Shown in pieces: positions 1 through 64,000 of a stretch of DNA of 64,000 nt. Position 1 is the stretch's first letter; each line of letters begins with the position of its first letter. Below the pieces are notes generated by a model. The model saw only the letters and a program-made list of their open reading frames with translations. It was not told the DNA's origin and made no database searches. Source of the DNA: Favolaschia claudopus (taxonomy: Eukaryota; Basidiomycota; Agaricomycetes; Agaricales; Mycenaceae); NCBI GenBank assembly GCA_037176885.1, contig JAWWNJ010000030.1:1488001-1552000 (forward strand). The letters are read 5' to 3'. The position numbers and the translations under genes were made by a program.

Positions 1-445
1 CTTCAGGACAACCTGTCCCTTTGGAGATTGGGTCTGTTTAATGCTTTTTGTATGAATTCGCACTCAAAATGCTCCTACTAGATATGCCAGCCTGAAGTTT
101 TGGATCATTTCACCGGTGTCACGCACTTGCGTAGGCTACTCTTTCTTGTTTGTTCGTTGCTGCTGCTTGCTCGTTAAGATACATGCCGTGGATTCATCCG
201 CTCGCCATGTGATGTGACGGTCTAGTTTATAAACAGGGTGTTTATAAACCGGTTTAAAAATAGGCCCCCCCAAAATGCCTCAAAGTTCTGGACAGATTTT
301 TGCAAGGCTAAACCCCTTTTTTCTTTTTTTTTTTTTTTCGCTTCAGCTGTCCTTCCTGAGATCATTGGGGGATCCCCCAAATGCGACACTCTCCAACTCA
401 GACTCGTGGCGGTACCGCCCTGCAAGTGCGACACTGTCGGCCAGT
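1..445. other. No gene recognised
   Basis: I see no supported gene. The stretch contains a T-homopolymer-rich tract at about 310-337. Short open frames here run through that tract and lack any recognisable motif. Confidence 0.5.
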
Positions 446-908
446 ATGGCGCGAGTCCGGGGCGTCACCCCCACCAACAATCACCCCAATCACCGCCGGC
501 GTCCACAGATCGCGCCCCCAGCTCCAATAAGCGGGCAGAACAGAATAGAAAGGCTCAGCGCACCTTCAGAGCGCGCCGCCACCAGTTAGTCTCTTCGGCT
601 CTGAGGGTTGACTCGTCTGACCCCATGTAAGGCGTCTCAAGTACCTCGAGTCCCGCTCGCCGCTTCTGGATGCAGCCGTGGCGTCTTCAAACGAGGCCAA
701 TCGCCGCTGGGAAGAGTCTCGGCTACTGCTAGATGACCTCCGAGCTGAAAACGCGGCCCTGCGTGCAGCCGTGCAGCAGGCCCAGCTCCTGCCACGTCCC
801 CACCCTTCGACGGGCGTTTCCCCTATCACCCACTCAGAGGAGCCGGAAAACGATAACTTAGCGGGGGATATCAAACGCCCTCTTTCAGTTGCCACGCAGC
901 ATCATTGA
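446..908 (+). pseudogene. bZIP transcription factor remnant
   Basis: Seen: one frame (526-585) carries a fungal bZIP basic region, KRAEQNRKAQRTFRARR, with the expected Asn and Arg DNA-contact positions. A different frame from about 640 carries a zipper-like helix (YLESRSPLL, then LLLDDLRAENAALRAAV) and stays open to a stop at 906-908. An ATG at 446 opens MARVRG, a common start for such proteins, but in yet another frame. Known: fungal bZIP proteins pair through the zipper and bind DNA through the basic helix. Inference: this was a small bZIP gene now broken by at least one indel. A very short intron between the basic region and zipper (about 53 bases, GT at 587) could explain one frame change but gives irregular spacing. 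No intact product is expected. Confidence 0.5.
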
Positions 909-1251
909 GCTAGGGCTAAAGCTGTATTTGAGCATTGCTGGTGATTGAGGGTTATAATCATATAAAGAAACTTTTCTTCAATGCTTGAAGACGGCTAGGC
1001 TCGAGTCCAGCCCGTCTATCGAGGTTTTTACATTGGGGAGTTTGTCGATAGACAGGCTGGTCGATCTGATTTTGAATTCCGATGACGCGCAAGACTGATA
1101 TGGTATCTGTGTTAGCATGGTCCGTTCTCTGCTGTCCTCTCGAAAATTAGCGAAAAGCGAAAGAAAGTACAGTATATAGTAGGGCTCGATGGTGATCAAC
1201 TTTGATTTTTTTGATCTGCGGCTCGCAAATGTATGCTAATACTTCCAGATT
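909..1251. other. No gene recognised
   Basis: Nothing supportable was seen in this AT-rich interval between the bZIP and pogo remnants. Confidence 0.5.
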
Positions 1252-1806
1252 TTATACAGCAGCATATACAAAGGTGATATAGAGTACAATAATGGGGGCT
1301 CTTCGTTTAATTAGTACAACGATTAAACAAGTGTCACAATTCGGGCTCCTTGGTGAGCGGATGTCACACGTCACCTTCGTCCACCTCTCAGCAGCCGCAG
1401 TGTGCTGCCGCTTCATCTCGGCCCACTCGCGCTCAATCTCTGCTCGCTGCTCCTTCCGCCGCTCTCGCTCGATTCGCTTCTTCTCTTTCCCCGCCTCCTT
1501 CGCTTCGTGCGCGCTGGGTGTCGAGGGGCTTGCTCCAAAAAAAAAGGTACTGAGTGTGTCGTGGTGCCTGTCAAGAAAAGTGAAGACCCATTTTTTTCCA
1601 ACAGGCTCGTAGTCGGCTCCGTGCAGGGCCTGGAGTGCCGCGTTTGCGTACTGCTCTATCTGTCGATGCAGCAGTGGAAAGCCTCGATCCGCGGACTCGC
1701 GCATGAACCTGACGAGTGCCCATTCCGTGACCATTGGGACCTTTTGCTTCTTTTGATTCGCTTCTCGAATGCTTTGACCACCTTGTACACGTCGGGATAG
1801 TGTCAT
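1252..1806 (-). pseudogene. pogo/Tc1-type transposase with deleted catalytic core
   Basis: Seen: a 184-residue open frame. Residues 12-85 resemble the CENP-B/Tc5-type helix-turn-helix DNA-binding domain of fungal pogo transposases (IREANQKKQKVPMVTEWAL, then VGKKWVFTFLDRHHDTLSTF). From about residue 95 it passes directly into a charged coiled-coil tail (KEKKRIERERRKEQRAEIER, then EWAEMKRQH), which resembles the extreme C-terminus of the same transposases. The DDE catalytic domain expected between them, roughly 200 residues, is absent. Inference: an internal deletion fused the DNA-binding head to the tail in frame. It could be a decayed MITE remnant or could still make a DNA-binding protein. 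The last 30 or so residues run into non-coding sequence. Confidence 0.6.
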
Positions 1807-1814
1807 GTATGGAA

Positions 1815-1995
1815 TATTGCACTGTGCGAATGAAATTCAAAACAATAATGAGGAATTTTAAGATTCCTGATGTTTTGTCATGAACCACATCATGAAATTC
1901 AAGATGCCTTTCACAATGCTCAGAAACTTTTTACAATAGTTGTTGAGCATATAAATTCATGACAAAACATCATGAATTTCATCATGCAAGACTGT
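1815..1995. repeat. AT-rich segment with inverted CATGAAATTCATGA motifs
   Basis: The motif ATCATGAAATTCA and its complement recur several times in both orientations. A similar segment lies at 5665-5850. No transposase or clear boundary was seen. Confidence 0.45.
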
Positions 1996-2262
1996 CGAAT
2001 TTTTGCCAAGTCCACTAGCCAGGTTGTCTCTACCCCTCCGTAACGCTCAGTAGTCGGATTCACTCGATGTAGCGGCATACTTATATGCTGTAACAAGGCA
2101 TTACTAATAAATTCATCTTGGCTGACTTGGATGTAAGCACCCGGTTGCCTTTGTCCTTAGAGCAGCCTGAGGTCATGAGGATTTGAAAGGCATGTGATTT
2201 TAGTCCATACATGTCGCTAGCATATCTCGTTGACTGAGCTATTGACTTAACCGATTTTTATG

Positions 2263-2308
2263 GTGCGCGTCACTTAGTCACCGCCTCTCCGTGACAACGC
2301 TACTTCAA
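2263..2308. repeat. Solitary terminal repeat of the TGGTGCGCGTCAC MITE family
   Basis: About 45 bases, beginning TATGGTGCGCGTCACTTAG, match the outer end of the complete element at 63385-63809. No partner end was found nearby, so this is a broken copy. Confidence 0.6.
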
Positions 2309-2414
2309 TTAATTCATAATTTAGAGTGTTACAACACGCCGTGTGCATAACCTGGTACAGCCACTCGGACGCGTTCGGCAAGCGGCCGAAGACACGATAG
2401 ACCACGTAGGATAT

Positions 2415-3641
2415 GCGTCACGCCGATCCGGCACCTGGTTATGTAAGCCAAAACATCACGTCAACAAAATGCTTATAAGTCTGGCCACAACACCATATTG
2501 ACAAATGTAAGACCACCAAACTGTAGCTAATAGGCATATCTATGATTCGATGGAGCAGATTTAGCCAATATTTCCTTGTTGAAAAGATGTAAGGTGATCT
2601 TTCCGAAAGAGGCAACCCATTATGAAAAGCTTCCAGACTCATTTTCGACGCGTTTGAGCGCATCTTGCGAAAAATAAGGCGGAGATTTGGCGGATTATGT
2701 AAGCTTACGTACACACTACACGTGAGATATCCGGCGCCGAGTTTAACGCTAGGAAGGTGTAGTCTAGTGTTTACCGCGGGGGTCTGACCGTGTACCTGAA
2801 GTATTATGTAATATCATGTAAGCAGAGTTCGAGTCGCGTCGATCTCCTCCCAAAAACGCGATTTCTGTGAAGTTTTGGTGGGAGACTCACTTCATGTAAT
2901 CCAAACTATGATTCTGTCCCCTCAGAATCTTTAAAAGGGTGTCGCGAGGTATTGCGCACAATACGCGCGTGTTCGGCCTTGGGCTTTCGGCCGAAACGGA
3001 TCCGACGGCGCAAGAAGACGCTAAGAACTTGCGTTTCACTGAACCGTGCTATAGAGATCCTAAAAATTGTTTCTAAACACTATCTCAATCCTCTTTAGAG
3101 TATATAACCTTGGAATTATGCTTGTATTGGGAAGAGGGAAGCGTTCAAACGAAATTCGGAAATTGCCGGCTTACATGATATTAGATAATACTCCGGCTAC
3201 ACGATCGGACCCCCGCGGTAAGGAACAGACTCTATGTAGCGAGGGCACCGAGCTTGCCACATAGAGCGTCTGTCTAGGAGAGACTAAGGAAGGTGTGATT
3301 GCCTCATAATGAGCTAGCAAAGCGTTATGCTCTGTTGGTTCATAAACATCCAATGTATTTCCATGAACTTAACACAAACAGAATTCAGACACGGAATTTA
3401 GGGTCAGATGTGTATTGACATTCACATATTTGAATGGTCAGCACAAGAAAGTGGCTCCAGGGCCTCAAGCCTGGTACTTGAAAGGCCTCTTGAGTCAGTA
3501 GATCTGCCAAAAAAAATTCTCTGAGGTTCCGAAGTACTCAAAATCGCAAAGAGAACAAGTTTATTTCTTGAACTTCCAAGATTTGGCGGGTGGCTGTGCT
3601 TAACGTAATGATTATATAAGGGTACCGGATCGGCGTGACGC
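2415..3641. mobile_element. Non-autonomous TIR element, about 1.2 kb
   Basis: The left end GCGTCACGCCGATCCGG is mirrored at the right end by CCGGATCGGCGTGACGC. The bases just outside are TAT on the left and CTAT on the right, so a TA-type duplication is possible but not clean. No transposase frame was seen inside. Bases 3222-3280 match 61694-61760 in inverted orientation. Confidence 0.6.
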
Positions 3642-4032
3642 CTATCTTACATTGATATACTGTGACTGTGACATCAATCCAGTGCTTTAGGCTTCTTAAA
3701 GTTCTAAAACCGGTGGACTTGATGGCCTGGAAGGCCGCCTGATCAATATCAGCTAGCCGCGTTTTCGTTTTCGATTTTCGTTCATACCGCTAACGTATGA
3801 CACCCAACTCTAGACTAGAAGCTGGTCGGAACCCGGTGCATGACAACAGCAAACGTTGGGGAGCGAATTCGAAGGAGGGTGGAGAAGGTGGACAACCAGG
3901 TGCTGTCCTCCGTAAGGAGGTGAGCAGCCCAGGTAGACTGGAAGGAGATGCGAATGTCACCATTTCGATATTTGGCAACTGCACGGACAAATGGTGTCTC
4001 GTCATACTCGCAGTAGCGAGGGTATTCATCGA
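3642..4032. other. No gene recognised
   Basis: Nothing supportable seen. The stretch forms the 3' flank of the minus-strand gene that follows. Confidence 0.4.
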
Positions 4033-5271
4033 TTATTGCGTTAAGCTGCTGCTGAATAGCTTGGTGTGTCTCGTTGACGAAGGCCTTGTACCGGCGGTCT
4101 TTCGTGGTGAGCGTGATGTCACGAGAGGTGTCACGCGGAACACGGGATGGGGCCAGTGACGTGGCAGTGGGTAGGATTTCTGTGAGGATACGCCAGATGA
4201 AGAGGTAGGATTTATGGGAGCTGGTGAAATAGAGTCTATCTTGGATGACAGTGTGTCGAGTTTGGTAACAATGGACGAGATGCTAGCAGTGGTGTCGGAG
4301 TGGAGGTTCTGGCTGAGCAAAAGGGTCGCTATCAGAGTGCGGATGTTTTTCAAGTCTGCTAGGGGAACAGAACATGTTTTGGCTGAGGTAGACTTCGGGA
4401 GTGGGATGCTATGAATGGCTTTGTGGAGGTCTTCGAGGGAAGGCGAGCGTGCTGCCTGTGGTAGTGATTGTGGTACTTAACGGATCAGGAGGCATCCTCT
4501 CGATGATGTAGGCAACGCGTCGATCTGTTGGTGGGACATCGTCCTCCCTGGCATCGTCGAGGTAAATGAGCTCGTCAACAAAAATCCCGCCTTTGCGCTT
4601 CTTACTACCAGCAGTGACCCGAATGCGCAGTTCGGACTCCGAATCTGAACAAAGGTCAATGGGCTCGCTGGTAGCACCAGAAGGGCGTTTGCGGGGACGC
4701 ATTGGCTGCTTTCCCTTGCGCTTCCGTTTGCGCTCCCGGTCATCAGGAGAATCCGAGTCATCTAACAGAATATTAGCGAGTTTGAACGTCGCGCAAATGA
4801 ACGTTTCATACCATCATCGGAAGACGCTCCGCCTCAAAGATGAGTAGAAGGTCCATGTTTAACTGTTATATGTGAGACGATGCAAAAACTCCAGCTGTGG
4901 AACAAAACTCACCATAGGTTTTCGTAGAGCTGAGCTTGCGCCAACGGTACATCCGCAAACAAAAAAGTGCGAAAGCTAAAGCCACCACGCCGAAAAGGTT
5001 GGCATGGTAAACGAGAAGGAGGATAACCATGCAGGCTGACCGAATAATTAGCCAAGGCAGTCATCAGAGATGCAAGAACTGCAGACTCTGTTATTGGCTT
5101 CGAATACCCCGGTTGCCGTCGGAGCCTGTCTATCCTCATATTCGAGATGTGGCCGCGACCGTACACGAGCCGCTCGAGGTTGAATACAGACCGCATGTTG
5201 ATGTTTGCGGGGTTATGAATTGTCCTTGAAAAAGATGAGACTGCCCGGTGGACGGTGGAAGCTTCTTGCAC
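4033..5271 (-). CDS. Unrecognised multi-exon gene, possibly degraded
   Basis: Three coding-like blocks follow each other on the minus strand. The first (5271-4913) contains NLERLVYGRGHISNMRIDRL and ends near YENLW at a GTGAGT donor. The second (4761 to about 4480) starts after a TGTTAG acceptor with acidic then basic residues (DSDSPDDRERKRKRKGK), resembling a nuclear-localisation stretch, then GGIFVDELIYLDDAREDDV. The third (about 4440-4033) contains KNIRTLIATLLLSQNLHSDT and a Ser/Thr-rich helix that may be coiled coil. I do not recognise the family. The join between blocks two and three needs an intron of about 26 bases or an indel, which suggests decay. The start is not determined and exon limits are approximate. 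Confidence 0.4.
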
Positions 5272-5664
5272 ACTGTAGATTTCGCCAGAGCTCAGACCAA
5301 GCCCAGTTCGACGAGGAGAAGAAGCGCAGAAGTCCTAGGAAAGTCGTTGCATCCTCATATCCTTTACATAGAGAATTTCGAGCTCAGGGTCCTCTTACTC
5401 CTTACAGACCTCTCCGTGCTCAAACTTGGCTGAAACAATTCCGCTGGCCGCGCTTATTCGCAATTTATGCTGCACAGAGATGCCGGCTATTAGGTAGAAT
5501 TTTTGCGGACAGAAATCGCAGCGATCTTGGTTGCAATGGCTATCAGTGTGGTTGAAAGCGCTCCAGTATTCCAGGAAGGGTATTTAGAAGGTATGGATGC
5601 GGCTGCAGCGCAGCAAATAGAGACATTCGCGCCAGGATGGTCGCGGAAACAACACTGTGCAGTC
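5272..5664. other. No separate gene recognised
   Basis: Possible upstream part or promoter of the 4033-5271 gene. No initiator or core promoter could be fixed. Confidence 0.3.
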
Positions 5665-5850
5665 AAAGTATCATGAAATTCCTCATGTTTTTCACGACGA
5701 TTCATTAGAAAGTTCATGAGGAATTGTCACGAAATTCATGATGCACTCTTGAAATTCACGACACTGCATCGTGAAATTCATTACGGTTATGGGAACATTC
5801 ATGACGTTATTTTCGTGACGTTTTGTTGTGGATTCATAACGATAACATCA
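5665..5850. repeat. AT-rich segment with inverted CATGAAATTCATGA motifs
   Basis: Second occurrence of the motif cluster seen at 1815-1995, with repeated CGTGAAATTCA, ATGAAATTC and complements. It looks like MITE interior sequence without clear ends. Confidence 0.45.
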
Positions 5851-5972
5851 TGATTTTTGGCGGTGAAAAGGAGCAAAATGTGAGAGAAATATCTAACCAC
5901 TAGACAGAGTCGAACGCGTGACCTCAGCTTGTGACTACGAACTGAAGCCAGGTGCATACATCCGAGTCAAGA

Positions 5973-6278
5973 CAGTGTTGGCACTGACCCGGTATATACT
6001 TACCGGTCAGTCAAAGGGGTCAGGTCAACTGTCAATCTATTGACCGATTCGTCAATGACCCCTAGCTGGCTGGCGGTGACAGGTCAGTCACTCCCTGTGA
6101 CAACCGTGATGTTTCGGGAAGTTCGGACTTGAACGTCCGAGCTGTCAAAGACTGTCAAACGCCTCCATGCACATGACATCGGACCTGTCAATGACCGGGT
6201 CATTGACCCCGTCAATACATTGACAGGTCAAAGTTATTGACGATTATTGACCTCCATTGACTGACCCTGCCAACACTG
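5973..6278. mobile_element. hAT-type MITE, 306 bp, with 8-bp target duplication
   Basis: The ends CAGTGTTGGCA and TGCCAACACTG are inverted repeats. The flanks are AGTCAAGA (5965-5972) and AGCCAAGA (6279-6286), matching at 7 of 8 bases. TIRs of this form with an 8-bp duplication are the hAT signature. The interior repeats TGACC and GGTCA many times in both orientations. No coding capacity. Confidence 0.8.
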
Positions 6279-6286
6279 AGCCAAGA

Positions 6287-6760
6287 TGGAAAAATCGGTC
6301 ATACCGAGGCTTTTCTGGGTGCCGAAAACGCGTTTTCCCGGCCGAGGGATTTCCCCTTGGGGAAGGGTAAAACAATGACCCACCGTGGGAACCTGGACCG
6401 TTTTGCCATCACCCTCGGAATGGAGAAGTTCCCAATCGGTCTGGCGACCGATTTGCCATCACCCTTGGAATGGCGGGGTTGCTCGGGCTCGCCTAACCAC
6501 TGTCATCTTCATCGTCCGTCAACCAGGGATCTGGCTCATCCTCACATGTGGGGGAGTGCCGGTTTCGCCATGGGGGCGGCCCGTCTTCGTGAACGCCCCC
6601 AGACGTCTCAAGAAATCAGGCTAGGGCATGCCATTAAGCTTCATCAGCTTGGCGGCTTGACAGGGTTGATATGGCGTGATCGTTTAGGGACCACAAGCGC
6701 AGAAATCTTTACTCGCTCCACTGTCATAACGTCAACCTTCCAACATGTCTTAGGCGGCCA
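6287..6760. other. No gene recognised
   Basis: A 171-codon open frame crosses this stretch but has no family motif or codon structure that supports it. Confidence 0.4.
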
Positions 6761-7077
6761 GGCCCTGTTCGGGAACCCAATTTGCGTACAGCTAGGCTCC
6801 CACACAGCTAACTGTCACACTGAGTCACGGCATCACCACTTTGCCATGTCTTCCTCATCGCTCAATTTGTAGCACGTCGTTGACAATGACGAGCTTAGTA
6901 TCTCAGCTACTACTCGGTATTTTGATGGTTATATGAAAAAAATCTGCAATTTGCGGCGGGAAGTGGGCGGGGAGGCAGGATTGGGGCGTGAGAACTATGA
7001 CGGTGTGACTGGCATACCTGCCTTATGTGGTATCATGGAGCCCTTACATCTAGCAAATTGGGTTCCCGAACAGGGCC
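6761..7077. mobile_element. MITE with GGCCCTGTTCGGGAAC terminal repeats
   Basis: The ends GGCCCTGTTCGGGAACCC and its complement bound 317 bp, and matching continues to about 25 bp. No convincing target duplication was found; TTAGGC occurs on both sides but is offset by five bases on the left. Superfamily unassigned. Confidence 0.6.
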
Positions 7078-7219
7078 TTAGGCTTTCACTAATTGGGAAT
7101 TGTCTTTTTGGGAAGTATACGAAAAAAAAGAAACAGTAAGTGGGTGGTGCGTCTTCACAAGCCACCAGATGTGGCATTGACCTGCATCCACTCTTGAGTA
7201 TCTTTGGAGACGTCACGTC

Positions 7220-8150
7220 TGAGAGATCTGCTGTCCTGTGGTCAGGGATTGAAGCGTGGGTGTAGGACTGCCTCGCTTTGTTGAGCTCGAGAGTGTGACG
7301 TTGAACTTATCAGCCCACATTAACGATGCGCAAACTAAAGATCGAGGTCTTACCGAACTATCAAGCTCTATTGATTGTTCATCAAACTGGGTCAAGTAGT
7401 ATTGACCCAAGCTATCAAGAATCTTGCAGTGCGCCAGGATATGCAGGACCAGCACTGTTGAGTAAAGGTGACCCTGAGCAACAAATGACCTCGTGAACAC
7501 TGGGGAAGCATTGAGCAAGGCTAAATCTTGAGAATCTAGGATATGATAAACGCGCACAAATGGACTGGCTATCTATGCAGTATGACACAAGTGCAAGCAG
7601 GTTAACTGCGAGAATCATAGCAGACGTTGACAATGTATTCAGGATGAGGAGGTGAATGATTCTGCCTCTGATAAGAGAAAATAATCCACTCCATGGTGAA
7701 GTCGCTTACCGTTGAACGGAGTGCAAGGTTGTGTCGATGGCACAGAGCGACCACAGTGAGACCATAGCAATCTGGAGATCAGCTGCGACTGACATCGACA
7801 AGCTCCAGCTGTCTTCAGTGAGAATGGGTCAAGCCTCGAAGTATCGAACATACACCATCTGTGAACTGTTTGACACAATCAGGACGAAAATAATCAAACC
7901 CACCAGTGCGGACCGGAATTGAGCAGGTAATAGTACACATATCGCGATAGCGAGAGACAGCTAGACAAGGAAGCGAGTATGCGGTTTTGGAAATGGCAAG
8001 AATATAACTGTAGCCCACATGCATCCAAAGAGTTGGAACCAAAAAAAATGGACCACTTTGGCCGTATATCGACTCAGGGAGGCCATCCTCCAAGCACGAT
8101 ACTGTAGAGACGGCCGTTTGGCTTGTGATGAGATTGGAGTGAGACACGTA
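7220..8150 (-). pseudogene. Remnant of a multi-membrane-span fungal protein (DUF6534-like)
   Basis: Seen: successive hydrophobic segments on the minus strand in shifting frames, including SVAADLQIAMVSLWSL (about 7790-7740) and HLLILNTLSTSAMILAVNLL (about 7660-7590), plus a hydrophobic block near 8050. Known: DUF6534-type basidiomycete membrane proteins carry seven such segments, the last ones following an Asn-Thr-Gly/Leu pattern similar to this. Inference: a decayed copy or a gene with several unresolved short introns. The family call is tentative. No start codon could be assigned. Confidence 0.3.
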
Positions 8151-8300
8151 CAACCAGAAAGCCCCGCATGAGTAGCCCAGAGCTTACATCCGACCAGAGC
8201 AAGGCTGGGACCCAAACATTGGGTGCTTGATACTGACAAGCACCATAAAGGCCAACTCCGTCGCTGACAAGTACTGCAAAGCATCCCCAGAAGTAAGGTG

Positions 8301-9129
8301 CACTGTGGTTGTAAAACCCCGTGAATTTTACTTAGCCGTTGCGTGAAATTCACTATTCAACGAATTTTCAGCTGAATTCAGATTCACGTGGTTGGAAATT
8401 CAGGTACCTGATTCACGTACTTCCTGTATGCCATGCTGAGCTACGTGAATATCACCTTGTTATTGGGTGAATGAAAGTGCATGAATTTGGCTTGGGATAC
8501 CTGGATTCCAACGACGTGAAATTCACTTGAAAATTGGTTGAATCAAGTCACCTGGAATCGTTGAAAAATTGCAATTTTAGCCGAGGTGGGACTCTCTGAA
8601 ATTCACTCTCAAACTGGGTGAAATTCATGGGGTCAGAGTTGCTCCGAGCAAGGTACATGGTTCCGGTCATCAGTACTGGTTGCGCTCACCCTATCTCAAG
8701 AAATTCAATCTATATAATATAGTGTTCGGTGATTTGTATTGCAACTAAGTAAAGTCATATATTCTAGTAGTCAGTAGTAAAGTACAGATAGTAAAGCAAT
8801 GTATTAGTAGGATAGGATTCCATCGATGTCTGGTCAAAGCAAGATTGGCCCAATTGATTTTTCACGGACTTTCAATCGAATTTTCACGTAGTTTATGAAT
8901 GAATTCTCAGGTAAATGAAGGAGAATTGAAACTATCATTCCGTGAAATTCAATGGAAAACTACGTGAATGAACCCCATGAAACGTTCCATTCACTTAGTC
9001 CAACTAGGTGAATTGAACCCCGTGAAATTCACAAGTTCTGCGTGAAATTCATGGGCTTTTCTGGTGAACTTCAGGTGAAGATTGGGTGAATCAACTGCGT
9101 GAAATTCATGGGGTTTGCGGGCTACAGTG
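8301..9129. mobile_element. TIR element built largely of reiterated GTGAATTTCAC motifs
   Basis: The ends CACTGTGG...ACCCCGTGAATTTTAC and, on the other strand, CACTGTAGC...ACCCCATGAATTTCAC form imperfect TIRs. The interior holds many copies of GTGAAATTCA and related GTGAATT/AATTCAC in both orientations and no coding sequence. A possible 3-bp GTG duplication flanks it. Confidence 0.55.
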
Positions 9130-10310
9130 GTGGTCTCAAGGAGGAACCCCTTGACAGCAGTAAAAGCACTGCAAGAATCTGCGCCGCACATAAGCCAATG
9201 CTTGCGTATATCCTGCAAGGGTCGGTGGTGACCTATAGAAGACAAGTTCTGAAGCTTGCGGGACTCACCAGGACATTGTTTATTGGACTGTAACAGTGTA
9301 TGCGACACGTCCTCCACATGTACACGTGCAAACTTTGTAGTTTATCTGACGTAGGCGGGGGGATAGGGTGGCGCTTCTCGGCGCCCAGGAACGCGGGTAA
9401 ATACTGGTGCTGTGGGCAAATACTGCAGTAATAGTGATGATTATGTAAGGATCAGGCCGTTTTGGGAATTCCGTGATCCTCCGTGCCATCCGAGTTCAAT
9501 TTTCAGTCCAATGCACAGTTCTCCGGTTTTCTCTTGAATTTCTTTGACTTTGTGATGTAAGTATGAACATACAATGAATATCTATCCAACAAAATTGTAG
9601 CAGTAGATGACATTGGACATAGGGCCGGTGATTCCGTGGGTAATTAGAGTGTTGTGTAGATTTTGGGCATGGAACCACGATAGCAAAGGTGGGCTCGACA
9701 AGCTAGAGAGTGTTCGAGAATATCGAAGGTTTTTACAAGAGAAACAGCCTCAGGACATCAACACAAAGCTCGGGGTAAGCAGTTAGCGGTGTTTCAAAAC
9801 TTGCTGGAGTACTGGGCATCAAATCAACTGTGAATGGGGCAGTTAAACCTCTGTTGAGAATCATTTTGAGCTCTTCTTCACCTCCAATTTCGCTCGCACT
9901 GGCCTTCAGCAGTGCGATTCGGTTGAAATGATGAGTTTGATTCGATGTCACATACAGTGACTTGTGTGACTTTTCGCTGTTTGCCGGCCTGAATAAACCA
10001 TTTTGGGATTCACTATTTGGCATCGGCAGGTGCTGAGCCTCCAAAATAATCGAATTGGGCAATTTCGAGCAGTATTGCCGCGAAGCACGTGCCTGGTGGG
10101 TACAAATTATAGACAGCGCGCCGCAGGCGGAGAAAGTTTTATTGAGCATCGTAGCACTCAGATTTCGAGTCCAGAAAACCTCTCAACCCATCCTCTGAAC
10201 TACAGGTGAGATTATTCTCTTCCTCTTTTCCTTCCCTCTTCCTCCTTCCTTTTTGGGATTATTTCATTTTTCTCTTTTGGGATGCCCACAACATCAGTAT
10301 TTGGCCAGGA
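9130..10310. other. No gene recognised
   Basis: The longest open frame, 138 codons at 9733-10149 on the minus strand, shows no known domain. A pyrimidine-rich tract at about 10210-10260 is noted. Confidence 0.4.
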
Positions 10311-10327
10311 ACGCTAACTACTTATTA

Positions 10328-10445
10328 CTAATTGAGGAGCTTGCTCCCCTTTTGTCCGAGGTGTTCTCCAAAAGCGTATGGCTGTGCTGATGTCGGTATC
10401 CCACGGGGGCACCATCATAGAATGATGGTGTGCCCGTGGGAGATC
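10328..10445. repeat. Hairpin-bearing repeat end (GGAGCTTGCTCC)
   Basis: GGAGCTTGCTCC is followed by CCTTTTGTCCGAGGTGTTC, then by inverted CCACGGG...CCCGTGG around an ATCATAGAATGATGGTG core. Related hairpins sit at 25403-25500, 43716-43735 and 62463-62490. It lies at the truncated 3' edge of the Tnp2 gene. Confidence 0.5.
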
Positions 10446-12614
10446 ACGACTACGGTAGCCGAGATCGATACGGTTCGATTTCGGCTGATGCCAGCATTTT
10501 GATGCCTAATTAGTAAGAATTGGAGGCAAATATTAATGATCTGAACCAGAAGGACGAAGTGGTTGTAGAATCTTTGATCTGTAACGGCGCGGCGAAGACA
10601 GGTTGGGCCGATGAACTGTGTCCAGATAGAATACATCTCAGCCGAGATCTGCGTTCCACGTTTGTTGGCAAGGTTGGGAACCCGCGCGCCAAAAGCGCTC
10701 GGGATGGTGGAACCCGCAGCGCCGCCGTTTCGACAACAGGCAGCCCAGATAGCGTCTTTGATGGTGTATTTCAATTCACCTTCATTCAGACCCTTGAAAT
10801 GATTGGTCCACAAGAGGATGAGATTGGGGATATGATTCTCCCAGACGAGGTGCATAAAATCGTAGGGAAAGGATTTTGGGAAGCGCAGTGATCTGATAAA
10901 GTAAAGGATTGGAAGACCCTTTATACCATACTCACGAGCAAGATCCTCAGCGCGCTTGTTATTTGGCGCCTCATCAACAGCCCGAGCATGGTCACGGAAC
11001 TCGCTGTGAGTACGAAGGGGTAGGTTCTTCGGATCGTAGACCCGCAGAACAGTAGGAGGTTGAGTGATGACGTTAGGATGGGTCGAACGATTCAGAGGGA
11101 CATAGAGGGTTTTCGCGTTTGAGTTCGGCACCGGTACCCCAACAATCTTGCACATACGACAGGGCGAATATCCATTGTGACCCTTCATTCGCATAAGCAT
11201 CGAGACGGCGGGAATGTCTCCGAAGACGAGGATGAGAAAAGCTCGAAGCTTGAACTGCGTCTCAGTGGAGATGTCGAAGGTTGTCACGCCATGGGCAAGC
11301 TTCCATAGTTCCATCACAAACGGGTGCAAGAAAGAGCACATGTCCTTGGGTTTGTTCGGCCCCGGAACGACCCCAAGCGACAGGATAAACTCGAGATGGA
11401 ATCGTATCTCGGGAGGGAGATTGTAGAGGAGATATCCCGCCTGTCAGCGAAATACTTCGGCATCTTTTTCGGAGACCCCTCCACCTCAATGTCTTTCTCG
11501 CACAGCTCGCGGTAAGCCTTTGCATCAAAGACGTCCTGGATTTCGTCTTCACTCTGCTTATAGTCGGCGCGATAACTCAGCAGCTTGACCATTTTGGGGT
11601 TGCGGAAGAAACCCCTGAGGCGAGGCGTGATGGGAAGATAACTGAAGATCTTGCGAGGTCTCCTGTCCGGACGATACCGATTTTCGTGACAGAAGGGACA
11701 TTGTGTATGATCCTCGTACGGCCCAGTATAACAGACACAAGAATTTAGGCAGCAGTGATACTTGACTGCCTCGAATTCGGAGAGGAAAGCGACACGCTTT
11801 TGATGTGCGTGGAGATTTGGTAGCCCCTCCTCCTTGTCATTGAAAGTCTGCGGGTACGCAAACTCCATGGCATCGAATGCGTCATCGGTAACCTTCCCTT
11901 TGAGTTTCCACGCGAAGGATTCGACAAATGGCACGGTCGAGATCACTGAGTTTGCCTGCGATAGTGAGGAAATAGTATATACAAAGGAGCGGAAAACTCA
12001 CTGTCCCGAACCGTCTCCGCAATGAATTTCCCTTGGAGAATCTCATCGGCTGTAAGCTCGTCGGCTCCGACATTTAAAAACCCATAGGCATCAGCATCCT
12101 CCTGTGATTGCCATTCTCTCGCAATCTCTGAATCCTCTTCATCGCTCTCAGTAGCGTCTTCATCCGAGTCCAACGTTGGAGCATCATCTGGCAGCTCCCA
12201 TACCGATTCCCGCCCAGCGGTGATGCGGCGATTTAGTATTGAAGACGGTGAATCAGCTTCCATTGAAAGCTGGGTAAGGTTGCCGGTAAGGTCCTCCATG
12301 TCGGCAGCCCCACCTGCGTCCATTGTGTCGGGAGAAACGGAGGGGTCGCGATCCGAGAGCAGTCGGTCGGGCGCTGTGGATGAGTGAGGTGACATGCTTG
12401 CGCTGTCCGACTCCTCGTCTGATAATTCTAACATGTCTGTGAGAGCGAGGTGACGCTTTGAGGATTTGCTGGTGTGAGCCGCATGCTCCACCATTGACCA
12501 GTCGTGCCGCCGGTGCTTGTTTGCAAGATACCGAGTGACGGGCCGCCCATTCGGATGCTTCTCGTCGACACAGCGCCAGCATGAACAGAGAACGTTGGTT
12601 GGTTCTGGCGGCAT
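10446..12614 (-). pseudogene. Tnp2-type transposase (CACTA-related), decayed and 3'-truncated
   Basis: Seen: an N-terminal region from ATG 12614 with a Cys cluster (CSCWRC) and acidic middle. An intron runs from a GTGAGT donor near 12003 to a CGCAG acceptor near 11953. A Cys block follows (CLNSCVCYTGPYEDHTQCPFC is the core, about 11750-11690), then MCSFLHPFVMELWKL, CRMCKIVGVPVPN, IPYDFMHL-like SFPYDFMHLVWENHIPN. These follow the order of basidiomycete Tnp2 proteins. Breaks: a frame change near 11930-11915; a deletion after FADRRDI (near 11430) removing about 25-30 residues, including the expected STDGF segment; and loss of the C-terminal part after about 10510. Known: Tnp2 catalyses DNA excision and insertion through a DDE-type centre. 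This copy should be inactive. Confidence 0.75.
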
Positions 12615-12806
12615 TGAATGTACTGTGATGTATTGAAGAGGTGGGACACAGTTGTATAGATGTGCACACTGGGAAAGCAGACGAAGAGTTATCAAATGTA
12701 TTTAGGGGGGTGCGGTACTTAAGGACAAATCTAAGACAAATTGATCACGAGCTCACAAACGCGAGTTGTTTACGCACCTCCATCTTCATCTTGGATAGTC
12801 GACAAT

Positions 12807-15019
12807 ATGCCCCCCAGCAACAGCGACAAGAGCCTTTCGGATCGCACCAACATGGCGCCCACTCGTCGTCAATCCGGCCTGGCAAGACTTCCCAGAACGG
12901 AAATCCATCAAGCGGACGCGACGATGCTAACGATGCGCTTCAGCAGGCCATCCCGGGAGCTAAGGTGACTAAAAAGTCAAAGAAGAGGGCACCGGCGGCA
13001 CCAGCTGCACCAGGGGCTGAAGATGGAGCTGCTGCCACGCCCAAGAACATAGCACGTCTGGAGGCGCAACTCGCACAGCTCAAGGCTATCCAGAGCGGCG
13101 CGCTGGCTGCCCCTGCAGCCTCAAGGGCCCCCGCTGCCGTACCCAGAACCCCAGGTGAGGAGCCAGGTTCATTGAAACGTACATATCGATCTAAAGTCAT
13201 CGCGCACCGACAGCGCCCCCTGCCCACGAGCAGCGTACTCGGACTGAAAGCTCTCGTGAGTCTACTCGGTATTGACAAAAGTAACCGTGAATCGACTCGT
13301 AGGGTCCGAATATTGCAGTATGTAATAGGTTTAAATGCATCAGAACGTTCTCCTGCATGTTGTAAACGGCACCCGACAAAGGCCTGCATCAATCCATCAA
13401 GCACAACGGATCTCTCAACAGATTCTAATTTGCAGCTGTTTTGCACTGTTTGTTGCAATAAATGACTGCATTTCCAATTTTCTTGAAGTACAAGAACATG
13501 CCCTCGGACGGTAGGTCATACTTGAGGATGCACTTCAGTCCCTCACTGCTCGAAATCTCTGATTGCATCAATTTCTTGTCAACATTGGACTGGTTCAATT
13601 TCAACCGTCCCTCCTGCACGGACCCAAATATTGCGTGGCCGTTCAAAGATGCTAAGAGCAAAGAATTTAGCTACAGTCTTGGTTAATTTCCAATCCATCA
13701 CAGTGCTGAGCCCTATTATCTACACATTCAATATACTTTTATCCCAGAGTAGGCCTCCATGGCTTCCGTAATTCCCCATGTTTGGTCAAGTAAGGGGCCG
13801 AAGAGTTTTCCGGATTGTAGGCTTGTTTACCACCCTTATTAGCCAATGCAGGTGTGCAAAAACATTTAAATAGATCACATGTGCAAGCTAGAGGTAGTCG
13901 AAAGTGGTCTGGAAGGGCAGTTGCTAAGATTTCCGTTGAAGAATGAGCAGAAGTTGAAAGACAAAGGTGAATTTCAGGCTATTGCCAAAATTGCGCTGGC
14001 TCTGAAGAGCGTCAGGAACAGAGGTTGCCCACAACAACTTGTGTAGGTTTAAGGAATATCCCGACGTATTTTTCAGACTCGAAGTCTTGGAGAAATATCA
14101 CGTGGTCGCGAAGCAATCGTCGGATTACTTAACGGTTACTTTTGTCAATACCGAGTATAAAACACGCGTCGTGAGCACGTTGACTGACCTTGAGATGTTC
14201 CTGGTAGCACACTCGCAGCCCGAGCGTGCTGAGAAACTAAAGATGATTCCTGAGCCGAGTCAGGAGACTCCCACCCAGATTGGCATGGGCCTTGCTCGCA
14301 CCGACGAAGGTAAGGCTCTTTACTTGGCAGCACAGGTAAGCATGAAGCAGCACAGGCGTGCAATACTCGAACTCACCGTGATTGCAGGAGACCGTCCGGG
14401 ACTGTATCAAGCGGGCCGACATGGACCTCGCTCTCACCCGGAAGAGGCAGCCTCTTGAAAGGAAGCTTCTGGTTATAAACTCAGTAAGTTGCGCAGCGAA
14501 CAACGATAAACACAACACTCACGTCGCTGGGCAAAGAAAAAAATTGCCTACCTGCAGCGGATGGAGGGTGACTGGGCTACCGAACGATTGGGAGTTCAGG
14601 CACTCAAGAATCGCCGCGTCAGGGCCTACAAACAGAACACCCTTCCTCGCCCAGCCGGATACGAGCATCTCAAGATCAACGCCTCAAAGCGGAGCGCGTC
14701 GGGATCGCGAGTCCCAAAGGCGAAGCTTTATCTTGAAGATCGTCGAGCCAGAAAGGCGAGGGAGAGGGAGAGGGAGAGCAGGGAGATGGACGGGCCGCCA
14801 AGGAAGAGGGCGCGCGTAGAGAATCGGCAGCCTGAATTTGTTCAAGGCTCTTCGCGCGACATGCACCCGGTGGGGAATGAGTGGGACGCCCATCCAGAGA
14901 TCGACGAAGATTACGTTCCGGGGAACGACGACAATTTTGGAGGCTCGGAAGACAAAAGGAACGCCGATCCTGACGCAGACGATTCGGATGAGGAGGAAGA
15001 GGATGAAGAGACATTCTGA
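12807..15019 (+). pseudogene. Unrecognised intron-containing gene, split by a mariner-type insertion
   Basis: Divergent from the Tnp2 gene, 193 bp apart start to start. Seen: ATG 12807 (MPPSNSDKS), then after a frame change near 12890 a Lys/Ala/Pro-rich block ending in a coiled-coil-like ARLEAQLAQLKAIQSGALAA. The 13265-14155 element interrupts the gene. Downstream exons read LTDLEMFLVAHSQPERAEKL, ETVRDCIKRADMDLALTRKR, then RWAKKKIAYLQRMEGDWATE, separated by GT..AG introns (for example GTAAGC at 14336 and GTAAGT at 14483). The tail (14700-15019) is very basic, then acidic, ending EEEEDEETF. The product looks nuclear but I recognise no domain. It may be the partner gene of the adjacent Tnp2 element. 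That is inference from position only. Confidence 0.5.
13265..14155. mobile_element. Mariner/pogo-type non-autonomous element, 891 bp, TA duplication
   Basis: The ends CTCGGTATTGACAAAAGTAA and its complement are inverted repeats flanked by TA at 13263-13264 and 14156-14157. No intact transposase inside. The TIR matches that of 54949-55822 except for a few bases, and the two are similar in length (891 and 874 bp). It interrupts the 12807-15019 gene. Confidence 0.75.
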
Positions 15020-16340
15020 AGAGCGTGTAGGCAAAGAAGAGACAGAGATACACGGTATCTGTCCTAGAGGTTTCGGACGCGATTTCAACAATAGTTCTCC
15101 TTGTTTTAGGTCTCTGTACACGAGCAAGCCAGCTGAATAGATTCCACAACGAGACACGAGGCGTGAGCTGGCGTGAGGAAGAACAAGAATACAATCACCT
15201 GACCGAATCCGAACTTGTTGATCTTGTCTCTCCACCACCACCACTGTCCCAATCGAACTCGCGGCGTTGTCTGCATCCACCTCCGAAGGCCTCTTCCACC
15301 ACTTCCCAACTCCTCTGCTCACTGTGTCCGCTGTCCGCTCCACGATTCGTCAGCGCCGCTTACTAGCGCCCACCGCCGCCACGCCTCGCAGCAAGTTGTG
15401 GGCCTGTAAAGTTCAAGTCAAGGCATAGCCGGCTGCAACGATCTTCCCTTCAAGCATCTGCATGAGCTCTTTGCTGGGAGAAGGCAAAGCTGGTCAGTTG
15501 TGGAACAGGTATGGTCTTCTTCGCTCCGGTTTTGCGTATCTGATCGACTTCCTCGCCGAATCCCCAACTCTTCCCCTGCCGACGCACTGCGTTTCTCCCC
15601 CGATGCAATGCCCGCCCTTCTCTAGCTGGAAGGCCTGAGGCGCAAATCGACGCTATTCCCGTCGTCGTCCTTAGGCGACTATTCCGTGCGTCCGGCTATT
15701 TACCTTTTTCTCCGCCACTACCTAATCTTCATATCTAGGAACACAACTGAATTGGCATTCCCTTTTTGTAGGTCCCCTCGCGCCTTTGTGTTTGGTCAGC
15801 GAATGACGATACCCAATGCAGCAGCAACTCACGCTTCCCGTTTTCGGGTGTTCGTGAGCGACCCTTCAAGCTGCTCATCCTGTGAGTTCCGCCCCATTAT
15901 CCCCCTTGTCTTCGCACTAATTATATCCCTTTTGATATTCTTCTTCCCGCTAGCGTCCCACCAAGCCGCGTCTCAATTTGATTAGCGCCACGAAAGAGCT
16001 CGAGGGATTACATCTTTTTACCGTATTTTCTTCTCCTCGTGGTATACTTTGCTGACAATTTCCTCCCCCACGCTGCCTCGCAATCTACCTTCTCGGCCTT
16101 TACTGGCACACTCATCCTCCCCGTCTCTCAGCTTCTTTCGCCGCTTGCTCATCGGACGGCGGACGCGTCACCGGAGCTCGGGATTGAGTTGTCGACAGTT
16201 GTATGATTGTCTGGGCGGCGCTCTTTGGTTTTGGGGGTTTGTGTACAAACCATGGAGGAATGCGGATGTCGACGCGAGCGCAATTCGTCCGCTGTAATGT
16301 ATATAAAAATGCAATAAATTGATTTTCCGCTATATTTTCT
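15020..16340. other. No gene recognised; pyrimidine-rich sequence
   Basis: Numerous CT-rich tracts (15230-15360, 15540-15660, 16035-16150) give spurious open frames. The character resembles promoter or UTR sequence of a lost gene, but no coding domain is recognisable. Confidence 0.35.
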
Positions 16341-16399
16341 GAAGCAAAAATGAGTACCAAAAGTAACCTAGGAGTAGCTGATTCGCAACCAGTGGACGA

Positions 16400-16690
16400 G
16401 TACTTTGCAACCTTGATTAGGTTGTCTTTCAACTTGTGCCGGGTTGATTTTTGACCTGCGTTTGGTTGGTCCCTCAGGATGCTCATGAACCTACACAAGG
16501 TTGGTGATATTGGTTGATTGTGCCGACTCAATCTTAGGTTGATTGTTTAAATTTTCATCCAAGGTTAGGTTGCACAACAACATTCTATGGTAGGTTGCCC
16601 AACGTCCTGCATTAGGTTGACAAATATCCTGCGGCAGGTTGATGTCACAGGTTGATTGGCAACCTGGGCGGAACCCTCAGAGTAAGTAGT
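16400..16690. repeat. AGGTTGA-rich interspersed repeat
   Basis: AGGTTGA, GGTTGATTG or AGGTTGCCC-like words recur more than ten times in under 300 bp, mostly on one strand. No ends were identified. Confidence 0.4.
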
Positions 16691-16999
16691 TAGGTTTTGT
16701 CGTAGATACCTTTCTCTTGGTCAATCTAAGACTTACACCACATGCTAGGCGCAAGTGAGCGAGGGCAACACTGCATGCGTGAGTCACTCACCAACTACAG
16801 CTCCGTCCAAGCAATGTGTCCATATGTCGTGCGGCAATGCAAGATGAAGGAAACAGCGCTTGACTCCACTTACCTCGACCACTAAAACCACTTTCTCTAC
16901 TGGGCTCGGCGCCGCACATACGATCCAGCATACGGTCTCGTTGCGTCAGCCCCGACGCGCTGGAGTTTCCGAGTCCTTGAGGTCCGAGTAGTTGAGAGG

Positions 17000-17690
17000 G
17001 GAAATGTTGGCAAAGAGAACCGTGGCGGAGGCGACGACGAGAGGAGTCTCGTGGGCGAAGAGGACGTGAATATGAGTGTTGATGAGCTTGTGAGTGTTGC
17101 TCGCCGCCATCAAGCTTTGGCCCAGGAAGCTTTGGCTGCTGCGTCGGGCGCGGGGTAACTATCCCGCGTGAGATCAGGTGAGATCCCGCCCGTTGATGAC
17201 ACGAACTTGATAGATATTGATGATAGATCGGCAGTGAATGTGCCTGAAACTATTGTCAGTCCGGCCGTACCTCGTGGTGTTGGAACCTCCCGCCAGAAGG
17301 GTAAAGGTGCTGACCCTCGCAACTGGGGTGCAGCTAACCTCTCGGAAGATTTCTCTGAGCGCGATATCGACGCGCAAAGAAGCTCTTGAGAATTTCGCCG
17401 AAATTCGCCGTGCTGTCAAAGAAGAACAGCTTTCACCGCCACCTGGGTTCTTTGATCAAATGCCAATCACCTTGGCTTCTGAACGGACCGAACCCCGAAC
17501 CCCGAGATCATTGCTCAAGCCGATGAAAGATTCAATTAACTCTGGCCAGAGTATAGACGAAAAGATTGCTGATCTGCAAGCGCAGATCAGCAGCTTGCAA
17601 CGTTCTCAGATGACGACGCCAAAGGTTGAATTAACCAAGGCGCAGACTGCTGTTAAAAACAGCATTGATAGACAGATCGGTGCGGATCAC
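17000..17690 (+). pseudogene. Gag-like retroelement ORF remnant
   Basis: Three frames in succession carry one apparent protein: ERGNVGKENRGGGDDERS to AASGAG (about 16997-17155); DDTNLIDIDDRSAVNVPE to DPRNWGAANLSEDF (about 17195-17360); and KEALENFAEIRRAVKEEQ to SIDEKIADLQAQISSLQRSQ (17378-17660). The DPRNWG segment followed by a charged helical region resembles N-terminal gag segments of basidiomycete LTR retrotransposons. At least two frameshifts are present, and no capsid core, zinc knuckle or pol follows. The element class is tentative. Confidence 0.4.
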
Positions 17691-17724
17691 GTAGGCAACA
17701 GTCAAAACTGCACAAATTCCTGTA

Positions 17725-17985
17725 TTAACCTCATGGTAGCAGATTTCACCGGGACTGCAACAGTAATACAACAAAGATGCCTTGAGCTGCGAATCGAACT
17801 GATAAGGACAAAACCTGGCCTCTCAGTCTAACTTCTGAGATTGTCAGGTCGAAGGATAGCTTTCTTTCTTCCATTGGACTGATGCACAGTTTTGATTTTT
17901 TTCGTCGTACTTCTGTGTAGTCTGGACGGAATTAACGCAAGCTCCCCCTCATCTGTAAGCCGGGTACCGGCATTACAAGACATAG
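17725..17985 (-). repeat. LTR-like repeat fragment
   Basis: Shares two blocks with 27283-27470: ATGGTAGCAG...ACCGGGACTGC at one end, and CTGGACGGAATT...GCAAGCTCCCCC...TGTAAGCCGGGYACCGGC at the other. On the minus strand it begins TGTAATGCCGG, the form expected of an LTR start. No partner LTR is present, so it is read as a solo LTR or fragment. Confidence 0.45.
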
Positions 17986-18083
17986 TTTCCATTTGCGACA
18001 TTGACACCAGAGCAAAAGCAGCATGCCTACCTTCCGACTTTGAATGGGGACATCGACATTGAGGCAAGAGCTCGCGGCAATTA

Positions 18084-18225
18084 GCGAGTTTGCGATGCAG
18101 CCATTTATCTGAGCATCTGAACTTGCTTCCTTGTGTAATTTGACATCAGAGCTGGGGCCATCAAGGTTTCCTAATCGGGAAATTGTTAGCCATCCAATGG
18201 CTCCAATGGCTCATCGCAAACTCTC
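18084..18225. mobile_element. Short MITE of the GAGAGTTTGCGGTGAGCC family
   Basis: The left end GCGAGTTTGCGATG and right end CATCGCAAACTCTC are bounded by TA on both sides (18082-18083 and 18226-18227). Related copies lie at 24714-24898 and 39909-40173. Confidence 0.6.
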
Positions 18226-18270
18226 TATTATCTTGTTTTAACCCAAAATCCCTTGATCTGCTTGTTATTT

Positions 18271-18465
18271 GGGGCGCTCAATTCATAGCTCGTCAGCTCG
18301 TCTCGTCCGTTAAATGTCGATTTTTTTGATGAGGGGATCAAAATTAATTTAAATTTGATGGGAAGTGGAGAGAAATGCGGAGTGGGTCAGCAGCTCATCA
18401 GCACATCATGCAATTAAATAATTTCTGGGACGAGACGAGCTGACGAGCTAAGAATTGAGCGCCCC
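18271..18465. mobile_element. MITE with long GGGGCGCTCAATTC terminal repeats
   Basis: GGGGCGCTCAATTC...GCTCGTCAGCTCGTCTCG is mirrored by CGAGACGAGCTGACGAGC...GAATTGAGCGCCCC over nearly 40 bp, with a 195-bp total length. The flanks TTATTT and TTATCT could be an imperfect duplication. No coding sequence. Confidence 0.7.
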
Positions 18466-18565
18466 TTATCTATGTAATTTCGACAGGCTCCCGGCTACGT
18501 CCTAGTGATTCGGTGTTCGCCGGGCTACCATAGTATGTCCGTGACAATGTCACACATGTCACCAA

Positions 18566-18715
18566 TCTTGAAGGTGGGCGCAAAAACGAGACAACGGAAT
18601 GATTAGATCACTACCCTACTGTACATGGATGTGACCGAGAGTACATAATGTAGATGTCCGGCAACCAGAAATACCCGGGTGCACAGGAGAGCGCGCACAC
18701 CTAAATATTTTAACA
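18566..18715 (-). repeat. 3' LTR of the gag-only element
   Basis: A 150-bp direct repeat of 20056-20195. It contains an extra CTGTACATGG-type 10-bp segment near 18609 compared with the other LTR. The Gag reading frame runs about 113 bp into this LTR before stopping. Confidence 0.85.
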
Positions 18716-19790
18716 CACCCCCTCGCGCGAAGACTGGGCAAACGCGCTCGACTGCAACAGAGGGAGTAGTTTTCACCTTGCGACGGTTCCCCCGTCGAAC
18801 TTTTCTCTTCCCAACCTGCACCCCCTCAAGCTCGACAGCGGCAGCGGCAGACGAGGTCACGATGGGATCCTCATTGAAGAGGATGACCTCGTCGGTGGCG
18901 GAAGCAGTGCCAGGGAGGACGATGTCGACGTCGGGAGCGTGCGCGACTACGGCGACATCATATTCGTCGTCTGAGTCGACTGACCAAGCGGCGGTCGCGT
19001 TCAAGATCTTATTCTTTACATCGGCGGGCATGTCAGCAACACAGCGCCGGGCGATGTGACCGGCGCGTCCGCAACGGTGGCAGACACCGTTCGCATTCTT
19101 GGGGTTGCCCCAATCGAAGGCGTCCTTGTTGCGCTTGCGATCGCGAGCAGCGGCCATAGCAACTGGCTCGGGAGCAAGGGGATCGTACTCATCCTCCGTC
19201 TTGAGATTCTTGTTGACGGTTTCCTCCATCTCAAAAGCTTTGATCCGCGCTATGATGTCATGGAGCTTGGGAGTCGGGACGGTGGTGGAGAGTGAGGAAC
19301 GGATGACAGCGAAGGAGGGATGAAGGCGCAGGAGCAAGAAGTCGGTGACCTCGCTGCTGCTCATCTCATGGCCGATGGCCTTGAGCTGTCGCACAATGGA
19401 GAGGACAGCGTCGATGTAGACGGCAACACGTTTGGCGGGGTCGTGACGAAGATTGTAGAGCTCGCTGCGGAGGGCGAGGCGGAGACCAGGGGTATCGCTC
19501 TGATACTCTCGTTTGAGCAGAGCCCAAGCAGCAGAGCCGGTGGAGACGTCGGCAATGGTGCCACGATAGTCGGCCTCGAGGAGGAAGTAGAGCAGGGGAT
19601 ACGCACGGTTATTTGCCTTATCCCATGCGGCAGCCTCGGTCGCGTCTGTCGGCCGGGGCTTCGTCCCACTGACTATCTCCCAACTCTCCTCCAGCCTGAA
19701 GTAGTTCTGGACGTCCTTAGCGAACGACGTCCAGTTAGAGCCCGAAAAGTGGGCGACACGAGAGAAAACAGCGTTGTTGGTGGTGGACAT
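18603..19790 (-). CDS. Copia-type Gag polyprotein
   Basis: A single 395-residue open frame from ATG 19790. Known: Gag forms the virus-like particle that packages element RNA in the cytoplasm. Seen: residues 1-200 follow the UBN2/Copia gag pattern (HFSGSNWTSFAKDVQNYFRL, then SGSAAWALLKREYQ-like TGSAAWALLKREYQSDT, RVAVYIDAVLSIVRQLKAIG). A CCHC zinc knuckle CHRCGRAGHIARRC spans residues 237-250. The next roughly 100 residues are acidic and low complexity. The last 35 or so are encoded by the 3' LTR. No frameshift or stop interrupts it. The length exceeds a bare Gag because it reads into the LTR. The start is chosen as the first ATG, 266 bp downstream of the inner edge of the 5' LTR. Confidence 0.85.
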   Translation of the reverse strand: MSTTNNAVFSRVAHFSGSNWTSFAKDVQNYFRLEESWEIVSGTKPRPTDATEAAAWDKANNRAYPLLYFLLEADYRGTIADVSTGSAAWALLKREYQSDTPGLRLALRSELYNLRHDPAKRVAVYIDAVLSIVRQLKAIGHEMSSSEVTDFLLLRLHPSFAVIRSSLSTTVPTPKLHDIIARIKAFEMEETVNKNLKTEDEYDPLAPEPVAMAAARDRKRNKDAFDWGNPKNANGVCHRCGRAGHIARRCVADMPADVKNKILNATAAWSVDSDDEYDVAVVAHAPDVDIVLPGTASATDEVILFNEDPIVTSSAAAAVELEGVQVGKRKVRRGNRRKVKTTPSVAVERVCPVFARGGVLKYLGVRALLCTRVFLVAGHLHYVLSVTSMYSRVVI

Positions 19791-20043
19791 GGTGAAGGAG
19801 GATGGGGAGGAAAGGAGTGAGGGGAATGGTGGTGTAAAGACAGTGGTAGGGGAGACACGCGGGGCTCGACTTCAAAGAAGGAGCAGTGGCGGCTACAAAA
19901 ACCCGTGTGAAAAGTCTTGGGAGGCTCAGAGGCGCTCAAGCAGATCCTGCGGGCGAGACGGCGCAATCCCGGAGACAAGGTGGGTGAGGAACACGGAAGA
20001 GGACACAGAAGACGCAGACAACAAAGATTAGGCGCAGTGGGCG

Positions 20044-20055
20044 GGGCCCATAACC
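20044..20055 (-). promoter_or_regulatory. Primer-binding site, half-tRNA(iMet) type
   Basis: The minus strand reads GGTTATGGGCCC immediately after the 5' LTR. This is complementary to the anticodon-stem region of eukaryotic initiator tRNA-Met (GGGCCCATAACC), not to its 3' end. Drosophila copia and yeast Ty5 are known to prime from such an internal tRNA fragment. Confidence 0.75.
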
Positions 20056-20195
20056 TCTTGAAGGTGGGCGCAAAAACGAGACAACGGAATGATTAGATCA
20101 CTACCCTGATGTGACCGAGAGTACATAATGTAGATGTCCGGCAACCAGAAATACCCGGGTGCACAGGAGAGCGCGCACACCTAAATATTTTAACA
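20056..20195 (-). repeat. 5' LTR of the gag-only element
   Basis: A 140-bp direct repeat of 18566-18715, with the same TGTTAAAATA start and TTCAAGA end on the minus strand. Confidence 0.85.
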
Positions 20196-20425
20196 ACCAA
20201 GTGTGACGGTATGCAGAAATGCATATCACTCATAATGCATAAGCCTTGGTCCACGCATTATGAGCTAATCCGACTGTATATGAATGAGACCTCTAAAATG
20301 CTTTCTTTCCATAAAAAAAACAATAGGCATGATTGATTGGTCTCCATCGGCCCACTACATCCCCGGTTCTGTGTAAATACGGCGAGGATTTCTATCTCAT
20401 TCTCCACCGGAACTGTAATCAGACA

Positions 20426-21780
20426 ATGTTGGGTGTGTCACTTCTAACTGTCTTCTTCCTTGCCGCCGCACCTATAGTCACCGCGACCCGACGGGCAGAT
20501 GCCCCACCGGGTCCAACCTCTAATCCCTGCCCGCCAACCAACCTCTTAGATATGAGACTCACCGCTTCCGGAGTAAGCGCGGAGAATGGCTTCATGATCG
20601 ACACTTGCAGCTATGAGACCACTACAACCTTATGTGGTATTTCTGATTGCAAAATACAATCGGTTATGTGCTTATTTCCGCGTTCGTCCCTTTCTTAAGC
20701 TTCTGTCATTTTGGCGGACACTGACAAAAATCTCATAAGTCAACCGGTGGGGTCCCTGTCAGCCCCACCGAGCGCAATCCAAGTTGCCCCATATCAATTG
20801 GAGACCCCGCAGCGCCTGCACGTTGCCCCAGCGTAAACAAGAACCAGGCACCGCTGCAGAGTGGTGCTTCGAATGCCGATACGACGGACTGCTTTTATAC
20901 CAAGGAAATCGCTCCGTGTGTCTATACTCCCGTCTGTCAAGGAACACACTGGTTCAAATGGTCGAGAGTCTAATCACATCCTTAGGAAAACTATTCCAGT
21001 GGCCCCGCAAATTGTCCCCCAGCGCTCTCGTCAGGAGAAGCTCGGTGTGCCTTTTTCAACGGAGACAATGCACTTCTGGATACTGGTGCCTCAAACGCAG
21101 ACACGACTGACTGCTTCTACTTTAACGAAGTGGCCCCCTGCGTATACACACCGGTGCGTTCACCGGATTCGCGGGATCCCTTGCGTTACACGCCCCATAG
21201 GAGAAACTGTCTAGTGGGCCGGGAAACTGCCCCCTGTCGCGTGTACCTGGGCCGCTGTCCTCCCATTCAACATTGTTTCCCCCAATGATCAAGACAAGAA
21301 TCAGGAGGCGTTGGAGGATGGCTCCCAACTTGGTGATTTCTTTACTTGCATCTACTTCAACGCAGAGGATGCTTGCACCTACTCCAACGCATGTTACCAC
21401 TGACTTAAGCCAAACTCTGACCAATTTTGCGGATAGACAGGAGACTTTGTCAATGGCCCATCAAATTGCCCAATAGCGTCAGTGCCACCAGTGCACAGTG
21501 TGTCGGAAGTAATAATATTAATTGTCCGTAGGCCATCACCCGCCCCCACAATTGGAAGGAACATCGCAGTCGCAGACTCCGACCTGAACGAAACCTCTGG
21601 AAAAGGCGTCATTCTGCACCCAGATCTGATCGCACTTTCCATCATGGTGGGAATTAGCCTCGTGGCAGCTCTCGTTTTAGGAATTTGTTATCTCGGCCGG
21701 CGCCGTAATTTTCAGGGCTCATGTGCGATGGCTGTGGACGCCCATGTCCTTATTTGGACATGGGACTGCACCCGTGTATG
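20426..21780 (+). CDS. Secreted, membrane-anchored Cys-rich repeat protein, multi-exon
   Basis: Seen: ATG 20426 starts a signal peptide (MLGVSLLTVFFLAAAPIVTA). It is followed by CPPTNLLDMRLTASGVSAEN and CSYETTTTLC. Separate exon-like blocks then carry a recurring module: NCP/SCP, a GASNADTTDCFY core, then APCVYTP (20760-20930 and 21000-21152). A divergent copy with CIYFNAEDACTYSNA lies at about 21320-21395. A final block (about 21590-21720) encodes a transmembrane helix, IALSIMVGISLVAALVLGI, then basic residues. Inference: an extracellular Cys-rich protein tethered to the membrane, function unknown. Exon joins are not all resolved in phase. The 3' end runs into a hairpin-rich repeat near 21720, so the gene may be truncated. 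Confidence 0.45.
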
Positions 21781-24044
21781 ATGGGCCTCGGCCCGATCAT
21801 TTCCCCATGATCTTGGGTCACAGTTTGTTCAACTGGATCCTTCGGTGCAGTAGGCCTCTGTGAACACGTCCCGCACCATACAACAACTTGGGACAGTAGT
21901 TTGAAGTATTACCTCTTTTCTTTCTGTCTGAAAAACGTAGAATAAGAGACTGAGACCTAACTCTCAGATGCGGTCGACGGGTATTCAACTGTGAAAACCA
22001 AACAAAATTCATTTCCGACGTATTCTTAGTTTCAGTCAGTTCTAACTCATATTTTCTAGTGCCGGAATAGGATACATACCTCGAAACATGAAACCAGAAT
22101 TTATTATGCTCTTGATAGTGCACAATTGAAGGAATCGGGGTGCAGAAGCGCAAGCGCGTGAGGCAATAGACGGAAAGATGGCCAGCAACGACAACGATGT
22201 GCATGCGGGATGCGAGAAACTGAAGATCAGCGCAGCTGGCATCAAGTCTTCTTTTAAGTTTGCCCCATGCTCGGATGTTTCCAGCCACTGCGTAGCACAT
22301 TGTTCTTTGCTTGAGGTTTGCATCCCGATTGATACATTTGCAACATCTGCAAGGACAGAACACACATTGAAAAAAGTAACCGCACACCAACTTCAAAACA
22401 CGAACTCGTGTGAAGGTGTGTATGCGGTTATTCTGTTCAATGTGCTTCAGCGCATGCCAGGAAGCTGCGGCTGACGAATACGTTATCGAGTGGGGGTCAT
22501 GTGTTCGGGGGACAAACACCCTCACACATTCGCTGTACGGTCCATCTACGTCTCGCAAGCGACAGTGTGAGTGCAGTTTTTGAAACAGTTTATCGAGAAT
22601 AATCAATAATGCTCACCAGAACATTCAAATCCCTCATGAAGCTGCTTTTTACCGATTTGCCGGCTCGAGTTGATTTTGTTTGAAGAAGGAAGCTGACATA
22701 TTCAAGACAGCAGAGTAGAAGTGAGGTTGGTGAAGCTCTGAGAGTCGAGGCAAGCCGAGTAGCAACAAGAAAGGAACAGCAAGAAAAGGCAAGGTTAGAG
22801 AAACAAGCTGTTGAAACACCTGAAGTTGCTCGAGTTTGGACGAGAACAAAAAGTAGAAGAACCAGACTGAGTTGAATTTTACATCGAAATTGAAGTCAAT
22901 AATCGGATTCCAAGTAGAGGGCAATGGAGAGGCAGAGGGAAGCGGGAGAGGATGAAGTGGGAGTCCGGGACAACTCGGGGACGTTCCGGTTGTTGTTGCG
23001 TTGCCAACGCCGGTGGCGGCAATCTAAATAAAAATATCTTGAATTACATTGGCCAGGTCCTTAGTCCATTCGGGGTATGCACTAAGGACATGCCGCAATC
23101 TTGAATTCAAGCCGCGGCCAGATTAGGACTTGGGAATCAAGATGAATTCTGTTCAAAGCGCCCGCTTTTAAAGCAAATCTGGCCGAAAAGCCGCAGGGGT
23201 GGGCGAGAACTTGATTAAGAAACTCCCTCCCTTTTTCTCCCTTTTTCTCTCTTTTTCTCAACTTGAATAACTTGATTTTTTCATCCCGTCCACAGACATG
23301 GGACATTGGCCCAATTTGAGCTAAGTCTGTCCGCATCGTTCCAGCGTACCGCGGCGTCGTTTCCTTCCAACTCAAAATCTCTCAATCCAAACCTTCCTAT
23401 GCCCCGCTGAATCTCGATCCTCTAGGCCCCCCACTCCGAAATCTTCCCACATCCTCAACACCTTAAACTCCCGTCTCCAGTCACGGAACCGCCAAACGGA
23501 GCGACACCCGCAGCCGTAAAAACAGCGCTTGGTGCTACCGAGACGTACACAAGCGATTCCGGCCTTCATCCGTTGCACAAAGGCTTGTCGTCCATAGAGG
23601 AAAGGTTTTGATGAATGAAGAAGAGGGCCGGCCCCCCGTTATCGAAGTCTTCGAGACGAGTCAAGCCGAAAGAAACAGCCAGTCGCGCACGGCGCGAAGA
23701 TCTTCATCGGTCAGGATGGGTCTAGGACACGGAAATTTAAACTAATTTACAACCGGTTTGTGAGCTCTAGAAAGCTTATGAGTACTAGACACAACAAAAT
23801 TTCTGAGGACCTTCTGGTTTTGCGCAGTGATAGCGGTGTGGGTGACTTCGGGAGCGAGGGAATCAACAGCTTCGTACAAGACCACGAGTGCGGCACGGTT
23901 TGCTCTGCCTTAGAACTTGAGCAACTTTATCCACTCAATGCGCCGCCAGAGACTCAGGAAGCTGACGAAGATCAGCTACGAGTAGATTCTGATAACTGAC
24001 GCTCCGTTCTTATACATACGAATCGAGTACATACACGATTACTA
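21781..24044. other. No gene recognised
   Basis: Open frames of up to 262 codons on the minus strand (21818-22606) show no domain and look incidental. A pyrimidine microsatellite of CTTTTTCTC type sits at 23228-23260. Confidence 0.35.
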
Positions 24045-24538
24045 TGGTTGCGGCCAAAACTTCATGACCAGTTGCAATTTTGCTCAAAATCCTTAGCAGG
24101 AACTAGGGTATGGTTTATAGGCGAAATTTTTATTTCAGAGGAATCGGAGTCGGAGTCCGACCTACTCCTAACTTAGGGTTACAAAGAAAAACCAAATTGT
24201 GTGTATTCAACTCGCGAATTTGAGGCAGGTAATCAAGTCTTTCTCTGCCATTCTGCCTCTGCAACCCCGCTGCGGACCCGTGAAATCTCTTAACCAAGAA
24301 CCAGGCGACATTGATGCTACTGCACAGCCATCGGTCCGAGTGAGCCGCAATCAAAAGCGCGAAATTGCCGTCCAAAACATGGAAACCCAATTTTTCGAAG
24401 TTTTGCTCCAGTCCGTTTGTAGTTTACCTTCTTGCAATGCTATTTACACAGTCCCAGGATGTCTCGATGAAAACTGACGTGACAGTATCAATTACCCAAT
24501 TGGGACTGCGACTTGTCACGAAGTTCGGTCCGCAACCA
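24045..24538. mobile_element. TA-flanked MITE, TGGTTGCGGCCAAAAC family, copy 1
   Basis: The ends TGGTTGCGGCCAAAACTTCA and, inverted, TGGTTGCGGACCGAACTTCG are flanked by TA at both sides. It shares most of its length with copy 2 at 36468-37013. No transposase. Mariner/pogo type by its TA target. Confidence 0.75.
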
Positions 24539-24713
24539 TACCTAGCTCGACAGGGCCATGACTTGCGGGAAGGGCCAAAACAAGGGGACAGCGGCACTTG
24601 ATGTGGTACGGCAACGCCCCAAAAAGTGGTGCCCCCGGCTTTGCCGCTGACAGAATTGTCAACAAACGTAAGCACAAACAAAGGAGCACCACTCAATCAA
24701 AACCCGTATATTA

Positions 24714-24898
24714 GAGCCTTTGCGGTGAGCCGCCACACGAACTGGCGGCTCGTGCCACACAATGACTGCTGATGCTACTGGGCCAAGTTAGCCACCTTGA
24801 GATGTCCTTCATAACAGCTGCTCAGGGTGGCTTACTTGAGACCCGGTGCTTGGTGGGTCGTGAGAAAAATTAGCCGCCAGCAGCTACCGCAAAGGCTC
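24714..24898. mobile_element. TA-flanked MITE, GAGCCTTTGCGG family
   Basis: The ends GAGCCTTTGCGGTGAGCCGC and GCTACCGCAAAGGCTC (right end, read on +) are bounded by TA at 24712-24713 and 24899-24900. Length 185 bp. Confidence 0.7.
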
Positions 24899-25400
24899 TA
24901 TTGTTTCCAAAACGGCTGTAACAAAAGGATTGCTTTTGACTGCAAAAGGACTGCCCTATACGACTCGAATTGCTTGTAAACGTCTGGGTATCCGAGACTA
25001 CCCGCCTTCGGCAGGGCCGAGCTGCGCTCGCGTTCCTACCTCAAGGGGCTTCCATGATAAGAAATTTCCTAATTTGGACGAGGGGGAGGGCCCCGTCCAA
25101 AAGTCCCAGATGCTTCACAATGGTAAATATAACCCCGGCAAATGTAAATGTGGGGTTTTAAGCCCTCCATACAGCCAACAAGCTCCATATTGGGCTCAAG
25201 TCAAGGCTCAAGTTGGACCGCCAAGTTTTCCGAACGACGTGTCATTTCCTTATCCGACCGTGTGAACTGGCACGTGTGTCACAGAATCCGAGGTCTTGGA
25301 TGGCAGGCGCCATCAAGTTCAGACTCTATATAATAGATTTATCGACTATCATAAATCTTGTAGAGTCTGACTTGGTGAGACTACTGCAGAAGCAACTTTA
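24899..25400. other. No gene; contains a GC-cluster fragment
   Basis: No coding sequence is recognised. CCGCCTTCGGCAGGGCCG...CTGCGCTCGCG at about 25001-25032 matches the GC-rich tandem array near 56950. An inverted TTTGGACG...CGTCCAAA hairpin follows at about 25073-25103. Confidence 0.45.
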
Positions 25401-25402
25401 TG

Positions 25403-25530
25403 ATTGGGGGAGCTTCCTCCCCCCTTTTGTCTGAGGTTCCCGAAAAGTGGATGGCTGTGCAATGTGCCTACTCTCCCACGGGTACGCCATCAGCTGTGAT
25501 CTCCCACGGGTACGCCATCAATACGTGATG
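25403..25530. repeat. Hairpin-bearing repeat end (GGGGGAGC type)
   Basis: GGGGGAGCTTCCTCCCCCC is followed by TTTTGTCTGAGGTTC and duplicated CTCCCACGGGTACGCCATCA (25469-25488 and 25500-25521). It is related to 10328-10445. Confidence 0.5.
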
Positions 25531-25867
25531 TTAAACAGAGCCTTAAACTTCAATTAAACCAAGTGGCCTACTGGGTGACTTCCCATACAGTGCCAAGCAT
25601 CACTTCTCCAACACTGCTTTTTCGGCCGAACATAAATTTTTGTGATTTATTTCTGATTTTCTAAGGAAGGAAACCGACCAAAAGAATGCGTTTGGCGTCG
25701 AGAACTCACTTTTTTCCCACGGTGTTTCACTTTTTTCGCGTCTGGAAAAAATAAAATCATGCTTTTGGCTCTAATTTTGGATGGATTGAGGCCAGATGTG
25801 TTCAGTAGTCATGCAGAAACCCAGAAAAAGTGGTAGCCGAGTGTAGCCGAGTCTGCTCTGACAGGCC
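25531..25867. other. No gene recognised
   Basis: AT-rich sequence. Nothing supportable. Confidence 0.4.
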
Positions 25868-26117
25868 CCCGGTCACTATCATATACTCGAGTAGGTCCGT
25901 AGCCCTCATAGAGTAAAACAACGTCAGAGGTCTATTTCGCGAACCAGCCACAGGAAGGAGGTTCTGGGTAGCTGAAGTGAAGCAGCTGCTCAAAACTAAG
26001 CGTTTCCCGCAACTTGGAGGGAAAAATCGGCTTTTTTGACGTCTCCAGAGCGCCATCAACGTCAAAAAATAGAGTAAATCAGCCAAATTCCGACGGACAT
26101 ATTTGGTAGTGACCGGG
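25868..26117. mobile_element. MITE, CCCGGTCACTA family, copy 1
   Basis: The ends CCCGGTCACTA and TAGTGACCGGG bound 250 bp. The interior shares AGAGTAAAACAAC with the copy at 44044-44399. No coding sequence. Confidence 0.55.
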
Positions 26118-27282
26118 CGCCTGCTCTGACCTACCTGGGTGATCCGCCGAACGTTGGGGCGGCAAAGTCCGGGACGCACGTGACCTTAAGCCTAACCGAT
26201 ATGGGAATTTGATGATGGCATCAGCTATCATTAGGGTTTGTTTCACTTTTTCGGAGGTGAAAATACAAAAACTTGTTCAATTGCCTTGCAAAGCACAAGA
26301 TGAGTTGCTACACATCCATAGAGACGTTTTACACTGTTTTTCAGTTGAATGGTGATGACGGCATAATGTAGTTTCGAGTTCAACTTTTGATGCCGTTCCC
26401 TGTCAAAAAAAGGAACCGTGATGTGATGCTTGGCACTGTAGTACTTTTTCCCGATTATCCTTTTCGACGCGGTGCCAACGGTGTAAACATCTAAGCTTTG
26501 ATGGAGAGGAGATATTTTTCCTTTAGGTATTACTTTTTATTCAGGGAGAGTTTTCTGCTACTAGAGACAAGAATAATTGTTCCAAAATTCCCCTAGGATG
26601 AACCTCACTCAGCGGCAGACAACCGCAATTGCCGCGTACACACCCGTCCTCGAGCGTCCTAGCGGAGTCTCCAACAGGCGTCTCGCCGGGGTCAAGCCGC
26701 GATCCGAAAAATTTTCGGCAGCTACACATCAGCAGCCGTGAGGCCTGCCGAGGTTCGATCAGGCCATGGCAAGTTGGAACAAAGGAGTTGTGAGCGTCAA
26801 ACAACCCGCACGCTTCCAAATCCGTTTATTCGAGCGGATTAAATCTGAACGGGGGGTAGGGACCCCTCGTTCAGATTTAAGCTTTATTCAGGCTCAGAAC
26901 GCGATAAAATTAGGGAAAGTGAGATCTGAGCCCGATGGGGTCCCTCGGCATCTCCTCCGGAAATTCTCGGATATTCGAAAACATTTATTTAGTACTATGG
27001 GAAGTCACCCACTGTACAGCGGCGCAATCAGGGGAAAGTGCAATAATAAAGAAAAAGAAATACTCTCAGCCAAGGGCTCGCATCAATAGGAAATTACTCC
27101 CGACTTTCGAAGAAACCACAAAGGCAGGAATACCATCAACTTCAGTTCCCACGGTTCCGACTCCATCAATTCCATTCCCCCCCAAAAAAAATCAGAACCA
27201 TTAGCCTGGGCAGCAGTCAAAATTACGAGACTTGGCAGCTTTTCTGATGTGATTTCGCACAAATTCCTGAACTCAGCTCTAT
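26118..27282. other. No gene recognised
   Basis: Open frames at 26541-27204 have no known domain. The stretch is mostly AT-rich and noncoding in character. Confidence 0.35.
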
Positions 27283-27470
27283 GGTAGCAGGTTTTACCGG
27301 GACTGCGGCACTAAGACAAGAAGTATGGCTTGAGTTGTGTATGTAAGGCTGATATAAAGACGAAACTTTGCCTTTGCTTTGCCTCTCACAAGATCAGTTC
27401 TGTTCAGGCTGGACGGAATTAGCGCAAGCTCCCCCTTTTCTGTAAGCCGGGCACCGGCATTACAATACAT
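27283..27470 (-). repeat. LTR-like repeat fragment, second copy
   Basis: Partner of 17725-17985: ATGGTAGCAGGTTTTACCGG, CTGGACGGAATTAGCGCAAG and TGTAAGCCGGGCACCGGC are shared. Reads as a solo LTR or fragment on the minus strand. Confidence 0.45.
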
Positions 27471-28435
27471 AGTTTTTTTTTTCTCCAGGTCGGTCTCAAA
27501 AACGCAATATTTTTTGCCATCAAATCAGCATTTTCCCACGCCCATACCCCATAACTGGGGTTGAAAAGTATATGGGTGTGTAGCCCTGGACTGTCGGCGT
27601 AAGTTCCGGTGGTTTTCGTGTCTGTGCGAGCAAAGCTGAGCGCAGGATCAAGGAGATACGTCAAAAAAATTGCCTTTTTGATGGTGCGGACAACCCTTTG
27701 GTGGAGCTTCCCGGGGCCTAACCTTGGCTCTCCAACAGCGAATGTATTCGGAAATCCTCGCCACGGACTCTACAGGGACCATGCTATCAGGAGCGACACA
27801 TATTACAGCCCACTTCCATGGTGTGAAACATAGGTCGTTTGCGTTTATGTCTAATAGTAAAATCACCTGCAGGTGCTAGGGGCGGCCCCGGTGGACCAGG
27901 AGTTTGTTATGGGGGCCAAGGAGGGTCCGCCCAGGGCCCTGTGGTGAAGGCCGACAATGTAAACTTCTACGGTAAGTCATTGCTGTACACCGCAAGCCGC
28001 TCCTGCTGAGTATTGCGTCCACCTCTGTTATCAAGCTTTATGATATGTGGGTGATCGATAGTAACAACGGCGATTATGGAACCAATAGCAGTGAGCCCGT
28101 GCTTCGCTACGGTCAATGATTATGAACGCTCCTGGTAAATATCCATCCTGCGATAGAATCACTCTTATTTTCGTCACGGAAAGCTCTGCCCGGATATTTC
28201 TCCTTCAACAAAGCTTAGATGCCTACTCCGTTGGCACCGCGTCCAAAGTAAATACTATGTATTCACTAGCTACACTAATACACGGCACTGACTGCTACGA
28301 TGCGGTAGTGCATTCGGGCATCCGACCGTAGCTCAGTCATCTGTTTGTGCGTGCTTTATACAGATCCTGCTCTTAGCATCGCGATTCTGCGGGATTCCCT
28401 TTCAACGAGCGCCAGAAGATTCAGGCTCGGTGAAA
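27471..28435. other. No gene recognised
   Basis: Short open frames only. Nothing supportable was seen. Confidence 0.35.
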
Positions 28436-28439
28436 ACGA

Positions 28440-28560
28440 CGTCTTGGGATATCTTGGGATATCTTGAGTTTTGCGCATTATATGAGACTCCAAGATATCC
28501 CAAGATCTCCCAACAAAAATCACGTCGTATATCTTGGGATATCTTGGGTTTTGATTTCCG
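28440..28560. repeat. Inverted ATATCTTGGGATATCTTGGG repeats
   Basis: CTTGGGATATCTTGGGATAT occurs on the + strand near 28441 and near 28532. Its complement (AAGATATCCCAAGATCTCCC) lies near 28492, so the segment can fold back. Confidence 0.5.
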
Positions 28561-29039
28561 TTGAAATTTTGGGTTCTATTGTATTTTCTGGCGGCACTGA
28601 AGTGAAAAAGGTTCGTCGCCGCGCGGAATTGAACACGCACGAACCATAGACGGAGGACTTTGTATACCACTACCACTACCACCCCAACCATTCGACTAAA
28701 CAGGCTGGGAGATATCGCACCGTCGGCTGCTCTAGGTCGGCTCTCGGCTTCTCGGACACATATGCCGGCTTGTTTTTCTCTATTTGTTAGGCCCCGAAAT
28801 TTTAAATGCGCCGCTCTGGCTTTCGTGGCCCTCGGCTCGTCTTAAGTCGTTTTCCATCGTAGTCTACTTGATGTTCTTGATTTTCTTTGGTCTGTGAAAA
28901 AATATATGCGAGGTAGCCAGAGCCAGCTGGTTACCTAGGTATACTCTATATATCTACCCAGAATCCACCGTCCCTACACCACAACAATCATCATCATCGT
29001 CTGCTCCATTGAAAAAGAAGAGAAAAAATGGGGCCAAAG
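28561..29039. other. No gene recognised; left flank of the DUF6589 fragment
   Basis: Contains a TACCAC microsatellite at about 28663-28682. No copy of the 32971-35221 element's terminal repeat was found here. Confidence 0.35.
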
Positions 29040-29885
29040 TGTCAGCCGCGCCCACCCGGAATTTTCTAGGGGCTGCAGATCAGGTCATGGTTACGCTCTG
29101 CAATTTTATGCGGATGACATTTTGGTATCTTGAAATATGTTCTGCGGCTGCGGAAGGAGACATTGGTCGAGTTTTCGAGGTAATAAAGGTCAGTTCTGCT
29201 CATTCTGATTATTATAGCTGAGGTAGTGAAACCGTTCACAGCTACTTCGATTTTCTCTCTGGGCTTCAGGTCAACTTCAGGTTCAACCAATTACGGAAAT
29301 GAGCTTCTTGAACTTGCATGCAATTTTCTCTACGAGTGGTCGGATGATTTGATATTCTCAGTTTTAGAGAACTACCTTGTCAATCCAAGCGGCCGACCTG
29401 GGCACCATCTGGAGCTTGATCTGTTCCAAGAACACTATAATTTCTGGATCAAGGTTTTATTCAATTCAAAGAGCCATGATTTCGACAGCCATCATCTCTC
29501 GGAAGCCGTTGGACTGAACATTTCCGGTATTAGCCAATATCGAGAGAGATTTCCAGGCCTCTTTGGGTTGAAGAAGAACGGTTGAAAGCATCGCGACACC
29601 AAGGTCCACGACGATATCAACAAGCTCGGTGATCATTTCCGCGCTGAACACATTCTTGTTTGGGAGGCGGGGCGGAATCAGGCGTACCAAGTGCCGAACG
29701 AGTTCAGTGCAGGGATGACGAAATTGAGGCAAGGCACTTTGAAAACCTTTCTGGACCGCACGATGGCAGGTGAAGCGATGGTTGAGACAGCCGGTGACAA
29801 CCCAGAGGTGCCCGCTTGCCCGGTGACTATGGTTGACGGAGTTACTGCTATAGACAATTTTATAACTGGGTTTGCGAGTGGCTAA
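29040..29885 (+). pseudogene. DUF6589 protein, C-terminal part, broken
   Basis: Seen: FMRMTFWYLEICSAAAEGDI then GRVFEVIK, an apparent intron (GTCAGT near 29190 to CACAG near 29241), GSTNYGNELLELACNFLYEW, NPSGRPGHHLELDLFQEHYN then FWIKVLFNSKSHDFDS, and GISQYRERFPGLFGLKKNG. These match my knowledge of the conserved C-terminal half of DUF6589 proteins of Agaricomycetes, whose biochemical role is unknown. Breaks: an 11-bp tandem insertion (AGGTCAACTTC type, about 29268-29280) shifts the frame, and TGA at 29582-29584 interrupts FGLKKNG-KHRDTK. After it the frame stays open to TAA at 29883. The N-terminal half is missing. It converges on the RecQ gene, with 48 bp between stop codons, mirroring the pair at 33247-34929. 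Confidence 0.65.
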
Positions 29886-29932
29886 TATAGACAAGTTGAA
29901 TACTAGTTGAATGTAAAACAATTAGTAGCTGA

Positions 29933-32088
29933 TTAATTTTCTTTGTGACCGCCAACACCAACACCGCGCTTCCGCTTCCGCTTCTTCATTGGAGATGGCG
30001 GAGCTGCCTGATTAGTTTTATTTGATAGAGGAACCTCGTCAACAGGCATGAGATTATTTTTGACGTGTAGGATGTCCTCCTTGGTCGGGAGTGGGTGTCC
30101 AGTGCTGCGAGAAACAAACTCTTGGTCAGTACCCGTGAGCAAGATTGAGCAACAGAAAAGCTTACGCAATAAACGCCGTGGATAGTCGGTCAACTAATGC
30201 GCTTTTGACCCCGCCAACTTCAAGATTCAAGGTGCGACAGTAATGTTTCAATACGGGAGCTGTCGCAAGGTCTTGGAGTAACTGCATGCGATAGCTGGTA
30301 TAGCCGTTGTCAGATTCGCCTGAGCTTGATTCACCCTCCTCGCGGTCGGCAAGAATCTGCTTAAAACCGTCCAAGATCTCCGTCAAGTACTTGAGAAGCT
30401 GAGAACCGTACTTGTCCATGAACTTGAAGCCCTCAGAAATCACTCGCAGATTCTCGAGCGAGGTGCAAATGTGCGCCTTCTCAACGATTGCATTAAGCAC
30501 ACACTCCGGCAAAAAACACTCGCTGGGATCGTCCTCAGATGGCCGAATGCTCGCCCAAGTTTTATGCCGCCAGTGATCCAGCATCTGGTACAATGATTCC
30601 TTACGAGGAGCGGCCACATTGGCTTGATTTTCCTCGAAATGTTTGGCCCAGCGGTCAACCATTGCCAAATCTGCTGCGCTCCCGTTGGGATCGTGGATCG
30701 GCACACAACAGTCGGGACCGCGATCGATGTACACTTCACCGTTGTGCTCCATGCTAACCGCCCGGGAACAGCATGTTGATGTGGGATTAAACCAGTGAAC
30801 GAGTGATGCTGGTAGTTCAGCCCGTTTGGCAGCGTCAGCCTTCGCCTTCGCGCTGCTGTCATCGGAACCCGGCGGCTGCTGTCGAACCCATTCCGGAGCA
30901 AATGCAATTACCCGCGCAGGTTCTCCATCCCTGCCTGCCCGACCAAGCTGCTGCTCCAGCTTCCCGAGATCCTTCGGGAGATCGAAGACGATAGCTTGAC
31001 GGACGCAAGCGATGTCGAATCCGTACGTTGCAGTGTCGGTAACGATAAGGATGCGAGTTTTGCCGGCTTCGAAGTCCTTCTTCAGCTGTGCACGATACTT
31101 GGGTGTCGACAGCGAGGTATAGGTTTTGATGATGTGCTCCCGTCCCGGAATATCTGCAGGCATGAGACCATCAAGATATATCATGAGCTGGTCGCCCCGT
31201 AGGATTGTCTCGGCGAACATGATGGTCGGGAGTATATCGGCCGCGATCTTCATGTTAATTGGCACAACAAAGCTGACGTCTAGGAAGTGTCTGGTGGTGG
31301 TGGGATGCTGAAAGAAGCGTGGTATATACTTGAGGTTGGGGCGGTCGACAGAATAACGAGCGTGCTTATAAGTCCCGGGTTGTAAGCCCAAGGATTTTGC
31401 TATTATGACGGCTTGCGCAGGCGGAGCCGTCGCCGAGGCTAGAGTATACACAGTAGACTTTGGAAGGCGGATGTGCAAATACACGAGGGAATTATAGCCA
31501 GCCTGAAAGACTCCGGCTTGCCGAACTAACTGCACTTCAGCGATAGACACCCAGCGGACCAGATTGACAAACGCGGCCTTTCTGAGAAGCGCGGTCATCT
31601 CAGTCTCGCAGAGCATCTTGGGAGTCATCACGCCCATGCGAACATCATCGCCCTCCGCCAGTTCTCTGAAGAGATCACGTCCAACGAGACGTGCATCATG
31701 AACCGTGTCTTGATTGATTGCAAGAACGCGCAGACCGCGACGCGACGCGACTTCTGCCTGTAAAAGTGCGTCAGAGGTATCCAGAATCCAAATCGATCAA
31801 GGTACGCACCTGCTGTTCCACGAGAACCTTCGTGGGCACTATTAACAACGCGATACCCTTCTCCGAGCGAGCACTAGCAGCCATTGCTCCAGCCATCAAG
31901 ACCACGGTTTTCCCCATCCCGGTTGCTATCACGCAGAAAACGTTTTTTTTATTGTCGATTTCGAGGGCCAGGTCCAGCTGGAATGGCCGTAGTCGCGTGA
32001 GTTTGCACCTTGCAGATAGAACGCGCTCCATCCATTGAGCGGGAGTTTCCGGCTGTGAGACTACTTGAATGGGTGGCGAAGAGTCCAT
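29933..32088 (-). CDS. RecQ-type helicase with degenerate DEAH box, three exons
   Basis: Exons 32088-31810, 31757-30166 and 30104-29933 are joined by GTGCGT..ACAG (52 bp) and GTAAGC..GCAG (61 bp) introns. They give an uninterrupted frame of about 680 residues. Seen: Walker A ATGMGKT at residues 55-61; LASATAPP (motif III-like); a helicase C domain with DTATYGFDIACVRQAIVFDL and motif VI QQLGRAGRDGEP near 362. A C-terminal SAP-like helix pair follows (APVLKHYCRTLNLEVGG...ALVDRL), then a basic tail MKKRKRKRG. Known: RecQ helicases unwind DNA 3'-5' using a DEAH motif for Mg-ATP. Odd: that motif reads AEVQ (residues 166-169, WVSIAEVQLV), so ATP hydrolysis should be impaired. An upstream in-frame ATG at 32139 is an alternative start. 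It converges on a DUF6589 fragment. Confidence 0.75.
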
Positions 32089-32399
32089 GTTTTGAAATAT
32101 GCATAGATTAAGGGAGTAGAGAAAGGACAGTGAGGACAACTGAGCTCCAGAGCGAGCTCGCGGAGAGGGCGGACGACGTTCGGACGTAGTTCCTTTTTGA
32201 GTGGGTTATTCCCAAAACGGGAGGCCGTCATCACGCCGGGCTGTTCATCAGTGATGGATGTCGCTCCTCAGCGGCAGGGTGTAACAAATTCATGCCTATT
32301 TGAGAGCAGGTAGTTAGTCGGTGGGGGCGGGGATTGTGATGGTAAGGGAGAGAAAGTGGGATCAGTATTTGGCTTCGTATTGCACGTTGCTTACCTGAT

Positions 32400-32565
32400 T
32401 TGATGCGCACAGACCTCTTGCGACTGCCAAACGCGGCACTCTTCCAAATTGGGAAGAGTGCCGCCTCTGTACCAATGTGCCGTATCTGAACGCGGTGTGC
32501 CGCATCTCCAATGTGCTGTGTGCGCCGCATCTCATACATCCTCACACTCAATAGGTAAGCGGACA
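32400..32565. repeat. Perfect 11-bp hairpin and GTGCCGCATCT repeats
   Basis: GGCACTCTTCC and GGAAGAGTGCC (about 32435-32463) form a perfect hairpin with a 6-base loop. It is followed by several GTGCCGYATCT/GCGCCGCATCT words up to about 32530. Confidence 0.5.
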
Positions 32566-32624
32566 AAGCAGCATAAGATTTCTGGGAAACAGCATGTACT
32601 AGGTGTCCATGTTCGGAATCAGTA

Positions 32625-32857
32625 CTGTACTATTTCCACCGTAGATTCAAGTCACAGGTCACAGAGGGACCTGAATTGAATCTATTTTATTTTCGTAACA
32701 TGTCACAGCGCGTTTTGGGGCCATTTCCCATCAAAATTGATCGGAAAAACGCGAAAAATCTCCCTAAAAGGCAATTTAATCACTGATGAATGATGGCAAA
32801 AGTGAAGATGAAGTGTCACACCTCAAACCCATTGAATCTACGGTCGAAATAGTACAG
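32625..32857. mobile_element. TA-flanked MITE, CTGTACTATTTC family, copy 1
   Basis: The ends CTGTACTATTTCCACCGTAG and, inverted, CTGTACTATTTCGACCGTAG have TA on both sides (32623-32624, 32858-32859). Length 233 bp. The second copy is 45146-45522. Confidence 0.75.
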
Positions 32858-32970
32858 TATCAGATTCAGAGTGTTACGCTCGCTAGCATAGTCCTTAAAG
32901 GATAGACCAGCTGGAGGTGAAGTTGGGGGCATAAGATCAATCTTCATGGCAGCAGCTTTAGCATCAGCGA

Positions 32971-33159
32971 CTGTCTCGGTAACCCAGACGTTATAGCGTG
33001 ACCTTGTAAATTGCTTGAGGGCGGTTTTCCTATCTTATCTCTCTCGGAATTGATCCGGCGGAGTTTCAATAAATGATAAGAGAATATGAGGCAACGATCA
33101 CACTATAACGTCTGGGGCATTTGGTGTAGTAACACCCCCCATACGGTCACATCAGTCAC
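32971..33159 (+). repeat. Left TIR with internal palindrome
   Basis: Within the TIR, CCCAGACGTTATAGCGTGA (32983-33001) is mirrored by TCACACTATAACGTCTGGG (33098-33116). It can fold with a loop of about 96 bases. Confidence 0.8.
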
Positions 33160-33246
33160 TCGTGTCATTCGCATCACCGGTACACAGACCCGTACCTGGC
33201 TTCGACTTCGACGCGCCGCCTTTCTGGAGCTCTGCTGCCCATTCGA

Positions 33247-34127
33247 ATGCCCTCGGAACACGATCACGCCAAACGCGCGGCAGATTCCCAACAACTCTTA
33301 CAGGAAGCACGCGAAAAAACGCGTAAACAACGCGACTATGATTCGGAAAAAACGCGTCAAAAACTGGCGTCCCTCTTCGAAGAGCAGACTGGAAAACAAG
33401 CTCATAAATGGCAAATAGACGTGTCGGAGGCTCTCATCTTAGGTCTCGACTCTGTGGTCATCGCGGGCACGGGTGCCGGCAAGACAATGCCATTCATGAT
33501 GCCCGTTATGCTTCACCGCGAGAAATTTGTACTCGTCATTTCCCCGCTCAAGGTTCTTCAAGAGGACCAGGTGCGTCGCTTTTGTCTAAATATTTGTGAC
33601 TCTCTCAATGCCCTGAAGGCTTCGAGATTCCAAGCAATGGGTCTCAAGGCCGCGGCAGTCAATGGAGATACTTATTCGCGGGAGTTGCAGAAAGTGTGTT
33701 AATTAATAGTCGCGTCGTGTCGCGTTTTTGAACTGATCTTTGCCAGGACCTGTACACACAGACACATCACGCCGTTCTCACGTCGCCGGAGATGTGCTTT
33801 GAGCATCCAGATTTTCGCAAATATCTTCGTGACGACAAAACAGGGAAACGGATTCTTGCTGTTATCATTGACGAAGCGCACTGCATATCCCAATGGGGCG
33901 GCGATTTTCGACCTCACTACTCCATGCTGAATCGACTACGCGCTCTAGTTCCAGTTGGCACACCAATTTTAGCCACATCGGCAGCCCTCAACCCGTCTGC
34001 GCTGGCGGAAGTTTGCTCTGGCCTTGATTTGGACCTCAACTCATCATTCTTTTTGAATCTTGGCAACGACCGTCCCAACATCACACCTCTCATATATCAG
34101 ATGAAGCGTGTCAAATCCCTCCGCTGA
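33247..34127 (+). pseudogene. RecQ-type helicase, N-terminal part, 3'-deleted
   Basis: Exons 33247-33570, 33619-33693 and 33747-34127 are each a multiple of three and joined by GT..AG introns of 48 and 53 bp. They give 259 residues. Seen: Walker A GTGAGKT, motif Ia-like VISPLKVLQEDQ, AAAVNGDTYSRELQK, HAVLTSPEMCFEHP, an intact DEAH box (ILAVIIDEAHCISQWGGDFR), motif III-like LATSAALNP, and NLGNDRPNI. The frame stops just after QMKRVKSLR, before helicase motifs IV-VI. The remaining half of a RecQ core is therefore lost. The ATG lies 88 bp inside the left TIR, so the promoter probably sits in the TIR. Unlike the neighbouring RecQ copy, the ATP-binding residues here are canonical. Confidence 0.8.
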
Positions 34128-34242
34128 TAAACCACGGAACTTAAAATAGACTGCAAATAATTTCTGCAGCCTCCCTCGATGGTGAGTCCGGGTGTATGAA
34201 AACATTGCTAGCACGATAAGCACGATCTGAGTGCAATTGAGA

Positions 34243-34929
34243 TCATCGAAATTGATGGAGAACGGTCCAGCTTACATTGGAAGGGTTCTTATTTGGATTG
34301 CGAGTTTGCTGGCCTTCCGTCCGCGCCAAACGAAACAACAGTTCCCAAAGATTCGGTGCTTTTGATTTCACAAGTTTGACCGTCTGCGGAAACGACAACG
34401 ATGTCAATTCCGCCTCACTGATATCATCCCCAAAAGGCGATTCAAAAATATCTGCCAGGCCTTCCAACTCTCTCTCAAAAATCTCTCGACTGCATTCTAA
34501 AGCAAAGTGCTCCATCACAGATCTTGCAGCCTCGGGACGTCCTTTCCGTGAATTTGGAGATCTCGGAGGCTTATGCCATCGCCGTATGATTCCAGGCAAC
34601 AACGGGCTGGTGCATAATCCCCTACGCGCCGCCCGGACAGTCGCGTCCCGCGTGCAATCTCTATCTCCCCAACTCAGTGCATCCAGAAAATGTGCAACCG
34701 TGAGTCCATTCCCCTGAATCACAGCGAGAATCTTCAATATCTTGACTGCGAGTGGACCGAGGGGCAATTTAGATGTGCTGGGCGTGCTCGATAGCTCATT
34801 GTCGCCTTCATCGATGGGGTCAGATCCTTTGTCGATATCGCGCGGGTCAAAGTCTGACTCTGAGTCTGATTCTTGCTCGGAAGATTCAAAGCCGGGGTAG
34901 GTGTGCTCAGAGGACAAAGATTCTGCCAT
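34243..34929 (-). pseudogene. DUF6589 protein, N-terminal part, 3'-deleted
   Basis: ATG 34929 (MAESLSSEHTYPGF) opens an acidic Ser/Asp-rich lead, followed by LAVKILKILAVIQGNGLTVA then HFLDALSWGDRDCTRDATVR, LPGIIRRWHKPPRSP and KSKAPNLWELLFRLA. This is the pattern I associate with DUF6589 N-termini. Coding probably continues to a GTAAGC donor at about 34275 (218 codons). The open frame beyond it, to 34243, is read-through. No further DUF6589 exon is found before the RecQ stop at 34127, so the C-terminal half is deleted. The start lies 108 bp inside the right TIR. The partner half of this gene is seen separately at 29040-29885. Confidence 0.7.
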
Positions 34930-35036
34930 TTGGGAATGAAAGCAGGTAGTATTGTGGAAGAAACAGGAGCGATGGATGACGACAAAGTGCCTAAGCAAAA
35001 GTACTTAGTAGCATTTGCGTCATCTTCGACAGCTCC

Positions 35037-35221
35037 GTGACTGATGTGACTATATGGGGGGTGTTGCTATACCAAACGCCCCAGACGTTCGGATGTGATC
35101 GCGGGCCAACTTTTCTTATCATTTATTGAAACTCCGCCGGATCAGTCCCGAGAGAGATAAGATAGGATTCCGCAGGAATCCGTGGCCCGCGTCACTCCGA
35201 ACGTCTGGGTTACTGAGACAG
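35037..35221 (-). repeat. Right TIR with internal palindrome
   Basis: CCCAGACGTTCGGATGTGA (35080-35098), continuing to GCGGGCCA at 35108, is mirrored by TGGCCCGCGTCACTCCGAAC...TCTGGG (35183-35209). A small GGATTCC-TGC-GGAATCC hairpin sits at about 35165-35181. Confidence 0.8.
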
Positions 35222-35229
35222 TCAGCGAC

Positions 35230-36186
35230 AGTACTTAGTGGCCACAATTACTGTTTCGATTTCGATCAAGGTATAAACTCCATGGGTTCTTGCCAATGGG
35301 TTCGAAGTTCTGTTAAGCCTCGAGGTTTTTGAACAGCCCGCTATTACTTTATCGCGACATTTTCAATTTATTTGAGCTGGAATCGATCCGTTTATCCGTT
35401 CACATGAGACAGCTCATTGGCTTGAGTCTTATGTTAGGAAAACTCTGCAAAATTCGGAGTTTAAAGCAGTTTGGCGCTCCAGACGATGCTAAATAGGAGG
35501 GCCACATCACTTGACGAGTAGATAGATGTGGCATTTCGAATTGGGCAAAAATATGCATCGGTTCTGTCGCGACTTTGAAGTCCATATATCTCGGTATTGC
35601 ATGCACATTTTTGCATAATTCAATTTGGCCGATTTGAATTTTGATGGAAAATATCCCACGGCAAGCCAAAATTTGGGTGTTTTGCCTTTTTCGGATATTT
35701 GATCGCGCATCACAATTTATTGATCAGATCATGGTGCTAGAAATTTGCGTATAGAGATTCTACACTGCCTAGCGCTTTGATTTGGGCAAAGGCGTTCATA
35801 CAGCGTCCAGAAATGTGAAAAAACAGCGACGCCACTTGTTGTGAGCAGACAAAAAAAATTTCAAAATTTCAGTCGCAAACTGGGAAGCGCAACGCAACGT
35901 AGAACTTCGAGTCTGTAGAGGCGCAACGCTCAGTTTCTGACGACATCAGCCACCGTACTACACTGAAACCGTACCTGCATCCCATTTTCGAGGGCGCAGA
36001 GCTCAATGGAACAACTTTTGGACCACGAAAAGATGTTCCTACTGTATATCGACTCTGAGTTACTCCGGCGGCCGAGACGGAGCTTGGACGGAGCCCGGAG
36101 ATAAATTTGATGCTTTACGTAGTGTTATGTCACCTGTCCCCTATCGCACAGAATCAGAGATTACCGCACTTTTCTCCCTCTTTCAC
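35230..36186. other. No gene recognised
   Basis: AT-rich sequence. Short frames only. Confidence 0.4.
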
Positions 36187-36467
36187 CATGCCTATGGCCC
36201 CCGGGACCCCCAACAACCATGGAAAGGGTCTTGTAGCACTCATTGCTGCTCTTGTTCAGTACCTTGTGCTTGGAGTGGGCCTTTTTATCTATCCACAATA
36301 CTGCAAAGAAGAATTACACAATTCCGCTCTAACTGGGCGGGCGTGGCTCAATGAGCTCTTGCATGGACATCCACAGCATCTACATCGCTCTAGGGATGCG
36401 ACGTCATGTATTCTTGGCTCTAGTCTTCCAATTGCGGTCCATGGGCTTTGTTGAATCAGAGTATATA
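36187..36467 (+). pseudogene. Harbinger-like transposase N-terminal fragment
   Basis: MPMAPGTPNNHGKGLVALIA...TGRAWLNELLHGHPQ in one frame continues in the next as IYIALGMRRHVFLALVFQLR then SMGFVESEYIWLR. The pattern (a helical pair, GHP, then alternating hydrophobic residues) resembles the N-terminal region preceding the DDE domain in basidiomycete PIF/Harbinger transposases. A one-base frameshift follows HPQ, and the MITE at 36468 replaces the rest. Inactive. Confidence 0.45.
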
Positions 36468-37013
36468 TGGTTGCGGCCAAAACTTCATGACCAGTCGCAA
36501 TTTTGCTCAAAATCCTTCGGGATTCGAGATTTAGCAGGAACTAGGGTATGGTTTATAGGTGAAATTTTTATTTCAGAGGAATCGGAGGTACTCTTAACTT
36601 AGGGTTACAAAACGCGAAATTTGAACAGCGAAAAACCAAAATTGTGTGTACTAAACTCACGAATTTGAGGCAGCTAATCAAGTTTTTCTCTGCCATTCTG
36701 CCTCTGCAATCCCGAACCCCTTCTTCCGGACCCCACAGTGAAAGTGAAATCTCTTGACCAAGAAATCGGGAATGACCAGGTGACATTGATGCTGCTGCAC
36801 AGCCACCGGTCCGAGTGATCCGCAATCAAAAGCGCGAAATTGCCGTGCAAAACATGGAAAACCGATTTTTCGAAGTTTTGCTCCAGTACGTTTGTAGATT
36901 ACCTTCTTGCAATGCTATTTACACAATCCCAGGATGTCTCAATGAAAACCGACGTGACAGTATCAATTACCAAATTGGGACTGCGACTTGTCACGAAGTT
37001 CGGTCCGCAACCA
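36468..37013. mobile_element. TA-flanked MITE, TGGTTGCGGCCAAAAC family, copy 2
   Basis: Same TIRs as 24045-24538 with TA on both sides (36466-36467, 37014-37015). Length 546 bp. Inserted at the 3' edge of the Harbinger-like fragment. Confidence 0.75.
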
Positions 37014-38166
37014 TACTAGAAACGAAAACGAAAACGACTATATATAGAATAGCCGATAGATGGCCGGTGGTGCCGATAGATGGCCGGTGGTGCCCGTCGG
37101 CAGCAGGTTCAGAAACGAAAATGAAGCAGTCGGCACGGAACAAGTCAAGGTCGGCTCTATGACGCCAAGGGTCACGGTCACGTACATGCTCATGTTGGTC
37201 CCGTTCCGATGCTCGGCTACTACTTAAAAATAACCGAAATTGCCGTTTTTTCCCTCCGCAAATTGAGATGCTCGTGCAACTTAGCTACTGCCGGCAGTCA
37301 ATAGAAGTCATGGAAGTCATATAAGTCGCGTCGACGAAGGGACGGAAGGCGCCAGAGAGCGAGAAAGACGCGGTATAGTCGCGGTATAGAGAGAGGCTTT
37401 GTTTGCGCAAGCGTGCCCAAACGCCAAACGAGGTTGGTATTCCGACCGAGAGCCATAATTCACCGACTTTCACCCAGACCTCTGGCTCAAGATTACACAT
37501 GAATGATTCTATTGAACTAAACTACATTCTGGCAAGCTGCTATCCTCTCAAGAGCAAGACTGAACGCGCAAGAGCCTTCCCTTTCTTTGTTTGCGCAAGC
37601 GTGGCCATACGACTTACGTACCCCATTCCCCATTGTATAAGTAGATTTATTGCAATTTTAAAGACTAATGGCATTCGCCAAAATAAAAATCTTTTGAGTT
37701 GGGCAGGATTTGCCGCAACTGCCGGGTCGAACCGGTCGGCCGTCAACATTTTTTTGGTTTTTCAACACGAGTAAACACTGGTTGGATTTGTGCGATGCTG
37801 TCGATTTCAGTGTTTTTTTGTGGGCTAGATATACAGTAGATACTACTCGTAGTGAGAAAAAGTCATGGACGGTCGGTACTTTAACCCATCTCGGCCGTCT
37901 TTGCACCTTTTTGTATGATTTCAGATGCTGGGTGTATGTAGACCGCACCTGCAACAAATTACTGACCATCACCAAGATCGAAAATAATAGGACCGCCGTC
38001 CGAAGATTACAATACCAGGAAAGAAAGAGTCTTCAAGTAAAAGAGACCGCAAACTGCCCCGGTATGGGTGTAGCTTAAATCAGAGTTTGCGGGGAGTCGA
38101 TTTAGAAAGAGTTTGAATCAAACAGAACAGGGGGGGATGTATTCCAATCCAAAACAATTTTGTATG
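37014..38166. other. No gene recognised
   Basis: Contains a tandem duplication GATAGATGGCCGGTGGTGCC (37061-37094) and short open frames with no domain. Confidence 0.35.
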
Positions 38167-38460
38167 CTAGACCTCAGGTCGACGTCCTCTTCGCGTTTCT
38201 GTTGGGTAAAGGCAGTGCCTGCCCCGCTGCTCACATTGTCTGTTACTCAAGATAAATCTTGCTTTCGGCAAAACGTGGTGAACTGCATCGTACCTGCACG
38301 ACTGCTGTTGAAGGCATTCTGAATCACGAACCCTGCTACAGGCAATCTTGCGGCCACGGCAAAAATAGCAGGCAGGGCGCTGTTTTGGACGCCGATTATG
38401 ACTGTGTCCTGGCGAAGCAACGAAGGAAAGTGCGGCCGAATTGACCTGAGTCGGGTCCAT
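38167..38460 (-). CDS. Zn2Cys6 transcription factor DNA-binding domain, partial gene
   Basis: ATG 38460 (MDPTQVNSAALSF) leads to QRPACYFCRGRKIACSRV. Splicing an intron of about 51 bp (GTACGATGC...AGTAACAG) brings SC next to RQCEQRGRHCLYPTETRRG. The result is C-X2-C-X6-C-X12/13-C-X2-C-X6-C, the fungal binuclear zinc cluster. Known: such domains bind DNA in the nucleus and activate or repress transcription. The frame stops at 38167, soon after the cluster. No linker, coiled coil or regulatory domain follows, so this is a truncated gene or one with unresolved downstream exons. Confidence 0.6.
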   Translation of the reverse strand: MDPTQVNSAALSFVASPGHSHNRRPKQRPACYFCRGRKIACSRVRDSECLQQQSCRYDAVHHVLPKARFILSNRQCEQRGRHCLYPTETRRGRRPEV

Positions 38461-39405
38461 CAGACTATTTTCGCAATGCCGATAATTGAACCAGTATGCC
38501 TACAAAGGTTCAACTCAAGCCTTATTGGGGGCGTTGTATCTTACGCCAATGGTCTGGGGGGGGAAGTCGGCAGTTCCGGGTCCGGAGAGGAATTGATTGG
38601 CCGAGAAGTTCACAGTTGGAACACGAATATACGGTGGTTCGAGCATAAACTGAATCGAGACTGTCATGAAGTAGCTCGGAAAGAAAGAAAAATGATGCGA
38701 ACTTGTGAAACGGGAGAGCTCCCAGTGTCGACCCGTGTGGGCAAATCAATCTGCACAGACAACGAATATAATCCCTCCGAGGAGCTACTTATGGGCTGAC
38801 CATAGGGAGGGGACATGAGGCAAGGCAGTCAGACAGCTGGATGTCCACGGTAATAAGCATACTCGGCGTTCAAGTGTTTCACCGAATTTTTGAGGACACG
38901 GGGCTGCGCTGTGAGCATGTCAAGTTGTGACCACAGCTGTCGTGATGCTGCAGCAACGCGAATGATGGTATGAGACCGGACCCAAATGGTGATGGAGTTG
39001 TGATCTGTTGTGATGGAGCGTAGTGATGTATATCAGTGTATATCAGGTTTTGATAGATTGCAGAAAAGGGTTAAAGACAATTTGAAAATATTGTGTCAAT
39101 AAGTAAGATCTGGGTACGCCTGCTATATTTACTTTCATTGTATTACAGATGGCGCTTCCGATCATTTTGTAAATGAAGAACAATTTGAACCTCCGGGCTT
39201 ACTCTGCTTATTTCTCACTCATTTCTGAACCAATGTGGGCGGTAGTGGGCTCGTTTGAAAGCCTTTAAGCAGCGCTATCGTCCCATATCCAAATACCCAT
39301 CTAACTCCATAGCTTCAATTTTCTGTGATCGGGCGGGGCTGGAAGCACTGCATTCAGACCCTTTTTAGCCGAAGCCCTGGTGAGGGCAAGTTAACCCCGC
39401 GGCTA
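38461..39405. other. No gene recognised
   Basis: A run of GTGATGG-type words occurs around 38945-39035. No coding evidence. Confidence 0.35.
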
Positions 39406-39590
39406 CAGTGCCGGACAACCAAAGTCGACAATGATGATTGCCGAAGAACGGGAATTTTTGGCATAAATCTGACTTCAGATTCAGACTCAGCACCCTCGAA
39501 AACGTCCAAAAAACCACCTCCGAAGTTTTTCCCATGACAGTTTAGCTACGGCCAAATTTTTGAGCCAAAGAATCAAAATTGTGTGTACCT
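39406..39590. mobile_element. MITE fragment, CAGTGCCGGACAA family
   Basis: The left end CAGTGCCGGACAACCAAAGT and about 180 bp match 45576-45760. The right end is missing. Confidence 0.65.
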
Positions 39591-39654
39591 TTCTGAGCCT
39601 CGGGGAACAAAAATTAGCTAACTAGTATGTTTTCTGAACCCCCATTTGTGCTCT

Positions 39655-40235
39655 AACCAAGAGGTGTCAGATCTCTGGATCTGGCACACTCTGATGCGCA
39701 CGTGTTTGACGTCGCTTGAAGGGGGGGGGGCAAAATATTTATGTTTGGTTGGTCGTTGTCATCAAAAGCAAGAACGACTCTGTGCGAGACATTCGGGTCA
39801 GGTTTTGGTGCTCATTGATACCTTTCATTCTGCAGCTTTGGTTTGTTTTACCATAGCTAATTCACGCAGATTCACGTCCGCATCAGTGTCTCACAACAAA
39901 TAACAATAGAGAGTTTGCGGTGAGCCGCCAGAAGCCACCTGGTGGCTCTGACGGCATGCGGAGCGGTCCCCGGATCTTTCTACTGGGGGTGTCAGACCAT
40001 AACCATTCCACTCACCTGCAATTTTTTCCGCACCTTGAACCTTGCCAGTTCTCGAGAAAACGACTCAAACTAGCCACCAGGAAGCCACCGGAAGCCACCA
40101 TATGACGTAGCCGCTCCACAGCGCATGCCGTGAGAGCCACCGGGTGGCTTCTGGCGGCTCACCGCAAACTCTCTGATATTTGGCCCCCTTTTGATGCAGA
40201 GTGTGCCAGATCCAGAGATCTGACACCTCTTGGTT
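39655..40235. mobile_element. TIR element with a nested MITE
   Basis: AACCAAGAGGTGTCAGATCT...CTGGATCTGGCACACTCTG at the left is inverted at the right end (about 36 bp). The interior left part (39694-39830) matches 62709-62840 in reverse orientation. It is interrupted by the MITE at 39909-40173. Confidence 0.65.
39909..40173. mobile_element. MITE, GAGAGTTTGCGGTGAGCC family
   Basis: The ends GAGAGTTTGCGGTGAGCCGC...CAGAAGCCACC and the inverted copy form TIRs of more than 30 bp. TA flanks the left side; the right side reads TG. Nested in 39655-40235. Confidence 0.7.
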
Positions 40236-40436
40236 CTAACCGACTATGCCGCCGTCCTCGCTCTCGCCGCCCTTGCCGCTCGAAAATATGGGCCAACAAT
40301 GTTTGATGCGGATGCCCAACTGTCGCTTCCGGTGCTTGATTGAACATCTCCGACTGCTTCTGAACCTCTCGGGAGGCGTATTTACACCATGTCTCATACT
40401 ACTTCCATCAAGTCAGCCATGGATCAACTTTGTCTA

Positions 40437-42629
40437 CAGTTGCGGCGAAATCAATTTACTTACCAAATATGGAAATTCTCATCAATCCCCTTCTTTTCCT
40501 CCGAAAATAATGGTTTTCTCAAAAGGCAAGCTGACAAAAATGCGGAGAGACTCAAGCCTGCATGTCTGGTGTAGAAAAATCTGGGTCTTTGTGTTGATTT
40601 TGCCGGGCCAGCCGGGGAGTTTGTCTAAGAAGTTCAGCCAAACCCGGTCAGAAACATGACAGGTCTGGGCTCGTTCTTGTCCGTAGACGTATCCACAGCA
40701 AGGGATACATACCATCCATCCAATTTTCAGGCTCATGGCTTATGTCTGTTGTCGGCAGCAAAAATATCAAGTTTATCAATTTGAAAGAGAGGGGAGAGAG
40801 GGGGAAAAAGAGGGAGACTATTATTTACATCTGAAGCCTGTTCTGTTAATTTTCCATGCCAAATCTTGCCTCTCTGAAGCTATAGAAAATCGACGAGAAA
40901 AGATATCAAGTTATTCCGTTGGCAGGCTCATCCCGAAAATCAAGACTATCTCGAAGGGGCAGACTGCCCGAAAAGACATAAGCCCCAACCAATGAATTTC
41001 AAGAAGCACTGATTTCGAGTCAGCGTGCTTACGCTGCTTCGTTCGGCCCGGTATTTCTTGAAGTTCTTCCTCCCTACCACCTCCTCCGCCCGCTCGTCCG
41101 GCCTCGAAACTCCCGCAACCCATTCGCAACATCCAGCAAGTCGTCTCGTCTAGGTCCGGTTCTGTGGAGGAATATGGAGATGCAACGCTGAGGGACGGGT
41201 TGCAAACTAGGTGCGTATCTTATATTTTTTCCTTGTATTTTCCTCCCAACTTTCAGTTTTTCTGCTTTGAACTACACACCCCCCGCCCTTGCTGGTTGTC
41301 GCGCGATTTCCCTGCCAGCGCGTGGGAGCATCTCGGCACCACACCCACAACTTCTCTTGCACACCCTCCAGCAACCCTCTGGCAGCAACCCGTCAACCCG
41401 GCCACTCGACGCGCACAGCGTCCAAGTCACTCCACGCTGCCTCGCCGCTTCTGACTTGCTCAACGACCCCGGGATCTCTTCGACGCAAGTACCCCGTCTT
41501 CTTCGTCTTCCCATCGACTTCCCTCCGTCCTCCTCTCCTCCTTCCCTCCTTCCCCGTCTTCTCCCCCCTTTCCTCGACCCTCCGCATTCGTCTCTCTCCT
41601 CTCCTCTTCTCCCTTCTTTACCATCGCAACTCCCCAATCACGCCCTCCACAAAAAAATAAAGACAATACGCAAATTGAAGCGGCCCTGATTCCGTTCGGG
41701 CTGTTAAGTGGGTTCGTATTCCTCCTTTTCTTTCGTTCTTTTGGGGGAAGAGGCGAGGGCGGCGTGGATGTGGATGAGGGGGAGGGGGTGGTGGAAAGGA
41801 TGGGAGAACGCGGCGAGACGAGGTACCTGCCGAAGTGGTTACGGGTGAAGATGGTCGTCGAGAATGGGACGAGACGAAGCTATATCATGCGACGCCGAGA
41901 GGAGGGGTGAAAGAAGGGCGGGATAGAAGATGACGCAGAGGAGAACGAGCACATAAATGTGTGATGGGTTGACGGAGGATGCGAGGTAGAAGGGGAAGTG
42001 AAATGCTCGCAGGGAGGGACGATTGTGCGCGAGGGGGTTGTTGGGGATCGGGACGCGCAGGTGATGTGTGCGAGGAGGAAGAAGGGCAATGGAGGAGGGA
42101 CGCATGCGAGTGTTGTTGGTCGTCGTCGTCGGTGCTGCGCTCGTCGCGTGCGCACTCATTCCGCCCGGATGTCGCCGCTTCTTCGGCTTTGTTTCTTACT
42201 CATTCATGTTTCGACAGGAAATCACATACATTTTTCTAACTAACACGATCTGTAGCCACCCGTAAATCAATTCAATTATCCTATATCGCTTGCTGCCGGT
42301 ATTGAGATTGTTTCAACATCGTTTGTGTAGCTTGAGGAGGTGCGTTGGTGCGAATATCGTTGAGGCCAACGTTGAACGCATGATGATTTCCTCCTTGAGC
42401 GTCTTGCACCTGGTGTGCGAAGATGGACTTGCTAAAGAAATTCATGCGCGGATGACAGCGTGTGAATGGTTTATGTCGGCGCTTGCCTTAACGGGCAAGA
42501 GCCAACAACGGGCTTAGCCCATGAGCCATTGGCCAATTTTCACCTATCGGTGCGTCAGTTTTCTGTGCAATAGGGCGGTTCTGATGGGAATTTCCATATT
42601 TGGTAAGTAAATTGATTTCGCCGCAACTG
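40437..42629. mobile_element. 2.2-kb TA-flanked TIR element without transposase
   Basis: The ends CAGTTGCGGCGAAATCAATT...TACTTACCAAATATGGAAAT and its complement form TIRs of about 45 bp with TA on both sides (40435-40436, 42630-42631). The interior is GC- and pyrimidine-rich (41300-41640) and lacks a transposase. It may carry captured host sequence, for example promoter-like 41030-41660. The TIR is related to that of 61277-62677. Confidence 0.7.
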
Positions 42630-43014
42630 TAACAAATTTATACGCAAGTGACGGTATACAAATGTGCAGAATAATTGTCGAACACAAGCAGAGTTCGGCA
42701 GCCCAAGTGGGCCATTTCAAATTTGTGTAAGGCAGCTCTGAGCTGAAGAAAAGTATCTTGGCTCATGATAGAAAGGAAGGATACTGGTTGAGTGCAGGTG
42801 TGCACTCCATGCTGCAAACAATGCCTCAACAACGTTGCATTGCTAACTACAATCTTATCTTTGACTGACAGTGTAACGTGACTTGGAATTGCCAAATCCG
42901 GTCCGATTTCCCAGGCAAAGAGAGGCAGATTTCTCAGAAACCGCTCGTGGAATTTTCTTTATTTTGTCAGAATCATAACCTGCTCAACGAAAGGAGCCAA
43001 TTGCGCTATGTCCG
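42630..43014. other. No gene recognised
   Basis: AT-rich sequence with nothing supportable. Confidence 0.4.
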
Positions 43015-43207
43015 GGGTTTTCCCATCAATTTTGAGGTTACGGCCAAATTTTCGGCTATCATCTCATAATTTTCGTTTTTTTGACAATCGGAAACTGTTC
43101 TTTGGCTGCTTAGGGACTGTTTTACACAAAAATCTAGACATCTGGGGGTGTGTCACACCTGCCATAAATGGAAGATCAAACTTGTCGACTTTGCTTGTCC
43201 GGCACTG
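43015..43207. mobile_element. MITE fragment, CAGTGCCGGACAA family, right end
   Basis: GATCAAACTTGTCGACTTTG...GTCCGGCACTG ends at 43207 before TA, matching the right end of 45576-45886. The left end is not clear. Confidence 0.55.
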
Positions 43208-44043
43208 TAGTACAAGTCCTTGTTCTTCAGGATATCCAGAGGAGCTATCAGACTATGGGGATAAAGAAATGCCAAATGATCTAGAGCTTGATTCCATAGT
43301 CTATCTGGAGGTTGATACAGACCATGATGAAGTCTATGATGAAGATGCATATGACTGGGAACAGATTGCAACTGCGAAATTCAGGTAGCGTTTGCCGGTG
43401 ATGGTTTTAAAGGAGGAAGAAGATAAGAGAGATGCTAATAAGTATAGCCTGTTACGAAAGTCGCCGCTTGTAGCCTACTATTGAGGCGGCGGTTGGGCGG
43501 AGCGGCGGAGCTGTCCACGTACTTATCTTGACGCTGGAGACAGGCTGCAGGTTGTGCGATGACGCCGGCGAGGATAGGCCGCCTGTTACGGAATTTGCTG
43601 CGGACCTTGTCTGAAACACGGGGTTGAAAGCGGTCAATGGGGATACCTAAGTCTCGAGAACTGCAAAAGGCGCGTCAATTAAACCTGTCTTACGCGTCTT
43701 TTCGTTTAATCTCTTATTGGGAGCTTGCTCTCCCTATTCAGGCTGACACCGAATGGTGATGGGGCTGTGCTGAGCAGATGATGGAGCTTGTGATGGCTGC
43801 CGTCAATCGCACGGCGATGCGTCGGCGCAGTGATAAGCGCATCTTCCGAATGATAAGTACGGCGCATGTCCGTGTGATCCACCAGAGTGCCGAGTGATCA
43901 GTGAGTGATCCTGACTGATCTCGAGCGATGGGAGTGTTGTTCCGCGTGATTTTGCGTTCCTTTCGACTGATTTGTGAATCCTCCGCACATCACAGTTTGT
44001 GTGACCGGTCATTGACTGGGTCATTGACCGGGTCAGTCAGGCC
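43208..44043. other. No gene; includes a hairpin-type repeat
   Basis: TTGGGAGCTTGCTCTCCC at 43717-43734 belongs to the hairpin family seen at 10328 and 25403. TCATTGACC/GGTCA words at 44008-44035 resemble the interior of the hAT MITE at 5973. Confidence 0.4.
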
Positions 44044-44399
44044 CCCGGTCACTACCTATTAGGTCGGTCGGCGATAGAGTAAAACAACACTTCAAAAACG
44101 GCCTACCTGGGTCGGCAAAATAGAGCAAATCAGCCCGTAAACAGCGAAAATCTTTGAAGTCACTACCTCTTGGGTGAGCCCTGAACATTGATTTTTCGAT
44201 TGTTTTTCAAGGCCGCAGCCGAAGATTCCAGCCTAACTAACAGAAGGCGTCTCTGACGAAAAAATGGCCACATTAATGAAAATTCGACCGAAAAACGTCG
44301 GAAATAGAGTAAATCGGGGCCCGATGGACCCAAAATCATAGAGTAAATTAGCCCAGAATCTGGCTGCGAATCCGACCTGCCTAATAGGTAGTGACCGGG
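44044..44399. mobile_element. MITE, CCCGGTCACTA family, copy 2
   Basis: CCCGGTCACTACCTATTAGG is mirrored by CCTAATAGGTAGTGACCGGG, 356 bp in all. It shares AGAGTAAAACAAC with 25868-26117. Confidence 0.65.
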
Positions 44400-45145
44400 T
44401 ACTTTATATAACAACGTAAATTATGCTACGACGTGCTTGAGCCCTCATACCATCTACAGCTCAGCAGGAAAGTGTCGGCACCTGTTGGCACCATGGTCTG
44501 GAATTCCATTTACAAATCGACATTGCATAGAGATTTTCAGGTGATCAGATAGTCGAGACTGTCGATGCACATCACCGCAAACTGTTTTTTTCAAGGCCCG
44601 CGGGTGTCGATGAGGCCCGCAACCGTATATATATCTGACGGCCATTCCTCAGGGCACTTTGGGAGCTGGTCCTTCCAAAGCCATCCATTACTCAGTAATG
44701 GCAGGAACATCCTCAGATAACGGTATATCGCCAACTACTGTACTGCTGCTTTGACCCTTCTTCGACAACGATGCAGGTGTTTGGCAGCCAAATTCTTCGC
44801 GACGCGTACACTTCCTCCAAGTATCTGTGGATCAATCTTCAAGACTCAGAAAGCCGTTGATGTCTCCTCCACCACCGTATACCCCACCCCTCCCAATTTG
44901 ACGCAATACTCATAGACAGGCGTGGGTTCCGAGAGCAGGTAAAATAATTTGATATTCTGAGCATATGGTTATTCTCATTCCAATGGTCAAGTCATCCTCT
45001 GTCGTGAGGAAATTCTTATATATGTGCCTATCACATCATTTTTCGTGGTGTAATTAAGAGGTCACAACGGCGGATCGGACAAATTTGGGCTGATTTGAAC
45101 TGTTTATTTAACCGCCACCAAATATTGGACTTGAATATCGATGTA
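44400..45145. other. No gene recognised
   Basis: Nothing supportable seen. Confidence 0.4.
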
Positions 45146-45522
45146 CTGTACTATTTCAACCGTAGATTCACCGGGTGTGACATGAATTTAAATTTAATGG
45201 ATAACAAGTTGGTGAGTTGCCTGTGACAGTATTTTTTCATCATTCAAATGATAATGGATTCACTCGAAATTGACGACGCTGTGGGCTGAATTTTCGCTGC
45301 TTTGGGCTGCTGATAGTCAGTGCACCTCGAAAACCATGTCATGCGCAAGAGGACGGTAATTTTCACAGGTGCTGAAGAAAATTCGGGAAAATTCACCCAA
45401 AAATTCAATATTTTGGTTAAAATGTCACTTACTTCAGCGCCCCTCGTTACATGTTACGAAAATTAAATAGCTTCGATTCAAGGGTCGCTGTGACGCGTTA
45501 CTTGAAGCTACGGTTGAAATAG
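45146..45522. mobile_element. MITE, CTGTACTATTTC family, copy 2
   Basis: The left end CTGTACTATTTCAACCGTAG follows TA. The right end CTACGGTTGAAATAG is also followed by TA but lacks the last four or so TIR bases. Related to 32625-32857. Confidence 0.65.
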
Positions 45523-45575
45523 TAATTTTCCGAATACAAATTCTCATCCTTCATCGACGCGAAACTTGATCTTTA

Positions 45576-45886
45576 CAGTGCCGGACAACCAAAATCGACG
45601 ATGATGATTGCCGAAGAACGCGAATTTTTGGCATAAATCTGACTTCAGAATCAGACTCAGCACCCTCGAAAACGTCCAAAAAACCACCTCCGAAGTTTTT
45701 CCCACGACATTTTAGCTGTAGCCAAATTTTTGAGCCAAAAAAATCAAAATTGTATGTACTGTATCGTTTCGACCAAAAGTTCACGGGGTGTCACCCGTCA
45801 CCAACATTGTTCAATGAACAGATAGTTCACAGCACCCCTTCCATAGAGGGAAGATCAAAGTTGTCGACTTTGCGTGTCCGGCACTG
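45576..45886. mobile_element. Complete MITE, CAGTGCCGGACAA family, 311 bp
   Basis: CAGTGCCGGACAACCAAAAT and, inverted, CAGTGCCGGACACGCAAAGT are flanked by TA at 45574-45575 and 45887-45888. Mariner/pogo type by target. No transposase. Confidence 0.75.
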
Positions 45887-46345
45887 TACCACCACATCGT
45901 GGCCCCATGCCGAGTGCAAAACGCAAGGCGGAGCGTGTCCAGCTCAAACAAGGTCGCAACCAAGGGGCTTCGAAATCTAAAATAGCTGAATCATGTCAGA
46001 TTATGAAAGAAGGGCCAATTCTGAGTAGGATTCCATTTTACTGACATTTTACCGCCCAGTGGTTCTTGAGTTAGAGGGGTCCCCGATTTCTCTGAGAGAA
46101 AAAAATCGAGGTATAGTATGGATTTCGCAAATTTGATCCCCCTTGGGTGTGGGTAGAATTTAAGGTCGCGGGGGGATTAACGGATCCATAGAAACCATAG
46201 GGCCATAGCGCATGGGTGTAAAGAAATATACAAGAAGGTGAAGGGGGTATAGGGTGGGCCGAATCCTTGTGTGGTGTGCGCGTAGTTGGTTTGTGGCTGG
46301 GCTGAGGTGTAAATTGGGGAGCGTGGTTGAGCGCTGCCCTCGCGC

Positions 46346-46699
46346 TTAATCTGCCTCTCCATCGTCCGAGTCTTCGTCCGGAGGCTCCGGCTCGTCTTCG
46401 TAGACCGGTAGGTCTTGTGGCGTGCGGGTTTTGCCCGTCTTTGTGAACGCCCCGGACAACTCGAGGAATTTGGCCAGTGCGGCTATTCCGTCTTTTGTGC
46501 CCAGTATCTCGGGCAGGGAAATATCCCTTGAGACTTTCCTGAGGATGTACCGTTGGTCCTCGTATTGAGGACACTCGCGGAGGAGGTGTTCCCGCGTCTG
46601 GAAAGCTTCACCGCAGGGGCAGTCAACGTCCTCAGACGGGACAAAGCGGCTGTAGTGCTGAAAAGCAATGCCCGATGCGGCACTGCGTAACCCGTCCAA
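46346..46699 (-). pseudogene. LINE C-terminal zinc-knuckle segment
   Basis: RFVPSEDVDCPCGEAFQTRE then HLLRECPQYEDQR gives a C-X-C...H...C knuckle, as found at the end of basidiomycete LINE ORF2 proteins. It is one frame away from the RNase H segment. The overlap CRIGHCFS/HYSRFVPSED shows a single one-base indel near 46660. The tail is acidic (EPEPPDEDSDDGEAD). Confidence 0.7.
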
Positions 46700-47711
46700 A
46701 AATTTCCCGTTTCAACGTCGTAATGTGTGGGGTAGGTTTGAGGGAGGGGGGGAGTCGATTCGCCATCGCAAAGCCGCCGGTATTTGGTGCTGACTTCCAT
46801 TCCCCCGCCCACGTCTTCTGGACCTTCTCCTTTGACTTCCTGAGTGCATGGGAACGAGTGCCACCGGGTGGTGCCGCCAGTTCCGCTCCAGCCTTCGCTA
46901 GTGCGTCGGCTCGTTCGTTTCCATCGATGTCGCAGTGGCCCGGTGACCATGCAATTTCGACTTTGTGTCCCGGGTCGGCGTCGAGAAACGCGCATATTCT
47001 TTTATGGAATATGTGCGCGGAAAGTTGCCCGGGGCGGGGTTTGGGGTCGCAGATGGTATCGATTGCGGACACATTATCTGCGAAGAAGTGAATCTCTTTT
47101 TGCGGGTTGGTGGCGGCCATGGAGACAGCTTTGGCTGCTCCAAATAGCAGGCCCGTGTGTTCGGCGTCGTACACCTCAGCGCGGCTGCCCAGGCTGATGC
47201 TTCGGGCGAAGATTTCTTTGTCTTCATGGTACATTACAAAACCTGCGCCTGCTCTGCGCACACGGTGCACAGCGCGTTGCGAGCCGTCGGAATATACGAG
47301 GAGGTGGCGGGGGGAAGAGGTGAATTGACTTATCTTCTCTTTGTGCGCCTTTGCTGCTTCCTCTTTCTCCTCTCCCGCCGTCCCGGATATACGCAGGCGC
47401 TCTCCGAAATCCGCCGCCGTGCGTCGCCACGGTTCAGTGAGGTAAGGGAAGATGCGTTCGTCATTTGGTGATGTGGATTGAGCCACGCGTTGGAGTTGAG
47501 TAGTCTTTTTGCGGTTAACCTTGCTCTTGGAACCCGGTGGACGGACTGGGATAGGTGGCGGGGAAGATGGTACTTTCCCTCCCCACCAAGCATCAGGTAG
47601 TCTTTGAATTACTGGCCTGTTTTTACTCAGCTTGTTAAACCGGAGCGCCGCACGCCTACTCCCCTCATCCAGCGCCAGGCGTATTGGCGGGATTGACGCC
47701 TCAATTTCCAA
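46632..47711 (-). pseudogene. LINE RNase H domain
   Basis: A 359-residue open frame. Seen: the type I RNase H residues are in order, YSDGS (D142), AEHTGL (E184), ADNVSA (D212), and SPGHCDIDGNERADALAK with H259 and D268. Known: this domain removes the RNA strand during reverse transcription. The segment begins EIEASIPPIRLALDEGSRRA, normally contiguous with the RT, but here the RT frame stops at 47716, five bases before this frame. The catalytic residues look intact. Confidence 0.8.
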
Positions 47712-47715
47712 CGCG

Positions 47716-49431
47716 TTAATGGGGGAGGTCCGGAATGCCGCGCATATCAGCCTTAGGGCACGGCGTTGGACCTTCTCCAGCTGCTTTTTGTGATGCCTTG
47801 TACAAGTGACGGAGGTGTTGTTGAGAGAGCCCCTTCACGGTTGAGAGCATCGATAAGCCGTTGACCGTGTTCTCCGCGCGGGCAGCCATCGTCTTGACAT
47901 GGTGGTTGAAGGAGAGCTGCATGTCGAGGTAGACGCCAAGCCATTTGATCGTGTCGAAGCCGGTGATGGTGTTCTCCGTGCCGTCGGCGTTTGGAAGGCG
48001 GATGGCGGGATTGCCGAGGAGCAGCGTCCCCTTACTCTTCCGGCTGCCCGTGTAGTGCATGAGCTCGCGTTTTGCGTCGTCGATCGCGAGCCCCCACTTG
48101 CCCAGCGTCGTTCGGATTTTGATGTATGCCTTGCGGAGGAGTCGGATGTTGGTCTCGAGGGATTTGGAGGCGACGTAGATTTTTCCGTCGTCTACATACA
48201 TGATCAATGCAACTTCAGTGGGACCATCTGGAGCAGGGAATGAACTCGCCGCGTTAGGTGACGGCTTGAACATTTCCAAAACTTCTGCACTGTAGAAGGC
48301 GGCGAGGATTGGCGAGACAGGAGAGCCTTGGGGGATGCCGTTGACGACCATTTTCATTTCTCCCCGTTTCCCGTCAATGCAGACTGCCGCTTGTCGATCC
48401 TCCAAGAAAGATGCGACCCATCGGACGTATTCCAGTGGTATCCGCTCGCGCCGAAGCTCGCACAGAAGCCGCTGGTGATTCACAAAATCAAAATATCGTT
48501 TTATATCGAAAGTTAACGCAGATACGACTTTACCGTTATTCCATGCCGATTGCACGTCATTGGTAAACGTTAAAATTGCGTCCGAGGTAGATGTGTTTGC
48601 GCAACCCCCGAATTGGGTGCCAGGTATGAGGTCGTGTCGACCCGCAAGGAAAGACAGCCGGCGCGCAATGATTTTTTCAAGTACTTTCCCCATGCACTCC
48701 AAGAGCTGGATGAGACGATATGCCCTTGGGTTGGAGTAGTCAGGCTTCCGTGGTTTACGCAGCGCTATTGCGATGGCCTTCCGCCACTCGCGCGGGTGGA
48801 ATCCGTTGCGCAGGCATCGTTTGAGCAGCATATGGATCTCTGCATGTGCGTCCTGCCATGCCCAGCGGATAACGTTGTAGGATATGTCGCTGTCGCCTGG
48901 CGCGATGTTGGTGCTGGAGTCCCAGATGGCCTCGCGCACCTCTGCCACAGTTATGTCATGGAAATCGAAGTCGTCAGGTTGACGGTCTGTTAGATCCGGG
49001 TCGAATTCGTCAACGAGGGGTGGGGGAGGTTGAAAAAGCTCCTCGCGGACCGCTTCGCACTTGTCATGGTGTGAGACCGCAGGGGATTGGCCGTTCCTAC
49101 GGTTAATGGCGGGCGTGGGGTAATTCCGCGCACCTTTGGACCACTTTCGGAAACCCCAAATGTCCTCCGTATGCGCCTCCTCAAGCTTTCCAATCGCCCA
49201 CTTCGCCTTGGTGGCCTTGCATAGGCGCTTGAAGAAGTTCGCCGCCTTCTTGACTTTGCTACGCAAAGCTCGGCATCTGGTTCCAGCTCTCGCTTCAAAC
49301 TCGTTCTGTTCAGACTGCGCTGCTTTGAGGTTGTCGCCTGCTTTGTTTGAGTTCCTCGCTCCACCATGGTTTCGCGTTGGAGCTGGGCATCCGAACCTTG
49401 CCCACCCGTTCCGTGGCCTCGCGCATAGCAT
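47716..49431 (-). pseudogene. LINE reverse transcriptase domain
   Basis: A 571-residue open frame. Seen: the N-terminal linker (LKAAQSEQNEFEARAGTR), RT motif A TFDIKRYFDF with Asp at 309, motif B GIPQGSPVSPILAAFYS at 365-381, and the catalytic box MYVDD at 411-415. Thumb residues follow (KWLGVYLDMQLSFNHHVKTM). Known: the RT primes on nicked target DNA in the nucleus. The end (after HLRHLYKAS) is out of frame with expected sequence and lacks the usual PVITYASPVWW-like stretch, so a small deletion and frameshift separate it from RNase H. The first 25 or so residues are also out of frame with the endonuclease. Confidence 0.8.
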
Positions 49432-49774
49432 CAGTGAGGGCTTTTGCGGCAGCTGTGAGTTGGTCGTTGGAAACCGGTAGCTGCTCGTCCATAATCAGGG
49501 TGATGTGCTGCCGGTGCGCCTCCAGAGTCTGCCGGAAGGCCTTGCTCCAATCTGCTGGGTCCACCTCCTTCAGGCTAAACTTTACGCCAGTCGTATTGTC
49601 GATTTCGGTTCGTCCATGGTCCATGGTCCATCGAATACCTTTGTGGTCCGAGCCGTATGACATGGTGTCATCGATTGTCCAGTCCTTGACCGTGTCGTTG
49701 TTGACTGCCGCTGCGTTGACGAAAGTCAAATCTATAACCGACGACGAAAGCCGGTGTGGGGTAGCTAGCAGCAT
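49340..49774 (-). pseudogene. LINE endonuclease C-terminal segment
   Basis: RLSSSVIDLTFVNAAAVNND, then DDTMSYGSDHKGIRWTMD, preserves the terminal SDH signature of AP-like LINE endonucleases. A linker helix and KPWWSEELKQSRR follow, where the frame shifts into the RT frame near 49340. The catalytic Glu/Asp residues of the N-terminal part are absent. Confidence 0.7.
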
Positions 49775-49813
49775 AGTTGTTTGGTAGTGTAGATTACAGA
49801 TGTCGTAGCTTAG

Positions 49814-51268
49814 TCAGCTTCTACATTGGGTTTTCCTGCCTTCACCCATCCGCTGCGAGCCCCGTTGGCTCATCTCCAGTCTAGTATCTCCCCGGGAGGT
49901 CTCCACCGGCCATCGTGTGGAACGTAAGTAACTTCCTTTTTTGTTTAGCAGCGCATATCCCTTCTCCGCCGTCCAATCCACAAAGTTCCTCCAGCGAGAG
50001 TTACTGTGTACGCCGAGGCAAGACCAGAGTCTGAATCGTCGTGATTGACCCCTGAGTTCAAAGAAGTCCCGTAAGGCATCGATGACACGAGACTTTCCGG
50101 TACCGCCAGGTCCAGCTAAAAACATTCGCAGTTGTTCGGGTCTAGATTTCAAGCTATGCTCGGCGATTATTCGAAATGCATTCGCTTGCTCCTTGTTCAG
50201 TGTCCACTTTGTGATGTGAGTCTCTATGTCAATGTTTTTCTCTGGCTCGGAACCTTGAATATCTTGTCTGATTTCGACTGTCTGGTCAGCTGCACTTCGG
50301 AATCCACTTCCAACTGAGATCCAAGCACCGGGTCCTTGCGAAGCCTCTGTTCGATTCTCAGAAGATGTCGCGGATGGCTTGGAAACATTTTGTTTGTATT
50401 CATCTCTTCGGTCCGTGTAAGCTTTTTCCCATATATCTTCAACATATGTGTCGTGTGCTAAGTGTGTGCCGCTAGGGCCGTCACTTGGTTCAGATGAATT
50501 ATTATCCTCGTCGACGTCCATGTCTGCCGCTGAAGGTACGTCATATAAACCCGCTTCCTCAGCATAATTGAAACATTCCAGAATAGCTTCAGCTGTCGCA
50601 GCTTTTTTGTATGAAAACCGTGTTGTCAGTGTTTCCAAATGATCCAGTATCATAGATTCGGTCACATCGTCTGCAGAAAAATTATCACTGTCTGTCCTCG
50701 TTTTACGGCGGCCCTTGGCCGTGACAGCACTTCGAACCCAATCGCGTCGTTCAGCAAAATGGTCGTCGCGGCTGTCTCGGCATTCACGAAGCATTTGCAT
50801 GTTATTCATTTTAAACGAAACTCCCGGTGAGCATGTTTTCGTGAAATCATCGAAAGCATCTTGCCCAGTAGCATGACAGCCCTTCAAGTCACTAGCACGC
50901 CGCCAAGGCTTGAAGAATATCAACATCAACCGGCAATATTTTGGTCGTAACTCTTCTTTGTCTCCAGGAATTCCTGGGCCAATGGGAACCGGAACTAGTT
51001 TGTCATAAGGTGCGCGGACTCGCAAATGGTGTGTTTTGGCCTGCTCATGACCATCTTGCAGTTCAACTCGTGGACGTCGGCGACCCTCATATTCAGTCAT
51101 GGAACACGACATTGTCCTCTGCAGCATCTTCGTCAACCATATTCTCATCGTCAACATCTTCGGGGTCATCATCATTTCCGTCAACATATTCTTCGTTTTC
51201 TTCGTTGTTGCGTCGTCGATCTCGAGATTTTTTGACTTTATCAATCTGCGAAATGAAATCCCAAACAC
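49814..51268 (-). pseudogene. Helitron helicase N-terminal part
   Basis: Seen: LRVRAPYDKLVPVPIGPGIP, LRPKYCRLMLIFFKPWRRAS then DLKGC, typical of the region linking Rep to helicase. Then WTLNKEQANAFRIIAEHSLK and Walker A FLAGPGGTGKSRVIDALRDF (about 50125-50055), followed by RRFRLWSCLG. Known: the Pif1-family helicase unwinds donor DNA during rolling-circle transposition. Helicase motifs beyond Ia are not recognisable. The frame degenerates and ends at the LINE junction near 49.8 kb. Confidence 0.7.
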
Positions 51269-51572
51269 ATGTGTCAGTCAGTTCCGTGCCACGCATTTGA
51301 TAGTCTGCCAGCTGACTCGAGAGGGGTACTAATCTGCCTTGACCGTTGACAGAAACACCGATTTCTTGGTTATCATCCTGCAAGCTCGGATCTTCAAGTT
51401 CGACAAGATCATTGAGAAAAGGGGAGTCATCATTGTCGCCGAACTCTGAGTCGTCATCGTCATCGTCGTGAGAATTAGTGTCACCGGGACCATTCTGAGG
51501 GATGTCATTCTTCTCGGGAAGGTCTGCTTCGTTTGCATCGGTTTCTGTATTTTCTGTATCGACTTTCTTCAT
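51093..51572 (-). pseudogene. Helitron acidic linker between Rep and helicase
   Basis: A 159-codon frame rich in Asp/Glu (DDDDDDSEFGDNDDSP), with QLADYQMRGTELTDTCVWDF then ISQIDK, a segment often seen between Rep and helicase in fungal Helitrons. It overlaps the start of the next frame, marking a frameshift. Confidence 0.55.
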
Positions 51573-51905
51573 TCAGGACTCGGTAGGTCTTTGTTTATGA
51601 AACCTTCGAACGCAGTCCAATACAGGTTCCGATAGGTGTGGCTGGTGAAGTGGTCTTCAAAATCCATGAGGTAGGAGGCAACTTGTTGACCCGAAAGTTC
51701 TTGCTGAGAAATCATTGCATAGGCACATTTCTGAAGCAATTTCTTTGCGCGCGTGGTTTGATCTGTCTCGTGCGGATTGACCTCTCCCAATTTTTTGACA
51801 GCCAGCTCCAACATCGAGAAAGCGACGTGAGTTTTCAAGTGCGATTTAGTGATATAATTCGTGATATAATACAGAATTCCTTTCGCTGATGCCCCGGAAC
51901 CAAGG
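51569..51905 (-). pseudogene. Helitron Rep, catalytic tyrosine segment
   Basis: FLGSGASAKGILYYITNYIT then KSHLKTHVAFSMLELAVKKL contains the Y2-type Tyr pair (ILYYITNYI), which is expected to form the covalent DNA link. Upstream, about 125 bp (51893-52018) of unrelated sequence separates it from NMDIKF. AAATTC stands at both junctions, suggesting a small insertion. Confidence 0.65.
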
Positions 51906-52018
51906 AATTTGTAAGGATTTATGTAATGCAGCCAGCCTTGCACCACCACCGCTCCACCAAAAGGGAGCAATGTCAAGCTCGGCTTGACATGTGGCTGGCA
52001 GTATATATACTGGATAAT

Positions 52019-53414
52019 GTCGTATTATGACAGAATTTAATATCCATATTGCAGCGGGTGGCCTCAATCATAGTGGTGTTGAAATTTTTCACCAGCCCAT
52101 CAAGACATCGAAGAGAGACTTCCCCGGTTTCGGGATCAAACGAACTCGTGGAGCGAACATTGTCTTCGTGAAGATGAAACGGCAAGTTTCTGGCTCAGGT
52201 GGTCCTCTCCAGTATTTGAAACAGGTTCGAGAGTGTTCGTGACTTTGACATTGAGAGGCGACATTGCGGACATCCTGTTGTCTTTCAGGTGAGATCGAGT
52301 CTGTTGGCTTACTGGATGAATCACTATCATTGCTGCAGGGGATCGGTACTCCGAGAACAGCACAGGGATGATGTTTGCTAGAAGAAATTTCGACTGAGGG
52401 ATCCGGTTCAGGTGGTATCTGATTTGATATTGTATCGTCGAGAAATGCCAACAACCGTTTGCAAAATTCAATGTCTGCGACGTCTGAACTCAGTGCACGT
52501 TTCTTGATCTCGTCCGGATTGAGTCCACCTTCCAACCAGACCAGCATGTGGCAGTGGAGTGTACCTCGACCCTGAGCCTCCACGCAACCGTAGTATGCCT
52601 TAACTATTCCAAGTACACCGCCGTTGAGATTCTTATGGTCGGGATCATATCCAAGGAGGGCGGAGATAAAGGCTTTCATGTAGATGTTGAAGAACTGTGC
52701 AGCAACGACAGGATTTTTAGCAATCAGCACAGACTGGTCCCAATAATTTGGTATTTCCTCCGGTAATAGCGAATCTGTATCAATCTCCGAGCCAGCTAAA
52801 ATTTTGACAATAGGATTGTATACATCGGCGGGATTGATACTAATGTAGAAACTTGGCAGTCCCTTCTCAATCATTAAACCTCGGATTTCGTTTCGCATAT
52901 TCACTCGGGCGGCCGATGAGCCAGGAACGCAACCCGCAACGGCATTGACTTGTTTGAGAAGGTTGAAAACTTTTTGTTCATCGTTATCTTTTGGTGCGGC
53001 TGAATCGCCGTTTGCAACTCGATGCGAAACTCGTTCAACAACTTCAGGAGACACAGATGCAAACTGGTCAGAGGCAACCGAAGGGAAACTTCCTTTCTTG
53101 ACCTTAAGAGATGTCTGGAGGAGCGTTTCTCGGCGTTGTAACATGTTGAAGGCTGTAAAGAGGAAGGAGGTATGTTCTTGGAAGCGTCGGTCTGACAAGG
53201 AAAGCAGATGTTTGACGTGCCGTTTGAGAGAGAATGCAATAGGGCGTTTGCTGTCCTCGGGACCACCGATACCGTAGGGAAACAGTGTTGGATACATCAT
53301 GGTATGCACCAGCAGTCCGCACATTGAGGTGGTGTTAGCAAAGTCCCCCGAAGACCCAAACGCAGGGTTCACTTTTTCAGATTCTGAACTAGAAGATCTC
53401 GCTCGAGAGCTCAA
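52019..53414 (-). pseudogene. Helitron Rep domain with HUH motif
   Basis: Seen: PAFGSSGDFANTTSMCGLLV start, FLFTAFNMLQRRE, LPSFYISINPADVYNPIVKI and the metal-binding motif QGRGTLHCHMLVWLEGGLNP, with HCH at residues 287-289. SRTCFKYWRGPPEPETCRF follows. A one-base shift near 52180 moves the continuation (HLHEDNVRSTSSFDPETGEV to RCNMDIKF) into another frame. Known: Rep nicks and joins single-stranded DNA in rolling-circle transposition. The N-terminal zinc-finger-like part is missing, because the frame begins at the junction with the 53.4-54.4 kb LINE fragment. Confidence 0.75.
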
Positions 53415-54460
53415 AACCGCACAGATCCTGTCAGGACAATACGGAGCTTCATTTCTAAGGTTCTTATTTCTTTAATATGATCGGTCAGGAAGCGGGAGCA
53501 GTGTCTGCCGAAATCCGTTATATCGGCCTTATATTTGGCCCATACTGTCTGTAAGTTGAAATTGGGATTCCGTTCACTGTTATTTAGTTTCTCGGTATCG
53601 TCATCCAATTTCTTATTGGGTTCATGAACACGGTACATAAATTTCGGGGTCTTGAGAAGATAGACGTGACACTACCTCGACGGAAACCAAACGGTGGTCT
53701 GATGCAACTGCGCAATGCTTAATTGACCAGTTGCGATATTCTGTGAAATGGGTACTGGGGATATAAAATCTGTCGATTCGGGAGTGAGAAACTCGGAGCT
53801 CACCATTCACGTCTGTGCGAATCTGCGTGCAGGTATAGTCCCTCGTGTCTGGGAAGGTCAAACGCCAGCCGTCTTGAAATTGAAACGAGGACATTAGGCG
53901 GGTAAAGCTCGAGGGTACTGGGTCAGGTGCACCTGAGGAGCGGTCAAGAATATCTTCGGTAAAATTCCAATCTCCCGTAGCTTCAGTTGGGAGTGGAAGG
54001 TGGCGGTCAGTACGCCATAAGTTCCATAGGTAGTCCCATAGTTTTTCACGTTCATTCGGTGAATTCGGTGCGTAAATGTTGAGTATATTGCGGCTTTTAC
54101 CCCCATGCGAAGGTATCACAATCATAAACGCCCGTCCAGGCACTAGAACATATTCACGGACATTTTCCGTGTCAACGAACTTTTTATTCAGAAGAAACGA
54201 CACACCCGCAGTTGAATTCGGCTTTGTAGGGTGGGGGGAGTTCAATAACTTGAACCAGCGTTGGAAAATATTGTTGAACTGCGTAACACCGATGTCGTCG
54301 AGGTGTGTTTCTTGGAGCCCCAGTACACCGATACCATTTTGGTCGATAGTATGCTTGATGTGATTGAATTTGTGGTCGGCGCGATGCATAGATTTACCGT
54401 TATCAACTCGGTATTGCGGGAATTAAAATACGTGGTGTTTCCACTGTGTCTTGTCTGATG
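53415..54460 (-). pseudogene. LINE endonuclease fragment (AP-like), second LINE
   Basis: The 255-residue frame from 54389 carries AP-endonuclease-like motifs: GIGVLGLQETHLDD (catalytic Glu), NIYAPNSPNEREKLWDYLW, GDWNFTEDILDRSSG, SHSRIDRFYIP and HCAVASDHRLVSVEV. A following frame (53638-53415) gives the linker NPNFNLQTVWAKYKADITDF. The start is damaged, and the expected RT is replaced by the Helitron at 53414. Known: this enzyme nicks target DNA for priming. The sequence differs from the endonuclease end at 49.3-49.8 kb, so it is a different element. Confidence 0.7.
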
Positions 54461-54948
54461 ATGAGCGGAGGTTGTCCCCACGCAGCTGTCATTTTCCTAT
54501 ATTGGGGACGTGGGAAACAAATATTAGATATTCCGTCGAGAAACGAAGCTATTGATATACTCAATCTGCAGGCTTACCTCACAATGGACGAGAAAAGGGC
54601 ACGCTGGTGCTATTTAGTAGGTGAAACGCATGGTAGTGTCTGTATGGGCGATATACTGTGCAAAAATTAGCCCGAAATTACGTGGTTTTTGTTTGCAACT
54701 TACAACATGCAACTTGCAACTTGGATACAACTTACATCTCCCGTGGTTGCTTGCATCTTCATTGGTTGCATCTCAACGTGGGTACATCTGCATTCTGGTC
54801 GCATCTTGATGATAATTCGTGCCGTCTTTGATTCGGCTGATCGCCGATGTGATTAGGCTGGATCGTATCTGTAAGAAGCTCAACTTTCGCTTGATTAATA
54901 TTGCCTGGCGGTGAATGAGGCTTTTCGATCCATTTTAGAATGAAAATA
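54461..54948. other. No gene; CAACTTGCAACTT-type simple repeats
   Basis: GCAACTT/TACAACTT/GTTGCAT words recur at 54685-54790. No coding sequence. Confidence 0.4.
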
Positions 54949-55822
54949 CTCGGTGTCCACAAAAGTAACCGGAAATTCGCTTATTGCTTGCCAAATTTCG
55001 GAAGCAAACTAGATAGGTGTAATCCTTGCTTTATTTTGGTCACATATCATACATATCATGTGTAAAGCTGCTCAGGAGAGACCGTTGTAGAGGGACAAAT
55101 CTATCAGCTGTATTTTGATGGTGATCAACAAAGTCAGTGCAACACAGCTTGTTCTGGGAGGAAAATTATGGTTTTGATTTTGCAAGACTCTTCAGCATGG
55201 TGTCCTTTTGTGGGCACGAACACTCAATGTTGAAAAGAAACTGTGTACAGTTGATATCTGTAGCGTTTATTTTGACTGTCTCAGTCTGTCACTTTCAACC
55301 GATCGTCAGACAGTTATTTGGGGTGTTTTAAGCAACAATTCAATCAGTTCTGGTGTTGTTCCACCTAATAATGAACACTGATTGTGTTTAAGAGGCCTAT
55401 TGCTATTGCTGCTGTCTTCAAACTTGCATAAATGTGAGTGCAAAACTGAAATTTAAGCAAAAGGTTGAAAATTCTGGTTTCCACAATTCTGGTCCAATAG
55501 TGCATCATTTGGAATGGTTCAAAGGGCTTGAAAGATACCAATAGAGCGCTAATGTAGCATGCATTGTGCAAAAATGGTCAACCATGCTTATTTGAGCAAA
55601 CAGCAACCAATTTCTTGCACAACGTTGACAACTTGGCATTGCCAAACAATAACATCATGAATTCAACTAGCTCTAGAGTGATGTAAAAAGAGAAGATCTC
55701 CAAGAAACTTAGGGAATGATCTACTCACATTGAAAGGTATGCAGCCAGGTGCAGAAACCGTGGGAAACTCACGGGATCGCGTCGAAATATCGGCATTTCC
55801 GGTTACTTTTGTGGACACCGAG
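54949..55822. mobile_element. Mariner/pogo-type non-autonomous element, 874 bp, TA duplication
   Basis: CTCGGTGTCCACAAAAGTAA and its complement end the element. TA lies at 54947-54948 and 55823-55824. Same TIR family as 13265-14155. No intact transposase. Confidence 0.75.
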
Positions 55823-56290
55823 TATGTACTCGCTGATACCCCTTCAGACATTAGTCTGGACCGTAAGACTCTTAAGCCACGGCAATTTCTATTTGCCACC
55901 ACTGTACTTGCCTCAAATGCTCTAAAAATGTTTGAGGAGGTGAGTGCTGTAATTTGAAAAATTTACGAATTTTTTAGGGTGTCACGGCGCTCCAGGGTGT
56001 TTTGAGAAATCCAAAGTTCGAATATTTGGGTCACGCGTCACAGGCGGGGAGAATTGATCGAAATGGTACAGTAACTTACATAGCTCCCACGGCCCTGCGA
56101 GAGTTCCCATCGGCGATGGACTGGCTGTGAACTCTCGAACGGCGGATGTCTCATGATAGGTACTTGTTTAAACTACTCGGTCGAATCATACTAAGTTAGT
56201 AAGTCGCCGCGGTCCATGCTGAGCGCTGAGCCTTCGTTAACTTACTCGCACCAACATCCCTGACCAGTCTCCTGCCCAGCGGCGTTTCCG
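55823..56290. other. No gene recognised
   Basis: Nothing supportable seen between the mariner-type element and the GC-rich array. Confidence 0.4.
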
Positions 56291-57210
56291 AGGTTCACAA
56301 GCTTTAGCTCCCTGCCTCCGGCACGGCCGACTCGCTGCGCTCGCCGGCCTCCCTCCGTTCGTTCACACCGCTTGTTGGGGCTGGCCGCCCCAAACCCCGC
56401 TGCGCTCGCTCCGCTCGCGACGTCTAGTACGATCTCAACATCTCGACATTGACCCCGTGATTTTCTGTCAAAAGTCACGCGACTGATGGCCTGGCCCTCT
56501 TTTCAAGTACAGGACAAGCTTTAGCTCCCGGCCTCCGGCACGGCCGACTCGCTGCGCTCGCCGGCCTTCCTCCGTTCGGTCACACAGCTTGTTGGGGCTG
56601 GCCGCCCCAAACCCCGCTGCGCTCGCTCCGCTCGCGACGTCTAGTACGATCTCAACATCTCGACATTGACCCCGTGATTTTCTGTCAAAAGTCACGCGAC
56701 TGATGGCCTGGCCCTGTTTTCAAGTACAAGCTTTAGCTCCCTGCCTCCGGCACGGCCGACTCGCTGCGCTCGCCGGCCTCCCTCCGTTGGGTCACACCGC
56801 TTGTTGGGGCTGGCCGCCCCAAACCCCGCTGCGCTCGCTCCGCTCGCGACGTCTAGTACGATCTCAACATCTCGACATTGACCCCGTGATTTTCTGTCAA
56901 AAGTCACGCGACTGATGGCCTGGCCCTCTTTTCAAGTACAAGCTTAAGCACCCCGCCTTCGGCAGGGCCGGCTCGCTGCGCTCGCGTCCCTCCCTACGGC
57001 TGGTGCACAGCTTGTCGGGGCTCCGCCCCAAACCCCGCGGGTTTTTTTCTTGCTGGATTGCGTGCCCTCGGCGCCGCACTACCGCTCGCTGCACTCGCGG
57101 TGCGCGGCGCCGTTGGGAAGGTTCGTGGGAACCGGGAGCAACATCTCGACAGCCGGCAGCAACATCTCGACATGGTCCCGTGGTTTCGTGTCAAAGTCAC
57201 GTTACTTTTC
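56290..57210. repeat. GC-rich tandem array, period about 212-217 bp
   Basis: Three close copies and divergent flanking ones. GACTGATGGCCTGGCCCT recurs at 56481, 56698 and 56910. Each unit has AAGCTTTAGCTCCC, GCTGCGCTCGC, GCTTGTTGGGGCTGGCCGCC, CTCGCTCCGCTCGCGACGTC and TCAACATCTCGACATTGACC. An inverted divergent copy lies at 57424-57660. Open frames of 65-78 codons repeated in each unit follow the DNA repeat and are not treated as genes. Confidence 0.8.
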
Positions 57211-57262
57211 ACGTGTCCTGATCCTTGTGTTTTCATGTACAGGATACGTCTATAAATTATAA

Positions 57263-57410
57263 GGCTCCATTCGGTTGCGTCATCTCGGAGCACTTGACGT
57301 CACTTAAGAGTATTTCTCACCAAAAGTTTGGCGTGGAATTTTTCCCAAGTGCTCCAAAAGGCTCCAAAGTGACGCTAAGTGACGCTAAGACACGACAGCC
57401 GAATGGAGCC
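57263..57410. mobile_element. 148-bp MITE flanked by TTATAA
   Basis: The ends GGCTCCATTCGGTTG and, inverted, GGCTCCATTCGGCTG. TTATAA lies directly outside both ends (57257-57262, 57411-57416). TTATAA duplication is the piggyBac signature, but the TIR starts GGC, not CCC. A TAA/TTA-type Harbinger reading cannot be excluded. Confidence 0.65.
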
Positions 57411-57423
57411 TTATAATAAAAGA

Positions 57424-57660
57424 GAGTACGGGACCGAAGGTCCCGTGACAATTCACGTGGATTTTCAGGTGACTTTTCGCTTGCTTTTCGCACGATGCCG
57501 CCGCGCGCCGTTCGCGAGCGAAGCGAGCAGCAGTGCGGCGGCGAGGGCCACGGAATCCACAGCGGGGTTTGGGGAGGAGCCCCGACAAGCTGTGCGACTG
57601 CCGTAGGTGCGGTGCGAGCGCAGCGAGTCCACCGCGCCGAAGGCGGGGAGCTAAAGCTTG
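57424..57660. repeat. Inverted, divergent copy of the GC-rich unit
   Basis: GGGGTTTGGGGAGGAGCCCC, GCTGTGCGACTGCCG and GGGGAGCTAAAGCTTG are the reverse complement of the unit start in the 56290-57210 array. Confidence 0.6.
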
Positions 57661-57670
57661 TGTAATTTAC

Positions 57671-58164
57671 CAAGGGGGCACCGGCAATCTAACCGGCGAC
57701 TAAGGGCTAGTTAGTTAGTCCGGCCGTCAGGGGGGAAAAAACCCCCCAGTTTGTGGGCTGGAATGAGCTTCTGGTAGTCTGTTTGAGTGAGAAGCACTGC
57801 GCTTGAGCTCTACATGTAGCTTTTCAGAGGATATAGTGCTACTCCTCTGCAGTCAGTCTCAATTTGGTCTCAATGTGGCTTTGTTTGGTGGAGTTGTCAA
57901 CCTGATGTTGCCATGTTTTGCCTTCTAAAGAAGGATGTAAGCATCCAGTCTGGTCTGGATACTCTTCTCAAGACAGTAGAACAGTAACTGGCCCTTCAAT
58001 GAATTTATTTGTGGGATGAACTTCAGGTCAACGCAGTCCGGCGACTTAACCGTGAGAACATATTGCCGTATATAGTGCTTACGTTAGTTAGTTAGTCCAG
58101 CCTAGAGGTCGGAAAAGAAAAAAACGGCCCTATATATATTTTTTTGAATGCCGGTGCCCCCTTG
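57671..58164. mobile_element. 494-bp element with perfect 8-bp target duplication
   Basis: The ends CAAGGGGGCACCGGCA and TGCCGGTGCCCCCTTG are flanked by TAATTTAC at 57663-57670 and 58165-58172. An 8-bp duplication suggests hAT. The interior has GTTAGTTAGTCC near both ends (57710-57720 and 58084-58098). No coding sequence. Confidence 0.75.
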
Positions 58165-58883
58165 TAATTTACGGGTTAATTTACATTTCCCACGAATACC
58201 ACGTGATCACATGACGCGCTATTTTGCTGCGTTTCCTCGTTTTTTCTCGTCCTTTTTCGCTCTCTTCAATGAAATGTTAGACTTGCGAAAATGCAGATCG
58301 AATTAAGCATTCAAGAATGGTACAGAAGATCTGCAAATAGTCCCATGTCAGCGACTGGAAAGACACCTCCCGCTCCTCATCATCACCCATATCGTCCGCA
58401 TCTGTCGTCTTGCTGGAGATGTTAGAACCAACGCTGGCTTGACTATCCGGCCCCGCCTCATCATTGAGAAGCAGTGAATCCAGGTCCAGCTCGGAATCTT
58501 CGAGAGCCAACGAGATGCTTGGAGGGAACACCTCGCGCGGCTCATCAAGCCAGTCCACCTTAGAAGCTGGACCTCCGGTCTCGCCGCCTGCATGGGACTC
58601 CTCGTCGTCGGAATCACCGAGCTCGTCGATGCCAAGGCTGGTCTCGTCTTCATTGTCTTCTTCGCGAGCATCGAGAATCCGCTGGATGTCGTAGAACTTG
58701 ATCTCGGGGTTAGGACGTGCAGCAGCCCGAACCTACAAGGATTACTCTTGAGAGAATGAACAAAAGAGGGTGCATGGTACCTTACCTTATGATTTCCCTT
58801 CGCTTTTGCTTTCTGTTTCTCCTGATCACGGTACCATCCCCGAATTTGCGCGAAACTCATGATCGTATTAACCTTTAATTGAC

Positions 58884-58920
58884 TGCTTTGTTTGTTTGTT
58901 TGTTTGTTTGTTTGTTTGTA
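58884..58920. repeat. (GTTT)n microsatellite
   Basis: About eight consecutive TTTG units. Confidence 0.9.
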
Positions 58921-58985
58921 GTTCTATGGTTATCGTACCTGGCCCTAAGGCTACGCGATAGTACAGTATGGGTGGTGGAGTAGGG

Positions 58986-59107
58986 TTGTAAACTATGAGT
59001 AAGTAAGGCGCTTGTATCTATTATAGGTCAAACAGGTAATTATGTAAGGATTGTAAACTATGAGTAAGTAAGGCGCTTGTATCTATTATAGGTCAAACAG
59101 GTAATTA
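58986..59107. repeat. 57-bp tandem duplication
   Basis: Two identical-looking 57-bp copies beginning TTGTAAACTATGAGTAAG and ending GTCAAACAGGTAATTA (58986-59042 and 59051-59107), separated by TGTAAGGA. This implies a recent duplication. Confidence 0.85.
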
Positions 59108-59567
59108 AAGTTGAAAAACGGACGGGGAAATTTTTGAGGGATGGAGGAGCGGCATTGGGTGGGGATGATTAGCTGCATGGGGTGATAGGACCGCCGAGCT
59201 GGTGCGTAAAGCAGAGCCGAGTTCTGCCAGGTGAGGACGGACATCGTGCGCTCATCCGCCATGGAATGTGGAACAGCGGAATAAAGCTTCAAAGCGAGAC
59301 TCTGACGAAGGATGAGCCAGTGTGAGTGCGCAAGGAACAAGACTCACCGCAATGATACCCCCATGATCATGGCCCTCCAACATTCTCCACCAGTCAAGAG
59401 GATGTTTGTCGCCGATGGGAGTGTTGAAGGGGAAGCTGCTCTGCGCGTATGCCGTGAGTTGGGCTTGAAACATCTTGCTAAATGTTGTCTTCTTCTTCTT
59501 GAACGCGACAAGAGTCGGATCTATACCGTGGTCGATCTCTTTCTGAGCTATATCGAACAGGTACTCC

Positions 59568-60238
59568 TAGTGCTGGCCATCAATATGATACGAAAAAATA
59601 TATTTTGAATATATTCAAATAAATATGAATACGATACGGTGCTCGAACCCTTCACTGAATATGAATACGGGTGAATATGAATATGCCAGAATATGGATAC
59701 GAATACGATACGGCCGTGGCATATTCAAATATATTTGAATATGTTTGAATACCACTGCGGCGTGATTTGGCCCCTCGGCGGTGGCTCCCGGCCGAGATTT
59801 TCGGGGTGATCATTGGTCTATATCACCTGGCAATATTTCCTGTCGTCCTCCGAGGCATTCGGCATAGATCCGACCAGTGTCTCGGGTATCTCGGATAAAC
59901 CTTCCATACCGGCATCCTTTGTCTCCGAGCCGTCCAATGTTGAGATTTGACCTTGTATATGGTGCAGGTCATTCAGGACATCGAATAGACGGAATATGAG
60001 TGATAATCAAGCATACTGAACACCTATTTGACTTGGTTAATGGGCCAGCTATAGTAAGTTTTAGGTCAGGGAATATATTCAAATATATTCATAATATATT
60101 CATATTCACTCCCTATGAATATGAATACGATACACTACAAATACGATACGCCGCTGGCGTATTCAAAATTTCAGAATATGTTTGAATATGAATACGATAT
60201 GGAAAATTCATATCGTATCGTATTTATGGCCAGCACTA
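59568..60238. mobile_element. hAT-type MITE, 671 bp, with perfect 8-bp target duplication
   Basis: The ends TAGTGCTGGCCATCAATATG and, inverted, TAGTGCTGGCCATAAATACG have GGTACTCC on both sides (59560-59567, 60239-60246). The interior is made of GAATATGAATACGATACG-like words in both orientations. It is inserted in the reading frame of the hAT transposase remnant. Confidence 0.85.
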
Positions 60239-60345
60239 GGTACTCCCCAACTTTGAGGAACGTCTTCGGATTTCGCACACCAATCGGCACCGGGGGTGGG
60301 CCTCTGGAGCCGGGGATAGTTGCAAAAACGGCATAGTTGATATTC
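60239..60345 (-). pseudogene. Upstream continuation of the hAT transposase remnant
   Basis: PGSRGPPPVPIGVRNPKTFL then KVGEYL reads into the GGTACTCC duplication and, beyond the MITE, continues as EYLFDIAQKEIDHG. The two sides therefore belong to one interrupted gene. Its 5' part is replaced by the LINE fragment. Confidence 0.5.
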
Positions 60346-61023
60346 GCGAGGAACTTTTGGTTTGCCACGCTCGGCCCAGCGTCTTCGTTCAACAGCGAGT
60401 GAATGACTCGAGAGAATCATCTTCGTCAGTGCGCGACGATGCCTCGTAGAAGTAATTCGAAGGTAGTGACGAAATTTAAGAGGTTTTTTGACGAGTTTTC
60501 CCGTGTTCGCGTCCATTTCGAGGCGGCCCGCCAGAAGATCTTTGGTCTTAGACGACGTCTCCACCTCGTGGTTGATCCATGTTTCCATCGACACTTTCAC
60601 ACTGTTCATTGCTTCTTTCGCGGCCTCGACAGTGAGCTCTGCAGACATGTCGAGCTCAACGGGTATGAAGAGGCGCGACAACACAATGCGGAGGTCATTA
60701 AACCACGAAATCTTCTGAGCGCGCGCCAGGGTAATCGATTGTTGAAGTGCATTCCAAGCAGGCCGCTGTGGTTTTCCGTCCTCTCCCTTCACCTTGATGA
60801 GGTAGCACAGATTCTTGAGGGCAAGATAGACGCGTCGATACCGAATTGGCCAAATACCGGTTTCCGAGAATAGGACGGCTCGTATTGAACGCGCTCCGAT
60901 TCCAAGCATCCGCCGGATAAACATGAGTTGAACATCTTCAAGTAGTTTCAGGCTCTTTGCGTCGACATCGAGACAGACCTCGCATCCAGCGATGAGATAT
61001 GGGTCCACGCGAGCCATGTACAA
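60346..61023 (-). pseudogene. LINE ORF2 C-terminal fragment
   Basis: MARVDPYLIAGCEVCLDVDA then KSLKLLEDVQLMFIRRMLGI, GARSIRAVLFSETGIWPIRY and RRVYLALKNLCYLI follow the thumb/connector region of basidiomycete LINE polymerases. HYLRITSTRHRRALTKMILS then SHSLAVERRRWAER and REYQLCRFCN begin the terminal Cys knuckle. The frame then runs into hAT sequence, so the knuckle is incomplete and the RT core upstream is missing. Confidence 0.55.
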
Positions 61024-61276
61024 TGTACGAGCATCCCAATGAAATAAAATGAGCTTTTCATAGCAATGGTTGGCAAAAACTTCAAGATATTGTATCCATA
61101 TTTCCAGACACTATATCTCAGGTAAGAATCGAGCTTACAAGATAGTGCCGGGAGCGCGATTCAAATTTCTCAACATTCACTCAACTGTTCGGGTTTGTCG
61201 GCGTTAATCGGCGTCGTTTATCCCAGGATCAAACGGAACTGCTGGCCATCTGTCAATCAGCTCGGGTGCAGTCCTA

Positions 61277-62677
61277 CAATTGCGGCGAATTTAAATGCAT
61301 TACCAAAAAAGGAAATTACCATCAATCTGGCCCTTCAGAGCGCATATCGTGAGCCTGTCATGGATGTTCAGCACTGGAGAACCAATTCTGAGGTCTAAGT
61401 ATGCCCCGATTGCCCGGTGAAGAGGTATTTTTCTCCGCAATTGCCTGATTTTGAATATGATTTGTATGCCGGAGTTCCGGCCTACAGAAGGGGGAGCTTG
61501 CGCAAATCCGTATCGATATCACAAATGCACATTGGAGTATTATATGAACAAGAAATTATAAACTACGTAGATCAGGTTTCAGAAAAACTAAAAGTCCATT
61601 CTTTGTCTGTCGAGGGTAGTGGCCCTGGGGTAAATGTAAGTTGAGCTCTACATGTGTATCAGTCTCAAGCATCCGCATTGAATTTGTAGTCTCTCGTAGA
61701 CAGACGCTCTATATAATCCAGCTCGGTGCCCTCGCTATATAGAGTCTGTTGGTTACCGCGCCCCTGCAACCGCGTTAGGTTCTTATTAGCTAATCTTATA
61801 TAAGCAGATTTCACGGCACGTATATCTCAATGGAAACTGATTTTTTGGCTTCAAAAACTCGGAGCAGGCTACATGCAATAAGTAAAGCTACATTTCTCTC
61901 TCCTCAGATTTTTCAAAAATCAGACGGCGCGCTACAGAAAACGTTGTCGCGTCGTCATCACGTGCGGCTCGGGTGTTTCGGCCGAGATGAACAAATGCAT
62001 TCAAGTTTAACGTTTAACTGCAACCACTTTAGAAATTCGGGAAACAAGGTATAGATAATCACAGCCGTATGGAGTGCCTGAGAGCTTGAATCACCCTCAA
62101 AATAGACCTGCGGGAGGGGAAAATGAGGTACCGGCAATGTCCGGCTTATATAAGATTACCTAATAAGAACTTGACGCGGTTCCAGGGGCGCGGTAAACAT
62201 AAGACTATTGAATTTGTTACATTAGCTTTTTCAGTCGTCCCCAGTGAAAGCTCGTTTGAAATGCAATTCCAGCCAAAATATTGAAGCTTGACGCGCGTGA
62301 AATGGCCACAACGATGAAAGCATGTGCGTGTCCACTCGGGATCAAGCGGACTCTCTCTGGATCAAGCGGAGATCTCTCGCATCACTCGGATTCACCATCT
62401 ATCAAAGATCACATCAAAAAGCCCTCTAGCACAGCTTATTGCTTTTCGGTGACGGCTCTGATAAAGGGGGAGCAAGCTCCCCCAATTACACTCACCAAGC
62501 CATTTCTTGCTCAAATCTGGAGCAAACAACATGCTTTAAGTGCGCCACTGGCCACAATTCATCCCACACAATACCATCCGGTATCCAAACTCCTTCTCTG
62601 GGCACATTGGGGGCGAAAGGGATGCAGATTGATGGTAATTTCCTTTTTTGGTAATGCATTTAAATTCGCCGCAATTG
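61277..62677. mobile_element. 1.4-kb TA-flanked element with about 53-bp matching TIRs
   Basis: CAATTGCGGCGAATTTAAAT...GCATTACCAAAAAAGGAAAT...TACCATCAATCTG appears at the left and, inverted, at the right without visible mismatch. TA lies outside both ends (61275-61276, 62678-62679). No transposase. It contains the nested element 61753-62196 and a hairpin GGGGGAGCAAGCTCCCCC (62466-62483). Confidence 0.8.
61753..62196. mobile_element. Nested TIR element with long terminal repeats
   Basis: TTACCGCGCCCCTGCAACCG...TTCTTATTAGCTAATCTTAT and its complement form imperfect TIRs of more than 50 bp. No coding sequence was recognised inside. Confidence 0.65.
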
Positions 62678-62699
62678 TATGTACATAGGCATCCACAGA

Positions 62700-62880
62700 C
62701 ATGGTTAATGAGCCCTATTGAGCACCAAAACCTGACCCGAATGTCTCGCACAGAGTCGTTCTTGCTTTTGATGACAACGACCAACCAAACATAAATATTT
62801 TGCCCCCCCTTCAAGCGACGTCAAACACGTGCGCATCAGAGTGTGCCAGATCCAGAGATCTGACACCTCTTGATCTGCGT
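62700..62880. repeat. Inverted partial copy of the 39655-40235 element
   Basis: GAGCACCAAAACCTGACCCG through to CAGAGTGTGCCAGATCCAGA...GATCTGACACCTCTTG is the reverse complement of 39660-39815. Only one TIR is present. Confidence 0.7.
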
Positions 62881-63384
62881 GCCATTTTTTGTTGTTATGC
62901 AACATCTGAGCATATAGACCTTTCACAAATACCCCACTGGGTGTCTGGCAATATTTTCGAGGATTCAGATGAAGGGAAAGGGCCGATATTCACAGATTCG
63001 TAGTGTGTAAAGGAGCGAATGATGGAAATCAGCAAAATTGATGGCATTGATGTCTCACTTTTCACCAGCTCTCGACCATCTATGGTCAAAACTTGTGCTC
63101 AGATGTGTAAATAGGGTCTAGATGACCCAGATTGAGTATACAGTTACATGATTTGCGACAAGAATACGGCTAATAGTCAAGGTGTGTAAAGGAACGTCAC
63201 TGTGTAAAGGAGCGTCAAAATACTGTAGGGAGTCAAAGTTTTTTTTTTTTTCCGGCCTGGCGGCCGGACTAACTAACCGGCCCTATGGTGCGCATCACCT
63301 AAACACCACCAAACAGGAACGAAATTTGTTGCACCACATCAGAGCCTTCCCACGCTTGATCCTCTGGCCAAAACACTCCGATTA
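62881..63384. other. No gene recognised
   Basis: CGGCCGGACTAACTAACCGG at about 63262-63281 resembles the interior of 57671-58164. TATGGTGCGCATCACC at 63285-63300 is a diverged end of the neighbouring MITE family. Confidence 0.4.
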
Positions 63385-63809
63385 TGGTGCGCGTCACTTA
63401 GTCACCGCCTCCTTTGCACTACTGCCAAATCGGCCGGAGGCCGAAATTTTTTCAAAACACCCTATTGAAGTTATATTGAAGCCTGGATTTCAATCAATTT
63501 AGGGACTTTTTGAGTGGACTTTTGACGCACCTACTGGTGCGATTTGCTCTTGGCATAGGAGTGGTGTTTGATATCCCTCGTATTGAGGGTTTCTGGAGGC
63601 CAGCAAGATCGAAATTGGTGTATACTGCCAAATTGGGTGGGGTGAAAATTTATAGCTCCTTCAATTATTTAAATTTTGGAAATCCCTCTTGGGAAGTTGT
63701 TCCTCTGTTGAAAAGGAGTCGTTTTGCAAGAGGAATAAAAATTAGGGCAAAAACTGGGGTCACAGTCAGCGTTGTCACGGAGAGGCGGTGACTAAGTGAC
63801 GCGCACCAT
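63385..63809. mobile_element. TA-flanked MITE, TGGTGCGCGTCAC family, 425 bp
   Basis: TGGTGCGCGTCACTTAGTCA...CCGCCTC at the left is mirrored at the right by GAGGCGG...TGACTAAGTGACGCGCACCA. TA lies at 63383-63384 and 63810-63811. Another end of this family is at 2263-2308. Confidence 0.8.
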
Positions 63810-63904
63810 AGATAGTAGACTAAACCCTCTAGAGGGATTTCTCATCCGCTCAAAACCCACAATAAATATATTTTTCACGGCATGGATTTGAGACATCAGT
63901 GATG

Positions 63905-63926
63905 CAATCAATCAATCAATCAATCA
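63905..63926. repeat. (AATC)n microsatellite
   Basis: Five consecutive AATC units near the right edge of the window. Confidence 0.9.
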
Positions 63927-64000
63927 CGTGTGCTTACGACACATACCCATTTTGGGTATCATATCCTCCCAAAGTCATTGGAAAACCATTTGCTGCAGCT

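Follow-up and report, generated by a model that had tools for sequence, protein, structure and literature searches.

A 2,251-bp element with terminal inverted repeats (TIRs) at positions 32971-35221 of a 64,000-nucleotide stretch of Favolaschia claudopus DNA (the window; GenBank assembly GCA_037176885.1, contig JAWWNJ010000030.1, positions 1,488,001 to 1,552,000) raises the question of whether the RecQ helicase and DUF6589 genes that it carries in part are the genes that move it, and whether it represents a new type of DNA transposon, both of which were proposed in a first-pass annotation. The TIRs, put by that annotation at about 185-189 bp in a 2.25-kb unit, measured 189 and 185 bp (Table 1) and gave a local alignment score of 180; the best of 300 dinucleotide shuffles scored 28. 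The TCAGCGA(C) duplication described at the ends was upheld in its first seven bases, which lie outside both TIRs, but the additional C follows the right copy only, so that the exact repeat as found is 7 bp. This fits an originally 8-bp duplication, TCAGCGAC, that has since lost one C at the left junction, because 8 bp is the most common length among sister copies.

Table 1 Features of the window copy (positions in the window)
Feature	Position	Strand	Basis or detail
Left target-site duplication TCAGCGA	32964-32970		abuts left TIR
Left TIR, 189 bp, first bases CTGTCTCGGTAACCCAGACGTT	32971-33159	+	inverted-repeat alignment
Terminal-motif inverted copies in left TIR	32983-33116		arms 32983-33001 and 33098-33116 (pair I6)
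RecQ helicase gene, 5′ part	33247-34105	+	DEAD/RecQ matches; alignment to C70 copy
Central-deletion junction	34102-34105		flanking alignments to C70 overlap by 4 bp
DUF6589 gene, 5′ part	34102-34929	-	alignment to C70 copy
Right TIR, 185 bp	35037-35221	-	inverted-repeat alignment
Terminal-motif inverted copies in right TIR	35080-35209		arms 35080-35093 and 35196-35209 (pair I8)
Right target-site duplication TCAGCGA, then C	35222-35228		abuts right TIR

The two gene fragments converge, and their start codons lie 88 bp (position 33247, RecQ) and 108 bp (position 34929, minus strand, DUF6589) inside the left and right TIR, respectively, in agreement with the 90-110 bp or so initially noted. The RecQ fragment comprises two ORF pieces (33133-33702 and 33732-34127), with a DEAD domain in two pieces (Pfam, E 1e-8 and 3.4e-7) and matches to the RecQ family TIGR00614 (1.8e-8 and 1.4e-18) that fall below the model cut-off because the pieces are partial. 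One helicase exon of a full-length copy on contig C70 matched TIGR00614 at 6e-24, also partially and below the cut-off, and its best solved-structure matches were RecQ, WRN and BLM; judged from these sequence matches, the element helicase has a RecQ-family SF2 core. At the right end, the DUF6589 gene could be recognised only indirectly: its first exon lies in ORF 34243-35004 and the next exon begins in ORF 34044-34271, and the 253-aa right-end ORF alone matched no Pfam family, as it is the N-terminal part that precedes the Pfam domain of the DUF6589 protein. Identification came from the C70 copy, in which the next exon of the same gene matches DUF6589 (PF20231) at 1e-88.

Alignment of window positions 32971-34105 to C70 355-1476, and of 34102-35165 to C70 5036-6126, indicates that approximately 3.56 kb is absent from the window copy, bearing out its description as centrally deleted. 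The deletion removes the C-terminal half of the helicase, including the helicase C-terminal domain, and the part of DUF6589 bearing all three predicted catalytic residues, and on this sequence evidence the window copy is a non-autonomous, internally deleted TIR DNA transposon. This insertion, with this deletion, recurs on contig C122, and also on contig C135, where it is split by a rearrangement. The left and right parts of this C135 counterpart (C135:439744-457918; L009, L033) are oppositely oriented and separated by approximately 16 kb, and the right end has additional sequence, an arrangement suggestive of an inversion that broke within the element.

Full-length relatives were sought in the F. 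claudopus genome, where at least 43 copies related to the left TIR were found (a lower bound, with 40 of 175 candidates scored). The C70 copy (5,806 bp) and a copy on contig C68 (6,040 bp) have TIRs of the window type and perfect 8-bp duplications, TGGGACTC and GAATGCAC, respectively, and in both, the RecQ and DUF6589 genes lie between the TIRs in opposite, convergent orientation. A divergent copy, C21:786756-792934 (6,179 bp), with the termini TAGTCTCGG and a perfect 8-bp duplication, GCATCCCC, carries the same convergent pair. DEAD and Helicase_C domains were detected by Pfam in the C70 and C21 elements, and six further C70 ORFs had no Pfam match at E 0.1 (these scans of other ORFs covered the six C70 ORFs and four C21 pieces).

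The pairing recurs in the genome. In the genome lists, 33 of 66 DUF6589 stretches have a convergently oriented RecQ stretch no more than 9 kb away, and the other pairings comprise seven on the same strand and five divergent; by our own arithmetic, approximately 0.5 RecQ neighbours in any orientation would be expected by chance. This count used 66 of 72 DUF6589 rows and 104 of 150 helicase rows, after removal of weak rows and of the second piece where a copy gave two, and its rows are non-independent, as haplotype copies and tandem units are included. The convergent pair is retained in divergent families with TIRs of their own. On contig C19, both genes and the left end are present and the right end was not found, and the ends of the pairs on C12, C80 and C150 were not found in the 400-600-bp pieces searched. 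At C24:1475144-1488596 (L044), RecQ/DUF6589 units are arranged head to tail with a spacing of 5,970 bp, three copies by match positions; the 831 bp common to two units in the stretch compared are identical, and the array may be a real tandem or an assembly artefact. The TIR ends of these units were left out of the counts. The occurrence of the pair in full-length copies with TIRs and duplications, together with its recurrence in the genome, lends good support to the proposal of RecQ and DUF6589 as the mobility genes.

Element-free target sites, which the annotation had named as a check, were recovered in part: close sites exist for the C70 and C21 insertions, but none was found for C68, and the best for the window copy is only 83% identical. 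The element-free C70 site (C70:496350-496612) spans the junction at 100% identity (263 bp), further element-free repeat copies match the full query at 91-96%, and two C21 sites are 100% identical over 280 bp. The short copy L026 has two element-free sites (99% over 165 bp). Junction-crossing matches for C68 reached only 74-75%. For the window insertion, the 83% site is on contig C72, and three 98% matches extend past the junction by only 7 bp; for L024, the matching repeat copies take in the right flank and no more than 15 bases on the left side of the junction.

Among 19 distinct insertions with both ends resolved, the duplication is 8 bp in 15 (L012, L016, L023, L024, L025, L026, L027, C70, C68, C21:786k, C245, C20:2054k, C121, C80:298k and C12:2466k), 9 bp in two (C65:629k and C14:2072k) and 7 bp in two (the window copy and C21:391k). 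An insertion present on two or three contigs was counted once, L023 was scored by eye, and eight of ten short copies were resolved. In L010 and L011, on two contigs, five additional bases (GACAC) separate the duplication from the left TIR; in L012, on a third contig, the same insertion lacks them. No partner end was found within approximately 10 kb of the left ends L013-L015 and L017 or the TIR piece L022. L018-L021 were rejected as fuller elements, being TIR-end fragments inside a larger repeat; this repeat, of at least 6 kb, contains TIR ends and a DUF6589 N-terminal ORF of this family and is 98-100% identical on four contigs.

Structure prediction supported the suggestion that DUF6589 is a candidate transposition protein. 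Two divergent DUF6589 proteins were modelled with AlphaFold, and the models resemble DDE transposases (Hermes, P element and RAG1), with Hermes the top fold match of model 1; a candidate D-D-E triad (D300, D471 and E713) is conserved among DUF6589 proteins. Going by the predicted fold and triad, DUF6589 is most probably a DDE transposase with an RNase H-like fold, and the contrast originally drawn between this unit and DDE elements probably does not hold, given this predicted DDE/RNase H-like fold of DUF6589. With the sequence profile alone, the search against solved structures returned one chance-level match (E 0.43) and no solved hAT chain, and no Pfam family besides DUF6589 scored above the family cut-off in the C70 and C21 ORFs scanned. 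The C/DxxH motif had no conserved column between the second D and the E in 86 rows, of which 64 have no such motif, 20 have one and two have two. In the C21 protein, the Pfam model matches residues 135-528 and the first predicted catalytic Asp is residue 82; PF20231 therefore begins after this residue and does not span the whole predicted fold. A protein search that scored 7,992 candidates found at least 241 DUF6589 proteins at E ≤ 0.001; the best 120 of these 241 come from many different Agaricomycetes and from metagenomes.

We consider it highly probable that these are TIR transposons in which DUF6589 acts as a DDE transposase and the RecQ-family helicase as a probable helper, with deleted copies moved in trans. 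Full-length relatives of 5.8-6.2 kb would supply the two convergent genes; DUF6589 would bind the TIRs, excise the element and join it into a target by cut-and-paste, the target presumably being cut at staggered positions, in most cases 8 bp apart (7-9 bp observed). RecQ probably unwinds the transposon ends or repair intermediates, and the inverted copies of the terminal motif in each window TIR could fold into hairpins, a possible RecQ substrate. Deleted copies would be mobilised by the proteins of intact relatives. The uncharacterised DUF6589 proteins are common in mushrooms, and if the family is a transposase, numerous host gene models and some of the RecQ genes would count as mobile DNA; with a DDE transposase travelling with its own RecQ, the need of a cut-and-paste element for a helicase becomes testable.

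That many TIR copies are short and gene-poor indicates that movement in trans does occur, and could also be read as RecQ and DUF6589 being passengers of TIR elements moved by an unrelated transposase coded elsewhere. This is very unlikely given that the same convergent pair is retained in divergent families with their own TIRs, that the six further C70 ORFs are without a Pfam match and that the predicted DUF6589 fold is transposase-like. The claim of a new DNA-transposon type is not established, as fungal helicase-bearing TIR transposons (AcademH and KolobokH) are already in print. AcademH is described in the available text of two papers (Kojima 2020, as cited in PMC10045372 and PMC10799480) as a helicase-bearing Academ lineage in Basidiomycota, with TIRs and a helicase with the DEAD and Helicase_C domains that are also found here. 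The mean of 5,565 bp given in a source excerpt for bivalve Academ consensus elements is close to the 5.8-6.2 kb of the full-length copies, and the accessible portion of PMC9587614 does not list Academ with the five superfamilies to which it attributes a common C/DxxH motif; between the second D and the E of DUF6589, no such motif is conserved. Against this, the duplications reported for AcademH in the portion of PMC10045372 available are 9 or 10 bp, compared with 8 bp in 15 of 19 and 9 bp in two of 19 insertions here, and no text linking DUF6589 to Academ was found in the literature search. The element is not filed as AcademH because its duplications differ from the reported length. We nevertheless regard it as more probable than not that the elements are AcademH or close kin, in which case the mechanism would be as proposed above, most of the novelty would be gone, and the lineage would gain a Pfam handle and a predicted structure.

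It is possible, though we hold it only tentatively, that DUF6589 is a DDE superfamily of its own apart from Academ and Kolobok, with a dedicated convergent RecQ and mainly 8-bp duplications. If true, this would explain a large number of DUF6589 proteins that lack annotation, as well as some of the RecQ expansion in Agaricomycetes; the helicase would then be a functional component of transposition that acts on the TIRs with their inverted repeats. Within the literature searched, no paper combined RecQ and transposon with terminal inverted repeats and Agaricomycetes, none named DUF6589, and the sole match for PF20231 was an unrelated optics paper. Assignment to KolobokH is extremely improbable. 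Kolobok inserts at TTAA, and the duplications here are varied and mostly 8 bp (7-9 bp). As far as the available part of PMC9587614 describes it, KolobokH is a fungal Kolobok lineage, a DDE transposon that shares with the elements here its fungal host and a RecQ helicase, and one rhodophyte Kolobok has RecQ on the complementary strand; however, in KolobokH the transposase domain is followed downstream by the helicase, whereas RecQ is a separate convergent gene here, and the C/DxxH motif given there between the second D and the E is not conserved in DUF6589.

The hAT elements, represented by Hermes, and the P element are the closest solved folds to the DUF6589 models, and both have 8-bp duplications (for hAT, in the source text at hand), the length seen in 15 of 19 insertions here. 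By sequence, DUF6589 matched neither the solved chains in the profile search nor, in the ORFs scanned, any Pfam transposase family, and neither hAT nor the P element is known to have a RecQ partner; hAT as a name is disfavoured, despite the closest folds, by the absence of a conserved C/DxxH motif. The KDZ elements (Zisupton and Dileera) are likewise fungal TIR transposons with 8-bp duplications in the descriptions available, but these describe no helicase, and the KDZ name is disfavoured because their transposase belongs to another family, to which no Pfam match was found here. Helitrons lack TIRs and duplications and encode Rep plus a Pif1 helicase, and this name is disfavoured by the TIRs and duplications of these elements, in which the helicase is of the RecQ type. 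A subtelomeric RecQ repeat of Mycosphaerella graminicola (PMC4522978) and the RecQ-bearing CPA element of Tolypocladium are also repeated fungal DNA with RecQ-like genes, but no TIR, duplication or DUF6589 partner is described for them in the source passages available.

Further features lie beside the element and elsewhere in the genome. A second SF2 helicase gene (DEAD, Helicase_C and SAP domains) lies at window positions 30162-32205 on the minus strand and adjoins the element outside the TIRs. A short element at 32625-32857, with TIRs of approximately 28 bp (CTGTACTATTT..) between TA dinucleotides, looks like a mariner-type MITE, and the matching site on contig C135 (L009) is without it. At C122:540225-540728, four TIR matches in alternating orientation form a palindromic cluster of approximately 500 bp.
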